DNA from: Komagataeibacter oboediens
GTDB lineage: Bacteria; Pseudomonadota; Alphaproteobacteria; Acetobacterales; Acetobacteraceae
Assembly: GCF_003207815.1 (NCBI RefSeq)
Contig: NZ_NKTX01000019.1
Span: 1 to 49,702, forward strand
Direction of reading: 5' to 3'
DNA length: 49,702 bases
Positions 1 through 49,702 of this stretch are shown piece by piece; position 1 is the first letter of the stretch, and each line of letters starts with the position of its first letter. The position numbers and the translations under genes were made by a program. The notes under the pieces were generated by a model. It was not told where the DNA came from, ran no database searches, and was given only the letters and a program-made list of their open reading frames with translations.

Positions 1-36
1 TTCAGCATGAAGGCCATCGTGAACCCGTTTCTCAGA

Positions 37-91
37 AAGGGGTCGTTTTTGGCTGCCTGTCCCCCTTCCGAAGGGGTCACTTTTCCATGCC
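37..91. repeat. Two 21-bp direct repeats, probable IS terminus
   Basis: Two units, at 37-57 and 71-91, share AAGGGGTC, a T-run and TGCC in the same order and lie 34 bp apart. Tandem repeats of this kind are typical of IS21-family ends, so this may be the edge of an element lying mostly outside the window. No IS21 transposase is visible here. The assignment rests on the repeat pattern only. Confidence 0.4.
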
Positions 92-415
92 GCTTAACAG
101 TATGAACGATGTCCCGCCTTTGGCCTGCGCTTTGGCCCGAGCCTCTCGCCGCCAGCGAAACACCAGACTTGGATGGATCCCATACTGTGCAGCCACCTCC
201 CTTATTGGGCGTCGGCTCTCGTAGGACGCGATGACCACTCGCGCGCGAAATTCAGGGGCGTGCCAGCGGCGGCGATCCGAAACGATCTCGATCCGCGAGG
301 CGTCCGCCAGCCTGTCCCGCTCGCCTGTCTCTCTACCGCTCCTTTGGAGCCTCTCTGCGGTACTACCTGCGACACTCGCAGGTAGTACCGCGTCCCTATC
401 TCTTAAATCGCTCAT
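77..415 (-). CDS. Transposase OrfA-like helix-turn-helix protein (IS66/IS3 type), probably a remnant
   Basis: This 112-residue frame carries a transposase OrfA helix-turn-helix at about residues 49-93. Key segments are RRRWHAPEFRARVV, the helix pair REVAAQYGIHPSLVFRWRRE, and a basic tail. This pattern is shared by IS66 OrfA and IS3/IS911 OrfA proteins, which bind the element ends before transposition. The C terminus (SFILLSGMEK) runs into the tandem repeats at 37-91, and no companion OrfB or OrfC follows on the minus strand within the window. It is therefore likely cut off or a chimera at an old insertion junction. The N-terminal 40 residues do not resemble anything I recognise and may not be native. 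The HTH assignment is fairly secure; the IS family is not. Confidence 0.55.
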   Translation of the reverse strand: MSDLRDRDAVLPASVAGSTAERLQRSGRETGERDRLADASRIEIVSDRRRWHAPEFRARVVIASYESRRPIREVAAQYGIHPSLVFRWRREARAKAQAKGGTSFILLSGMEK

Positions 416-418
416 GCT

Positions 419-583
419 TCATAGCTGAACAAGACCAGAAGTATTCAGCAAGGCGTCAGTCGCCGGGAGCTTACGCCGAAGGTTCCTCGGCGGTGTCTTG
501 CCCTTAGGACGGACTTCCTCGATCAGTGGTTTCCAGACAGACCAAGCCTGATCAGAAAAGACAGACTGCATCATGCTCATCAT
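419..583 (-). pseudogene. N-terminal fragment of an IS5-family transposase
   Basis: Read on the minus strand from the ATG at 583, the frame gives MMSMMQSVFSDQAWSVWKPL and then a segment ending KGKTPPRNLRRKL before a stop at 419-421, about 54 codons in all. Phrases like FSDQAW, PLIEE.RPKGKTPP and DLRR are the start of IS5-family transposases, which are normally about 250 or more residues. Resemblance stops near base 455, where the sequence changes into unrelated DNA next to the OrfA-like frame. This is a truncated stub with no catalytic residues. It belongs to a different IS5 subgroup from the remnant at 641-1386. Confidence 0.6.
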
Positions 584-640
584 AAACAGCTACGCAGTCC
601 GTTCTGTCATTCAAGGCCTAACAGGTCCGAGGCTCAGGAC

Positions 641-1386
641 TCATTCTTTGAGATAAAAAATGAAGCTTGCTGCGATCTGGATTGTAGACATGAAGGTGTG
701 ACCGCACCGGTCGTATCTGGTCACAACACGTCGCCGGTCTTGCGAACATGTTTTCGATAAGGTGGCGCTTTTTATACAGATGGCAGTTGTAAGGCGGTGT
801 TGATTGCCGGTTCTTTTTGGGGGGAATGCAGGCGGTAATATTCTGTCTGGCGAGAGACCACCTGATCCGGTTGCTGTCATAACTTCGGTTACCGATGGCT
901 TCCGCTGTTTCCTCCGGCAGGTCCATCAGAAAAAACATCTGCCCTTTGAAGTCACTGACCTGTCCAGCAGTCAGATGCAGGCGGACAGGTCGGCTCTGGA
1001 CATCACACACGGTATGCTGCTTTGAGTTCAGTCCACCTTCTGCTCGTCCGATATGGCAGGAAAAGTCCTTTTTTGAGCAGGGAGACCGCTGTCCGATGCG
1101 CTTCGGGATATGTTGCATCGATCATCAGGCATTTTGATCGACCCGTTCTTTCACTCAAAGCTGCAAAGATCCGGTCGAAAAATCAAGACGGCTCCAGCGG
1201 ACGAATCGGTTATATAAGGTCTTATGCGGACCTGACGCTTCCGGCACATCTTTCCTCTGCAAACCGTTACGAATTACATACACGATTCCATTGAGCACCC
1301 GGCGGTCATCCAGGCGCGGCACGCCGAGAGCCAGAGGAAAATACGGTGCAATCCTCTCCCATTTGGCTCCTAAACAGCAAAAACAT
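641..1386 (-). pseudogene. Frameshifted IS5-family transposase
   Basis: Transposase sequence can be read over most of this stretch but only by changing frame several times. From the 5' end: an ATG at 1386 out of frame with the following WERIAP; then DDRRVLNGIVYVIRNGL, HKTLYNRFVRWSRLD, CLMIDAT; then GGLNSKQHTVCD, LTAGQVSDFKG, YDSN.IR, CIPPKKNR, LYKKRHLIENMFAR; finally, in another frame, RRVVTRYDRCGHTF up to a stop at 641. These are the ordered signatures of IS5-family DDE transposases, including the ENMF segment near the last catalytic Glu. At least two or three frameshifts make it inactive. A weak inverted pair, GAGCCTGTGAATCA at 1401-1388 and GAGGCTCAGGACTCA at 629-643, may be the old element ends. 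Confidence 0.75.
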
Positions 1387-1556
1387 GTGATTCACAGGCT
1401 CATCCCTCACGAGGACCTGTGAACCACGGAACACCGCTCAATTCAATAAATTAATAGATCCTGAACCTAAGAGGTCTTGACGTCTGCTCAAATATAAGAA
1501 ACCGTTTAATTATTACCGTATTTTCGCAAGAGAAAATTTTATATTATATTTATATT

Positions 1557-2693
1557 TTAACTGTCTCGATACCAGCGGAGAAAAGAATTGAATGTGTTGC
1601 GTCCCCGTCTGAAAAGTGCTGTCCGACGATCATATCCCCAAAACATTCTGTGATCTGAACGTTTTTTCTGTTGGGTGTATATTATATCAATTAAAGATTC
1701 TGGAGATTTGATAATTGAATCCAAAATATTTTGACTAATGCACTCGACCCTTGTGTGTTTGCTTATTTTCTTCACAACATGCTGATATTTATTTATGTAG
1801 GCCTGAATTTCTGTAAGGTTGGCAACAGTAAAGTTGTCAGCCATCATATATAATGATTCATTTACACTCCGTGTGTCATTATGACGATCCAGTTTAAGAA
1901 AAGGAAATTTTTTCTTAAAATACGGAAAATGTATAAATTGTTCTACGGCCAGTCGTATGAGAAATCTTTTTTCTAATACGTTTGTATCCTTCAGAAAGGG
2001 ATGGTTTTCATAATAAATCGCATCGCAGAAGCTGACGTCCTCGACGTCTTCCCAAAGATTTCTGATGTCTTCAGTGAGTCCAAAATGGAACCAGTCACTG
2101 TAATGAAAAGGCATCCTGTACAAAGTTAATGGATTTATTGTAAATATCTCAGGAATTAATATTCTCTGTGTGAAAGAAGCATAATGGCGGCGTACATCAT
2201 GAGCATGTCTTTTGTAAACATCAATAAATTTTTTGCTCATCAGGCATAGGTCATTCCTTATGCGGAGCGCATATTTCCTTGATGCGTATTTTAGGCCTGC
2301 TTTTGCCGATTGTATCTGCAGATTTATGTTATTTAAGCTCTGTGTATCATTTTTTATAGGGGGCAGCGGAAGCGCATCGGGCGCCTTGATAACGATGTCT
2401 GCGGTATCGAATAAAACCTTTAAGGCTTCTTTTCGTATCGTATCAATTTTAAAGGCAGCATATGCTACTTCAGGCAGAACATTCTCCCCGGTATTTATTG
2501 AAAAGTCTATAAAATCAGAGGATGAAATGGAAACAATGATTTCTGCTTCAGGAAACATCTGGCGCCAATGGCGACATATCAGGGCAGATTCCTGTATGTT
2601 CTTTTGCAGCCATGGACCCTGTATGACAATAGAAAGCGGTTCGCCATTTTGATGGATATTATTCAGGTCATTGACGTCAAAATGGTAAACCAC
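1557..2693 (-). CDS. WavE-family lipopolysaccharide/capsule glycosyltransferase-like protein
   Basis: The 378-residue product opens with LSIVIQGPWLQKN followed by a segment on picking a response to EAEIIVS, the hallmark of the WavE family (named after Vibrio cholerae LPS core synthesis), which are thought to be glycosyltransferases. A charged middle region (RIRNDL, YRMPFHYSDWFHFG, DIRNLW) fits the family's conserved core. There is no signal peptide or membrane segment, so it is expected to act in the cytoplasm or at the inner membrane. The start is a GTG with AGGA nine bases upstream. It follows the nucleotidyltransferase gene by 27 bp and is the last gene of that unit. Composition is striking: two 60-base lines inside it (1801-1860 and 1861-1920) have 22 and 18 G+C, far below later genes, which suggests recent acquisition. 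Family call good; substrate unknown. Confidence 0.7.
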   Translation of the reverse strand: MVYHFDVNDLNNIHQNGEPLSIVIQGPWLQKNIQESALICRHWRQMFPEAEIIVSISSSDFIDFSINTGENVLPEVAYAAFKIDTIRKEALKVLFDTADIVIKAPDALPLPPIKNDTQSLNNINLQIQSAKAGLKYASRKYALRIRNDLCLMSKKFIDVYKRHAHDVRRHYASFTQRILIPEIFTINPLTLYRMPFHYSDWFHFGLTEDIRNLWEDVEDVSFCDAIYYENHPFLKDTNVLEKRFLIRLAVEQFIHFPYFKKKFPFLKLDRHNDTRSVNESLYMMADNFTVANLTEIQAYINKYQHVVKKISKHTRVECISQNILDSIIKSPESLIDIIYTQQKKRSDHRMFWGYDRRTALFRRGRNTFNSFLRWYRDS

Positions 2694-2720
2694 TTGCGAT
2701 TGTCCTATGGGATCTAAATA

Positions 2721-3476
2721 TTATTTGTTCAAATATAAGAATTTTTCTTCAAATTCTTTACCACCATCTTTGGTCAGGGCTTCATATTCGGCTGGCACCC
2801 CACAAAAAATGACATTTTCTTTTGGAATGACCGTATAGCGAATGTCTTTTCCGATCTTGATCAGGTGATTGTAAATCGGGGCGACATATAGCTCATTTTT
2901 GCTCGGGTTTTTCCGCTCTTCATCCAGTGCCCAGCGGAAGTCGCTGATTGTGGCGAACTGATACAGGCCCGTGCAGCAGAAGTGCGAGATCGGTTCTTTT
3001 TCCGTCGTGCGGGTGACCCGGTTCTGGTCGCTTCCGTCGCTTTCGACAAATGACCAGTTATCCCCTTCACCGACAAAGGTTTCCAGATACCCATCTCCCT
3101 GTGCGGCTTTTGGCGGGAATGTAAAGCCAGGGCGGAAGGTATCGATATTGAAAATGGTCATGCCTGTGGGACCGGCCTCTGTAACGCCATCCAGTCCCCG
3201 TTCAACCGTTTCCGCCTGCCCTGCTGTCATCTCGTCCAGAATGACGAGACGCGCGTTGGTGACGCCAAGAGCTGCCAGACGCTGACGGACAAAGTCAGGC
3301 GTATCGAACTCCTTGCGCATGATAAAAGTAAAGGTGTCCTGCCGACCTGCCTTCAGGAAGCCCATGACTGAATAGTCAAAGCAGGTGTAGTTGCCAAGCG
3401 GCAGCATATATTTGGGTCTGTCATAACCGGCTTCACGGAAACGGCGGCTCATCCCAACCATTGGAAATATAATCAT
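2721..3476 (-). CDS. Sugar-phosphate nucleotidyltransferase-like protein
   Basis: This 251-residue protein starts MIIFPMVGMSRRFREAGYDR followed by PKYMLPLG, the nucleotide-binding signature (G-x-S-x-RF...G-x2-PK-x2-L-P) of sugar-nucleotide pyrophosphorylases. NIDTFRP near residue 110 occupies the place of the metal-binding Asp, and CCTGLYQF near 170 fits the sugar-binding strand. Such enzymes join an NTP and a phosphorylated building block to give an NDP-activated donor and pyrophosphate. It is shorter than RmlA-type enzymes and lacks a left-handed beta-helix, as in capsule-locus versions. The start overlaps the stop of the preceding gene (ATGA), and GGAG sits eight bases upstream, so translation is probably coupled. 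The actual substrate cannot be read from sequence. Confidence 0.7.
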   Translation of the reverse strand: MIIFPMVGMSRRFREAGYDRPKYMLPLGNYTCFDYSVMGFLKAGRQDTFTFIMRKEFDTPDFVRQRLAALGVTNARLVILDEMTAGQAETVERGLDGVTEAGPTGMTIFNIDTFRPGFTFPPKAAQGDGYLETFVGEGDNWSFVESDGSDQNRVTRTTEKEPISHFCCTGLYQFATISDFRWALDEERKNPSKNELYVAPIYNHLIKIGKDIRYTVIPKENVIFCGVPAEYEALTKDGGKEFEEKFLYLNK

Positions 3477-5092
3477 GAACAGGACTCCATCATATTCTTC
3501 AGTCGGAATGTGTTGGCAAGTATCGCCTTCTGCCGCCGCTTGTCTGTTGTGTGCAGGGGAAGCATGCTCAAAAATAGCAGGGCCGTCATGGCAATGGCGG
3601 AACGATCCATGCAGGCATAGTTGCCTGCCTTCCGGCTTTTATAGATATCCAGAAGGCGTTGACGTGTGGGACCTATATCAAACGAGAGATCCAGATCGTA
3701 ATCCGCAGATGTGAGATCAAACCTGTCCGCGATCAGGAAATCATAAAGCCCAAAGACCGAATGCCCCAGCTTGGAGATATCATACCGGGCATCGCCAAAC
3801 ATGGTGATGCGTCCGTTTGATAGCATACCGCGCGGATCGACAACGCTGACGCGCTTGGAGCGGAAATTATAGAAGATGTTCCCAAAATGGAAATCGCCAT
3901 GCCACATGGTGATATCATCAAGTGAGGTCGGCACGATGGCCGAGATCAGTTCTTCCCCCAGCGTCCGTAACGATGGTGCCAGTTTCCCGCCGTAACGCCA
4001 TTCCTTTGTCAGCGAAATATCATTATCCCGCGCAAAGGTTTCCAGACGATGCGCCGTCTTGCCCTTGATCATGTCATTGAAAAACAGGGAAGGATAGTCA
4101 TCCCCGATTTCATAGTTCCGGGGGCGGATGCCCTGCATTTTTTCAAGGAAATCTAGGCAGCTATCCATCATGATTTCCCAAATATGCCCCGGCAGGTTGC
4201 CAAAGCAGTACAGTTCGGACATCAGAGGAAAGAACAGGTATTCCAGTTCATAGGAATATGTTTCTTTTTCGCCGGCATCAATGAAATGCGGGGTATAAGG
4301 CCGCAATTGCGGTGGAAGATGCTGAAACCACTCGGCTTCCGCAAAGATCTTGCGCTGGGGCAGACCTGTCTTGACAACAGAACGGCCGTCACTGGTTATG
4401 CTGTTGAACGACCGTGCCAGCAGTTCCTGACATCGGGACTGGTGATAGGTGTACAGATGACCGAAATCCAGCCAGGTAATGTCATATACCGGTTCCATGG
4501 TATATGACGCTGAATATGCATTCAGGGCCTCTATGAAGCCTTGGCCGTTTTCCAGGGTCGTATTGACGATTTTCTTGAAGTGCCCTGCTTCGTGGAAATT
4601 GAACAGGCCTGCCACGATATCGGTGGTCCGTTCCGCATCCCGCTGATATTCATGGAATACGTATCGTCCATCAATGACTTCGCATTCACTCCATCGTGCC
4701 AGGTGATGGGTGCTGCCGACTGCAAAACCGTTGGCTGGCCAGGTTGATTGCGTATCAATCAATGTATCGCCAAACAGGATATATACGTTGTCGCCAGCTT
4801 TTATGGAATTGAGGCCCTGCGCAATACTCTGCAGCACGGATGCCGTGGCTGGCACGCGTTCAATCAGGATATTCGCAGCCTTGATACGCTCGACATCATA
4901 ATGTGGCAGTACATAGCTTTCGGGCAGCACCATGATGGGTTGCGCATCCATCGCCGCGGCCATCTTCAGTTGGTCTTCGTACAGACGACGACCCCCATTG
5001 GGCAGGAAAGCAGGCGGCAGATTTCCGAATTCGGCAATCAGTTCCGGGCAGATGTAAGCGCCGCTTAGAATAATGAAATAAGCGCCTGACAT
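3473..5092 (-). CDS. Nucleotidyltransferase-kinase fusion protein
   Basis: The 539-residue product has two parts. Residues 1-230 look like a nucleotidyltransferase fold: FIILSGAY, a PAFLPNGGRRLYEDQ segment in the place of the PK.L.P loop, and VYILFGDTLIDT for the metal-binding Asp strand. Residues from about 250 to the end look like an aminoglycoside-phosphotransferase/choline-kinase domain, with the catalytic loop WHGDFHFGNIF and the metal-binding VVDPRG near 395-425. The first half lacks the G-x-R-Basic signature of typical enzymes, so it may use an unusual substrate or be degenerate. The gene begins inside the stop of the HAD gene (TAATG) and ends inside the start of the next gene (ATGA). 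A fused kinase plus nucleotidyltransferase beside a phosphatase suggests sequential phosphorylation and activation of a small capsule substituent. That pathway is inferred. Confidence 0.65.
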   Translation of the reverse strand: MSGAYFIILSGAYICPELIAEFGNLPPAFLPNGGRRLYEDQLKMAAAMDAQPIMVLPESYVLPHYDVERIKAANILIERVPATASVLQSIAQGLNSIKAGDNVYILFGDTLIDTQSTWPANGFAVGSTHHLARWSECEVIDGRYVFHEYQRDAERTTDIVAGLFNFHEAGHFKKIVNTTLENGQGFIEALNAYSASYTMEPVYDITWLDFGHLYTYHQSRCQELLARSFNSITSDGRSVVKTGLPQRKIFAEAEWFQHLPPQLRPYTPHFIDAGEKETYSYELEYLFFPLMSELYCFGNLPGHIWEIMMDSCLDFLEKMQGIRPRNYEIGDDYPSLFFNDMIKGKTAHRLETFARDNDISLTKEWRYGGKLAPSLRTLGEELISAIVPTSLDDITMWHGDFHFGNIFYNFRSKRVSVVDPRGMLSNGRITMFGDARYDISKLGHSVFGLYDFLIADRFDLTSADYDLDLSFDIGPTRQRLLDIYKSRKAGNYACMDRSAIAMTALLFLSMLPLHTTDKRRQKAILANTFRLKNMMESCS

Positions 5093-5493
5093 TATACCTG
5101 CTCGCGTTCAAGAAGACTGACGATCTGATCGTAGCTCAACGTACGGAATTCAGATGGACGGATGGCCTTGTCATCAATGTAGAAGCCATCGTGACCACAC
5201 CACGGTTTACCGACGATAATCGAATCATACGGAACATCGTGCCGATCCAGCCATTCGGTAATGACCGGCAGCGTATGTTTCACAATGGCGGAAATGTCAC
5301 CCTTGTACGTACGCATGTTGCGGCTGGTATGAATGGTAATATGAAATCCGTTCTTTTTATATTCGCGGATTTTCTCAATGATTTCCATGACAGGCGTTGC
5401 GTTGCTGTATTTTTTCACGGGATCACTGGATTGATCTTCGTTTTCATATGGCCTGCAGATCGTATGATCCAGGTCGATTACAAGATTCTTCAT
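5092..5493 (-). CDS. HAD-family phosphatase, capsule-biosynthesis type
   Basis: I start this protein at the ATG at 5493, because GGAGG lies four bases upstream and the HAD core begins at once: MKNLVIDLDHTIC, where DLDHT is the catalytic DxDxT-type motif I (nucleophile Asp8, acid/base Asp10). HTSRNMRT is motif II, KPWCGHDGFYIDDKAI supplies the motif III Lys and the motif IV acidic pair. The 133-residue length without a cap domain fits small HAD phosphatases found in capsule loci. It would remove a phosphate from a precursor in the cytoplasm. Its last codon overlaps the start of the nucleotidyltransferase-kinase gene. A longer frame upstream to 5568 has no ribosome-binding site and no HAD homology. 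Confidence 0.75.
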   Translation of the reverse strand: MKNLVIDLDHTICRPYENEDQSSDPVKKYSNATPVMEIIEKIREYKKNGFHITIHTSRNMRTYKGDISAIVKHTLPVITEWLDRHDVPYDSIIVGKPWCGHDGFYIDDKAIRPSEFRTLSYDQIVSLLEREQV

Positions 5494-5575
5494 TTTGCCT
5501 CCATGTTTACTATGAGAACGATCCTGTCTGGGGCTGGTTGATAATGTTATCCCCATCATTGTATTCATGGAGAAT

Positions 5576-5596
5576 AAATTGATTATGAATCAATTT
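5576..5596 (-). terminator. Perfect 9-bp hairpin between wza-like and HAD genes
   Basis: AAATTGATT, a three-base loop ATG, and AATCAATTT form a perfect stem. Read on the minus strand it is followed by a weak T-rich stretch (TTTATTC). It sits 41 bp after the wza-like stop and could be a terminator or attenuator separating export from the biosynthetic cassette. The stem is AT-only apart from two pairs, so it may be weak. Confidence 0.4.
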
Positions 5597-5636
5597 TTCC
5601 ATTATATTTCGCCAGAGAGATATCTTTACGGAATGT

Positions 5637-6983
5637 CTATCTGGCAAGGCCCCCCATGGATGTTCCTGGGGACAGAATGGTCGTAATCAGACCAAAGAAT
5701 TTATAAAACTTATTACTTGCCGAGTTGGCAATGTAGATAAGATCTTGGTCCCGCATCATGAATTTATCCGCCAGGAAGTAACTGGCGGGGTTCATCATGT
5801 CCAGCTGATAGACCACCGGCGCCGTCGTGGCCTTATCATCGATCGGCATGCCAAGGCGGCGGACGATATCGGCATTTTCAAAACGGAACAGATAAACGGC
5901 GTTGGGATCGGCGCGTGAATCCTGCGGGCCGCCATTACGCGCGATGGCTTCTGCCATGGTCAGGGTCGGCATGGTGAACTGGGTCTGGCTGACATGGCCA
6001 CTGGCCCCGAAAACCGTATAGCTGCGGGGCTTGAAGGTCAGCTGTACCCGGTCCCCCGGTTGCATCAGGATGTTCTGCGCAGGCGTATTCTCGATGGTCT
6101 TGAGCGGCAGTTCAGCAATCTTGCCATTGCGCGTCAGACGGACCAGATAATCCTCATCTGGCTGGTGGGACTGGCTTGCGCCACCGGCAAGGGCGATGAC
6201 ATCCAGAATGCGTTCCCTGTTGGGGGTCAGGGCCACGCGGCTTGGCCGGCGTACACCGCCATAGACCATGACCGAATTGGCGATATCGGCCGCGATGCGT
6301 ACCAGTACCTGCGGCGAGAGGGACTGCTGCTTCAGCCGGGCCTTGATGGCTTCCGCCACCTCTATGGTGGTCATGCCGGCAACATGGATTTCCCCGGCAT
6401 AAGGCACCCGGATATTGCCGCTGGCATCAACGCTGAGCGGGGGCAGGTTCGATCCCGTAGACGTGCTGGGCATTGTGCTGGCGCCACCGGATGATGTCGT
6501 CGAGGCCATCATGCTTGCGCCGCTCAGGCTGAACAGTGCGCTGCCGACTTCATATATCGAAACCTGCAGGATGTCGCCCGGGCCAACCCTGTCATTATGG
6601 GTGTAACTGACTGGCGTATTATCCGCATCCAGACTGCTGAACAGCGGTGGATCCTCACTGGCGAGCAGGGTAATGAGGTCCGGGCTGACCTGCACGATCG
6701 CATAGCCTACCGTATTGCGCTTGGGGTCACGCTGGGCATGGTTGACCTGTGCTTCCGTCGGGCCGCTATACGGTAACGAATCGCAGCCTGTCAGTAGCAG
6801 AAGGGCTCCACCAACCGCCGCAAAATGCCGACCTTTTCGAACTCGCCGTAGAACTGAATCCAGATTTTTCGGAAGACAGGAAATGGTCAAGGCAACACCG
6901 CGACTGGAGGTTGAGTGAAGGCGGAGAACAGGGCTGAAGGTATCTACCATGCATTGTGCATGTCTGACGTGTTCGGTCGGCAA
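5637..6983 (-). CDS. Polysaccharide export outer-membrane lipoprotein (Wza/GumB-like)
   Basis: The product has a lipoprotein signal AAVGGALLLLTGC followed by a Poly_export domain (RVGPGDILQVSIYEVG, then DASGNIRVPYAGEIHVAGMT with VAEAIKARL) and SLBB-type repeats (VMVYGGVRRPSRVAL, NILMQPGDRVQLTFKPRSYTVFG). These proteins form the outer-membrane channel for capsular or exopolysaccharide such as xanthan or acetan. Between the start of the export domain and its second half lies a low-complexity Ser/Thr/Gly stretch (about residues 150-180). The lipobox Cys is about 67 residues from the first possible ATG, too far for a signal peptide; a TTG or downstream start is likely but I see no clear ribosome-binding site. 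No Wzc/GumC kinase partner is next to it. Confidence 0.85.
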   Translation of the reverse strand: MPTEHVRHAQCMVDTFSPVLRLHSTSSRGVALTISCLPKNLDSVLRRVRKGRHFAAVGGALLLLTGCDSLPYSGPTEAQVNHAQRDPKRNTVGYAIVQVSPDLITLLASEDPPLFSSLDADNTPVSYTHNDRVGPGDILQVSIYEVGSALFSLSGASMMASTTSSGGASTMPSTSTGSNLPPLSVDASGNIRVPYAGEIHVAGMTTIEVAEAIKARLKQQSLSPQVLVRIAADIANSVMVYGGVRRPSRVALTPNRERILDVIALAGGASQSHQPDEDYLVRLTRNGKIAELPLKTIENTPAQNILMQPGDRVQLTFKPRSYTVFGASGHVSQTQFTMPTLTMAEAIARNGGPQDSRADPNAVYLFRFENADIVRRLGMPIDDKATTAPVVYQLDMMNPASYFLADKFMMRDQDLIYIANSASNKFYKFFGLITTILSPGTSMGGLAR

Positions 6984-7327
6984 ATATCTATGGAAAGGCT
7001 TTTTATCACGTCATATTTTAACTGGCTACGCTAATTAGTTGAGGTGGTTGCCGCCCTGTAGATAGCAGAAAACCGCGCGAACAGACAGTCTGCCACCCAT
7101 GTCTGGCAACAGGATGGCAATTCCGGAATCTGTTATGGGAATTGAAGAAATTCTGTCCCGGGCCACAGGGATTACGGCTGGACCAGCTTTGTGCATGGCG
7201 GTCTGCAACAGCAATGTAGATAATATTTTAAGTGGGTAACAGGTATGCAGGAAGCGTGGTGTCAGCAGGGCAGGACGCGTGGCGTACAGGATCAGGACAT
7301 CCCTTCTGCCGGAACCGGCCTGTTCTG
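6984..7327. other. 344-bp gap with no recognised gene
   Basis: The stretch lies between two minus-strand genes, so it should hold the promoter of the export-protein gene; an AT-rich spot at about 7010-7035 is the best candidate place. I see no tRNA, riboswitch, IS or convincing small gene. Small open frames here lack ribosome-binding sites. Confidence 0.5.
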
Positions 7328-8314
7328 CTAACCATCATATCCGTGGGGGTGCCTTTTGCGCCAGTTCAGGGCCGTTCCGACGATGGAATCAATATGCCGG
7401 TATCTGGGCTGCCACCCCGTATCCATGCGGATCCGCGATGAATCGGCCACCAGAATGGCCGGGTCTCCCGGGCGGGGCGGGGCCCATTCCCATGGTATCC
7501 TGCATCCGCTTACACGTTCCACGCTCTCGATGACTTCAAGGTTGGTCAATCCCCGCCCATTGCCCAGATTGTAGGCGACCGATCTCGTGTCCAACTGGTC
7601 GATCACGCGGATATGCGCATCCGCCAGATCGGTCACATGGACATAGTCCCGGATGCACGTGCCATCCCGTGTACTGTAATTGCTGCCAAATATTTGCAGG
7701 GAGGACTGCAACCCCAGCGCCGTATCGATGGCAAGGGGTATGAGGTGGGTTTCCGGGCGATGATCTTCTCCCAGCCGTCCCTTCGGGTCGGCGCCGGCAG
7801 CGTTGAAATACCGCAGGCAGGCAGTGCGCATTCCATAAACACGGTCAGCCCACAGCAGGGCGCGTTCGATGAAGAACTTGCTGTCACCATAGGGGGACGC
7901 CGGGTTAACCGGCGCATCATCCATAATCCGCGACAGATCACGTTCATTACTGAACAGCGCCGCCGTGGAAGAAAAGACAAAGCGTTTTACCTGATGGGAT
8001 GTACATGCCTCGATCAGGTTCAGGGAACTCATGATATTGTGCCGCAAATAGTGGAACGGCTCCGTAATGGAGCACCCGACCGATGACAGGGCGGCAAAGT
8101 GGAACACCACGTCCCAGCTATCCTGCGTTACGGCGTCATGTGTCGCCTGCGCATTGCTCAGGTCGACATGCCGGAACCGGACCCCATCGGGGATGGCAGC
8201 ACGATGACCCGTGCTGAGGTCATCCAGCACGACAACGTCATGCCCTGCATCCAGCAGGCTTATGACCACATGGCTCCCGACATACCCCGCCCCACCTGTA
8301 ACAAGACATTTCAT
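7328..8314 (-). CDS. galE: UDP-glucose 4-epimerase
   Basis: This 328-residue extended short-chain dehydrogenase interconverts UDP-glucose and UDP-galactose with tightly bound NAD. The Rossmann motif GGAGYVGSH is at residues 7-15, the FSSTAALF strand carries the catalytic Ser/Thr near 115-117, and the catalytic pair is Tyr142 and Lys146 in PYGDSK. LRYFNAAGADP and a C-terminal RPGDPAILVADSSR agree with GalE rather than other epimerases. It lies on the same strand as the export gene but 344 bp away. It would feed UDP-galactose into exopolysaccharide or lipopolysaccharide. Other members of this family act on UDP-GlcNAc, which sequence alone does not exclude. Confidence 0.85.
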   Translation of the reverse strand: MKCLVTGGAGYVGSHVVISLLDAGHDVVVLDDLSTGHRAAIPDGVRFRHVDLSNAQATHDAVTQDSWDVVFHFAALSSVGCSITEPFHYLRHNIMSSLNLIEACTSHQVKRFVFSSTAALFSNERDLSRIMDDAPVNPASPYGDSKFFIERALLWADRVYGMRTACLRYFNAAGADPKGRLGEDHRPETHLIPLAIDTALGLQSSLQIFGSNYSTRDGTCIRDYVHVTDLADAHIRVIDQLDTRSVAYNLGNGRGLTNLEVIESVERVSGCRIPWEWAPPRPGDPAILVADSSRIRMDTGWQPRYRHIDSIVGTALNWRKRHPHGYDG

Positions 8315-8452
8315 GGTCGGGGTCGGTTTCCCTGTCAGGCCGGAATGTAGGGAGGGTAGAAAGAGCCGTAAAACCTACAGGATATGGCCATTGGCAGCAA
8401 TGTACGGCCTTATGCCTGTCCTGCGCGATAATGACGGACTGGCACAAACGGG

Positions 8453-8484
8453 GCCCAGTCCCGCGCATGGTTTGCGCGACGGGC
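8453..8484 (-). terminator. GC-rich bulged hairpin after the CorA-type gene
   Basis: GCCC and GGGC form the base and CGCGCA with TGCGCG the upper stem, with small bulges between. It begins about 70 bp past the CorA-type stop on the minus strand. There is no U-tract, so it may be a transcript-end stabiliser rather than an intrinsic terminator. Confidence 0.3.
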
Positions 8485-8555
8485 TCCGTATCCGTATCTG
8501 CCAGCCGGGGTATCATGTCCGCGATGGTCCGATGCGGGCCGGAAACAGGTGGAGC

Positions 8556-9611
8556 CTACAGCAGCTTCATGATTTTCAGCAGCAGCCACGTGATCATCAT
8601 GAACACGAAGCAGATGCCACCCGCCTCGACTGTTCCCAGTGAGCCGGCAGCAAGGAACATGCCACCCGTGTTCATGCCGAAAAAACCGGTCACGAATGTT
8701 GCGGGCAGCATGAGGGTGGTCACGATGGACACGGTGTACAGGCGGCGGTTGGTTTCTTCCGCCTGTCCGGACGCCAGTTCGTCCTGCAGCGATCGCGCAC
8801 GGTCCTGCAGGGCCAGAAGGTCATCAAGGGCTGCATGGATCTGGCGCTGCGAACGGTCGCGGATGTCATCTTCCGCCCATTCGGGCAGTTCCAGGTCCTC
8901 GTTATGGAAAATGCGGTCCACGGGCGAGATCACGCGCCGCAATTCGGTCGAACGACGCCGGACACGTCCGATCAGCCCGCTTATGCGGCCGAAATCGGTA
9001 TGCTGGTCCAGCGTCAGCAACAGGTCCTCGGCGCGGTCAAGCTGGTCATCCAGCATGGCGATGTTGCGCCGGACGGTGTCGGCAAATTCCAGCAGGGTAT
9101 GGTCGACCACTTCGGCAGGGGAGTCGAAGGCCGCCCGCTGCATGGTCCGGTAAATGACCCCCAGGGCCGGAACCGGCTGGCGGCGCGTGGTGATCAGCAG
9201 GGTGGGCAGGACCGCGAACCGCCATGCGGACAGGTTCTTGTCATCTTCCGACATGGCATCGTCAAAGCCGGGCAGGGCGCCATAGACGATATCGCCTTCC
9301 GCCTCGACATTGGTGCCCCGGTCCGTGCTGCCCAGGGCCAGGCGCACTTCTTCGGGCAGGCAGGGAATGGCCTGGATGTGCGCGCGGCTGGCGGTATGGA
9401 CAATGTCATAATGCAGCCAGACCCAGGAATCCGGCGTGCCGGGCGGCAGGCCATCCAGCGCGCGGACGATCTGTTCATCCGTCAGGCGCTCGGGCTTCTG
9501 GCCCGGCTGGCAGGCAATGGCCCAGACCAGCCCGTTGGAGACAGATGACGCAGAGTCGACAGGCAACCCGGTGGCGTTGTCCATCATGGGGAAATCGGGG
9601 ACGTTTTCCAT
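8556..9611 (-). CDS. CorA-family divalent metal transporter (ZntB-like)
   Basis: I start at the ATG at 9611 (MENVPDFPMM), which has GGAGG seven or eight bases upstream; longer frames have none. The 351-residue product has a large cytoplasmic N-terminal domain, long charged helices (residues about 185-290, rich in Arg/Glu), and two C-terminal membrane segments. The family signature GMN is present as FVTGFFGMNTGGMF near the end of the first membrane helix, followed by a second helix ending LLKIMKLL. CorA proteins are pentameric channels for magnesium, cobalt or nickel; the ZntB branch moves zinc by proton symport. The GMNTGG form and N-terminal WVWLHYDI resemble ZntB more than CorA, but the ion is not certain. 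Confidence 0.85.
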   Translation of the reverse strand: MENVPDFPMMDNATGLPVDSASSVSNGLVWAIACQPGQKPERLTDEQIVRALDGLPPGTPDSWVWLHYDIVHTASRAHIQAIPCLPEEVRLALGSTDRGTNVEAEGDIVYGALPGFDDAMSEDDKNLSAWRFAVLPTLLITTRRQPVPALGVIYRTMQRAAFDSPAEVVDHTLLEFADTVRRNIAMLDDQLDRAEDLLLTLDQHTDFGRISGLIGRVRRRSTELRRVISPVDRIFHNEDLELPEWAEDDIRDRSQRQIHAALDDLLALQDRARSLQDELASGQAEETNRRLYTVSIVTTLMLPATFVTGFFGMNTGGMFLAAGSLGTVEAGGICFVFMMITWLLLKIMKLL

Positions 9612-9675
9612 CGCGTATCCCTCCGTCATTCTGCCGGTCCGGCCGGTTCTGGTGATCCTGTCTGGCCGATACGAA

Positions 9676-9713
9676 ACGGGCGGCCGGTGGCCGTTGGCCA
9701 CACGCCCGCCCGT
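9676..9713 (-). terminator. Nested hairpin between DUF3597 and CorA-type genes
   Basis: An outer stem ACGGGCG/CGCCCGT encloses an inner GTGGCC-GTT-GGCCAC hairpin. It lies 20 bp after the DUF3597 stop on the minus strand. No U-tract follows, so the function is inferred from position and stability. Confidence 0.4.
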
Positions 9714-9732
9714 CCGTTACGCCAGCTGCGTC

Positions 9733-10134
9733 TTATTTCATCAGGTCAGGGGAGACCTTGCCGCCATTTGCCGCCAGCTTCTGCATAACCTGCTTGAGCA
9801 ACCACACATTCATGGACGCGGAATCGTTCATGTCACCGGTATAGTGCAGTTCCGTCGCCAGTTCCTTACGCGCGGCAAGCGAGCTGTCGAGGCCCAGCAG
9901 CTTCAGCAGATCCACGATGGAGGTCTGCCAGTTCAGCTTTTCGGGGTTCTTGGCCGCCAGCGCGCTCAGCACGGCGTCCACGTCCACAGGCTGTGCCGGG
10001 GCGGCGGGCGCTGCAGCCGGAGCCGCTGCGGCAGGGGCTGCTGCGGGCGTGGCTGCCGGCGCAGCTGCCGGGGTCGCGGCTGCTGCGGTGTGGCTGCCGA
10101 AGATCTTGGACAGGATTGAACCGAAGATGCTCAT
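9733..10134 (-). CDS. DUF3597 family protein
   Basis: The start chosen is the ATG at 10134 (MSIFGSILSKIFG), with GGAG nine bases upstream. The 133-residue protein has a short hydrophobic N-terminal helix, then an Ala/Pro linker of about 35 residues made of repeated AAP and TPA units, then the conserved domain: KLNWQTSIVDLLKLLGLDSS, AARKELATELHYTGD, SASMNVWLLKQVMQKLAANG. This is the DUF3597 family, small proteins found widely in proteobacteria, whose role is not established. The LysM-like spacing seen in some relatives is not evident here. It sits between adenosylhomocysteinase and a metal transporter, all on the minus strand, but with separate hairpins between them. Confidence 0.8.
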   Translation of the reverse strand: MSIFGSILSKIFGSHTAAAATPAAAPAATPAAAPAAAAPAAAPAAPAQPVDVDAVLSALAAKNPEKLNWQTSIVDLLKLLGLDSSLAARKELATELHYTGDMNDSASMNVWLLKQVMQKLAANGGKVSPDLMK

Positions 10135-10212
10135 GGTATCTTTCTCCATTCACATGATGTGGCCCGGCGGATGCCGGACCAGTCACGCGTATGTTAACGA
10201 TGTTCGAAGCGC

Positions 10213-11511
10213 TCAGTAACGATACAGGTCATTCTTGAACGGACCGTTGACCGGCACGTCAATGTAATCCGCCTGCTTCTGGCTCATCTTGGACAGATGC
10301 GCGCCAACCTTGGCCAGGTGCAGGAAGGCCACCTTCTCATCCAGCTTCTTGGGCAGGGTGTAGACCTTGTTTTCGTACTTGCCTTCCGGCGCTTCCCACA
10401 GTTCGATCTGCGCCAGCGTCTGGTTGGTGAACGACGCGGACATGACGAAGGACGGATGGCCCGTCGCGTTGCCTAGGTTGACCAGACGGCCTTCGGACAG
10501 GACGATCAGGCGCTTGCCATCAGGGAAGACGACCTCATCCACCTGCGGCTTGATGTTGTCCCACTTGAAGTTGCGCAGGGCGCCGATCTGGATTTCGGAA
10601 TCGAAATGCCCGATGTTGCACACGATTGCGCGGTGCTTCATCTCGCGCATGTGGTCCAGCGTGATGATGTCCACATTGCCCGTGGCAGTGACGAAAATGT
10701 CGCCGCGCGGCGCGGCCTCTTCCATCGTCACGACCTCATAGCCTTCCATCGCGGCCTGCAGCGCGCAGATGGGATCAACCTCGGTCACCAGCACCCGGCA
10801 GCCGGCGTTGCGCAGGGACGCGGCAGACCCCTTGCCCACGTCACCGTAACCGGCAACCACGGCAACCTTGCCGGCCATCATCACGTCCGTGCCACGGCGG
10901 ATGGCGTCCACCAGGCTTTCGCGACAGCCGTACAGGTTGTCGAACTTGGACTTGGTCACGCTGTCATTGACGTTGATGGCCGGAACCTTCAGCGTGCCCT
11001 TCTTTTCCATTTCCCACAGGCGGTGGACACCCGTCGTGGTTTCTTCCGACAGCCCGCGCACGTTTTTCAGCAGTTCGGGATACTTGTCGTGCATGAGGAT
11101 GGTCAGGTCGCCACCGTCATCAAGGATCATGTTGGGGGTCCAGCCGTCCGGCCCCTTTACGGTCTGCTCGATGCACCAGTTGAACTCGTCTTCCGTCAGG
11201 CCCTTCCACGCGAACACGGGCACGCCGGTCGCGGCGATGGCGGCGGCAGCCTGGTCCTGGGTCGAGAAGATGTTGCATGAGGACCAGCGGACCGTAGCCC
11301 CCAGCGCCGTCAGGGTCTCGATCAGTACGGCGGTCTGGATCGTCATGTGCAGGCAGCCCGCGATGCGCGCGCCCTTCAGCGGCTGGGATGCGCCGTATTC
11401 TTCACGGAGGGCCATAAGCCCTGGCATTTCGCCTTCCGCGATCGAGATTTCCTTGCGGCCCCACTCGGCAAGCGAGATGTCCTTGACCTTGTAATCGGTG
11501 CTGGTGGTCAT
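10213..11511 (-). CDS. ahcY: Adenosylhomocysteinase
   Basis: The 432-residue protein hydrolyses S-adenosylhomocysteine to adenosine and homocysteine in the activated methyl cycle, using bound NAD. Family marks are all present: [20 protein letters not shown] at the N terminus, [21 protein letters not shown], the NAD-binding [32 protein letters not shown], and the C-terminal [20 protein letters not shown], whose Lys and Tyr close the NAD site. Length matches the bacterial enzyme. AGGA lies six bases before the ATG. The 80 bp upstream do not show the conserved core of an SAH riboswitch. Confidence 0.97.
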
Positions 11512-11591
11512 TTCTTATCCTGTATTCGTCAATGCGGCACAGGATATACCCCGTTGGGCGCGCGTGATCCAGAGTGCGCGGGATTCCACGT

Positions 11592-12641
11592 TCACGCGAT
11601 CGTGCGGGCGACCTCTTCCGCCTGTTTCAGGATCCGCAGGAAATTTTCTCCCCACAGGGCCGCGATCTGGCTGCGGTCATAGCCGCGGCGCAGCAGTTCT
11701 GCCGTCAGGTTGGGCGATTCCGATGCATCGGCCCAGCCGCGTATGCCGCCGCCGCCATCAAAATCGGACGAGATGCCGACATGCTTGATCCCGATTCGCT
11801 GCACCGCGTAATCGATATGATCGACAAAGTCCGCCACCGTGACCGGGCGCATGTCACGCACGTCGCGCGGTCGCAGGAAGGCATCCATGGCGGTAATGTG
11901 GATCACGCCACCACAGGCCTTCAGCGCGTCAAGCTGCGTGTCATCAAGGTTGCGCGGATGATCGCACAGGGCACGGACACACGAATGGCTGGCAAAGACC
12001 GGCGCGCGGGACAGGCCAACGGCCTGCAGCATGGTGTCGCGTGACGTGTGCGAGACATCGACCAGCATGCCCACGCGGTTCATTTCGGCCACCGCATCAC
12101 GGCCAAGGCCGGACAGTCCGCCATGCAGCGTTTCGGGATCATCCAGGTGATGCATGGGCCGTGCCGAGTCGGCCAGCTGGTTGTGCCCGTTATGGGTCAG
12201 CGTCATGTAGCGTGCGCCCAAAGCCCGGAACCGGGCGATCAGCGACAGGTCCTCGCCAATCGTATAGCCGTTTTCCACGGCGGGGATGATGGCGACATCC
12301 CCAGCGGCATGGGCCGCGCGTACCGCTGCCGCCGTGTCGCACACCTGCACGCCATCGATCCCGCCCGTCTCTCCGATCACGTGCAGCATCGCTTCCGCCC
12401 GGGTGGAGGCCGCCTCGTGCCCCGCCACGTCACGCGCGCCCTGTCCCACATAGGCCACAAGGCATGCGGCACTCAGACTGCCCGCGCGCATGCGCGGCAG
12501 GTCCACCCGTCGCGACGGCGCGCCCGTGGCGAAGTCGTCGCGGTCCGGCCACGGAATGTCCACATGGGTATCAATGCTCAGCAGCGAGCGATGCAGTTCG
12601 ACTGCTTCCGTTGCGGATATGTCGGTTGGTGTATCGGTCAT
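11592..12641 (-). CDS. Membrane dipeptidase (peptidase family M19)
   Basis: I start at the ATG at 12641 (MTDTPTDISATEAVELH), preceded by GGAGG with four bases between; an extension to 12887 would run into the divergent reductase gene. The 349-residue protein has the zinc-binding sequence SIDTHVDIPWPDRDD, then VENGYTIGEDLSLI with the bridging Glu, then MLVDVSHTSRDT and ASHSCVRALCDHPRNL for the two further His ligands, and HVGISSDFDGGGG near the C terminus. This is the renal dipeptidase family, which cleaves dipeptides, often with D-residues. No signal peptide is visible, so it is probably cytoplasmic. Confidence 0.88.
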   Translation of the reverse strand: MTDTPTDISATEAVELHRSLLSIDTHVDIPWPDRDDFATGAPSRRVDLPRMRAGSLSAACLVAYVGQGARDVAGHEAASTRAEAMLHVIGETGGIDGVQVCDTAAAVRAAHAAGDVAIIPAVENGYTIGEDLSLIARFRALGARYMTLTHNGHNQLADSARPMHHLDDPETLHGGLSGLGRDAVAEMNRVGMLVDVSHTSRDTMLQAVGLSRAPVFASHSCVRALCDHPRNLDDTQLDALKACGGVIHITAMDAFLRPRDVRDMRPVTVADFVDHIDYAVQRIGIKHVGISSDFDGGGGIRGWADASESPNLTAELLRRGYDRSQIAALWGENFLRILKQAEEVARTIA

Positions 12642-12831
12642 GGGGCCTCCAGCAATGGTGATAATGAACCACATGCAGGCCAGTCCTGAAAACTGGGCAT
12701 AAACCAAAAGTGGTGACCTGTCGTTAGGGTAGGGACCGGCGACACACGTCCAGCCCCCGGCCCGGTCGCCACCCTGCCGCCTGCGCGCCGGGGCACCATA
12801 GCCGCCGGGAGCGCCTGACGAAGGAACGACC

Positions 12832-13668
12832 ATGACAACCTCCATCCCCCTGCTAGAACTGAATGATGGCCACAGGATCCCCGCCATGGGGTTCGGTACC
12901 TATCCACTGGATAACCCGCAGGCCGAAAAGGCGGTGCGGGAGGCGCTGGATGCGGGGTATCGCCTGTTTGATACCGCGTCGCGCTACGGGAATGAAAGCG
13001 GGGTCGGCACGGGGCTGGTCAGTTCCGATGTGGGGCGCGAGGATATTTTTGTCACCACCAAGCTGCGTGGTGCCGATCAGGGATATGACAGTACGCTGCG
13101 CGCGTTCGAGCAGAGCCTTGGACTGCTGAAAATGAGCTATGTTGACCTGTATCTCATCCACTGGCCGCTGCCCGCCAAGGACCAGTATGTCGATAGCTGG
13201 AAGGCGATGATCCGCCTGCAGAAGGAAGGCCGCGTGCGCTCGATTGGCGTCTCCAACTTCCTGCCTGAACACCTGCAGCGCCTGATTGATGAAACCGGGG
13301 TCACGCCTAGCGTCAACCAGATCGAGATGCATGCCGATTTCGCGCAGTCCGAACTGGTCGCCCTGCACAGGAAGCTGGGCATCCAGACAGAAGCCTGGAG
13401 CCCGCTTGGGCGCGGCAAGCTGCTGGATAATCCTGTCGTCAAGCGGGTTGCGGACCGGCATGGCAAATCCACGGCACAGGTGCTGCTGCGCTGGGTGATC
13501 GATTACGGCGCGATCCCCATCCCCAAAAGTGCGCATCCCGAGCGCATGCGCGCCAACCTGCATACGTTCGATTTCCAGCTGACGGCGGATGACATGAGCG
13601 ACCTTGCGACACTCGACAGCCCCCACAACCGCACAGGTGGTGATCCCGCCACCTATGTCGAGGAATAA
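12832..13668 (+). CDS. Aldo/keto reductase (2,5-diketo-D-gluconate reductase-like)
   Basis: The 278-residue protein carries the full aldo/keto reductase tetrad: Asp47 and Tyr52 in LFDTASRYGNE, Lys77 in VTTKLRG, His110 in YLIHWPLP. The NADPH-binding end PIPKSAHPERMRANL is present. Overall it resembles the bacterial DkgA/YafB group that reduces 2,5-diketo-D-gluconate, methylglyoxal and related carbonyls, which fits an organism that oxidises sugars. GAAGGAA lies just upstream of the ATG. It is divergent from the dipeptidase gene with 190 bp between them, and a palindromic repeat follows its stop by 20 bp. Substrate preference is not readable. Confidence 0.88.
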   Translation: MTTSIPLLELNDGHRIPAMGFGTYPLDNPQAEKAVREALDAGYRLFDTASRYGNESGVGTGLVSSDVGREDIFVTTKLRGADQGYDSTLRAFEQSLGLLKMSYVDLYLIHWPLPAKDQYVDSWKAMIRLQKEGRVRSIGVSNFLPEHLQRLIDETGVTPSVNQIEMHADFAQSELVALHRKLGIQTEAWSPLGRGKLLDNPVVKRVADRHGKSTAQVLLRWVIDYGAIPIPKSAHPERMRANLHTFDFQLTADDMSDLATLDSPHNRTGGDPATYVEE

Positions 13669-13688
13669 AAGGCTGGTCTGAAGGAATG

Positions 13689-13768
13689 GAAGTTTCCGGG
13701 TGCCGCCTTTTTTCAAAAGGCGGCATTCTTCGAAGCATCCTGAAAAAAGCGTCACCGAAAACTTTTTC
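13689..13768 (+). repeat. Two-armed palindromic repeat, copy A
   Basis: Outer arms AAGTTTCCGGGTG (13690-13702) and CACCGAAAACTT (13753-13764) enclose a perfect first arm (GCCGCCTTTT, three-base loop, AAAAGGCGGC; 13702-13724) and an imperfect second arm starting GAAGCATCC. It lies 20 bp after the aldo/keto reductase stop, with the GCC arm next to that gene, and a CTTTTT run follows the outer stem. Confidence 0.85.
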
Positions 13769-13942
13769 ATGACCTGCAGGTGCGCATGAACCTGACCTGC
13801 CCGATTACGTCATGGACATGTCGGCGGGTCAGGATTGCACAAGCCGAAGCCACGCTGTTATGGTGCGGCGCCCGTCCCGCCGGGCGGGCCATGTTGGCGC
13901 GTCCGCCATGGGATCGGGCATGATCGGGATCATACCACCAGC

Positions 13943-15070
13943 ATGGCACCAGCGCAGGCAGTAGCGGCATCTGACGGACATGGCGGCACGACCGCGCAGG
14001 CTTCCCCCACACGCCGGTCGCTGCGATGGCTGGCGCTGGGGTTTGCGGGCATGCTGGCCGCCTGTGCCCATAATGGCTCCCACGAGATGAGTGAGGAGCA
14101 GATGATTCAGGAAGCCGATTCCTATCGCGCCCGCGCCCACACCACCTATACCCCGCCGGGACCACCGGAAGATCCGTGGGGGCCTTATATCACCGAGGCC
14201 TCCCAGCGTTTCGATGTGCCAAATGTATGGATCCGCGAAGTCATGCAGCGCGAGTCGGGCGGACAGCTGTACCATAATGGCCAGTTCGTGACCTCCATGC
14301 CCGGCGCCATGGGGCTGATGCAGCTCATGCCGCCCACCTATGACGAAATGCGTGCGCGCTACAATCTTGGTCCCGATGCCTTTGAACCACATGACAATAT
14401 CATAGCGGGCACGGCCTATATCCGTGAAATGTACGACATTTACGGCTCGCCCGGTTTCCTTGCCGCCTATAACAGCGGGCCGGGGCGGCTCGATGATTTC
14501 CTTGATCGTTACCACACCCTGCCCAAGGAAACGCGCGATTATGTCGCGTCCATCGGGCCGCGGATCGTCAGCAGCAAACCGGTCAACCGGTCACAGGCCG
14601 ACCTGCTGGTTGAAGCCCGCGCCCTTGCCCGCGCGCAGGCGGCGCAGAATGCGCGGGGCGGCCACAGCCGGGGGCGTCAGCTTCTGGCGTCCGTGCCGAA
14701 GGGGACGGCTACCGACACGCCATCGCCCGAAGCCGCCGCCGTGCGCGCAGCATGGAGTGCACGTGAACAGAGCGGCGTGGCCCCCATGGCGTCGGCCGGA
14801 ACCCGGCCGGGGGTCATCAGCATGGCCGACCGCCATGACTGGGTGGTGCAGGTGGGTGCTTATGGATCGGTCGGGCAGGCGCAACATGCGGCGGGACAGG
14901 CCCGGGCCAAGATTGCGTTCAGCGGGGTGCATACGCAGGTCGCAACCGTTGCATCGGCGCATGGTCATGTCTATCGTGCAAGGCTGACCGGCCTGTCGCA
15001 CGAAGCTGCCCAGCAGGTCTGTCAGCGACTGGGCGGGTCAGGATGCCAGATCCTGCCGCCAACCACATGA
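13943..15070 (+). CDS. Lytic transglycosylase lipoprotein with SLT and SPOR domains
   Basis: Starting at 13943, the 375-residue product has a lipoprotein signal RRSLRWLALGFAGMLAAC, with lipid-modified Cys41. An SLT domain follows at about residues 80-210: the catalytic Glu104 in REVMQRESGG, then PGAMGLMQLMPPTYDEM, NIIAGTAYIREM, and FLAAYNSGPGRLDDF. This fold cleaves peptidoglycan strands to 1,6-anhydromuropeptides. The C-terminal 75 residues (WVVQVGAYGSVGQAQH to RLTGLSHEAAQQVC) form a SPOR domain, which binds glycan strands stripped of stem peptides at division sites. The pairing suggests a septal, outer-membrane-anchored enzyme. A low-complexity linker separates the domains. The frame is open to 13835, but those residues look non-coding and no clear ribosome-binding site decides the start. 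Confidence 0.85.
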   Translation: MAPAQAVAASDGHGGTTAQASPTRRSLRWLALGFAGMLAACAHNGSHEMSEEQMIQEADSYRARAHTTYTPPGPPEDPWGPYITEASQRFDVPNVWIREVMQRESGGQLYHNGQFVTSMPGAMGLMQLMPPTYDEMRARYNLGPDAFEPHDNIIAGTAYIREMYDIYGSPGFLAAYNSGPGRLDDFLDRYHTLPKETRDYVASIGPRIVSSKPVNRSQADLLVEARALARAQAAQNARGGHSRGRQLLASVPKGTATDTPSPEAAAVRAAWSAREQSGVAPMASAGTRPGVISMADRHDWVVQVGAYGSVGQAQHAAGQARAKIAFSGVHTQVATVASAHGHVYRARLTGLSHEAAQQVCQRLGGSGCQILPPTT

Positions 15071-15106
15071 CGGCATTGATCCTGCCCCGCAGGGTGTGAG
15101 GACACA

Positions 15107-15724
15107 TTGAGGTATTTCTACAGGCGTTCGCGCTGGTCCCTGCCGGGGCTGTGCCTGCCGCTGGCCGGTGTCATGGCCTTTGCCGGCTTTGTCTGTTTTT
15201 CGCCCGCGCGCGCGGCCCTGCCGGTGGGCAGTCAGGCCCCGATGTTCGATGCGCAGGCCACCAGCAATGGCAGCGAGTTTGATTTCCGGCTGGCCGATGC
15301 CCTGCGTCAGGGGCCGGTCGTGCTGTATTTCTACCCCGCCGCCTTCACCCGTGGCTGCACCATGGAGGCGCATGATTTCGCCAACGCCATGGATCAGTAC
15401 AAGGCGCTGGGGGCTACGGTCATTGGCGTGTCCACAGATGATATGCATACCCTCGACCGTTTTTCCGTCAGCGAAGGTCATGGCCGCTTTCCCGTCGCCA
15501 CTGACCCGAAGGGCCAGATCGCACGGATGTACGACAGTCACCTGCCGCTGGTGAACCGCGCCAGCCGTACGTCCTATGTCATCGCCCCGGATGGCAAGGT
15601 GATCTATGCCTACAGCGCCCTGTCACCCAAGGGGCATGTCAGCGGCACGCTCGATGCCCTGAAGCAGTGGCGTGCGGCACAGGGCAATGCCAGCAAGGTC
15701 ACGTTGCCCGCCAAGCCCCAGTAA
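15107..15724 (+). CDS. Exported one-Cys peroxiredoxin (Bcp/AhpC-TSA family)
   Basis: The 205-residue protein starts at TTG, with GAGG upstream (TGTGAGGACACA before the start). Residues 1-36 form a signal peptide ending PARA. The mature part has the peroxiredoxin active site YFYPAAFTRGCTMEAHDF: peroxidatic Cys84 with the P-x3-T-x2-C pattern. Bcp/PrxQ proteins often have a resolving Cys five residues later; here that position is not Cys and the mature protein has no other Cys, so it should be a one-Cys enzyme needing an outside reductant. It would reduce hydrogen peroxide or organic peroxides in the periplasm, sensible for a bacterium with strong periplasmic oxidases. It is 36 bp after the transglycosylase gene and may be cotranscribed. 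Confidence 0.88.
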   Translation: MRYFYRRSRWSLPGLCLPLAGVMAFAGFVCFSPARAALPVGSQAPMFDAQATSNGSEFDFRLADALRQGPVVLYFYPAAFTRGCTMEAHDFANAMDQYKALGATVIGVSTDDMHTLDRFSVSEGHGRFPVATDPKGQIARMYDSHLPLVNRASRTSYVIAPDGKVIYAYSALSPKGHVSGTLDALKQWRAAQGNASKVTLPAKPQ

Positions 15725-15756
15725 GACCCATTTCAAAATAACCATCTGATAAATAT

Positions 15757-15834
15757 GAAAGTTTTGGGTACCGCCTTTTGTCAAAAAGGTGTCGTTTCTT
15801 GAAGCTTTTTGAAAACGGCTTTACCAAAAACTTC
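15757..15834 (+). repeat. Two-armed palindromic repeat, copy B
   Basis: Outer arms GAAAGTTTTGGGTA (15757-15770) and TTACCAAAAACTTC (15821-15834) enclose two degenerate arms, ACCGCCTTTTGTCAAAAAGGT and GAAGCTTTTTGAAAACGGCTT. It lies 32 bp after the peroxiredoxin stop, and the cobalamin riboswitch follows about 80 bp later. Confidence 0.8.
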
Positions 15835-15911
15835 CTATGATTTCATAGCATCTGATGGACGGATTTCTGAAACAGTCTCTGCGGCCGCAACGTTGACTTG
15901 CGCGCCCCGCG

Positions 15912-16022
15912 CGGTATTGACTGGCATTTCCGTATCCGTAGGGAGAAGCCGGTGGGATTCCGGCACGGTCGCGCCACTGTACACCGCAGCCCCTGCGGAA
16001 GTCAGACCTCCCGGCGGATAAA
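15912..16022 (+). promoter_or_regulatory. Cobalamin riboswitch
   Basis: The core is clear: GGGAGAAGCCGGTGGGATTC then CGGCACGGTCGCGCCACTGT, followed by GCAGCCCCTGCGG and the closing AGTCAGACCTCCCGGC. These match the conserved B12-box and the AGTC-ACCT 3' end of adenosylcobalamin aptamers. The 5' edge is approximate. It lies just upstream of the leader frame and cbtA, and probably represses their expression when cobalamin is plentiful; AGGAG at 16056-16060 is the site most likely to be hidden. Confidence 0.92.
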
Positions 16023-16070
16023 GCTTCATTCCGTTCCGGGACGCGCTTTCCCGACAGGAGATCTGACCCC

Positions 16071-16115
16071 ATGTCCTTCATTTCTTTCCCCCGGCCACAT
16101 CGGGATATGCCCTGA
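16071..16115 (+). CDS. 14-codon leader frame coupled to cbtA
   Basis: ATG at 16071 is preceded by AGGAG with ten bases between, and encodes MSFISFPRPHRDMP before a TGA that overlaps the cbtA start (TGATG). In many relatives cbtB, a 60-residue one-helix protein with a His-rich tail, occupies this place. This peptide has no membrane helix. It may be a translational coupler, or the shrunken remnant of cbtB. That it is translated is inferred from the ribosome-binding site and overlap. Confidence 0.5.
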   Translation: MSFISFPRPHRDMP

Positions 16116-16849
16116 TGGCCGGACGCCTTCTGCTGCGTGGCATGCTGGCGGGCATCATTGCAGCCGCCCTTGCGTTCATGTTTGCCCGTGTCTTCGGTGA
16201 ACCGCAGGTCAATCTTGCCATTGCGTTCGAAGCCGCCATGGATGCGGCATCAGGTGAGCCGCCGGAACCCGAACTGGTCAGCCGTGGCGTGCAGTCGTCG
16301 CTCGGGCTGCTGACCGCCGCCGTCATGTATGGCGCGGCCTATGGCGGGCTGTTTTCGCTGGTGTTCTCGCTGGCTTACGGGCGGATCGGCCGCTTTTCGC
16401 CGCGTATGCTGTCCATGCTGCTGGCGGGGGCCGGATTCCTGTCCGTGGTGCTGGTGCCAGATCTGAAATACCCGGCCAATCCCCCGGCCGTGGGGCAGCC
16501 GGAAACCATTGGCCTGCGCACGACCGCCTATTTTGAAATGATCGTCTTTTCGCTGTGCGCGCTGACGCTGGCGGTCCTGTCGGGCCGTGTGCTGGCGGTG
16601 CGTCTTGGCAACTGGGGCGCCACGCTATGCGGCGGGGCGGTTTTCGTGGTGCTGGTGGCGCTGCTGCAATGGGCGCTGCCCGACATCAGCGAAGTGCCGG
16701 ACAACTTCCCCGCCGTCGTGCTGTGGCGCTTTCGTGAAGCTGCCATTGGCATGCAGCTTGTGCTGTGGGGCGGCCTTGGTCTGGTGTTCGGCATAATGGC
16801 CGAACGCCTGCTGGGGTACGAGCAGCGTGCGGCCCGCCGTTACGGCTGA
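16115..16849 (+). CDS. cbtA: CbtA-family probable cobalt transporter subunit
   Basis: The 244-residue membrane protein has five or six hydrophobic segments: residues 6-25 (LRGMLAGIIAAALAFMFARV), about 65-90, 98-118, 140-165, 172-190 and 212-230. Family features are FGEPQVNLAIAFEAA near the N terminus, LKYPANPPAVGQPETIG in the middle, and FREAAIGMQLVLWGGLGL near the end. CbtA was defined through its regular link with cobalamin riboswitches and is thought to take up cobalt together with CbtB. Here CbtB is missing. The start overlaps the leader stop, so translation is probably coupled. The last 10 bases overlap the convergent binding-protein gene. Confidence 0.88.
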   Translation: MAGRLLLRGMLAGIIAAALAFMFARVFGEPQVNLAIAFEAAMDAASGEPPEPELVSRGVQSSLGLLTAAVMYGAAYGGLFSLVFSLAYGRIGRFSPRMLSMLLAGAGFLSVVLVPDLKYPANPPAVGQPETIGLRTTAYFEMIVFSLCALTLAVLSGRVLAVRLGNWGATLCGGAVFVVLVALLQWALPDISEVPDNFPAVVLWRFREAAIGMQLVLWGGLGLVFGIMAERLLGYEQRAARRYG

Positions 16850-18012
16850 GCCGTCTCCCCCCCATTGTCGCCACCGCCGGGCTGATCCGGTGTGGCGGCA
16901 TCTTTCATGACCTTGTCCCATATCGTGTGCAGCTTGGTGTCCATGGCGTCATCCAGCACGGGGAAGGGGTGGCTGGCTGCGATATAGGCGGGCTGCTGGT
17001 CCCAGTGCAGGGCGGCTTTCATATCCGCGTCCAGCGGTGCGCTTGTGCTGGCGGGCATGCCCCAGAAGCATGATGACGTTGCCAGCCGGGCCTGCGCGGC
17101 GGGGGTGCGCAGGTACTGCGCGAACGCCAGCGCCAGCGCCTTGCGCTGCGATGCCTCGATGATCGAGATGCCATGCTGCCATCGGATGCCGCCCTGTCGC
17201 GGCAGGGTGAATGTCAGTTCCGGGCGCTGCGTGGCTGTATCGGAGTGCGCGGTAGGCGTGCTGACCGTGCCACCTTCGCCCACGCCCGCCGTCGTCCATG
17301 CGCCGCCGCCCACGACAATATCAACCACGCCGTCGGCCAGCGCCTGCTGCACGCTGGCGGTATCGCCCACCAGTGTCGCATTGGCGCGCAGGGCCGCCAG
17401 TTTGTCCTGCAGCGCAGGCAGGTCGGCATCCGTCAGGTGTGCCGGATCCAGCCCCAGCGCCAGGGCGATGTAGGACATGATGGGCAGGTAGCTGTCATAG
17501 ATCGCGATATGCCCGTGATAACGCGGTTGCCATATCGCGTTGATGTCCTGCATGTCCTGTGTGCTGACATGGGCCTGGTTGAAGGCCACGGCGTGGAAGC
17601 CGTATTTTTCCGGCACGGAATACAGCCGTCCCTGGTAGGACCCGCTGGCTGGACTGGCAATGGCGGCGGGAACGGAGTCCGACGGGAAATCCGCCGGGTC
17701 CAGCGGCATCAGCAGTCCTGCCGCCGCCAGCTGCGGGGCGGCCGTTTCTTCCATGATCACCACGTCCCAGTCGCCTGCCTGTGACTGGTGCAGGATGGTG
17801 CGCACGGCTGAGGTGCTGTCGATATCCTTGAAATGGACGCGCACCCTGTTGGCCTGTTCAAAGGGGCCCAGCAGTTCGGGATCCTCGTGGTCACACCATG
17901 TCAGCACATTCAGCACGTCATCGGCCGCCCGGACCGGGGCGGGCTGGATGGCGGCAAGGATGATGAAGGCGGTCGTGGCGGCAAGGGCGCCGCGACGGCT
18001 GCATGCGGACAT
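16840..18012 (-). CDS. Periplasmic substrate-binding protein, PotD/PotF-like
   Basis: The start at 18012 (MSACSRRGALAATTAFIILA) has GGAG nine bases upstream. After a signal peptide ending VRAADD, the 390-residue product shows the polyamine-binding protein pattern: LNVLTWCDHEDPELLGPFEQ, DWDVVIMEETAAPQLAAAGL, YSVPEKYGFHAVAFNQ, IWQPRYHGHIAIYDSYLP, and WTTAGVGEGG, with a C-terminal lobe ending in WDKVMKD. These proteins bind putrescine or spermidine for an ABC importer. There is no permease or ATPase gene nearby, so it is an orphan and its ligand is uncertain. It converges on cbtA with a 10-bp overlap. Confidence 0.82.
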   Translation of the reverse strand: MSACSRRGALAATTAFIILAAIQPAPVRAADDVLNVLTWCDHEDPELLGPFEQANRVRVHFKDIDSTSAVRTILHQSQAGDWDVVIMEETAAPQLAAAGLLMPLDPADFPSDSVPAAIASPASGSYQGRLYSVPEKYGFHAVAFNQAHVSTQDMQDINAIWQPRYHGHIAIYDSYLPIMSYIALALGLDPAHLTDADLPALQDKLAALRANATLVGDTASVQQALADGVVDIVVGGGAWTTAGVGEGGTVSTPTAHSDTATQRPELTFTLPRQGGIRWQHGISIIEASQRKALALAFAQYLRTPAAQARLATSSCFWGMPASTSAPLDADMKAALHWDQQPAYIAASHPFPVLDDAMDTKLHTIWDKVMKDAATPDQPGGGDNGGETAQP

Positions 18013-18256
18013 AAGGGACAACTCCTGCAAGGATGGGAGGGCAACATGGACGGGTATGCGACGCGGGTCCAGTCAGGAAGGGCGATGGGTGAGGCAGACG
18101 GGCTGCATGGCATGCATGTTGTATCAATGCACCCATAATATGACCGTATGATGAAAGGGTGGATGCGGGTCTGTCCGTTGCGTGCAGGACACGCCCCCTG
18201 TTCCGCACGCCTGCCCCATATTGTCCCCCGGCCAGAGGTGGGGCTATGGATAGCCC

Positions 18257-19378
18257 ATGATCGCCGATTTCATCCGCCGCTTCACCCGGCGTCGCTCCCC
18301 ATCGTCTGCAGCCCCCCCGTCCACGTCGCGCGCCGCCCGTCCGGTGATCGCGCCCCAGCCCGGTTCGGTCGCGGAGCGGCTTATCGCCGCGACAACGGTC
18401 CTGCCGTCAGGGCGGATGCGCGCCTATGCCCGCACCGCACGCGGGGTGGGGCGTCTGGCTGCCATTACCGTGTGGGTGCCGCTGTCGGTCGGGTTCGAGG
18501 CGGTGCTGCTGCTGGTGCCCGGCACGGCCAAGATCCGGTGGACGCGCATGGTCTGGGGCGGGCTGTGCCTGCTGCTGTCGCTGCGCATCCGTGTGGTGGG
18601 GCGCAGGGCTGGTGGCGTGGGCGGCAGGCGCGCGCGGCAGAATGGCGAACGCCCGGTGATCTATGTGTCCAACCATTCCTCATGGCTGGACGTGCCGGTG
18701 CTGGGCACGGTGCTGCCGTCCAATTTCGTAGCCAAGGGCGATATCGAGGGCTGGCCCATCATGGGGCTTGTCTCGCGCATTGGCCGGACCATATTCGTCA
18801 GCCGCCAGCGCAGTACGACGGGCCGTGAACGTGACGAAATGCTGCACCGCCTGATGGTGGAAGGCGACAACCTGATCCTGTTCCCCGAGGGCACGTCATC
18901 CGACGGGTCGCGGGTGCTGCCGTTCCTGTCGGCCTTTTTCGCCATTGCCAAACCCCCGCGCCTGCCCCCGGGCAGGGGACCGGTGGAACCGGAAAGCGAG
19001 GCGGAAGCCATCGCCGCACGTCCGGGCATGACGCCGCTGATCCAGCCGGTATCGGTTGTGTATGACCAGCTGGAAGGCCTGCCGGTCAACCATGCGCGGC
19101 GGCCGGTATTTGCCTGGTATGGCGACATGGAACTGGGGCCGCATGTGTGGCAGCTGGTCAAATGGCGGTCGATGCGCGCGACCGTACTACTGCACCCGCC
19201 GCTGGACCCCAATGATTTCCCCAGCCGCAAGGCGCTGGCGCAGGCGGCGTGGCGGGCCGTGGCGGCAGGCGCTGCCGAACTGCGCCAGAACCAGCCCCAG
19301 CCGGAGGGCGAAAGTGCGTATGCCTGCCGCCCGCTGGCGGGCATGCTGCCGCAGGATCTTGAACGTAGCCGGAACTGA
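18257..19378 (+). CDS. 1-acyl-sn-glycerol-3-phosphate acyltransferase (PlsC-like)
   Basis: The 373-residue protein has the acyltransferase motifs in order: VSNHSSWLDVPVLG with catalytic His140 and Asp145, GRTIFVSRQRS, LILFPEGTSSDGSRVLPF with Glu211, and LIQPVSVVYDQL. It transfers an acyl chain to lysophosphatidic acid or a similar lysolipid at the inner membrane. Two hydrophobic segments at about 65-90 and 98-112 anchor it. It is longer than PlsC (about 240 residues) because of an Arg/Pro-rich N-terminal 45 residues and a C-terminal 80-residue tail. Such long forms in acetic acid bacteria may acylate other lipids, such as ornithine lipids; that is not shown here. It is divergent from the binding-protein gene by 244 bp, which hold no other feature I recognise. 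Confidence 0.85.
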   Translation: MIADFIRRFTRRRSPSSAAPPSTSRAARPVIAPQPGSVAERLIAATTVLPSGRMRAYARTARGVGRLAAITVWVPLSVGFEAVLLLVPGTAKIRWTRMVWGGLCLLLSLRIRVVGRRAGGVGGRRARQNGERPVIYVSNHSSWLDVPVLGTVLPSNFVAKGDIEGWPIMGLVSRIGRTIFVSRQRSTTGRERDEMLHRLMVEGDNLILFPEGTSSDGSRVLPFLSAFFAIAKPPRLPPGRGPVEPESEAEAIAARPGMTPLIQPVSVVYDQLEGLPVNHARRPVFAWYGDMELGPHVWQLVKWRSMRATVLLHPPLDPNDFPSRKALAQAAWRAVAAGAAELRQNQPQPEGESAYACRPLAGMLPQDLERSRN

Positions 19379-19580
19379 GGGCTTTGTGTCAAGATTGAGG
19401 CATGTCATGTTTCCCCGGTCCCGTAATCCGTAGTGTATCCCCCCAATCGACGGTCCCGGTGGTTGTCCGCCGCCGGATAGGGTCGGTCTGCCCGGCATGG
19501 TTAACGTGAGCCTGCCCGCGCGATCAGGAAATGTGATCTCACATGGCGCGGCGTATCGTGCCAACGTTCTGGAGTTTACG

Positions 19581-21770
19581 GTGGATCAGCCGAAGATAAG
19601 CGCCGATGTCCTGTTGTCCGCCATGGAGCAGGCCATCGATCCCATGGTCGTGATTGATGAGCATAACTGCATCATCTTCTTCAACGCCGCAGCCGAGAGG
19701 ATATGGGGCCTGTCGCGCGCGCAGGTCATGGGGCAGAATGTCAGCTGCCTTGTGCCACAGGCGGACCGTGCGCAGCATGACAGCTATATCAACCGTAATC
19801 GCGAGACAGGCATAGGCCGCATTGTCGGGACGTCGCGTGAGGTCGAATTCCGCCGCGCCAATGGCGAATATGTCTGCGGTGAACTGTCGATTTCGCGTGT
19901 GCAGCTCGATGAAACGGACGGGATCTACTATATCGCCGTCATGAAGGACGTGACGGAGCAGAGCCGTCAGCGCAAGATCCTGATCCTGCAGAATGACGTG
20001 CTCCAGGCGCTGGCATCCGACCTGAGCGTACAGGAAGTGGGCGACCAGCTGTGCCGCCGGGTGGACGGTTTCGTGCCAGGCGGGGTCGCGGCGCTCATGA
20101 CGTTCGATGAGGCGCGCAAGGTCGTTGTCACATCTTCCCCCGGCATGCCCGCCCGGTACCGCTCGGCACTGGACAGCATGCAGGTGACGCCGGAGCAGAT
20201 CGAGGCGATGCGCCACGATCCTGGCTGCAGCAATACGGTGGTGTGGGATGGTTATTCCTCGCTTGCCCGTTCGCTGGGGCTGGTGGGGTGCCGCTCCTCG
20301 GCCATCATTTCGCGTTCCGGGCAGGTCGTGGGGATATTCGCCCTGTACCTGCGTGATGATGAACCGTCGCAGGTATGGCCCGAGCGCGTGGTATCGACCT
20401 GCATGCCCTTCTGCGCACTGGCGATCGAACAGAACGAGACACGCCAGCATATTGCCCAGCTGTCCAATTTCGACAGCCTGACCGGGCTTCTGAACCGGAC
20501 ATCGCTGCATAATATCATCGAACGCCTGATCATGCGTGGTGGCGACAGCCAGTTCTCGCTGTTCATGGTGGATATCGACCGTTTCCGCGACATCAATGAC
20601 GCGCTGGGCCATGTCAACGCCGACCGTTTCCTGATCGAGATCGGGCGCCGTATCCGCGCGCTGGTCAATGATGAATATATCGTCAGCCGTTCGGGCGGGG
20701 ATGAGTTCATTATTGTCGTGCCCGACTGCTCGCATCAGCGTGCGGAGCAGTTTGCCGAAAAACTGATCAATTCCATCGCCAAGCCCCTGCAGGTGGGCGA
20801 AAACACGCTGAGCATTTCGTGCTGTGTCGGGATCAGCACGTTCCCTGAAAACGGACCGGACAGCGAATCCCTGCTCAGCCTGGCCGATGCCGCCGCCCGT
20901 CAGGCGAAGGAGGACGGGCGTGGCCTGTACCGCTTCGCCGGACACGAAAAAAACCAGGTGGCGCAGGAACGGCTGATGCTTGGCTCCGCGTTGCGGGACT
21001 CGCTGGCCAAGGGCATGCTGAACCTGCATTACCAGCCGCAGGTGGAAACCATGACGGGGGGCCTGTACGGGGTGGAGGCCCTGTCGCGGTGGCACCATCC
21101 GACGCTGGGCAACATCTATCCCTCCCGCTTTATCGCGGTGGCGGAGGATACGGGACAGATCGAGGCCATTGGCCGGTGGTCGCTGCAGGAAGCCTGTGGC
21201 CAGATGGTGAAATGGGACCGCGACGGGGTGCATGTGCCCACCGTGGCCGTGAACCTGTCGGCGGTGCATTTCCGCAACCGTGCGCTGCCGGAATATATCG
21301 CTAACCTGCTCAAGCACCATAACCTGACGCCGGACCGCCTGACGGTGGAAATCACCGAAAGCGTGATGATGGATAACAGCACCGATACCGAAGACGTGCT
21401 GCACGCCATCCGCAGGCTGGATGTCGGGCTGTCGATGGATGATTTCGGCACGGGCTATTCATCACTGTCGCGGCTGACGCGCCTGCCGCTGACGGAAATC
21501 AAGATCGACCGCAGCTTCATCAATGATTTCGAGCAGGATACCAATGCGCAGGCCGTGACCATGGCCGTGATCGGCATCGGTTCGCGCCTTGGCATGACGG
21601 TTGTGACCGAAGGTGTGGAAACCGAACAGCAGTGGCGCCTGCTGGAAGAACTGCATTGCGATGTGATGCAGGGCTATCTGTTTGCGAAGCCCCTGCCACC
21701 GGCCGAACTGGAAAAATGGTTCCGTGAGCGGCAGGAACAGGGGTCGTTCCTTATTCCCACGAAGGTGTAA
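19581..21770 (+). CDS. PAS-GAF-GGDEF-EAL protein, probable oxygen-sensing cyclic-di-GMP phosphodiesterase (PdeA type)
   Basis: I place the start at the GTG at 19581, because GGAG lies six bases upstream and the PAS domain begins soon after; an in-frame ATG at 19497 lacks a site. Order: PAS at residues 10-125, GAF-like 135-285, GGDEF 295-450, EAL 465-715. The PAS domain resembles the heme PAS of DosP and of PdeA1 from Komagataeibacter xylinus, with a His at residue 66 (RAQHDSYI) as likely proximal heme ligand and Arg in GTSREV; the distal Met of DosP is Thr. EAL residues are intact: VEAL, NLSAVHF, EITES, DDFGTG, KIDRSF, TEGVE. The GGDEF motif is present, but GHxxGD is GHVNAD, so cyclase activity is doubtful. 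It should linearise c-di-GMP and lower cellulose synthesis. The dgc gene follows by 123 bp. Confidence 0.88.
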   Translation: MDQPKISADVLLSAMEQAIDPMVVIDEHNCIIFFNAAAERIWGLSRAQVMGQNVSCLVPQADRAQHDSYINRNRETGIGRIVGTSREVEFRRANGEYVCGELSISRVQLDETDGIYYIAVMKDVTEQSRQRKILILQNDVLQALASDLSVQEVGDQLCRRVDGFVPGGVAALMTFDEARKVVVTSSPGMPARYRSALDSMQVTPEQIEAMRHDPGCSNTVVWDGYSSLARSLGLVGCRSSAIISRSGQVVGIFALYLRDDEPSQVWPERVVSTCMPFCALAIEQNETRQHIAQLSNFDSLTGLLNRTSLHNIIERLIMRGGDSQFSLFMVDIDRFRDINDALGHVNADRFLIEIGRRIRALVNDEYIVSRSGGDEFIIVVPDCSHQRAEQFAEKLINSIAKPLQVGENTLSISCCVGISTFPENGPDSESLLSLADAAARQAKEDGRGLYRFAGHEKNQVAQERLMLGSALRDSLAKGMLNLHYQPQVETMTGGLYGVEALSRWHHPTLGNIYPSRFIAVAEDTGQIEAIGRWSLQEACGQMVKWDRDGVHVPTVAVNLSAVHFRNRALPEYIANLLKHHNLTPDRLTVEITESVMMDNSTDTEDVLHAIRRLDVGLSMDDFGTGYSSLSRLTRLPLTEIKIDRSFINDFEQDTNAQAVTMAVIGIGSRLGMTVVTEGVETEQQWRLLEELHCDVMQGYLFAKPLPPAELEKWFRERQEQGSFLIPTKV

Positions 21771-21893
21771 TATGATGTGCCATATGGTCTGGCGCGGCCG
21801 CATGGGTGTATCATGCGGCGGGTCTGTCCCGTTGCCGGACTGATTCCATGACACATTCTGTTCAGTTTTTTATTTTAGGTTCCAGGCAGGAAT

Positions 21894-23621
21894 ATGGCAT
21901 TGCAACACGATGATCGGCTGCGGGCACTGACACACCAGGATGCGGATTTCTGGGCCGACCTCGTTGATAGTGTCCTGATCGTCGCCATTACCGATAACAA
22001 GGGCGTCATCACCTATGTGAATGACCTTTTCTGTGAAATCAGTCAGTACTCGCGTGAGGAACTGATCGGTTCCACGCATCGTATCGTCAATTCAGGGTAT
22101 CATGACGCGGATTTTTTCCGTGACCTGTATCGCACGATCCAGGCGGGGGAACTGTGGCAGGGCAATATCTGCAACCGCGCCAAGGACGGGTCGCTGTACT
22201 GGGTGGCGACCACCATCATCCCCAAGAAGGACAGGCAGGGGCAGATCCAGGGCTATGTCGCAAGCCGGTTCGAGATTACCGAGCTTATGAACACCCGCGA
22301 CCGGCTGTGTGAACTGGCGGAAACCGATACGCTGACCGGGCTGCTCAACCGTGGCGGCTTCAACACTGCCCTGGCCGATGAAATCGCACGCTGTCGCGAA
22401 CCCGGCAGCACGACGCACCCCGCACTGGTCATGTTTGATCTCGACGGGTTCAAGCAGATCAACGATGTCCATGGCCATCATGCCGGTGATATCGTGCTGC
22501 GCGCCATTGCGTCACGCCTGATTGAACTGACCCACCCCGATGACCCCGTCAGCCGTCTGGGGGGGGATGAATTCGCGGTGATCCTGCATCGCACGCTGGA
22601 AGACGTGTCGCTGGAGCGGTACATGGACCGCCTGCAGGGCGTGCTGGAACGCCCCATCGACATCGAGACTGTGACCGTCAGCGTTGCGGGCAGTATTGGT
22701 GCGGTGCTGCTGGATGGCACCGATACGATGGAAGACGTGCAGAAAAACGCCGACATGGCAATGTACGCCGCCAAGCGCGCGGGGGGCAAGCAGTCGCAGA
22801 TGTTCACCCGCAGCCTGCGCGAACGCGCGCAGGCCCGTGTATCCATCCTGAGCGAGGCGCGGTGCGGGGTCGAGCGCAACCAGTTCGAGGTATATTACCA
22901 GCCGATCCTGAATTGCCGCACGCTTGAAGTGGACCAGATCGAGGCGCTGCTGCGCTGGCAGCATCCTGAACGCGGGCTGCTGGCGGCGGAAGACTTTTCC
23001 GACGTGTTTACCGATGCCGGTCTGGCGCAGGCCATGGGCCCGCGCATGATCGAGGCCTTCCGTCGTGACGTGTGCATGTGGAACGAGCAGGGCCAGCCCC
23101 CGCGCCAGCTGGCCATCAACCTGTCGCGCATGGACCTGATCCGCGATGATTACCAGCGTGAACTGGAAGAATCGCTCAAGCGTTTCAACATGTCCCCCGA
23201 CAGCTTCGTGCTGGAAGTGACTGAGGCGATGCTGCATGGCCGCCGGGCGGATCAGGGGATCCGCAACCTGCGCGAGCTGGCGCGGTCCGGCTTCCGCATT
23301 GCGCTGGATAATTTCGGCAAGGGCATTACCGTGCTGAACCACTTGCGTGAACTGCCGTTCTCGCAGGTCAAGATCGACCAGACCATGGTCGCCAACATCG
23401 TGGGTAATCCCGATGCCTGCATGGTCCTGTCCAGCCTGATCGAGATGGGGCAGGGGTTCCAGATGGAGGTTACGGTTGAAGGGGTTGAAAATCGCGAACA
23501 GTTCGATCTGGTCATGCAGATGAAGCCGGAGCGGATACAGGGGTTCTATATCTCCTCTGCCCTGTCGTCGCAGGATATCCTCAAGCTGCCGACGCATTTC
23601 GAAGGGGTGATCCGCGCATGA
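21894..23621 (+). CDS. PAS-GGDEF-EAL protein, probable flavin-PAS diguanylate cyclase (Dgc type)
   Basis: The 575-residue protein has PAS at about 20-132, GGDEF at 140-305 and EAL at 315-565. The PAS segment LWQGNICNRAKDGSLYWV resembles flavin-binding PAS domains of Aer/NifL and of DGC2 from Komagataeibacter xylinus, which is redox-sensitive. The cyclase site is complete (FDLDGFKQIND, GHHAGD, RLGGDEF at 223-227). The RxxD inhibition site is absent (an HxxD sits there). The EAL domain has QIEAL and TVEGVEN but its metal loop DDFGTG is replaced by DNFGKG (Asp472-Asn473), so hydrolysis is probably lost. It would make c-di-GMP, the activator of cellulose synthase in this group. Its stop overlaps the next start (ATGA). 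Confidence 0.9.
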   Translation: MALQHDDRLRALTHQDADFWADLVDSVLIVAITDNKGVITYVNDLFCEISQYSREELIGSTHRIVNSGYHDADFFRDLYRTIQAGELWQGNICNRAKDGSLYWVATTIIPKKDRQGQIQGYVASRFEITELMNTRDRLCELAETDTLTGLLNRGGFNTALADEIARCREPGSTTHPALVMFDLDGFKQINDVHGHHAGDIVLRAIASRLIELTHPDDPVSRLGGDEFAVILHRTLEDVSLERYMDRLQGVLERPIDIETVTVSVAGSIGAVLLDGTDTMEDVQKNADMAMYAAKRAGGKQSQMFTRSLRERAQARVSILSEARCGVERNQFEVYYQPILNCRTLEVDQIEALLRWQHPERGLLAAEDFSDVFTDAGLAQAMGPRMIEAFRRDVCMWNEQGQPPRQLAINLSRMDLIRDDYQRELEESLKRFNMSPDSFVLEVTEAMLHGRRADQGIRNLRELARSGFRIALDNFGKGITVLNHLRELPFSQVKIDQTMVANIVGNPDACMVLSSLIEMGQGFQMEVTVEGVENREQFDLVMQMKPERIQGFYISSALSSQDILKLPTHFEGVIRA

Positions 23622-24076
23622 CCGACGCACCCCGCACCATTGCCGCGCGGATCGGGGATGATCTGCCACGCATCGACGTGATCGAACTGGCCAATACGCG
23701 GCGTATCATGCACGCCGAACGCCATAATGACGGGTCGCGCATGCCCATGTTCATTCCCACCGCGGCATGGGCGAGACTGCTGGAACTGCATTGTACCGGT
23801 GACGGCACGCCAGACCGCCCGCGCCTTGCCCCTTCACGCATGATGGATGGGCTGGAACGTGCCCTGGGGCGTATCATGACGGAGGTGGCGCGCCATGACG
23901 CCACGGATGATGAACCGCTGCGCCCGGCCTATGCCGTGACATCCGACCTGTTTGGCGCTGAAGGCCCTGTCGATATCCGCATGGTGGTGGACCGGACGAC
24001 CGGCGTTGCCTGCATGCTAGCGGGACCGCCCGCGGATATCGCCGTCCTCGGTCTGGATGATGTGCCGCAGGGCTGA
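23618..24076 (+). CDS. Unknown 152-residue protein coupled to the cyclase gene
   Basis: I do not recognise this protein. It starts within the stop of the diguanylate cyclase gene (ATGA), so it is translationally coupled to it. It has no signal peptide, membrane helix or Cys cluster (one Cys near the middle, one near the end). Repeated motifs or zinc ligands are not evident. A helical middle (RMMDGLERALGRIMTEVARH) follows FIPTAAWARLLEL, and the last third looks like alternating strands (VDIRMVVDRTTGVACMLAG). Coupling suggests it modulates the cyclase or its output. Some cdg operons of K. xylinus end in a gene of unknown role (cdg1D); whether this is related I cannot tell. Confidence 0.75.
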   Translation: MTDAPRTIAARIGDDLPRIDVIELANTRRIMHAERHNDGSRMPMFIPTAAWARLLELHCTGDGTPDRPRLAPSRMMDGLERALGRIMTEVARHDATDDEPLRPAYAVTSDLFGAEGPVDIRMVVDRTTGVACMLAGPPADIAVLGLDDVPQG

Positions 24077-24103
24077 CGGTCCCGCGATTGAAAACGGCCT
24101 GTA

Positions 24104-24185
24104 GAAAAAGTTTTTGGTGAAGCTTTTTTCAAAAAGCTTCGAAGAGCGCCGCCTTTCTGAAAAAAGGCGGCACCCGAAAACGTTT
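24104..24185 (-). repeat. Two-armed palindromic repeat, copy C
   Basis: This copy is on the opposite strand to the others. GAAGCTTTTTTCAAAAAGCT with its closing TC (24119-24140) and GCCGCCTTTCTGAAAAAAGG with its closing CGGC (24148-24171) are the two arms, inside outer arms GAAAAAGTTTTTGGTG and ACCCGAAAACGTTT. It lies 27 bp after the 152-residue gene and its other edge overlaps the TAA of the minus-strand epimerase, so relative to the epimerase it has the same orientation as the other copies have to their genes. Confidence 0.85.
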
Positions 24186-25206
24186 ATTGTTGTTTGGCAA
24201 TCGTTGTCTGCGGTGCGCGATAGTACTGCCGGTACCACTCCACGAATGCATCCACACCTGCCTGCACCGGTGTTGCGGGACGGAAACCCGTCAGCGCCTG
24301 CAGGGCGGAACAGTCGGCCCATGTACGTGGCACGTCCCCGGGTTGCATGGGCATGTAATTGCGGATGCAGGACTGGCCCAGCGCCTTCTCAATCGCCTCG
24401 ATGAACGCCATCAGGCTGACGGGGTGGCTGTTGCCGATATTGATGACCCGGTAGGGGGCAACCGGGCTGGCGCCGGGATCACTTGCGCCCGGCCCGCGGG
24501 GCGGTTTTTGCGACAGTAGGCAGATCGCTTCCACCAGATCGTCGATATAGGTGAAATCGCGTTCCATATTGCCATTGTTGTAAACGTCGATTGGCCTACC
24601 CGCCAATGTATTGGCCGTAAACTTGAATAGCGCCATGTCCGGCCGGCCCCATGGCCCATAGACGGTAAAGAAGCGGAAAGCGGTTACCGGCAGCTTCCAG
24701 ATATGTGAATAGGAATGCGCCAGTTCTTCCGTGGCTTTCTTGGTCGCGGCATACAGGCTGAGCGGGTGGTCGCAGCGCTGGGATTCCGAAAAGGGCACGT
24801 CCTTGCTTGCGCCATAGACGGATGAGGTCGAGGCGATCATCAGGTGCGCGGGCTGGCACCGCCGCGCCTGTTCCAGCACGTTATAGGTGCCGATCAGGTT
24901 GGCGCTGATATAGGTGCCGGGATTTTCGATGCTGTACCGCACGCCAGCCTGTGCCGCCAGATGCACCACCAGTTCGGGATTGCACCGGGTGAAGGCGTTT
25001 TCCATGGCCTGCGCATCTTCCAGCATGAATTCGTTGCAGGTGAAGCGTTCGAATTCCCGCAGCATGGCATGGCGCTTCTGCTTCAGCGTGACATCGTAAT
25101 AGCTGGTCATGCCATCAATACCGGTCACGTCATGCCCGTCGCGCAGCAGGCGGCGGGCAAGGTGAAAACCGATGAACCCGGCCGTGCCGGTAACAAGGAT
25201 ACGCAT
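24184..25206 (-). CDS. UDP-glucuronate 4-epimerase-like NAD-dependent epimerase
   Basis: Starting at the ATG at 25206 (GGAG six bases upstream), the 340-residue protein has the Rossmann motif GTAGFIGFH, the strand ASTSSVYG, and the catalytic Tyr152/Lys156 in SLYAATKK. AAQAGVRYSIENP and FFTVYGPWGRPDMALFKFT are typical of the UDP-GlcA/UDP-GalA 4-epimerase group (CapI, LpsL). It would convert UDP-glucuronate to UDP-galacturonate for a surface polysaccharide. It lies downstream of UDP-glucose dehydrogenase on the same strand, which supports the substrate. A TTG-started extension to 25221 adds only five residues and has no ribosome-binding site. Confidence 0.85.
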   Translation of the reverse strand: MRILVTGTAGFIGFHLARRLLRDGHDVTGIDGMTSYYDVTLKQKRHAMLREFERFTCNEFMLEDAQAMENAFTRCNPELVVHLAAQAGVRYSIENPGTYISANLIGTYNVLEQARRCQPAHLMIASTSSVYGASKDVPFSESQRCDHPLSLYAATKKATEELAHSYSHIWKLPVTAFRFFTVYGPWGRPDMALFKFTANTLAGRPIDVYNNGNMERDFTYIDDLVEAICLLSQKPPRGPGASDPGASPVAPYRVINIGNSHPVSLMAFIEAIEKALGQSCIRNYMPMQPGDVPRTWADCSALQALTGFRPATPVQAGVDAFVEWYRQYYRAPQTTIAKQQ

Positions 25207-25395
25207 TCCGTACTCCCCCAAAATCCGGGCAGTCCGTTACGGCCTGCCCGGTTCACATTCCTATGTCATGCGCCGTGGTCTGCCTTCCCGTGATCGGCCT
25301 GCAGGCGATGCACCGGGAAGAGTGCATGATCTTCAGGCGGATAATGGGAACACGGACCACGAGACGACTAACGGTAAAAATGGATGGCAGCCCAT

Positions 25396-26721
25396 TCAGG
25401 CAGATTTCGGGCCGGTGTGGCCCCGTCCTACGCCGGTATAGGAAAACCCGGCTTTTTCCACATCAGCGGGATTGTAGACATTATGCAGGTCCACCAGCAC
25501 CGGCATGTGCATGAGGCCGCGCATGCGCGGCAGGTCCAGCGCGCGAAAGGCGTCCCATTCGGTCACGACCGCTACGGCATCCGCCCCCGTGACCGTTTCG
25601 TACGCATCGGTGCAGAAGGTAATGCCATCCAGCACCTGCCGTGCCTGGTCCATGCCAACCGGGTCGAAGGCGCGTATGGTTGCGCCCGCATCCTGCAGGG
25701 CGCGGGTAATGGCGATGGAGGGCGCATCGCGCATGTCATCGGTATTGGGCTTGAAGGTCAGGCCGAGCAGGGCAATCGTCCGGCCCCGCACGTCACCGCC
25801 CGCGGCCTGGATGATCTTGCGGCCCATGGCGCGCTTGCGCTGTTCGTTCACGTGGGCCACGGCTTCGATAATCCTGCCCGGCACGCCGTAATCCTGCCCG
25901 GTCTTGATCAGGGCGCTGACATCCTTGGGGAAGCATGACCCGCCAAAACCGGGGCCCGCGTGCAGGAATTTCGAGCCGATGCGGTTATCCAGCCCCATGC
26001 CGCGCGCGACATCCTGCACATTGGCACCCGCGCGTTCGCACAGGTCTGCCATTTCGTTGATGAAGGTGATCTTGGTGGCGAGGAAGGCATTCGCCGCGTA
26101 TTTCGTCAGTTCCGACGTGCGGCGGTCGGTAAACAGGATGGGGGCCTGATTGAGGAATAACGGGCGGTAGATTTCCGCCATCATTTCCCGCGCGCGCGGG
26201 GCGGTCGTGCCGATCACGATGCGGTCGGGACGCTTGAAATCCCCGATGGCGGCCCCTTCGCGCAGGAATTCGGGGTTTGACGCCACGGCAAAATCGGCAT
26301 CGGGTCGTGCTTCGCGGATCAGGCGCTCGACCTCGTCGCCCGTGCCTACGGGCACGGTGGACTTGGTGACAACCACGGTATAGCCCCGCAACTCGGCCGC
26401 GATGGCGCGGGCGGCGGCGTACACATAGCGCAGGTCGGCATGTCCATCCCCCCGGCGTGATGGGGTGCCGACGGCAATGAAGACGGCATCCGCATCCTGC
26501 ACGCCCCATGCCAGATCCATATCGAAATACAGGCGCCCCGCCGCCGCGTTGGTGGTGATCAGGTCCGCAAGGCCCGGTTCGTAAATGGGTACCTTGCCCT
26601 GGCGCAGGGCTTCCACCTTGCGTGGGTCGGTGTCGATGCAGCGGACCTCGTGCCCGAAATCGGCAAAACAGGCACCGGTGACCAGTCCGACATAGCCTGC
26701 CCCGATAACAGCAATTTTCAT
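25396..26721 (-). CDS. ugd: UDP-glucose 6-dehydrogenase
   Basis: This 441-residue enzyme oxidises UDP-glucose twice to UDP-glucuronate with two NAD. It has the NAD site MKIAVIGAGYVGLVTGACFA, TKSTVPVGTGDE, SNPEFLREGAAI, the substrate segment TKITFINEMADLCE, and the catalytic Cys263 in GPGFGGSCFPKD. The C-terminal UDP-binding domain begins LLGLTFKPNTDDMRDAPS. Length and motifs are typical. It precedes the epimerase gene by 189 bp on the same strand and follows the AGE-type gene by 84 bp, so the whole minus-strand run from hldE may be one unit. UDP-glucuronate is needed for acetan-like exopolysaccharides of acetic acid bacteria. Confidence 0.95.
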   Translation of the reverse strand: MKIAVIGAGYVGLVTGACFADFGHEVRCIDTDPRKVEALRQGKVPIYEPGLADLITTNAAAGRLYFDMDLAWGVQDADAVFIAVGTPSRRGDGHADLRYVYAAARAIAAELRGYTVVVTKSTVPVGTGDEVERLIREARPDADFAVASNPEFLREGAAIGDFKRPDRIVIGTTAPRAREMMAEIYRPLFLNQAPILFTDRRTSELTKYAANAFLATKITFINEMADLCERAGANVQDVARGMGLDNRIGSKFLHAGPGFGGSCFPKDVSALIKTGQDYGVPGRIIEAVAHVNEQRKRAMGRKIIQAAGGDVRGRTIALLGLTFKPNTDDMRDAPSIAITRALQDAGATIRAFDPVGMDQARQVLDGITFCTDAYETVTGADAVAVVTEWDAFRALDLPRMRGLMHMPVLVDLHNVYNPADVEKAGFSYTGVGRGHTGPKSA

Positions 26722-26805
26722 TCCAGTTCCTCCTTATCGGGAAACCCGTGCGCCCTCAGGCGCAACGGGCGCGCCAGCGCGGCAGATGATCCGGCCCGGT
26801 TGATG

Positions 26806-27975
26806 TCATGGCGTGGAGTGCGAGAGGTTTTCCGCCGCATCCCTGTGTCCCTGCCCTTCCGTCAGGTCACAGACCGCCCCGTAAATATGGTAAAATGAAC
26901 TGGCGGGCATATGGTCCATAGGGGTTGTCCCGTCCGCATTCAGGCGGTCGATCCACCCCCCGTTCAGGTGGGATGGAATGTAATGGGTGGCGAAATTCGC
27001 CAGTATTCCCGTAATTATGTCAGATGACACCGGTGCAGACCGGTTCGCGCCAAGGGAGCGGATCAGTTCCGTCTGGGGCCAGATGCGCGTGCCTCCATCC
27101 ACAATCCGTCCGTCCTGTGCGACGGCATTACGGATGACGGGGGGCATGGTGCCTGTCGTATGGGCCAGCGCGGTCAGGTGCAGCCTGCCGGCAGCCTGCC
27201 TGATGACTGCTGCGTCCCCGGGTGCGCACAGGCGCAGGTATTCATGCAGCAGCCATGACCATTCCAGCAGGTGGCCAGGTTCCGCCCGGTTCTGGCCCGC
27301 GGGATAAAGAGGCTGCCAGTCGGCGCTGAAATCCTCCAGCAGCAGTCCGCTGTCCGGATCGATGAAACGCGTGGTGGCCAGCGTGATCAGCCGTGCCGCG
27401 CGGGTATGGTATATTTCCTCCCCCATGGCGTCATACAGGGCCAGCCATGCTTCCAGCAGGTGCATGTGCGGGTTCTGCCGCCGGGTGGCGTCACGGGGCG
27501 GCACGGCATCCATGAACCCCGGTCCGGAGGTGTGGAAGATCGTTTCCAGTTCGGTCGCGGTCTCCGCCGCGCGTCGCCTTAATCCCGGATCCCCCGACAG
27601 CCGGTATGCCCAGGCATAGGCAAACAGGATGAAGGCATGCGCATACAGGTCCCGTCGCCGGTCGGCCGGCCGCCCGGCGGGGGCGAGGGAGAAAACCCAG
27701 CCCGCCGCACCATCGGCACGGTGGTAACGGCGTTCGACTTCCGCGAGGCAGCGCAGGGCCATGTCACCGGCACCGCAGTCGCCACGCAGGGCGGCGCGGC
27801 AATAGGTCGCGATCTGGCGCGCCTGCACCATCAGGCGCAGGGCAGGCAGGGGCAGGGGACGCCCGTTGAAATCAAGCCGTTCATGAAACAGGGCGCGCTG
27901 CCTGTCGAAACCATTTTCAGACCATAGCGGCAGGGCCTGCCGCACGGCCCATGACTGGAACCGGGCGGGCGTCAC
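26806..27975 (-). CDS. AGE-family sugar epimerase/isomerase
   Basis: The 389-residue product matches the N-acylglucosamine 2-epimerase / mannose isomerase family, an (alpha/alpha)6 barrel. Visible marks are FDRQRALFHERLDFNGRPLP, QARQIATYCRAALRG, LYAHAFILFAYAWAYRLSGD, NPHMHLLEAWLALYDA, EPGHLLEWSWLLHEY with the catalytic His, IWPQTELIRSL and SSFYHIYGA. Members epimerise at C2 or interconvert mannose and fructose, and some act on phosphorylated sugars. The gene starts with GTG inside the stop of hldE (GTGA), so it is translationally coupled to heptose synthesis and probably supplies or salvages a hexose for the same glycan. The exact substrate is unknown. Confidence 0.8.
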   Translation of the reverse strand: MTPARFQSWAVRQALPLWSENGFDRQRALFHERLDFNGRPLPLPALRLMVQARQIATYCRAALRGDCGAGDMALRCLAEVERRYHRADGAAGWVFSLAPAGRPADRRRDLYAHAFILFAYAWAYRLSGDPGLRRRAAETATELETIFHTSGPGFMDAVPPRDATRRQNPHMHLLEAWLALYDAMGEEIYHTRAARLITLATTRFIDPDSGLLLEDFSADWQPLYPAGQNRAEPGHLLEWSWLLHEYLRLCAPGDAAVIRQAAGRLHLTALAHTTGTMPPVIRNAVAQDGRIVDGGTRIWPQTELIRSLGANRSAPVSSDIITGILANFATHYIPSHLNGGWIDRLNADGTTPMDHMPASSFYHIYGAVCDLTEGQGHRDAAENLSHSTP

Positions 27976-29432
27976 GCTGGGATATCAGTCTCGGCTCCGG
28001 GCTGGCCGCCCGCCTGCTTCACAAGCGAGGTGGTTGACCTGCCGGGCATGATGTCAACCAGCACGACGCGACCGCCATTGGCTTTTACAATGTCGCCCCC
28101 CACCACCTCATCCTCGCGGTAATCCGCGCCCTTTACAATGACGTCGGGCAGGATCATGCGGATGGCCTCTTCGGGTGTGTCCTGGTCAAACAGCACGACC
28201 AGATCGACACTGCGCAGCGCGCCGATCACGGTGGCCCGGGCGCGTTCGTCCTGTATGGGGCGGCTGTCTCCCTTCAGGCGGCGGACGGAGCGATCGGTAT
28301 TCAGTGCGACGATCAGTTTGTCCCCCTGTGTCGCCGCCCCCTGTATGAGCGAGATATGACCGGGATGCAGCAGGTCGAAGCACCCGTTGGTAAAGACAAC
28401 CCGTGCACCGTGGTGCCGCCAGTCCCGCGCCATGGCGGCAGCCTGTTCCAGGGAGACGAGTTTGCCGGAATCCGGCATGTCGCGCATCAGCGCGTGGCTG
28501 AGTTCGGAACGCGATACGGTGGTCGTCCCCAGCTTGCCCACCGCCACGGCGGCGGCCGTGTTGGCAATGGTTACCGCCGTTTCCATGGACTGTCCCGCTG
28601 ACAGGATGGCCGCCACGGTTGCCACCACGCAGTCCCCGGCGCCGGAGACATCGAATACCTCGGCCGCCCGGCTGCGCACATGGCTGACCGTCCCGTCATC
28701 CTGCCACAGGGTCATGCCTTCTTCCGAGCGGGTGACCAGTATGCTGCCGCAGGACTGCGCGCCCGCCGCGCTGGCGGCCGCCGTGATCTGATCGTCCGTG
28801 CTTACCGGCAGGCCGGTTGCCCGCGCCAGTTCCTGCCGGTTGGGCGTGACCAGCGTCGCCCCGCGATAGGCCGCAAAGGACGTACGCTTGGGGTCAACGA
28901 TGATGGGAATGTTCCGTGTGCGCGCGCGGGCGATAATGTGTTCCAGCACGCTGTCATCCAGCACGCCCTTGCCATAATCCGAACAGATCAGGATATCCGC
29001 CCCGTCAATGGCCAGATACGCCTGCTTCACCAGTTCGGCCTGTATGGCAGGTTCGGGGGGATGGGTGTCCTCGTTATCAATCCGGACGATCTGCTGGCGT
29101 CCGCTCATGACCCGTGTTTTGGTGGTGGTCTGGCGATGGGCGTCGCGCACCAGTCCACGCGTATCGATCTGGTCCCAGCGTGCAAGTGTATGGGACAGCC
29201 GGGTGGCGTGTTCATCCACCCCCACCAGACCGACAAGGCGGACGTGGGCCCCGAGCGCTGCCGCATTCGCCGCGACATTTGCCGCCCCGCCTGCCACGAT
29301 ATCAAGGTGTTCATGCACCAGAACAGGCACGGGCGCCTCGGGCGAGATCCGGTCGATCCGACCGGAAATGTAACGGTCCAGTATTACATCGCCCACAATG
29401 GCAATGGTGCCGAAATGCATGTTCTCAATCAT
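27972..29432 (-). CDS. hldE: Bifunctional heptose-7-phosphate kinase / heptose-1-phosphate adenylyltransferase
   Basis: This 486-residue protein joins the two HldE activities of the ADP-heptose pathway. The kinase half (about 1-330) is a PfkB-type ribokinase with VGDVILDRYISG, GGAANVAANAAALGA and the catalytic GAGDCVVATVAA. The adenylyltransferase half (about 345-486) starts FTNGCFDLLHPGHISLI, whose HxGH binds ATP, and continues LNTDRSVRRLKG and VIKGADYREDEVVGGD. The order and length match the E. coli protein. ADP-heptose goes into the lipopolysaccharide core. The gmhA, gmhB and hldD genes are not in the window. It overlaps the AGE-family gene by four bases. Confidence 0.94.
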   Translation of the reverse strand: MIENMHFGTIAIVGDVILDRYISGRIDRISPEAPVPVLVHEHLDIVAGGAANVAANAAALGAHVRLVGLVGVDEHATRLSHTLARWDQIDTRGLVRDAHRQTTTKTRVMSGRQQIVRIDNEDTHPPEPAIQAELVKQAYLAIDGADILICSDYGKGVLDDSVLEHIIARARTRNIPIIVDPKRTSFAAYRGATLVTPNRQELARATGLPVSTDDQITAAASAAGAQSCGSILVTRSEEGMTLWQDDGTVSHVRSRAAEVFDVSGAGDCVVATVAAILSAGQSMETAVTIANTAAAVAVGKLGTTTVSRSELSHALMRDMPDSGKLVSLEQAAAMARDWRHHGARVVFTNGCFDLLHPGHISLIQGAATQGDKLIVALNTDRSVRRLKGDSRPIQDERARATVIGALRSVDLVVLFDQDTPEEAIRMILPDVIVKGADYREDEVVGGDIVKANGGRVVLVDIMPGRSTTSLVKQAGGQPGAETDIPA

Positions 29433-29739
29433 GAGGAGCCTACCGTTCCCGTAACCGCATGCGCTGCTTTAATATGGGAGCCGCGGAATTCACAAGAAGA
29501 AGCGGCTCCACCCGCCCCTGTACGGGTCGGGTCAGGCAGTCGTGACAGCATATTCAGGCCGACGCACCGGGTCGAGGGGCAGCGGGCGTCTTCATGCGCC
29601 GCGTGGCAGGTATCCCGCAGGAAACGGGCCGACATATGGCTGCATCTGCTGCTGGCAGCTGACAGTCACGAGCGCTCTGCTCCGGACCTGCAGGAACCGA
29701 GGCGGGCAGACATACTGATGGGAATGTAAGGGAAAATCA
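29433..29739. other. 307-bp gap with an 8-bp inverted repeat
   Basis: No gene is evident. GGAGCCGC at 29477-29484 and GCGGCTCC at 29502-29509 form a hairpin with a 17-base loop, 45 bp upstream of hldE, and could affect its expression. The gap also contains what would be the promoter of hldE and the 3' flank of the tRNA, which runs on the minus strand. Small frames on either strand lack supporting signals. Confidence 0.45.
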
Positions 29740-29814
<75 letters not shown>

Positions 29815-29912
29815 ACTGTATGCGCGCTTCCTAACTTTTCCTGCACCGGCTGGCAACCCCCTTTTGTCGTGTTTCGGCAAATTGGGATCATCCAGCCGGG
29901 GGACAGGTGGGA

Positions 29913-30326
29913 TCAGTCGTCGCGGTGGATGCGTTCCATACGTTCGTGACGTTCCTGCGCCTCGATCGAAAGGGTCGCGATGGGGCGGGCTTCCAGCCGT
30001 TTCAGCCCAATGGGCTCGCCCGTTTCTTCACAGAAGCCATAGGTCCCGGCCTCGATACGCAGCAGGGCCTGATTGATCTTGGAAATCAGCTTGCGCGCCC
30101 GGTCGCGTGTGCGCAGTTCCAGCGCGCGATCGGTCTCGACACTGGCGCGGTCGGTAATGTCCGCTTCGTGAATGCCACCTTCAGACAGGCTGGCAAGTGT
30201 TTCGTCCGCTTCCTTGAGGAGGTCCGCACGCCATTTCAGCAGTTTGAGGCGGAAATATTCCACCTGCTGCGGATTCATGAATTCCTCATCATCCGAAGGG
30301 CGGTAATCGGGGGGCAATGTAATCAT
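29913..30326 (-). CDS. dksA: DksA-type RNA polymerase-binding transcription factor
   Basis: The 137-residue protein has the DksA plan: N-terminal coiled coil (about 20-95) with the tip motif DITDRAS (Asp56, Asp59, Ala61) that reaches into the polymerase secondary channel, then a zinc-finger fold YGFCEETGEPIGLKRLEARP and a C-terminal helix. Only the first Cys (Cys99) of the four zinc ligands remains; the others are Thr102, Ser120 and Ala123. This replacement is common in alphaproteobacterial DksA and suggests that the fold does not need zinc. With ppGpp it lowers rRNA transcription and raises amino-acid operons. The ATG at 30326 is the first of two; the second is at codon 17. Confidence 0.9.
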   Translation of the reverse strand: MITLPPDYRPSDDEEFMNPQQVEYFRLKLLKWRADLLKEADETLASLSEGGIHEADITDRASVETDRALELRTRDRARKLISKINQALLRIEAGTYGFCEETGEPIGLKRLEARPIATLSIEAQERHERMERIHRDD

Positions 30327-30437
30327 GATGACAGGTCCCTGCGCCGTGGTTCCGTATGGCGGCGTATGCCCATCCAGTCGGGAACGGGGCGGCTTATACT
30401 AGCATGGCGCGTGCGCGCCAAGCCTTTAACGCCGGAT

Positions 30438-32075
30438 TCAGGCGGGTTGGTGCGATGTGGCGGGAGCAGGGGTGGCAGCAGGCGTGCCAGCCGTAGTGGA
30501 CGGCTGCGCGCCCTTTGCCTGCTTCGTGCGCGGTGCCGGTTCGGGGTACGTGGTTTCCCATCCACCGCCCAGTGCATTGTAAAGACGGACAAGATTGCCC
30601 GATATGGTGGCCGTACTGGTGGTCAGATCGGATTGCGCGCCCAGGTACTGACGCTGGCTGTCCAGCACGTTCAGGTAGGTGACCATGCCGTGGCGGTACT
30701 GGTCCTGCGCCAGTTGCAGGGCATGGTGGCTGGCCTCCATGCGCTGGGTCAGGTTGTCGTGACGGAGCTGTTCATCGGTATAGGCGGTCAGCGCGTTGTC
30801 AATGTCGTGCCATGCGCCCAGCACGGTCTGCTGGTAGGTGATGGCGGCTTCCTTCTGGGCGGCCTTGCGCAGTTCCAGCTGTCCGCGCAGGCGTCCGCCC
30901 TGGAATATGGGCAGGGTGATGGACGGCCCGACATTCCATGCCTTGGCATTCCAGAACCCAAGGTCGCGGAAAGACAGGGATTCAAACCCGAACCCGGCAT
31001 TGATCGTCACGCGCGGATAGAATTCGGCCACCGCCTCGCCCACCTGCGCGGTTGCCGCGTGCAGGTTGGCTTCGGCCCGGCGGATATCTGGGCGACGGCG
31101 GGCCAGCTCGGATGGCACGCCCACCGGCACGCGCGGCGGCACGGGGGGAATGGCGGAAGCGGTCAGCAGTTCATCGGACAGGGCGCGTGGCGGCTCGCCC
31201 ATCAGCAGGCTGAGCGCATTGACCTGCGCCACCAGCTGCTGCTCAAGCTGTGGCAGCTGCGCCAGCGTGTTTTCATACTGTACGCGGGCCTGCTCCACCT
31301 CCATGTCGCTGGCCAGTCCCTTGGTGTAGCGCTGCTGGTTCAGGTCCAGCATGGATTTGGCCACGTCGCGGTTTTCCATGACGATGCGCAGCTGTTCCTG
31401 CGTGTTGCGCAGGTCCATGTAATCACGCGCGACTTCGGCCTGTCGTGAAATCAGCATGCCGCGCCGGGCTTCGTTGGTGGCCTGTGTCTGGGCGGCGGCG
31501 GCTTCGTACTGGCGGCGCACGCGGCCCCACAGGTCAATTTCCCATGTGGCGTCAATGCTGTCGCGCCACTGGTTGAACAGCGGGATCTTGGCCTGTCCGG
31601 GATGTACTTCGGCCAGTACGGGGGCTTCCTGCATGACGCCGGGATTGCTCTGCACATCGGTCACGATCCGCTGCAGCATCTTGGTGCTGTACTGCTGGCG
31701 GGCATACGACCCGGTGGCGGACATGGCGGGGTAGCGTTCGGCCCCTGCAATGCGCAGTTCCGCGCGGCTTTGCGCCATGCGGTAGGCATAGCGGCGGACA
31801 TCGAGGTTATCGGTGGCGACGCGCTGTTCCAGCTTTGTCAGTTCAGGATCGTGGAAAATGGTCCACCACGCGGTATCGGGATCATCCGGCGTGGTCTGGC
31901 TTGCGACCTGCGCAGGTGTGCCATTCGTGCCGGTCGTGGCGATACGCTTCGGGCCGCCGTACTCCTTGGGCGTCCAAGGGGTTGGCTTGTGGAAGTTCGG
32001 GCCGACCGCACACCCGGCGGTCATGACCGACAACCCAACCACCGCCGTGCGCCATGAAATTCCCCTACCCACCAA
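30438..32075 (-). CDS. NodT-family outer-membrane efflux lipoprotein
   Basis: The 545-residue product has a lipoprotein signal with lipobox VMTAGC, then AVGPNFHKPTPW typical of OprM/NodT family channels. Two outer-membrane factor repeats follow: TKLEQRVATDNLDVRRYAYR and EAQTRWLISR-type helices in the first half, and QARVQYENTLAQLPQLEQQL, RRPDIRRAEANLHAATAQVG, LELRKAAQKEAAITY in the second. A Pro/Ala-rich tail ends it. The trimer would form the outer-membrane part of a tripartite RND pump. No inner-membrane pump or adaptor gene is adjacent, so it may serve pumps elsewhere. Start is TTG at 32075 (AGGGGG five bases upstream) or the following GTG. A TetR gene is divergent. Confidence 0.88.
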   Translation of the reverse strand: MVGRGISWRTAVVGLSVMTAGCAVGPNFHKPTPWTPKEYGGPKRIATTGTNGTPAQVASQTTPDDPDTAWWTIFHDPELTKLEQRVATDNLDVRRYAYRMAQSRAELRIAGAERYPAMSATGSYARQQYSTKMLQRIVTDVQSNPGVMQEAPVLAEVHPGQAKIPLFNQWRDSIDATWEIDLWGRVRRQYEAAAAQTQATNEARRGMLISRQAEVARDYMDLRNTQEQLRIVMENRDVAKSMLDLNQQRYTKGLASDMEVEQARVQYENTLAQLPQLEQQLVAQVNALSLLMGEPPRALSDELLTASAIPPVPPRVPVGVPSELARRRPDIRRAEANLHAATAQVGEAVAEFYPRVTINAGFGFESLSFRDLGFWNAKAWNVGPSITLPIFQGGRLRGQLELRKAAQKEAAITYQQTVLGAWHDIDNALTAYTDEQLRHDNLTQRMEASHHALQLAQDQYRHGMVTYLNVLDSQRQYLGAQSDLTTSTATISGNLVRLYNALGGGWETTYPEPAPRTKQAKGAQPSTTAGTPAATPAPATSHQPA

Positions 32076-32153
32076 CGCGGCCCCCTGTTGTCCCTGAAAC
32101 AGTTAATATAAATCTGTATGACCTTGGCAGGGTTTTGCTACCATGCCATGAAT

Positions 32154-32172
32154 TGACCGATCAGTTCGGTCA
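32154..32172. promoter_or_regulatory. Perfect 7-5-7 dyad, candidate TetR operator
   Basis: TGACCGA, spacer TCAGT and TCGGTCA form a perfect dyad in the 163-bp gap between the efflux-channel gene and the tetR gene. Size, symmetry and position are as expected for the operator of the adjacent TetR regulator, which would then control both genes. Binding is inferred. Confidence 0.65.
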
Positions 32173-32238
32173 GTCCCCTAGCCTATCGGCTTTCCTCACG
32201 GGGTCAATCGAAAGTACGTACCGAATAACGGGAGCAGG

Positions 32239-32964
32239 ATGATTTCCATGGGTACCACGCCAGATCAGCCCGGTCAGATTCAGGCTGAAAGCTGCCCGCT
32301 TTCCGGTACGTCGGAGGCCAAGCGCCAGCAGATCCTGGCGGGTGCCGCGCGTGTCTTCGCCCGACAGGGATATGAAGGGGCCAGCATGTCGGGCATCGCG
32401 CGCGATGCCGGTGTGTCCAAGGGAACGCTGTATAACTATTTCGAAAGCAAGGCCACGCTGTTCTCCGCCTTCGTGGAACAGTGCGCATGCGAGAAGATGC
32501 CCCTGCTGTTCAGCCGGATTGACGAAGGGGCGAACCTGACGGAATCGCTGGAACACCTGGCCGTGGCCATGATCCGGCTGCTGACATCGCCGCTGTCGCT
32601 CATGCTCAACCGCATCATCATCTCAGAAGCCGGGAATTTTCCCGATCTTGCCGAAACCTTCTGGAAGCATGGCCCGCAGAAGGCCATTGGCATCCTGTCA
32701 GCATGGCTCATGCAGCATAATGATGCGGGCGTGCTGAACATTCCCGACCCGATTTTCGCGGCGGAGCAGTTCTATGGCCTGTGCCAGACCCGGATCGTGG
32801 CGCGGGCGCGGCTGCAACTGCCGGTCGACACGGATCAGGCGCATATTGAATTCATTGCCCGTTCTGCCGTGCGGACGTTCCTTAATGCCTATCTACGGGA
32901 CGCCCCGCGTCTGCCACCGGTGCTGATGGAACGTCCGGCATCCGGTAGCGGTCAGACGTCATAA
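32239..32964 (+). CDS. TetR/AcrR-family transcriptional regulator
   Basis: The 241-residue protein has the TetR DNA-binding domain at about residues 25-75: KRQQILAGAARVFARQGYEG, ASMSGIARDAGVSKGTLYNY, FESKATLFSAFV. The C-terminal ligand domain (LNRIIISEAGNFPDLAETFW) resembles the AefR-like group that controls efflux pumps. It is divergent from the NodT-type channel gene, with a dyad in between, so it very likely represses that gene and itself. ATGs at 32239 and 32248 are both possible; GGAGCAGG just before the first suits the second best. Inducer unknown. Confidence 0.88.
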   Translation: MISMGTTPDQPGQIQAESCPLSGTSEAKRQQILAGAARVFARQGYEGASMSGIARDAGVSKGTLYNYFESKATLFSAFVEQCACEKMPLLFSRIDEGANLTESLEHLAVAMIRLLTSPLSLMLNRIIISEAGNFPDLAETFWKHGPQKAIGILSAWLMQHNDAGVLNIPDPIFAAEQFYGLCQTRIVARARLQLPVDTDQAHIEFIARSAVRTFLNAYLRDAPRLPPVLMERPASGSGQTS

Positions 32965-33045
32965 AAGTTTTTGGGGTACTGCCTTTTTTAAAAAGGCGGT
33001 GTCCTTTCGAAGCTTTTTGAAAAAAGCTTCACTCAAAAAATCCTT
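32964..33045 (+). repeat. Two-armed palindromic repeat, copy D
   Basis: It begins on the last base of the tetR stop codon. The first arm is CTGCCTTTTTTAAAAAGGCGG-like, the second (33009-33030) is a perfect GAAGCTTTTTGA/AAAAAGCTTC hairpin. The 5' outer arm AAAGTTTTTGGGGT pairs loosely with ACTCAAAAAATCCTT. Confidence 0.85.
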
Positions 33046-33222
33046 CGGTTTTTCAGGCTGTTTCACAGGAAAGCGCTTTCGGCTGTCCTGCATCAACGTG
33101 CTGACGGAATGGCCCGTGGTTCTGGTTGCTCTGTCCATGGAGCAGGGCGGCCATGTGCATGTTGCATAAAAACAACATTTTTCCAGCTCCGCGCAAGTGT
33201 CTGCTTTTAGGGGTTGTTATGT

Positions 33223-33239
33223 TATATTGTACCAATATA
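33223..33239. promoter_or_regulatory. 17-bp perfect dyad upstream of the TonB-dependent receptor
   Basis: TATATTG, TAC and CAATATA form a perfect inverted repeat 48 bp upstream of the receptor start. Metal-responsive regulators (Fur, Irr, Zur) bind AT-rich dyads of this size near receptor genes, but the sequence does not clearly match any one consensus. It may also contain the -10 region. Confidence 0.5.
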
Positions 33240-33287
33240 CGGCTGGGTCATCCGAAATCTCCTGACTGGATGCGAGCCCACCCTGAC

Positions 33288-35492
33288 ATGACGCGTTTAT
33301 GGTTTTCCCGTCACCCGCTATCTCCCGCCATGCTGGCGGCCATGACCGTGCTGACGCCGGTCTTCCCCCTCGTGGCGCAGACCACGACGGGCACAGGCGT
33401 GCTCACGACCGACACGACCACCACGCAGGTGGCGGATACGGATGCCACGCGCCGGTCCTCCGCGCCGGATGCCATGACGGTCACCGCCCGGCTGGACCGC
33501 GCGCGCATCCAGCTACAGCCTTCCACCGGGGCCACGGTGCATGCCTTCAGCCGCAAGGCGCTGGAAACCATTCCCGGTGGTGACAATGCCGGGCTGAACA
33601 GCGTGCTGCTGCAGGCCCCCGGTGTGGCGCAGGACAGTTACGGGCAGATCCATGTCCGAGGTGACCATAACGAAGTGCAGTTCCGTCTTGATGGTGTGCA
33701 GCTACCCGAAGGGCTGAACGTGTTCGGCCAGACGCTGATGACCCGCTTTGCCGACAATCTGTCACTGTCCACCGGTGCGCTGCCGGTTCAGTACGGCTTC
33801 CTGCAGGCGGCGGTGGTGGACATCACGACCAAGAACGGGGCCACCAACAAGGGTGGCAACGTGTCCATTTATGGCGGTGCGCGTGACTACTTCTTCCCCT
33901 CTGCACAGTATGGGGGACAGCATGGCAGGTGGGATTACTTTTTCACCGCCGATTACGTGCATGATCGCGTGGGCATCGAAAACACCACGCCTTCGTTCAA
34001 TGCGCCGCATGACCTGAGCAATCAGTACCATTTCCTTGGTCACCTGCGGTACACGGTGGATGAGAACACGCGGATCAGCCTGATTGCCGGTGTGTCCAAT
34101 GCCGAGTACCAGTTGCCCAATATCGGCGGCCAGCCCATGTTTGGCGATGATTACAGCAGCCTGCTGCCCCAGGCGCCGGGTAGTGATAACCTGAATGAAC
34201 GCCAGAAGGAAATCACCGATTTCGGCATCCTGTCGCTGCAGAAGGAAATCGGGGCGTTCAGCCTGCAGACGTCGGTTTTCTCACGCTACAGCAGCCTTGG
34301 CTACAGCCCCGACCCCAATATGGGCGACCTTGCGTATATGGGCATCAGCCAGCATGCCGAACGGTCTGTCATGTCTACCGGCACCCAGAGCGACGTGACA
34401 TGGCGCGTGCGACCTGACCACACCATCCGTTTCGGCTTTCAGGTCTTTGCCGAACGCAACATCACCAAGGCGGATGCCACGGTGTTCAATGATGCGGACC
34501 AGCAGGTCAACATCCATACGGGCAATGGCCGCACGGGCGACATCTACGGGCTGTATGTGCAGGATGAATGGCGACCGCTTCATAACGTGACGGTCAATTA
34601 CGGCCTACGTTTTGATGGCGTGGGGGAATATACCAACGAACATCAGCTCAGCCCGCGTATCAATGTGGTGTGGCGCGCGTGGAAGGGGGCGTCGCTGCAT
34701 GCCGGGTATTCACGCTACTTCACCCCGCCGCCGTTCGAGGTGGTGGGTGGGTCCGACCTGCAGCAGTTTGCCAATACCTCCGCTGCGACCGATGTCAGCC
34801 GTAGCGATACGGTCAAGGCCGAGCGTGACCATTACTTTGATGCCGGGATCGAGCAGATCATCCTGCCCGGCTGGCGCGTGTCGTTCGATGCCTATTACAA
34901 GCTGGCCCATAACCTGATTGATGAAGGACAGTTCGGTGCGCCCATCATCCTGTCAGGCTTCAATTACCGGCGCGGGCAGGTCAACGGCTATGAATTTTCC
35001 ACGTCCTATGACCGCGGACCGCTGTCACTGTATGGCAATTTCGCGTGGTCGCGGGCGATAGGTAAGGATATTACCAGCGCGCAGTTCAACTTTGACGGTG
35101 ATGACCTGAAATATATCAGCCAGCACTGGATCCATCTGGATCATGACCAGCGCTGGACAGCTTCGGCAGGTGGCTCTTACACCTTCTTCTATCGCAGCGG
35201 ACATCCCACCCGCATCTCTGCCACCATGGTATATGGCAGTGGCCTGCGGCAGGATTCGGACGTGCCCAATGGCGGCGTCATTCCACAATACGCAACGTTC
35301 AACATGTCACTTGTGCAGTCCTTCCGCGACCTGTTCCATTCCCGCTTCCTGCGCACCACGCAGTTGCGGCTGGATGTCACAAACCTGTTCGACCATCCTT
35401 ACATGCTGCGCAGCGGCACGGGTGTTGGTGTCGGGGCGCCGCAATATGGGCTGCGCCGGACCATCCTCACCGGTATTTCGCAGTCGTTCTGA
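33288..35492 (+). CDS. TonB-dependent outer-membrane receptor
   Basis: From the ATG at 33288 the product is 734 residues with a signal peptide MTRLWFSRHPLSPAMLAAMT continuing to LVAQ. A plug domain follows: HAFSRKALETIPGGDNAGLN, VLLQAPGVAQDSYGQIHVRG, EVQFRLDGVQLPEGLNVFGQ and VDITTKNG. The rest is a 22-strand barrel ending with an aromatic residue (SQSF), as outer-membrane proteins do. Receptors import iron chelates, cobalamin or sugars by TonB energy. LNVFGQTLMTRFADNL and a barrel rich in YSRY segments do not point to a known ligand, and no siderophore genes are nearby. The first in-frame ATG (33126) would lengthen the leader past a plausible signal peptide. An AT-rich dyad precedes it. Confidence 0.88.
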   Translation: MTRLWFSRHPLSPAMLAAMTVLTPVFPLVAQTTTGTGVLTTDTTTTQVADTDATRRSSAPDAMTVTARLDRARIQLQPSTGATVHAFSRKALETIPGGDNAGLNSVLLQAPGVAQDSYGQIHVRGDHNEVQFRLDGVQLPEGLNVFGQTLMTRFADNLSLSTGALPVQYGFLQAAVVDITTKNGATNKGGNVSIYGGARDYFFPSAQYGGQHGRWDYFFTADYVHDRVGIENTTPSFNAPHDLSNQYHFLGHLRYTVDENTRISLIAGVSNAEYQLPNIGGQPMFGDDYSSLLPQAPGSDNLNERQKEITDFGILSLQKEIGAFSLQTSVFSRYSSLGYSPDPNMGDLAYMGISQHAERSVMSTGTQSDVTWRVRPDHTIRFGFQVFAERNITKADATVFNDADQQVNIHTGNGRTGDIYGLYVQDEWRPLHNVTVNYGLRFDGVGEYTNEHQLSPRINVVWRAWKGASLHAGYSRYFTPPPFEVVGGSDLQQFANTSAATDVSRSDTVKAERDHYFDAGIEQIILPGWRVSFDAYYKLAHNLIDEGQFGAPIILSGFNYRRGQVNGYEFSTSYDRGPLSLYGNFAWSRAIGKDITSAQFNFDGDDLKYISQHWIHLDHDQRWTASAGGSYTFFYRSGHPTRISATMVYGSGLRQDSDVPNGGVIPQYATFNMSLVQSFRDLFHSRFLRTTQLRLDVTNLFDHPYMLRSGTGVGVGAPQYGLRRTILTGISQSF

Positions 35493-35528
35493 CCGGGTGT
35501 GTTAGGGTCATCGCGGTACACAGCCGGG

Positions 35529-36071
35529 ATGACCGCAATGCCGTTTTCCATCCGACTGGCGGGCGAAGGTGATGCCCGCCTGCTTCCCGCCATCGAACAT
35601 TCGGCAGGGCAGGCATTCCGCGCGGTGCCGGAACTGGCATGGGTGGCGGATGATACGGGTATGACCGTTGATGCGCACCGTGCCTGTATCGAGACGTGCA
35701 CCTGCTGGGTTGCTGTTGATGAACAGGAACGGATTGCCGGATTCCTCAGCGCGCAGCCCCATGGACATGACCTGCATATCCTTGAAATGTCGGTGGCCCG
35801 TGACCGGCAGGGCAGGGGGCTGGGCCGGCGGCTGCTGGCGGCGGCGTATGACGGGGCGCGTGCGCGTGGGCTGTCCGGGTTGACGCTGACAATCTTCCGC
35901 ACCATCCCTTGGAATGCCCCGTTTTATGAAAAGGTGGGTTTTGACCAGTTACTGCCCGCTGCACTGGATGCGCGCCTTGCCGCCCTGTTGCGGGAGGAGG
36001 AACAGGCAGGGTTTCCCGCCGGGTTACGCTGCGCGATGCGGCGGGATGTGATGCGGACGCAGGGGGCGTAA
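35529..36071 (+). CDS. GNAT-family N-acetyltransferase
   Basis: The 180-residue protein has the acetyl-CoA site LEMSVARDRQGRGLGRRLLA (the R/Q-x2-G-x-G/A loop) and the closing motif FYEKVGF. The first strand is IRLAGEGDARLLPAIE. It would acetylate an amine, for example a protein N-terminus, polyamine or antibiotic; the substrate cannot be told. A GTG at 35499 would add ten residues; the ATG at 35529 is preferred. It is 36 bp after the TonB receptor stop and may share its transcript. A palindromic repeat follows 33 bp after its stop. Confidence 0.85.
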   Translation: MTAMPFSIRLAGEGDARLLPAIEHSAGQAFRAVPELAWVADDTGMTVDAHRACIETCTCWVAVDEQERIAGFLSAQPHGHDLHILEMSVARDRQGRGLGRRLLAAAYDGARARGLSGLTLTIFRTIPWNAPFYEKVGFDQLLPAALDARLAALLREEEQAGFPAGLRCAMRRDVMRTQGA

Positions 36072-36104
36072 AGCGCTTTCTGTCTGCTTCAGGGATGGAT
36101 GAAT

Positions 36105-36186
36105 GAAAGTTTTCGGGCGTCGCCTGTTTTCAGAAAGGCAGCGTTGTTTCGAAGCTTTTTGAAAAAAGCTTCACCAAAAACTTCTT
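36105..36186 (+). repeat. Two-armed palindromic repeat, copy E
   Basis: Outer arms GAAAGTTTTCGGGCG and TCACCAAAAACTTC enclose a shortened first arm (TCGCCTGTTTTCAGAAAGGC) and a perfect second arm (GAAGCTTTTTGA/AAAAAGCTTC). It lies between convergent genes, 33 bp after the GNAT stop. Confidence 0.85.
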
Positions 36187-36223
36187 CATGATAGGCATAT
36201 TTTTTAATTGGCTGTTCCGCATG

Positions 36224-36254
36224 AAAAAAGGGCGACCCGTCAGGGCCGCCCTTT
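36224..36254 (-). terminator. Rho-independent terminator of glnK-amtB
   Basis: On the minus strand AAAGGGCG and CGCCCTTT form a stem around a 12-base loop, directly followed by a T-run (CGCCCTTTTTTC). It lies 30 bp after the amtB stop and is the clearest intrinsic terminator in the window. Confidence 0.85.
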
Positions 36255-36283
36255 GTGCTGGTAGTCAGGAATGGCGACGGGGA

Positions 36284-37663
36284 TCAGGAATTGATCCGTT
36301 CGCCATGCAGGCTCATGTCCAGCCCTTCCATTTCCTCGTCGCGCGTGACGCGCAGGCCGATGGTCAGGTCAATCAGCTTGAGCAGGATATAGGTCAGCAC
36401 CGCGCACCAGGCGATTGTGATGCCAACGGATTCCGCCTGCGCCACGAACTGCGAGAACGACCCGCTGACCCCTTCGGGGCTGGCATCGGTTGCCGAAAGC
36501 GGGCCATAGGCGAACACCCCGGTCAGCAGCGCGCCCACGATGCCGCCAATGCCATGCACGCCAAAGGCGTCGAGGCTGTCATCATACCCCATCATGTGCT
36601 TGAGGCCCGTCGCCCCCCAGAAGCAGATCACGCCAGCGGCCAGCCCGATCATGAGCGCACCACCCGGCAGCACGAAGCCTGCCGCAGGCGTAATGGCCAC
36701 AAGCCCGCCCACGGCACCGGAGATGATGCCCAGTACCGTCGGCTTGCCGGTCTTGATCCATTCCGCGCACATCCACGACACGCCAGCGGCGGCGGCGGCG
36801 ATCTGGGTGGTGGCCATGGCCATGCCCGCACGCCCGTTCGCGCCCACGGCGGAGCCTGCATTGAACCCGAACCAGCCCACCCACAGCAGGGATGCGCCAA
36901 TGACGGCATAGGTCAGGTTGTAGGGCGACAGGTCATCTTCCCCATAACCCTTGCGCCGCCCGATCACGAGGGCCGCGACGAGGCCCGCGATCCCGGCATT
37001 GATATGCACGACGGTGCCGCCGGCGAAGTCGATCGCGCCGATCTTGCTGGCAACCCATCCATCCGGCCCCCAGACCCAGTGGGCAACCGGCACGTACACG
37101 ATCAGCGACCACAGGATGGTAAAGACACACAGCGCGCTGAACTTCATGCGTTCGGCAAATGCGCCCGTAATCAGCGCCGGCGTGATGATGGCGAACGTCA
37201 TCTGGAACGTCATCCACACGCTTTCGGGAATGGTCATGGTCGTCGCGGCGGGGGTGCCAGCGGCCATGGTGAAGGCCACGTCGGACCCCTTGCTGATTCC
37301 CGCGCCAAGGCCATTGAGCATCACGCGCGACAGGCCGCCGATGAACGCGTTGCCCGACGTGAACGTCAGGCTGTAGCCCAGTACCATCCATACCACCGTC
37401 ATGATGCAGCAGATGCTGAACGACTGCATGAGGGTGGCCAGCACGTTCTTCTTGCGCACCATGCCCGCATAGAACAGGGCAAGGCCGGGAACGGTCATCA
37501 TCAGCACAAGGCCCGTGCTGATCAGCATCCATGCCGTATCACCCGTGTCGATCGCGGCGGGGGGCGCGTCGCCCGCCATGGCGGGCAGGCTGCCCATGCA
37601 CAGCGCAACCGCCGCCGCAGCAGGCCCGAACTGGCGGGCGCTCTTGCCAATCTTTATGATCAC
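36284..37663 (-). CDS. amtB: Ammonium transporter AmtB
   Basis: This 459-residue membrane protein starts at GTG (37663) overlapping the glnK stop (GTGA) and has an N-terminal signal peptide ending LPAMA, as AmtB precursors do. Eleven membrane helices follow. Family marks: DTAWMLISTGLVLMMTVPGL, FYAGMVRKKNVLATLMQSF, FAGGTVVHINAGIAGLVAAL with the first pore His, GWFGFNAGSAV and DDSLDAFGVHGIGGIVGAL with the second His. It forms a trimer that admits ammonium and is blocked by GlnK when nitrogen is sufficient. A strong terminator follows. Confidence 0.96.
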   Translation of the reverse strand: MIIKIGKSARQFGPAAAAVALCMGSLPAMAGDAPPAAIDTGDTAWMLISTGLVLMMTVPGLALFYAGMVRKKNVLATLMQSFSICCIMTVVWMVLGYSLTFTSGNAFIGGLSRVMLNGLGAGISKGSDVAFTMAAGTPAATTMTIPESVWMTFQMTFAIITPALITGAFAERMKFSALCVFTILWSLIVYVPVAHWVWGPDGWVASKIGAIDFAGGTVVHINAGIAGLVAALVIGRRKGYGEDDLSPYNLTYAVIGASLLWVGWFGFNAGSAVGANGRAGMAMATTQIAAAAAGVSWMCAEWIKTGKPTVLGIISGAVGGLVAITPAAGFVLPGGALMIGLAAGVICFWGATGLKHMMGYDDSLDAFGVHGIGGIVGALLTGVFAYGPLSATDASPEGVSGSFSQFVAQAESVGITIAWCAVLTYILLKLIDLTIGLRVTRDEEMEGLDMSLHGERINS

Positions 37664-37998
37664 AGCGCGTTTTCTCCGGTTTCCTGTGTCCTGATGCGCA
37701 TAGCCTGTTCAAGGTCGAGGACGAAAATCTTGCCGTCACCAATCTTGCCGGTGCACGAAGCGCTCTGGATCACCTCCACAACCTTCTCGCACTGTGCGTC
37801 CGCCACGGCGATCTCAAGCTTGATCTTGGGCAGGAACTGGATGTTGTATTCAGCGCCGCGATAGATTTCGGTCTGGCCCTTCTGGCGGCCATATCCCTTG
37901 ACCTCGGTTGCGGTCAGGGCATCCACCCCGATGGAATGCAACCCCTCGCGCACCTCATCGAGCTTGAACGGCTTGATGACGGCAATGACGAATTTCAT
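37660..37998 (-). CDS. glnK: Nitrogen regulatory PII protein GlnK
   Basis: The 112-residue protein starts at 37998 (MKFVIAVIKPFKLDEVREGL), with AAGGGA seven or so bases upstream; the longer frame has no homology. It has the T-loop GRQKGQTEIYRGAEY with Tyr51, the uridylylation site, and the ATP-binding B- and C-loops CTGKIGDGKIFV and RIRTQETGENAL. PII proteins report ATP/ADP and 2-oxoglutarate; GlnK beside amtB gates the transporter. A GCAC-N4-GTGC dyad at 38100-38111, 102 bp upstream, resembles an NtrC site but not closely. I do not find a convincing sigma-54 promoter. Confidence 0.95.
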   Translation of the reverse strand: MKFVIAVIKPFKLDEVREGLHSIGVDALTATEVKGYGRQKGQTEIYRGAEYNIQFLPKIKLEIAVADAQCEKVVEVIQSASCTGKIGDGKIFVLDLEQAMRIRTQETGENAL

Positions 37999-38222
37999 TT
38001 CGTTCCCTTCCTGCCTGGCCCCTGAAACATCGTTTCGCTGTCTCTGTTCCGTACAGGTAACCATATCCCGAAGCAATATGAACTTGCTAGCGCCTTTAGG
38101 CACGGTTGTGCAGTGGTCGCGTGTTGCCATTATCTGCGCGTCGTGTTCCCGGTTTTCTGTTTGCGCTGCGGATAAATGTCCGTATTGGAAAGGTTTCGTA
38201 ACGAAAGGCGCTTTTCCACTTC

Positions 38223-39926
38223 ATGTCTGATCTTCCCGTCCGCGCGGTACCGCGGCCTGTCCGGTCCAGGGGGCAGTGGTCTTTTTCCGCCCTGGCCCTG
38301 CCGGTATCCGGTGTCCTGGCATGGGGCGCGCAGGACCATGCGGCCCGTGCGTCGGTCCCGCAGCCGGGACAGGGGACGGCGGAAAACATCCATGTGCATG
38401 CCGCCCCCGTGCCCCCGGTCGAGTATCTGCCGCAGGCCAACCCCGTGGGGCAGCCCATCCGCATGCCGGCCACGGTGCACCACCCGTCGGGTCACCAGTA
38501 CGACTGGGGCGTGTTCAACCGTGACAATGGGGAAGCGGCCGGGTTCGGCCCGGTCGGCCGCTATGGCGTGGCGCGCTGGGCCGAGGACTGGAGCACCCTG
38601 CGCAACCGGGCGAAGCGTGACGACCCTTTCGATGTGCTGAAATACATTCCCCTGACCCGCAGCGGGAGCGCGTGGATCAGCTTTTCGGGTGAGACACGCG
38701 CACGTAACTGGTTCGAGAACCGCCCCGTACTGGGGGCTGCGCATGTGGCCGATTCCGGGCGCTTTACCGTGCGCAACCTGTATGGGGCCGACCTGCATCT
38801 GGGCACGCATGTGCGGCTGTATGGCGAACTGATCAATGCCGATGCGGGTGGCTGGCGTCCGTACGGGTATGGCAGCACCTATCGCAAGCAGCTTGATGCG
38901 CAGCAGGCCTTTATCGAGGTGAAGGGCCATGTGGCGGGGGCAAAGGCGGGGTTCATGTTCGGCCGTCAGGCCTTTCTCGATATGCCGGCCTATGTGCTGT
39001 ACTATCGCATGTCCTCCTCCGTGCCGCTGGCGTGGAACGGGTTCCGGGCCTATGCCGCGTGGTCGCGGGTGCGGGTCGATGCGTGGGATTTCGTGGGGAC
39101 CGACATTTCGCCACATGGCATGTTCCACGATACGGAGGATTACAGCACCCGCCTGTATGGCGTGGAGACCACATGGGCGCCGCCTGACTTCACCTTTCTG
39201 GGGCAGGCGGGGTACTCGTTCCTCGATCTGTTCTATTTCGGCACCAAGGCGGGCGGGGGGATCAGTGGCGTGTCCGCGCCGTCGTTCGCGGTGCAGCAGG
39301 GCATGGCCACGCGCAACAATTTCGGTGGCCGGTGGCATGGCATCGCGGGACCGGTCGAATTCTCGGTGGGGGGCATATGGCAGGGCGGTGCCTTTCGCGC
39401 CACGGGACCGGACAGCCCGTCGCGTCCGATCAATGCCTGGTCGTTCAGCAGCAATGCGGGCTACCGGCTCCCGCATGACCGTTTCCATACCTTTGTCGGC
39501 ATGCAGGCGGATGTGTTTTCGGGCGGGGATGCGCGGCGCAATACGGTGGGGACATACAGTCAGCCCTTCAACCCGCAGCTGACCTATGTCGATGCATCCC
39601 TGACCGTATCCGAATCGAACATGGTCGATATCGGGCCGGAGGTACGCATGACGTTCTTCAGGTCGCTCAGTGTCATGGCGCGTTACCCGCTGTACTGGCG
39701 CTACAGCACGCAGGCCCCGGTCTCGCGGCCGGGCGCGTTGCAATATGCTTACCATTACAACGGGTCATTCATCGGCATGGCCCCGCAGGCCACGCTGACA
39801 TGGCAGATCGGGCCCCATCTTTCATGGGGGCAGACCCTGTCGCGTTTCATGACCTCTGCCGCGCTTAACCATGCGGGGGGAAGCAGTGGCACCTATTACA
39901 TGTCCAATCTGTCCTTCCGCTTCTGA
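38223..39926 (+). CDS. AlgE-like alginate-export family outer-membrane porin
   Basis: The 567-residue product has an N-terminal signal segment (FSALALPVSGVLAWGAQDHA) and then a beta-barrel pattern matching the alginate_export family: GSAWISFSGETRARNWFENR, LYGADLHLGTHVRLYGELIN, FIEVKGHVAGAKAGFMFGRQ, WDFVGTDISPHGMFHDTEDY, RLYGVETTWAPPDFTFLGQA, YYMSNLSFRF at the C terminus ending in Phe. Such proteins form outer-membrane channels for polysaccharides or aromatic and sugar solutes. The N terminus is rich in Pro and His, so part of it may lie before the barrel. It is divergent from glnK. The long reverse frame over it is discounted in favour of this strand because of its barrel signature. Confidence 0.8.
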   Translation: MSDLPVRAVPRPVRSRGQWSFSALALPVSGVLAWGAQDHAARASVPQPGQGTAENIHVHAAPVPPVEYLPQANPVGQPIRMPATVHHPSGHQYDWGVFNRDNGEAAGFGPVGRYGVARWAEDWSTLRNRAKRDDPFDVLKYIPLTRSGSAWISFSGETRARNWFENRPVLGAAHVADSGRFTVRNLYGADLHLGTHVRLYGELINADAGGWRPYGYGSTYRKQLDAQQAFIEVKGHVAGAKAGFMFGRQAFLDMPAYVLYYRMSSSVPLAWNGFRAYAAWSRVRVDAWDFVGTDISPHGMFHDTEDYSTRLYGVETTWAPPDFTFLGQAGYSFLDLFYFGTKAGGGISGVSAPSFAVQQGMATRNNFGGRWHGIAGPVEFSVGGIWQGGAFRATGPDSPSRPINAWSFSSNAGYRLPHDRFHTFVGMQADVFSGGDARRNTVGTYSQPFNPQLTYVDASLTVSESNMVDIGPEVRMTFFRSLSVMARYPLYWRYSTQAPVSRPGALQYAYHYNGSFIGMAPQATLTWQIGPHLSWGQTLSRFMTSAALNHAGGSSGTYYMSNLSFRF

Positions 39927-39972
39927 AACCTGTCTTGCGTCCGGACCCTGATCCGGCATACCCCATGCAATC

Positions 39973-41304
39973 ATGACCGCACCCGCTTCCTCCCCCGTTC
40001 CGCCTGCCGCTTCCACGCCCTGGCCGGTCATGGCCATGGCGGTCATCTGCACGGGTATCCTGTCCGGGATCGGGGGGACGGTGCTGTCGCTGCTTCTGCA
40101 TGCGATCCAGCATGTCGCCTATGGCTACGGGCAGGCGGGGGGGCCGCATAATTTCCTGCTCGGTGTCAGCGCGGCACCGTACTGGCGGCGTATTGCGGCA
40201 CTGTCGGTTGCCGGTGTGGTGGCTGGCGTGGGCTGGTGGGCGCTGGGCCGTTTTGGCAGGCCGCTGGTCAGCATTGCCGCGGCCGTGGGCAAGACGGGGC
40301 TGGGCAAGCCCATGCCGCCGCTGTCCACCGTGGTCCACCTGCTGCTGCAGATCGTGACCGTGGCCCTTGGCTCCCCGCTGGGGCGTGAGGTGGCGCCGCG
40401 TGAACTGGGGGCGGTACTGGCCACCGGCACGGGCCGCCTGCTGGGACTGGCGGCAGAGGACAGGCGCATCATCATCGCCTGTGGCGCGGGGGCCGGCCTG
40501 TCAGCGGTGTATAACGTGCCGCTGGGTGGGGCGCTGTTCATACTGGAGGTACTGCTGGGCAGCGTGGGGCAGCGCACCGTGCTGTGCGCGGCGGCGGCGT
40601 CAGCTATCGGGGCATTCGTGCCGTGGGCGGTGCTGGGTAATGTGCACCAGTATGAAATCGGGCCGATGGCGGTGACCGCCCCCGTGGTGCTGTGGGCGAT
40701 CTGTGCCGGTCCGGTTATTGGCGTTGGCGCGCATATGGCCAAGCGGCTGATGGGCATCGTGCAGAACCGGGCGGCAAAGGGGCCGTCACGCATTGGCTGG
40801 TGTCTGGTGGTGTTTCCCGTGCTGGGGGTGCTGACATGCTTTTACCCGCAACTGCCGGGCAACGGGCGCGGGCCGATGCAGCTGGCGCTGTCGGCGCGGC
40901 TGGGTATGGAACTGGCCGCCATTGTGCTGGTGCTCAAGGTCGTGGTGATCATGGGCGCGTTGCGCGCGGGGGCGGCGGGTGGCCTGCTGACACCCAGCCT
41001 GACCATGGGGGCGTTGCTGTCCACCGTTGTGGCAGGGGCCTGGAACATGGTCCTGCCGGAAGTGGATGAGGGAAGTGTCGCGTTGCTGGGGGGGATCGCC
41101 TTCCTTGGAACGTTCATGTCCATGCCGCTGACGGCTGTGGCACTGGGGATCGAGTTCACGCATCTGGGCCATGACATGTGGATCCCGGTTTTCCTGACAT
41201 CCGCCGGGGCGCTGGTGGCCTTCCGGGTATGTGGGCGGGTGGTCGGACGCCCGGTTGCCCAGACACAGCCCAGCGCGCCGGGCAGCATGTCGGCCCGTTC
41301 CTGA
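39973..41304 (+). CDS. ClC-type chloride channel/antiporter-like protein
   Basis: This 443-residue membrane protein has the ClC core: a helix pair with GSPLGREVAPRELGAVLATG, in which the Glu of the normal GREGP loop is kept, then CGAGAGLSAVYNVPLGGALF, and GAAGGLLTPSLTMGALLS near the C terminus in place of GxFxP. About ten membrane segments are visible. The first selectivity motif GSGIP cannot be found; the region instead reads GKTGLGKPMPPLSTVV. Its ions and whether it is a channel or a proton exchanger are therefore uncertain. It starts 46 bp after the porin gene and a shortened palindromic repeat follows. Confidence 0.8.
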   Translation: MTAPASSPVPPAASTPWPVMAMAVICTGILSGIGGTVLSLLLHAIQHVAYGYGQAGGPHNFLLGVSAAPYWRRIAALSVAGVVAGVGWWALGRFGRPLVSIAAAVGKTGLGKPMPPLSTVVHLLLQIVTVALGSPLGREVAPRELGAVLATGTGRLLGLAAEDRRIIIACGAGAGLSAVYNVPLGGALFILEVLLGSVGQRTVLCAAAASAIGAFVPWAVLGNVHQYEIGPMAVTAPVVLWAICAGPVIGVGAHMAKRLMGIVQNRAAKGPSRIGWCLVVFPVLGVLTCFYPQLPGNGRGPMQLALSARLGMELAAIVLVLKVVVIMGALRAGAAGGLLTPSLTMGALLSTVVAGAWNMVLPEVDEGSVALLGGIAFLGTFMSMPLTAVALGIEFTHLGHDMWIPVFLTSAGALVAFRVCGRVVGRPVAQTQPSAPGSMSARS

Positions 41305-41337
41305 CCTCCGGAAGCAACCGGTTGATAAAACAGAATA

Positions 41338-41378
41338 AAAGTTTCTGGGTGTCACTACGAAGCGTCACCAGAAACTTT
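41338..41378 (+). repeat. Two-armed palindromic repeat, copy F, with both arms deleted
   Basis: AAAGTTTCTGGGTG (41338-41351) and TCACCAGAAACTTT (41365-41378) are nearly perfect outer arms with only 13 bases between, of which CTACGAAGCG recalls the second arm. It lies 33 bp after the ClC stop. It shows that the outer stem can persist without the two inner hairpins. Confidence 0.75.
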
Positions 41379-41420
41379 CTCATGTCTGTCCGATATTTTC
41401 CGCGCCGTTCCTGAACGAAA

Positions 41421-41452
41421 GAAAGGCGACACCGTTCCTGATGCCGCCTTTC
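41421..41452. terminator. Hairpin GAAAGGCG/CGCCTTTC between convergent genes
   Basis: The 8-bp stem with a 16-base loop lies between the ClC gene (plus) and the small RMF-like gene (minus). A weak T-run follows on the plus strand. It may end transcription from one or both sides. Confidence 0.4.
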
Positions 41453-41579
41453 CCTGAGGACAGTTGCCGTTTTCGGTTATGACAGACCGTCAGCGCCATT
41501 CATTCCACGCGACCCTGTCCCGATACAATGGGGGGCACACTCACGTTTCAATGACATCACGGCATCGTAACCCCAGGGT

Positions 41580-41756
41580 TTATTTTTCCGCGAACGGGTC
41601 GAAATCGCCGTCGTTTTCACGCACGCTCCACCACCCTTTGTTCCACTGTTCATAGGCGGGCAGGGTTTCGTCAAAGGGGTTTTCGATCAGCGGTTCGCCC
41701 CTGGTGGCGGCGGCCTTGCCCTGTTCAAAGGCATCGGGCGGGGTCTGGTCGGTCAT
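41580..41756 (-). CDS. Small RMF-like protein
   Basis: The 58-residue protein starts at 41756 (MTDQTPPDAFEQGKAAATRG), with AGGA nine bases upstream; a longer frame to 41831 has no site. The pattern A-F-x2-G-x2-A-x3-G...NPFDE...QWNKGWW recalls ribosome modulation factor and its relatives, which are about 55 residues, basic, and bind the 30S subunit to form hibernating 100S dimers. This one is acidic rather than basic, which argues for a related but different role. It stands alone between the ClC gene and the oxygenase gene. The call is tentative. Confidence 0.6.
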   Translation of the reverse strand: MTDQTPPDAFEQGKAAATRGEPLIENPFDETLPAYEQWNKGWWSVRENDGDFDPFAEK

Positions 41757-41870
41757 CGGTGGTTTTCCTGACTTGTCTCTGTCTGGTGATGCGTGACGCT
41801 TACACCATGTCTTAAGCGCGGGCAGCCCCACGCGGCGGAAGGGGGTAATGCGTCAGGCGCAGGTGTTCGG

Positions 41871-42725
41871 TCAGGCCGTCGTGCCATATGTCATCCCGCG
41901 GTCACGCAGCCACCGGCGGTAGGCGACCGACATGCGGTCCGCCATGGTGGGGATTTCCGCCCCCGCTGAAAGGGGCAGCCTGCGGGGGCGCTGGTTTTCC
42001 AGTATGATGCGGTCCTGCAGGAAGATGGTCTGCTGGAATTCGACCAGGTCAGCCTGCGGCGCGTCATCATCAAGCAGGAACATGACCGGGTGCGCGCGCG
42101 AACATTCCTGCGTCATGGGCTGCACGAACAGGGCAATGACGTCAAAGCGTTCGGGCTGCGCGGGACAGGTCTTGTACAGCAGCGTCACGAATGGCCCCGC
42201 CACCCGGTACAGGTATTCGGTATTGATCCCGTCGGTGGCGGACAGGGCGGCCTGTGGCTGGAAGAAATGGCAGTCCGTGGCCCAGACCTCGTTGCCGCCT
42301 TCACGCAGTTCAATGGTGTAGCGCGCGACTTCGGTATGTGGCTCGGCACCCAGGATGTTGGTGTGGACGAAGGGAAAATGCGCCATGTCGAGAAAGTTCT
42401 CGACAATGCGCGGGGCCGATGTCCGCACCGTGAACACCCCGCAATCCACCAGCCTGCGGTCGGGTTCCAGTGCTTCGTCAATGGCGGGAATGTCGCCTGC
42501 GGGCGTGCCGGGACAGGTCCACAGGCAGCCGTGGCGGGCGCGTACGGGCAGGGTACGCCTGTCCGCCACGTCGCAGGCGAAGGGATTGCCCTGCGCATCC
42601 TGACCGAAGGTGATGTGGCGATCGAGCAGCATGGTATCGGTCGGGGTGGTGCGCAGCTGTGACAGGGGACTGATCACATACCAGTCGGACAGGATGGTTT
42701 CATCGACGGCGGTGATCTGTGTCAT
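41871..42725 (-). CDS. Ring-hydroxylating oxygenase alpha-subunit-like protein without Rieske cluster ligands
   Basis: The start at 42725 (MTQITAVDETILSDWYVISP) has AGGA eight bases upstream. The 284-residue protein aligns by eye with VanA-type Rieske oxygenase alpha subunits: DWYVISPLSQL at the N terminus, the mononuclear-iron site ENFLDMAHFPFVHTNILG (Asn110, Asp113, His116, His121), and QDRIILENQRPRRLPLSAGA at the C terminus. But where the CPHRG and C-x2-H cluster loops should be, it jumps from PFACDVADRRTLPV to RARHGCLWTCPG, a loss of about 40 residues. It can hold the catalytic iron but not the [2Fe-2S] centre. A protein with exactly those ligands is encoded divergently 178 bp away. The substrate is unknown. 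Confidence 0.75.
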   Translation of the reverse strand: MTQITAVDETILSDWYVISPLSQLRTTPTDTMLLDRHITFGQDAQGNPFACDVADRRTLPVRARHGCLWTCPGTPAGDIPAIDEALEPDRRLVDCGVFTVRTSAPRIVENFLDMAHFPFVHTNILGAEPHTEVARYTIELREGGNEVWATDCHFFQPQAALSATDGINTEYLYRVAGPFVTLLYKTCPAQPERFDVIALFVQPMTQECSRAHPVMFLLDDDAPQADLVEFQQTIFLQDRIILENQRPRRLPLSAGAEIPTMADRMSVAYRRWLRDRGMTYGTTA

Positions 42726-42903
42726 TGCCCGGTTCCTGTTTGCAGTATGCCATCGCATGGGGTGCGATTGCCGTGACGGTGGCGTAATGTTAGCGCTCAG
42801 CATAATGGTGCGCCATAGTGGCGTGCAAAGGAAGATACGCTGTCAGCCCATGCGGTGACAGTGTGCGGTCATCCGGACGGGCTGGAAAGGGAGCGGGGAA
42901 CGT

Positions 42904-43566
42904 ATGGAAAGATGGCAGCCGGTCAGTGTCCTGTCCAACATACGCCGTGGCGAGGTCGCGGGCGTGCGGATAGGGGGTCATGAAGTCGTGCTGTGGCGCG
43001 AGGACGCGCAGGCTGCAACCCTGCATGCGTGGGAGGACCGCTGCCCCCATCGCGGCATGCGGCTGAGCTTTGGCTTCGTGCGTGATGACGCACTGGGCTG
43101 CCTGTACCATGGCTGGCAGTTCGGTGGTGCCGCGCGGTGCAGGCTGATCCCCGCCCACCCACGGGTGCGCGTGCCCGCTTCGATCCATGTGCGGACCTAT
43201 ACCGTGCGCGAACATGCGGGTCTGGCATGGGTCAGCATGGAAGGGGCGGAGGACTTTCCCCACCAGCAGGCGGACTGGCCGGAGCACGCGCAGCCGGTGC
43301 GCACCGTGCATGTGCATGCGCCGGTAGGGCAGGTGCGCCATGCGGTTGGCCTTGCGCCCGACGGAGGTATGGCGTGGCATGGACCGGTCGGTCTTGCGGT
43401 GCATGAACCGGTCGCGGGACAGGCCATGCTGCATGTGGTGCGGGCGGCGGACGGGCCGTCTGCCCTGACGCTGTCGCACTGGGCCGAACGGCTGCGTGAT
43501 GCGGTGGAAGGCGGGGCGCAGACGGCCCCCGTCATGGCGGAACTGGCGGCGGGAGCGACGGCATGA
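42904..43566 (+). CDS. Rieske [2Fe-2S] protein without a catalytic domain
   Basis: The 220-residue protein has a Rieske domain at about residues 5-110: WQPVSVLSNIRRGEVAGVRI, then EDRCPHRGMRLSFGF with Cys47 and His49, and LGCLYHGWQFGG with Cys66 and His69. The fold closes with HVRTYTVREHAGLAWVSMEG. This is the N-terminal half of a VanA-type oxygenase. The C-terminal 100 residues do not have the iron site N..D..H....H; they are a His-rich, unassigned part. It could pass electrons to the cluster-less oxygenase encoded divergently. Its stop overlaps the GST gene (ATGA). Confidence 0.85.
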   Translation: MERWQPVSVLSNIRRGEVAGVRIGGHEVVLWREDAQAATLHAWEDRCPHRGMRLSFGFVRDDALGCLYHGWQFGGAARCRLIPAHPRVRVPASIHVRTYTVREHAGLAWVSMEGAEDFPHQQADWPEHAQPVRTVHVHAPVGQVRHAVGLAPDGGMAWHGPVGLAVHEPVAGQAMLHVVRAADGPSALTLSHWAERLRDAVEGGAQTAPVMAELAAGATA

Positions 43567-44183
43567 CCTCTGGACTGACCCTGTATGACTGGACGCCGGA
43601 TGTGCGCTGTTACGCGGTGCGCCTTGGCCTGTCGCTCATGGGTGTTGCGTATGATACGCAGGCGGCGGATATGGATCTGCCCACGTTCCAGCGCCCCGTG
43701 GGGCTGCGGCCGGGCGAACGGCCGCCAGTTCTTCTGGTGGCGGGTGATGTGCGTATGACCCGTCCGGGCACCATCATGCAGTTTGCCGCCCGCCAGCCAG
43801 CGGTTGCGCGGGCATGGCTGGACCCGGCGCATGAATGGGCGATCCTGGACTGGCTCGATTTCGGGACGATGGCGCTTGATGCACTGGCGGCGGCGCGGGA
43901 TCTGGCCTTTGGCACCACGCTGCCGGTCCTGCCGCCCATGGGGGCGCTGGTGGCCGCCCTGCGCCGGATGGAAGACCACATGAGTGCGCGGGCAATGGCG
44001 GGCCATGAGTGGTTCGCCGCCCCCGCCGCCAGCATTGCCGATGTGCTGCCATTCGTGGTGTTTGCGCTGTCGGCAGACCTCGAAGTGGAACGCGACACCT
44101 GTCCCGCGCTGCGGCGCTGGGCGCATCGCATGCGCGGGCTGCCGGGTTTTGTGGTCATGCCCGGGGTGCCGGACTATGCCTGA
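43563..44183 (+). CDS. Glutathione S-transferase-like protein
   Basis: The 206-residue protein has a thioredoxin-fold N terminus (LTLYDWTPDVRCYAVRLGLS, then RPPVLLVAGDVRMTRPGTIM with a cis-Pro) and an all-helical C-terminal domain (LDPAHEWAILDWLDFGTMAL, ASIADVLPFVVFALSADLEV with the N-capping Asp, CPALRRWAHRMRGLPGF). This is the GST superfamily. The catalytic Ser/Tyr/Cys position holds Pro-Asp-Val-Arg-Cys, so Cys at residue 16 may be the active residue. Translational coupling to the Rieske gene suggests a shared pathway, for example conjugation or isomerisation of the oxygenase product; that is inferred. Confidence 0.78.
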   Translation: MTSGLTLYDWTPDVRCYAVRLGLSLMGVAYDTQAADMDLPTFQRPVGLRPGERPPVLLVAGDVRMTRPGTIMQFAARQPAVARAWLDPAHEWAILDWLDFGTMALDALAAARDLAFGTTLPVLPPMGALVAALRRMEDHMSARAMAGHEWFAAPAASIADVLPFVVFALSADLEVERDTCPALRRWAHRMRGLPGFVVMPGVPDYA

Positions 44184-44305
44184 CGCCGTACATCTTTGGA
44201 TACATGACTGCATTTCCACGTTATGGAATACGGGACGCCGGTCCGGGCGCAGGCCTGCCGGCAGGGATTCACACCCGATAAGAAACTGAGGAAAGAACAA
44301 CACAT

Positions 44306-44911
44306 ATGAACGTGAAGCTGTTTGCACCCCGTCGCATTGCGGCGGCACTGGCCATTACCATTACGGCAGGTGCCACCAGCCTGTGTGGGGTGTCACATTC
44401 CGCCATGGCGCAGGCTGCCCCGGTTATCGTGGGCAACCAGACGGCGACTGCAACCGTCGAAAGCGTGGACCACGAAGCGGGCATGGTGCTGCTGCGTGAC
44501 AAGGCGGGCAACCTGGATACCGTGCGCGTGGATCCCGACCTGCGCGCCAAGCTGCCGACCCTGCATGCCGGCGACAAGATCGGCCTGCGTATCGTGCGTA
44601 CCATCGACGCCGTCATCGCTCCGCCGGGCGCGCCGATGCCCGAATCAACCGAAAGTGCGGCAGGCACCCGCACCGGCCCGCACCCGCATGGCATGATGGT
44701 GTCCTTCAAGCGTGAACGCGTGAAGGTGACGGGCGTCGATACGTCCCGCAATCAGGTCGTGTTTGTCGATCCCGATGACATTACCCGCGTCGTGCTGGTG
44801 CGCCAGAAGCCGATGCAGGAATTCCTGAAGACCCTGAAGCCGGGTGACGAAGTGGACACGACGGTCATGGACGCGGTGTCGTTCTCGGTGCTCAGCCGGC
44901 TTCCGTCCTGA
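44306..44911 (+). CDS. Secreted protein of unknown function
   Basis: The 201-residue product has a signal peptide ending SAMAQA, so the mature protein is periplasmic. Two similar halves may exist: TATATVESVDHEAGMVLLRD with VDPDLRAKLPTLHAGDKIGL, and RVKVTGVDTSRNQVVFVDPD with EFLKTLKPGDEVDTTVMDAV. Each half has strand-turn pattern and a final KxGD turn, suggesting duplicated OB- or SH3-like beta-barrels. A Pro/Ser/His-rich loop (PGAPMPESTESAAG) joins them. I do not recognise the family. GAGGAAAG lies ten bases before the ATG. Its 3' end overlaps the convergent transporter gene by 20 bp. Confidence 0.8.
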   Translation: MNVKLFAPRRIAAALAITITAGATSLCGVSHSAMAQAAPVIVGNQTATATVESVDHEAGMVLLRDKAGNLDTVRVDPDLRAKLPTLHAGDKIGLRIVRTIDAVIAPPGAPMPESTESAAGTRTGPHPHGMMVSFKRERVKVTGVDTSRNQVVFVDPDDITRVVLVRQKPMQEFLKTLKPGDEVDTTVMDAVSFSVLSRLPS

Positions 44912-47048
44912 CGGCCGCAAGCGGCGGACGGTGGGCGGCAGGATAATCTTCCGCCCATTGCAGTGGGCCACGCTGGTCAAGGAAGCCGGGAATATCCTGG
45001 ATGATCCGCGCCGCCTGCTCCAGGCACGCCATGGCCTCGACCTGTGCCGGGGGGCGGAGGGTGATCGCGTCGGGCGGGCATAGCGCATCAGCCGCCCGCC
45101 GCAGTCCCGCCGCCGTCAGCAGCGGGTTGTGCGCCAGTTCGGAAAACGTATCCAGCGCATCGTAAATGGCCACCTGCTGCGCCCCGGTTATGTCGGGGCT
45201 TGTGGCTAGCAGGCGGATACGCTCCACCAGCCGGCCCAGCGACAGGGTGGCAAGGGCTGCATCTATATATTCATGGATCATGGCGGGCCGGGCGAAGAAG
45301 GACAGCCGCATCGCCAGGCGCAGTACTTTCTGCAGTTGCAGGTTTTCCCACACCAGCCATTCCTTGCCCTGCCTGCGGCCCGACAGCGCCAGTCTGCGCA
45401 GGCTGCGTGTCAGCGACGTGACAAGGCGTGCGGCGTCCAGCCGATGGTTGGGCGGCAGGATGACCCGAAACGACAGCACCAGCATGATGCAGCCCATAAG
45501 CAGCGCCATCCACCCGTTCAGCAGGCTGACGTCATTATAGTAATGGATCGGGTTGTTGACCTGCAGCATCACGGTCGAGAACACGCCATAACCAAACCCG
45601 CCAACCCCGAATTTCGGGTGGAACTGCAACCAGATCCCCGGCAGCAGCATGATGCACAGCGACAGCCACAGCAGCGGGTAGCCGTCGATCTGCGGCAGCA
45701 GGTAGGTATGGCATAACAGCCCCGCCGGAACCCCCAGTGCCGTGCCCGTAGCCATAAGCCCCGCGGCACGCGATGCGGAGGGAAGGGTGGACAGCAGGCT
45801 GGCTGCCGCCACCACGTACAGCATCATGGTCGGCGCCGCCGTCCAGTGCAGGACGTACCAGATCAGGCACGCAGACATGGTGATCAGCATACCGCGCGCG
45901 CCGTTGCGCAGCGCCGTTGGCCATTCCAGATAGGGTTGCAGCCGCAGCCTGCGCCCGGCGCTGCCCCGGCGCGAAAGATCCTGCAACGCGGTTTCGATCT
46001 GGCCCAGCAGGTCCTGTATGTCATCAAGGAACAGCAGCGATTGCGGGGAATGCGTCTCACGCGCCTGCGCGATCATGAGGTCGCGGGTGTGGCGGATGCG
46101 CGCGCACCCTTCCATCCAGCTGGCTTCCAGTGTCCTGTCCGCCGTCCGGTCCATTAGGAACTGCAGCATGGATACGATTTCACCATGCACCGTGCGGTCC
46201 TGTTCAGTGTCGGATGCGGTGATGGTGTGGGGATGGTAGGACGCCACGATGCCCGACAGGCGCGCCAGTCCCGCGCGGATTTCACGTTCGCGCACACTGA
46301 TGTCGTAATTGTCGGTGGCCGCGTATTCCACCGCGTCGGACAGGCGCCCGATCCGTGCCAGCATGGCCGCCCGGCTGTCGTGAAAATTGGTGGGCAGGGA
46401 ACGGAACGTGCTGCCCGGCCCGGCGTCCGGGTTCTGTGCCGGCACGTTGGTGTAACCCTGGTGGAACGCTAGGATATAGCTGACCGTATCACGGAACAGG
46501 GCATGGATCTGCACGAACAGCGTGTCCGACCGGCGCGGCGATGTGACCATGAACACGGCCGCCGTCGTCACGATTCCCACCACCACGGCGGACAATCGTG
46601 ACATGGCGCTGAGGAAGATGCCATCAGGATCCCCGAATGCAGGGGCCGAGATGATGACAATGGTATAGCCCGTCAGCACGGCGGCATAGGCACGGAACAG
46701 CCGCAGGAAGGTGGCCGCCATGCACGCCAGCCCCACCGTGACCGAAAGCCCCATGAAGTACAGGACCGGGGACTGCACGAACACCGCCATCAGCCCCACG
46801 CTGATGGAAGCGCCGATAATGGTCCCGATCACACGCCATACGCTTTTGGAAACCAGCGCGCCCACCGTCGGGTTGGCCACGATCATGACAGTCGTGACCG
46901 AACTCATGGGGGACTGGAGCTGGAAGCTGAATGCCAGAAACAGCGCGATGGCAACCGACAGCAGTGCGCGCGCGCTGAACGCCGCCGTAGTGCGGAGCGT
47001 AGCCCACTGGGCATCGTCGGAAAAATGGCGCGTAAGGCTGGACAACAT
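44892..47048 (-). CDS. FUSC-family (fusaric acid resistance/AaeB-like) inner-membrane protein
   Basis: The 718-residue product has two blocks of membrane helices: residues about 20-150 (SARALLSVAIALFLAFSFQL, VMIVANPTVGALVSKSVWRV, VGLMAVFVQSPVLYFMG and so on) and about 350-500, each followed by a soluble region with helices. The GTIIGA and ALFLAF patterns match FUSC/AaeB efflux components, which export aromatic acids. These normally work with a membrane-fusion protein; none is adjacent. An ATG at 47099 would extend it by 17 residues; neither start has a strong site. A MarR gene is divergent and probably represses it. It overlaps the secreted-protein gene by 20 bp at the 3' end. Confidence 0.85.
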   Translation of the reverse strand: MLSSLTRHFSDDAQWATLRTTAAFSARALLSVAIALFLAFSFQLQSPMSSVTTVMIVANPTVGALVSKSVWRVIGTIIGASISVGLMAVFVQSPVLYFMGLSVTVGLACMAATFLRLFRAYAAVLTGYTIVIISAPAFGDPDGIFLSAMSRLSAVVVGIVTTAAVFMVTSPRRSDTLFVQIHALFRDTVSYILAFHQGYTNVPAQNPDAGPGSTFRSLPTNFHDSRAAMLARIGRLSDAVEYAATDNYDISVREREIRAGLARLSGIVASYHPHTITASDTEQDRTVHGEIVSMLQFLMDRTADRTLEASWMEGCARIRHTRDLMIAQARETHSPQSLLFLDDIQDLLGQIETALQDLSRRGSAGRRLRLQPYLEWPTALRNGARGMLITMSACLIWYVLHWTAAPTMMLYVVAAASLLSTLPSASRAAGLMATGTALGVPAGLLCHTYLLPQIDGYPLLWLSLCIMLLPGIWLQFHPKFGVGGFGYGVFSTVMLQVNNPIHYYNDVSLLNGWMALLMGCIMLVLSFRVILPPNHRLDAARLVTSLTRSLRRLALSGRRQGKEWLVWENLQLQKVLRLAMRLSFFARPAMIHEYIDAALATLSLGRLVERIRLLATSPDITGAQQVAIYDALDTFSELAHNPLLTAAGLRRAADALCPPDAITLRPPAQVEAMACLEQAARIIQDIPGFLDQRGPLQWAEDYPAAHRPPLAAVRTEAG

Positions 47049-47138
47049 GATTGGGTGCCGACTCCCGGCTGCGGCGTGTGGGGCATCCTGATACCGCATG
47101 CCGCAGGAAGATAAAGGGCAGGGAACCCGATTTATTGT

Positions 47139-47163
47139 ATGACAATTAATGCCATGTCAATTA
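47139..47163. promoter_or_regulatory. Repeated ATG(A/T)CAATTA, candidate MarR operator
   Basis: ATGACAATTA (47139-47148) and ATGTCAATTA (47154-47163) repeat with a 15-bp period in the gap between the divergent FUSC and marR genes, and ATTGT-ATG-ACAAT just overlapping them is a perfect small dyad. The AT-rich, dyadic character and place suit a MarR binding site. Confidence 0.5.
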
Positions 47164-47288
47164 TATCTGTGCTGCATATCGGTGCCGCCGGGCAGCCATC
47201 GCATAAATGGGTCATGATCAGCCCATGCGGGCATGCTATCGGGCAGGCAGAAGACTTCGGCGGGGTCTGACACCAGCAGGGGATGCGC

Positions 47289-47798
47289 ATGGCTGACCGT
47301 TCACCATTACCTGATATAGAGGGCGCGGGCTTTCAGGACATGCGGATGACGTTCCTGACCATGCGGCTGGCCAATACGTGGCGGCTGGGTCTGGACCGTG
47401 CACTGCGCCCCGAAGGCATGAGCATGGCGATGATGCGCCCGCTGGCGTATCTCATGATGCTGCCCGACCGTGTCAGCCAGCGCACGCTGGCCCATGCCAT
47501 GAATACCGACAGTTCGGCGCTGGTGCGCGTGCTGGACCTGCTGGAGGAAGAAGGGCTGGTCGAGCGCCACCCCGATCAGGAAGACCGGCGCGCCAAGAGC
47601 CTTGTGCTGACCCCGCGCGGCAGGCGCAAATGCGCGACCCTGCACCGGATCTGCGCGGCCATGGAGGCACGGGTGCTGCAGGACGTTCCCGCCGACAGGG
47701 CCCGCGACATGATGGACGTCCTGTCGCACGTGCTGCGACAGGCGGAAGGCGTGATGATGGAGCCTGCCGGCACGCCGTGCCGTGAGAGTGGCCCCTGA
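47289..47798 (+). CDS. MarR-family transcriptional regulator
   Basis: I favour the ATG at 47289 (AGGGG six bases upstream); another lies at 47283. The roughly 169-residue protein has the winged helix-turn-helix of MarR: QRTLAHAMNTDSSALVRVLD as recognition region and LLEEEGLVERHPDQEDRRAK as wing, with long helices at both ends for dimerisation. MarR proteins are released from DNA by aromatic acids, which agrees with the divergent FUSC-type exporter as target. The ligand is not known. Confidence 0.9.
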   Translation: MADRSPLPDIEGAGFQDMRMTFLTMRLANTWRLGLDRALRPEGMSMAMMRPLAYLMMLPDRVSQRTLAHAMNTDSSALVRVLDLLEEEGLVERHPDQEDRRAKSLVLTPRGRRKCATLHRICAAMEARVLQDVPADRARDMMDVLSHVLRQAEGVMMEPAGTPCRESGP

Positions 47799-47830
47799 CA
47801 GCAGGCTTGTCCCAGACCAGAAATCATAAG

Positions 47831-47893
47831 GAAATTTCCGGTGCGGCTTGTTTTCAGGGAAAAGCGGTGATTCGAAATTTTTATGATTTTATA
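47831..47893 (+). repeat. Decayed copy of the two-armed repeat, copy H
   Basis: AAATTTCCGGTGCGGCTTGT, then TTTCAGGGAAAAGCGGTGAT and TCGAAATTTTTATG, follow the order outer arm, first arm and start of second arm, with many changes and most of the second arm missing. It lies 32 bp after the marR stop. Confidence 0.5.
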
Positions 47894-47905
47894 TCAAAGA
47901 CTTAT

Positions 47906-47939
47906 TATAATAGAGTCCCTGACTGACCTGTATCAGGTC
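47906..47939 (+). promoter_or_regulatory. Probable gntP promoter with downstream dyad
   Basis: A perfect TATAAT at 47906-47911 is followed, 13 bases on, by the dyad GACCTG-TAT-CAGGTC (47925-47939), where a repressor could block elongation. The -35 region is weak. The permease ATG lies 100 bp further on. Confidence 0.5.
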
Positions 47940-48039
47940 GTCCTGTCCGGTCCTGCTGTAATAAACATCATGTCCGTCGTGGCTGGCTGATGCCACGATA
48001 GGCCACGTGCCGGGACATGGAATTGGGGGATAGGCATCA

Positions 48040-49389
48040 ATGTCGGTCGGAATGGCCCTGTTACTGGCTGTTGTGGCCATATGCGTTGTCGTTTTCCTGA
48101 TTGAACGGGTCAAGCTCAACCCGTTTCTTGCGCTGCTGATCGCGTCCATGCTGCTGGGCTTTGCCGCGGGTATGCCGGCGGCGCGGGTCGTGGCCTCGTT
48201 TGAAAGTGGTTCGGGGCAGGTGCTGGGGCAGATTGCCTCGGTCATTGCGCTAGGGACCATGCTGGGCAAGATGCTGGAAGTGTCGGGCGGCGCGGACCGG
48301 ATCGCCATGACGGTGGTGGCGCTGGCGGGACCGCGACGGCTGGACTGGGCCATGATGGTGATCGGCCTGCTGGTGGGGCTGTCGGTTTTCTTTACCGTGG
48401 GCTTCGTCATTCTGGTCCCGCTGGCATTTTCCATCGCGCGGCAGACCGGGCGGCCCATCCTGCATGTGGCGCTGCCGGTTACCGCCGCCCTGTCCGTGGT
48501 GCAGGGATATATGCCGCCCCATCCGGGCACCATGTTCGCGCTGGCGGCCTATCATGCCGATATTGGTCGCCTGATCTGGATGGGTGCTGTGGTCAGCGTG
48601 CCCGTCGCGATCGTGTCCGGTCCTGTCTATACCCGCTTCATCGTGCCCCGCCTGTCAGCCGATGCGGGAGCAGATGCGGCACATGCCCACGGGCATGATG
48701 CCCCCCGCGCGCAGGCGGATCTGCCGGGATTTGGCATTACACTGTTCACCATTCTGGCGCCCATGGTGCTGATGCTGGCGGGATCGGCCACGCGGTTCAT
48801 GGGACCATCCACAGGTAGCTGGGCCGTGGTCCTGCGGTTTGTGGGGGACCCCAATGTGGGGCTGGCGCTGGCGGCGCTGCTGTCGTTCTGGACGCTGGGG
48901 CTGCGGCGGGGACTGACGCGTGAAAAAATCCTGGCCTATTCCAATGAATGTCTTGGCCCGCTGGCCAGCCTGCTGCTGATGATTGGTGCGGGCGGTGGCT
49001 TTGGCGCGGAACTGATGGACAGCGGCATTTCCGATGCGATTGCAGGCGCTGCGGTGGACATGCATGTGCCGTTGCTGATCCTGGCATGGGGACTGGCGGC
49101 AGGCATGCGCGTGGCGGTGGGGTCCGCCACCGTCGCCATGAGTACGACCGCCGGAATTGTCGCCCCGATCATGGCGCATGGTCAGGGTGTGTCCCCCGAG
49201 CTGCTGGTGCTGGCGACGGGGGCGGGGGCCGTCATGTTCGGCCCGATGAATGATTCGGGTTTCTGGCAGGTGCGCGATGCGCTGGGCCTTACGGTTCCGC
49301 AGACATTGCGCACATGGTCCGTGATCGAGACCCTGATTGGTGTGGTGGGACTGGTGATGTGCATGATTCTGGGGTGGTGCGGGCTGTAG
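48040..49389 (+). CDS. Gluconate:proton symporter, GntP family
   Basis: The 449-residue permease has about 12 membrane helices and the GntP marks: ERVKLNPFLALLIASMLLGF, GSGQVLGQIASVIALGTMLG, MLEVSGGADRIAMTVV, and the signature QGYMPPHPGTMFALAAYHAD. It takes up gluconate or related sugar acids by proton symport. This fits an organism whose periplasmic dehydrogenases make gluconate from glucose. GGGGGA precedes the ATG. No gluconokinase is next to it. A repeat copy follows, then an IS element. Confidence 0.92.
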   Translation: MSVGMALLLAVVAICVVVFLIERVKLNPFLALLIASMLLGFAAGMPAARVVASFESGSGQVLGQIASVIALGTMLGKMLEVSGGADRIAMTVVALAGPRRLDWAMMVIGLLVGLSVFFTVGFVILVPLAFSIARQTGRPILHVALPVTAALSVVQGYMPPHPGTMFALAAYHADIGRLIWMGAVVSVPVAIVSGPVYTRFIVPRLSADAGADAAHAHGHDAPRAQADLPGFGITLFTILAPMVLMLAGSATRFMGPSTGSWAVVLRFVGDPNVGLALAALLSFWTLGLRRGLTREKILAYSNECLGPLASLLLMIGAGGGFGAELMDSGISDAIAGAAVDMHVPLLILAWGLAAGMRVAVGSATVAMSTTAGIVAPIMAHGQGVSPELLVLATGAGAVMFGPMNDSGFWQVRDALGLTVPQTLRTWSVIETLIGVVGLVMCMILGWCGL

Positions 49390-49460
49390 GTTACGCGCGG
49401 GACGCGGTGTCCCTTTTGCTTGGGGCTGTTTAACAACAACTCATTGATAAAAATGGGATA

Positions 49461-49541
49461 AAAGTTTCTGGATGTCGCCTTTTTTCAAAAAGGCGACGTT
49501 TTCCGAAGCTTTTTGAAAAAAGCTTCACCAAAAAATTTTGG
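49461..49541 (+). repeat. Two-armed palindromic repeat, copy G
   Basis: Both arms are perfect: GTCGCCTTTTTTCAAAAAGG with closing CGAC (49474-49497) and GAAGCTTTTTGA with AAAAAGCTTC (49505-49526). The outer arms AAAGTTTCTGGATG and CACCAAAAAATTTT pair imperfectly. It lies 71 bp after the permease stop, just before the IS at the right edge. Confidence 0.85.
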
Positions 49542-49659
49542 TAGATTCACAGGGTATTTCATAAGACGACTGCTTCAAACAGTTCCTTATTGTTCTGCAG
49601 GTATGGGCCTATCCTAAATTTCGTGTTTGGGCGTTTGATGCGAAAGAAGGAGCAGCATC

Positions 49660-49702
49660 ATGGCCCGACGCAAGAAACCCATCATCCCTGACGATGTTCT
49701 GG
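49660..49702 (+). CDS. IS256-family transposase, 5' end only
   Basis: GGAG lies upstream of the ATG and the first residues read MARRKKPIIPDDVL before the window ends. This is the usual beginning of IS256-family (mutator-type) DDE transposases of about 400 residues. The left end of the element probably lies between 49545 and 49640. Only 14 residues are visible, so the call depends on the N-terminal phrase. Confidence 0.6.
   Translation, partial: MARRKKPIIPDDVL

Follow-up and report, generated by a model that had tools for sequence, protein, structure and literature searches.

A split Rieske oxygenase beside a GST-like gene in Komagataeibacter oboediens

Organization of the locus

The window, the whole stretch of 49,702 nucleotides that was analysed (contig NZ_NKTX01000019.1), contains three adjoining genes, referred to here as A, B and G. 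Gene A is transcribed divergently from B, and G follows B with an overlap of 4 bp. The main features are:

41871..42725, minus strand: gene A, an NdmC-like oxygenase alpha subunit without the Rieske part, 284 residues from the MTQ start
42363..42398, minus strand: N110-D113-H116-H121 of A, two histidine ligands and the bridging aspartate, invariant in 41/41 sequences
42012..42014, minus strand: D238 of A (FLQD), candidate third iron ligand, invariant in 41/41 sequences
42726..42903: 178-bp region between the divergent start codons of A and B
42904..43566, plus strand: gene B, a free-standing Rieske subunit with a predicted vestigial catalytic domain, 220 residues
43042..43110, plus strand: cluster ligands C47-H49 ... 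C66-H69 of B, invariant in 55/55 sequences
43285..43521, plus strand: residues 128–206 of B, predicted remnant of a helix-grip (catalytic) domain, eroded and lacking iron ligands
43563..44183, plus strand: gene G, a putative GST-like subunit (NdmE-like), 206 residues

The split oxygenase at this locus is real, and the coordinates, reading frames and named residues of the first-pass annotation were all correct on re-checking. The longest open reading frame in the frame of A begins at 42803; the methionine of MTQ is preferred as the start because the Komagataeibacter homologues align from there. The protein is 93–94% identical to its counterparts in Komagataeibacter sp. FXV3 and K. swingsii. The trio is flanked by genes for a CLC channel, a porin-like protein and a FUSC protein. 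An 83-residue open reading frame downstream of A (41580–41831) shows a resemblance to ribosome modulation factor that stays below the threshold (0.0056).

An oxygenase subunit without a Rieske cluster

The protein encoded by A matches the Pfam family VanA_C (2.8e-20), and the Pfam search returned no match to a Rieske model within it. Residues N110, D113, H116, H121 and D238 are retained throughout an alignment of 41 A sequences (the window and, after thinning at 85% identity, 40 of the 80 loci), and the cluster-binding motif C.H...C..H occurs in none of the 41. D238 aligns with an aspartate of SxtT/GxtA and NdmA in the region of the third iron ligand. We take this position to be a ligand, as in the oxygenase family, which would make D238 a candidate to complete the iron site of A.

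In a profile alignment of A against B, ~49 residues of the cluster-binding part have no counterpart in A, and the predicted model of A matches 274 of the 327 residues of SxtT; we therefore put the loss at ~50 residues. The first-pass annotation had recognized that A keeps the iron site and lacks the cluster ligands, and had placed the loss at about 40 residues, which is too low.

All three genes appear to be under selection. Comparison of the window with three Komagataeibacter relatives by the NG86 method (nine pairwise comparisons over A, B and G) gave dN/dS ratios of 0.09–0.19 for A, 0.24–0.31 for B and 0.22–0.28 for G. A pseudogene or a sequencing break is ruled out by these ratios, together with the presence of the identical split in 37 genomes.

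A Rieske subunit with a vestigial catalytic domain

The product of B matches the Pfam Rieske family (1e-20). Its ligands C47, H49, C66 and H69 are invariant in an alignment of 55 B sequences (the window and the 54 that remained of the 78 measured after thinning at 80% and removal of two over-long sequences), none of which contains the D..H(4-6)H iron motif. B is 198–245 residues long in 76 of the 78 cases measured. In the predicted model, residues 128–206 form a second domain, read from its DSSP assignment as an eroded helix-grip fold, and 206 residues of the model can be superposed on complete alpha subunits (SxtT residues 7–287). We rejected a plain Rieske ferredoxin as the identity of B on account of this match to whole alpha subunits; a ferredoxin of this kind is a single Rieske domain of ~105 residues, and B has 220 residues with a modelled second domain. 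The Cys-His/Cys-His ligands noted at first pass are thus present in B, but the iron domain is not simply absent, as had been stated; a shrunken, ligand-free version of it is predicted.

At the sequence level, the C-terminal part of B matches the corresponding region of NdmD-type fusions (profile E 9.6e-9). Its direct comparison with oxygenases is not significant, with E-values of 0.0025 against Rieske-less A and 0.33 against full-length oxygenases (controls: reversed 0.17, GST 0.053). The matching part of the NdmD-type fusions scores 1.6e-5 against A (controls: reversed 0.93, GST 0.83) and 0.72 against full-length oxygenases. The homology of the C-terminal part of B to the oxygenase domain is predicted mainly from the model.

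The GST-like protein

No Pfam family was matched by G as a single sequence; its single-sequence match in the PDB is the GST 3m8n (9.5e-6), and a profile of 22 G homologues matches the GST 3m3m at 5.7e-35. The glutathione site in the N-terminal domain of GSTs carries an Asp/Glu-Ser pair. This pair is absent from G of the window and of its Komagataeibacter relatives, where the window reads TRPGTIM as against RDSQAIL and TESSAIL in the P. putida-plasmid and Rhizobium homologues, respectively; the kombucha copies of G read RDAQAIL. It had been proposed from the first reading that the GST may act on the product of the oxygenase, a suggestion that we find unsupported. We consider it very improbable that G functions as a glutathione transferase with either the product or formaldehyde as its substrate. 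Its homology to GSTs is clear, but the Asp/Glu-Ser pair is missing in the window and its Komagataeibacter relatives, and NdmE, the GST-like protein of the NdmCDE oxygenase, is reported to have a non-catalytic, structural role (PMC10380055, PMC8055839).

Co-occurrence of the three genes

Among 397 Acetobacteraceae genomes, A (at least 240 bits) is found in 37, one of which (G327) has a broken A frame. In all 37, B lies on the same contig within 6.7 kb of A, and G is near A (9 + 20 + 8 loci). The nearby B scores at least 99 bits in 35 of the 37; the weaker matches are those of G178 (75 bits) and of the copy on contig C364 of G019 (85 bits). No B of at least 99 bits was found among the 397 genomes without an adjacent A or A fragment, and the B matches below 99 bits are mostly the Rieske parts of full-length oxygenases. 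Neither half therefore occurs as a rule without the other in these genomes, and the view of A and B as a complementary pair, put forward at first pass, holds.

A wider set gave the same picture. In the best 80 of 568 confirmed loci (on named contigs), a selection that favours close relatives and in which neighbours were accepted at a loose limit of 55 bits, B is present in 80/80 and G in 78/80; at the two G-less loci (L097 and L104) the sequence ends at B. A fused or adjacent reductase was found in 0 of these 80. Relative to A, the nearest B is divergent in 59 loci, on the same strand in 20 and convergent in one.

A sample of 398 Pseudomonadota genomes, searched with the A profile at a cut-off of 1e-30, yielded 24 matches: the genome of the window itself, 14 split A, seven unsplit near relatives and two other oxygenases. 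In the 14 split-A genomes, B is free in seven, free with a separate reductase gene in one, and joined to a reductase in six. Four of the latter have an open frame of 583–588 residues, L201 has one of 401 residues, and L196 was assigned by spacing only. G is present in all 14. The free-standing trio spans acetic-acid bacteria, rhizobia and relatives of Rhodobacter.

In a Gluconobacter-like genome (L187, G378:C1:33000-38000), fragments of A and B lie beside intact-looking transporter and deaminase genes. No match to G was detected at this locus, where the trio seems to have decayed together.

The lack of partnership between A and B, with B a general Rieske electron carrier and A served by another donor, would be in keeping with their location on opposite strands here and their separation by up to 6.7 kb in some genera. 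However, A and B co-occur one-to-one, B exceeds the Rieske ferredoxins in length and is modelled with an alpha-subunit-like fold, and the two genes decayed jointly in G378. We give this explanation very little weight and regard A and B as partners.

Phylogeny and unsplit relatives

In an unrooted tree of A, from which three long rows were left out, one branch (100/99) separates 40 Rieske-less rows from 13 full-length ones; with the three long rows included, a single branch again divides the unrooted tree, into 43 Rieske-less and five full-length rows. Similarly, 39 B rows are set apart from 13 others by one branch (100/94) in an unrooted tree of B that leaves out one B without an intact motif. 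The window A lies on one branch (100/99) with the C subunits of NdmD-containing clusters (L054, L056, L057, L058, L195 and L198–L201), which serve as proxies for NdmC of Pseudomonas putida CBB5. The oxygenase on the P. putida plasmid p420352-strA is 44.8% identical to A. This plasmid also encodes a 585-residue Rieske-reductase fusion, the end of which matches the solved NdmD structure (6icm_D, 3e-33), with a GST gene adjoining; its trio is used here as a stand-in for NdmCDE of CBB5. Judged from sequence, the pattern of ligands and losses, the co-occurrence, the homology to NdmCDE-type trios and the selection on the genes are established.

The nearest full-length relatives (L164–L170, 319–337 residues) are 37–45% identical to A over residues 57–282 or parts of that range, and 38–46% identical to the Rieske part of B. 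Together with L208 and L209, they come from a single proteobacterial family and are close, unsplit relatives of both A and B. PnrA-like transport genes stand beside the unsplit relatives in both of the two inspected (of seven); L208 is accompanied by PnrA-like proteins and a gene of the adenosine deaminase family. No GST was found near the unsplit relatives at the two wide loci inspected.

Given the 206-residue match between the model of B and entire alpha subunits, A and B have the appearance of a reciprocally eroded pair of alpha subunits. We tentatively propose, with doubt slightly outweighing belief, that one alpha-subunit gene was duplicated and reciprocally eroded into an obligate heteromer, with a recruited GST replacing the intra-chain links. 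The free trio would then be the general form, serving N-methylpurine salvage, and NdmCDE a reductase-fused caffeine offshoot. The reductase-fused forms make up two groups in the unrooted A tree; in the unrooted B tree, the fused rows and L048 form one group (100/98) with weak placement (82/38). The order of split and fusion is thus not set by the trees.

Genomic context and possible substrate

In the same best 80 of 568 loci, a PnrA-like binding protein is encoded near the trio in 62; such transporters probably carry purines. An amidohydrolase was detected by tblastn in 56 of the 80, a count that includes weak, probably unrelated matches. The amidohydrolase of the Gluconobacter-type locus L036 passes the NCBIfam cut-off for 8-oxoguanine deaminase (551.7 vs 532), and the others checked (L051 and L035) fall below it. 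The P. putida trio is adjoined by hpxO and a nucleobase symporter. No purine gene was found near the trio in the window itself.

Within Komagataeibacter, the trio is present in 11 of 19 genomes and stands apart from purine-type genes. A tie between the trio and 8-oxoguanine deaminase within the genus was rejected, as the deaminase gene is present in 19/19 genomes, with the trio or without it. A second PnrA-like protein (~58% identical to the query) tracks the trio, being present in 10 of the 11 genomes with the trio and in none of the 8 without it (Fisher p 1.2e-4, for an association noticed after the fact and uncorrected for kinship). In the genome of the window, an 8-oxoguanine-deaminase-like gene lies in two frames and looks broken (G000:C155:38140-40820), and the second PnrA-like gene adjoins it.

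A candidate reductase in the same genome (G000:C231:11271-12134) shares 39% identity with the separate K. nataicola enzyme. Of the 11 trio genomes, nine encode a strong VanB-type reductase; in the other two, G060 and G303, the best E-value is about 1e-13, so the VanB-type protein is only a putative electron donor. We rejected a tie between the trio and a dedicated VanB reductase, since these two genomes have no strong one and genomes without the trio carry VanB too.

Plasmid pKNA08 of K. nataicola DS12, a kombucha strain, carries an NdmA-like oxygenase (4.4e-167 to NdmA) and an NdmB-like oxygenase (3.1e-129 to NdmB, 5e-123 to NdmA) in a cluster (L055, 6908–18973) that also encodes a separate reductase as well as Rieske-less oxygenases, free Rieske proteins and GSTs, two of each. 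This cluster resembles a caffeine pathway in which NdmD is divided in two, and a tea-culture origin would fit. One of its free Rieske proteins (L055:8787-9320) lacks one cluster cysteine (GVYHGW vs C..HGW), as if it no longer bound a cluster. A tandem arrangement is seen in L057, L195, L196 and L198, where two Rieske-less oxygenase genes are followed by one Rieske-reductase fusion and one GST.

Our best guess from homology and gene neighbours is that the trio is a purine N-demethylase. It could be an acetic-acid-bacterial caffeine enzyme, that is, a 7-methylxanthine N7-demethylase and thus the functional orthologue of NdmCDE: all three subunits are homologous to those of NdmCDE-type trios, and K. 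nataicola DS12 has NdmA- and NdmB-like oxygenases beside two such trios. But the window trio, 46% and 34% identical to the copies on the kombucha plasmid, is on another branch than these and has no NdmA/B-like genes, most relatives adjoin PnrA-type transporters rather than caffeine genes, and the comparison was made through proxies for NdmC of CBB5. We regard this assignment as rather unlikely; it was set aside as the sole reading and kept as a rival.

The gene neighbours of Gluconobacter- and Asaia-type loci (an 8-oxoguanine-deaminase-type amidohydrolase, a CDA-fold deaminase and a PnrA-like transporter) suggest instead that the substrate is a guanine-type base with an N-methyl group, for example the 7-methylguanine that arises in RNA turnover, or the 8-oxo form of such a base; demethylation would then precede deamination. 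Xanthine-dehydrogenase-like and aldehyde-dehydrogenase genes in L035, L129, L135 and L137 point the same way. This substrate is possible but doubtful: the argument comes from neighbours only, the xanthine-dehydrogenase-like protein scores below the pucD cut-off (647 vs 783.65), the small deaminase is below the TadA cut-off with no closer name, and a search of open-licence PMC found no paper making such a link.

Proposed mechanism and implications

Rieske oxygenases pass electrons between the chains of a ring. We think it likely that A, B and G are three subunits of one NdmCDE-like oxygenase, a purine N-demethylase in which B feeds A and G holds both. The folds of A and B are those of predicted models; we infer the electron path from B to A, the scaffold role of G, a reductase acting in trans and the substrate. 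An NAD(P)H reductase encoded elsewhere would reduce the cluster of B, which may adjoin A as neighbouring alpha subunits do in an ordinary oxygenase ring. Electrons leaving B would pass the bridging Asp113 on their way to the iron of A, and A would hydroxylate an N-methyl group, probably on a purine base, with release of formaldehyde. G may serve as a scaffold for holding or folding the other two subunits, in the 3:3:3 stoichiometry reported for NdmCDE (PMC10380055). In evolutionary terms, an alpha gene would have been duplicated, with loss of the cluster subdomain from one copy and of the iron site from the other; the fusion of B to a reductase (NdmD) would be one arrangement that arose later or in parallel.

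Because the two centres sit on separate proteins, each could be changed, labelled or reduced alone, making inter-subunit electron transfer and its gating directly testable. If reciprocal erosion is true, the trio would be a clean case of mutually dependent duplicate subunits with a GST as scaffold. The proposal explains a frequent annotation puzzle in many alphaproteobacteria, where a 'dioxygenase subunit alpha', a 'Rieske protein' and a 'GST' appear in a row, and points to a route of purine N-demethylation beyond caffeine. The smaller free-standing form may also be an easier structural target than NdmCDE.

Comparison with known systems

Ordinary alpha subunits (of the SxtT/GxtA, NdmA, NdmB, DdmC and VanA type) carry both centres on each chain, whereas A and B have one each, together with a degenerate half. 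For NdmA/NdmB, the distance between cluster and iron is given as 12.1 Å between neighbouring subunits and 44.7 Å within one (PMC10380055). HpxD-type oxygenases resemble A in being Rieske oxygenases of the purine pathway, with ~29% identity to it, but are single chains with both centres and have no GST. Compared with the Rieske ferredoxins NdoA, BphA3 and CarAc, B has ~90 more residues, which fold as a helix-grip remnant in the model; it shows identities of 31–89% only within its own group and to the N-termini of NdmD-type proteins.

The closest parallel, NdmC/NdmD/NdmE of P. putida CBB5, has been reported as a Rieske oxygenase from which the Rieske domain was split off: NdmC has no Rieske cluster, the reductase NdmD carries it instead, and both solubility and activity depend on the GST-like NdmE (PMC4408171). 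Its structure is given as unsolved in PMC13237722. Both systems combine a Rieske-less oxygenase, a separate Rieske protein and a GST-like protein, and their homology is seen through close relatives of NdmCDE. They differ in that NdmD joins the Rieske domain and an FMN/NADH/ferredoxin reductase in one chain, whereas B of the window is free; B ends at 43566, and no match to a reductase was found at the window locus (L031). The ndmCDE genes also lie in one operon, whereas A diverges from B in the window.

The two-protein oxygenase was initially taken to be a new arrangement, but NdmCDE had already been published as a split oxygenase with a GST-like subunit. Clusters like ndmCDE are reported in 18 organisms, mainly rhizobia (PMC4408171), so others may already have come across the free-standing form among them; our literature search of open-licence PMC found no description of that form. 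The split arrangement is thus partly known, while the free-standing version and its apparent mode of origin look new.
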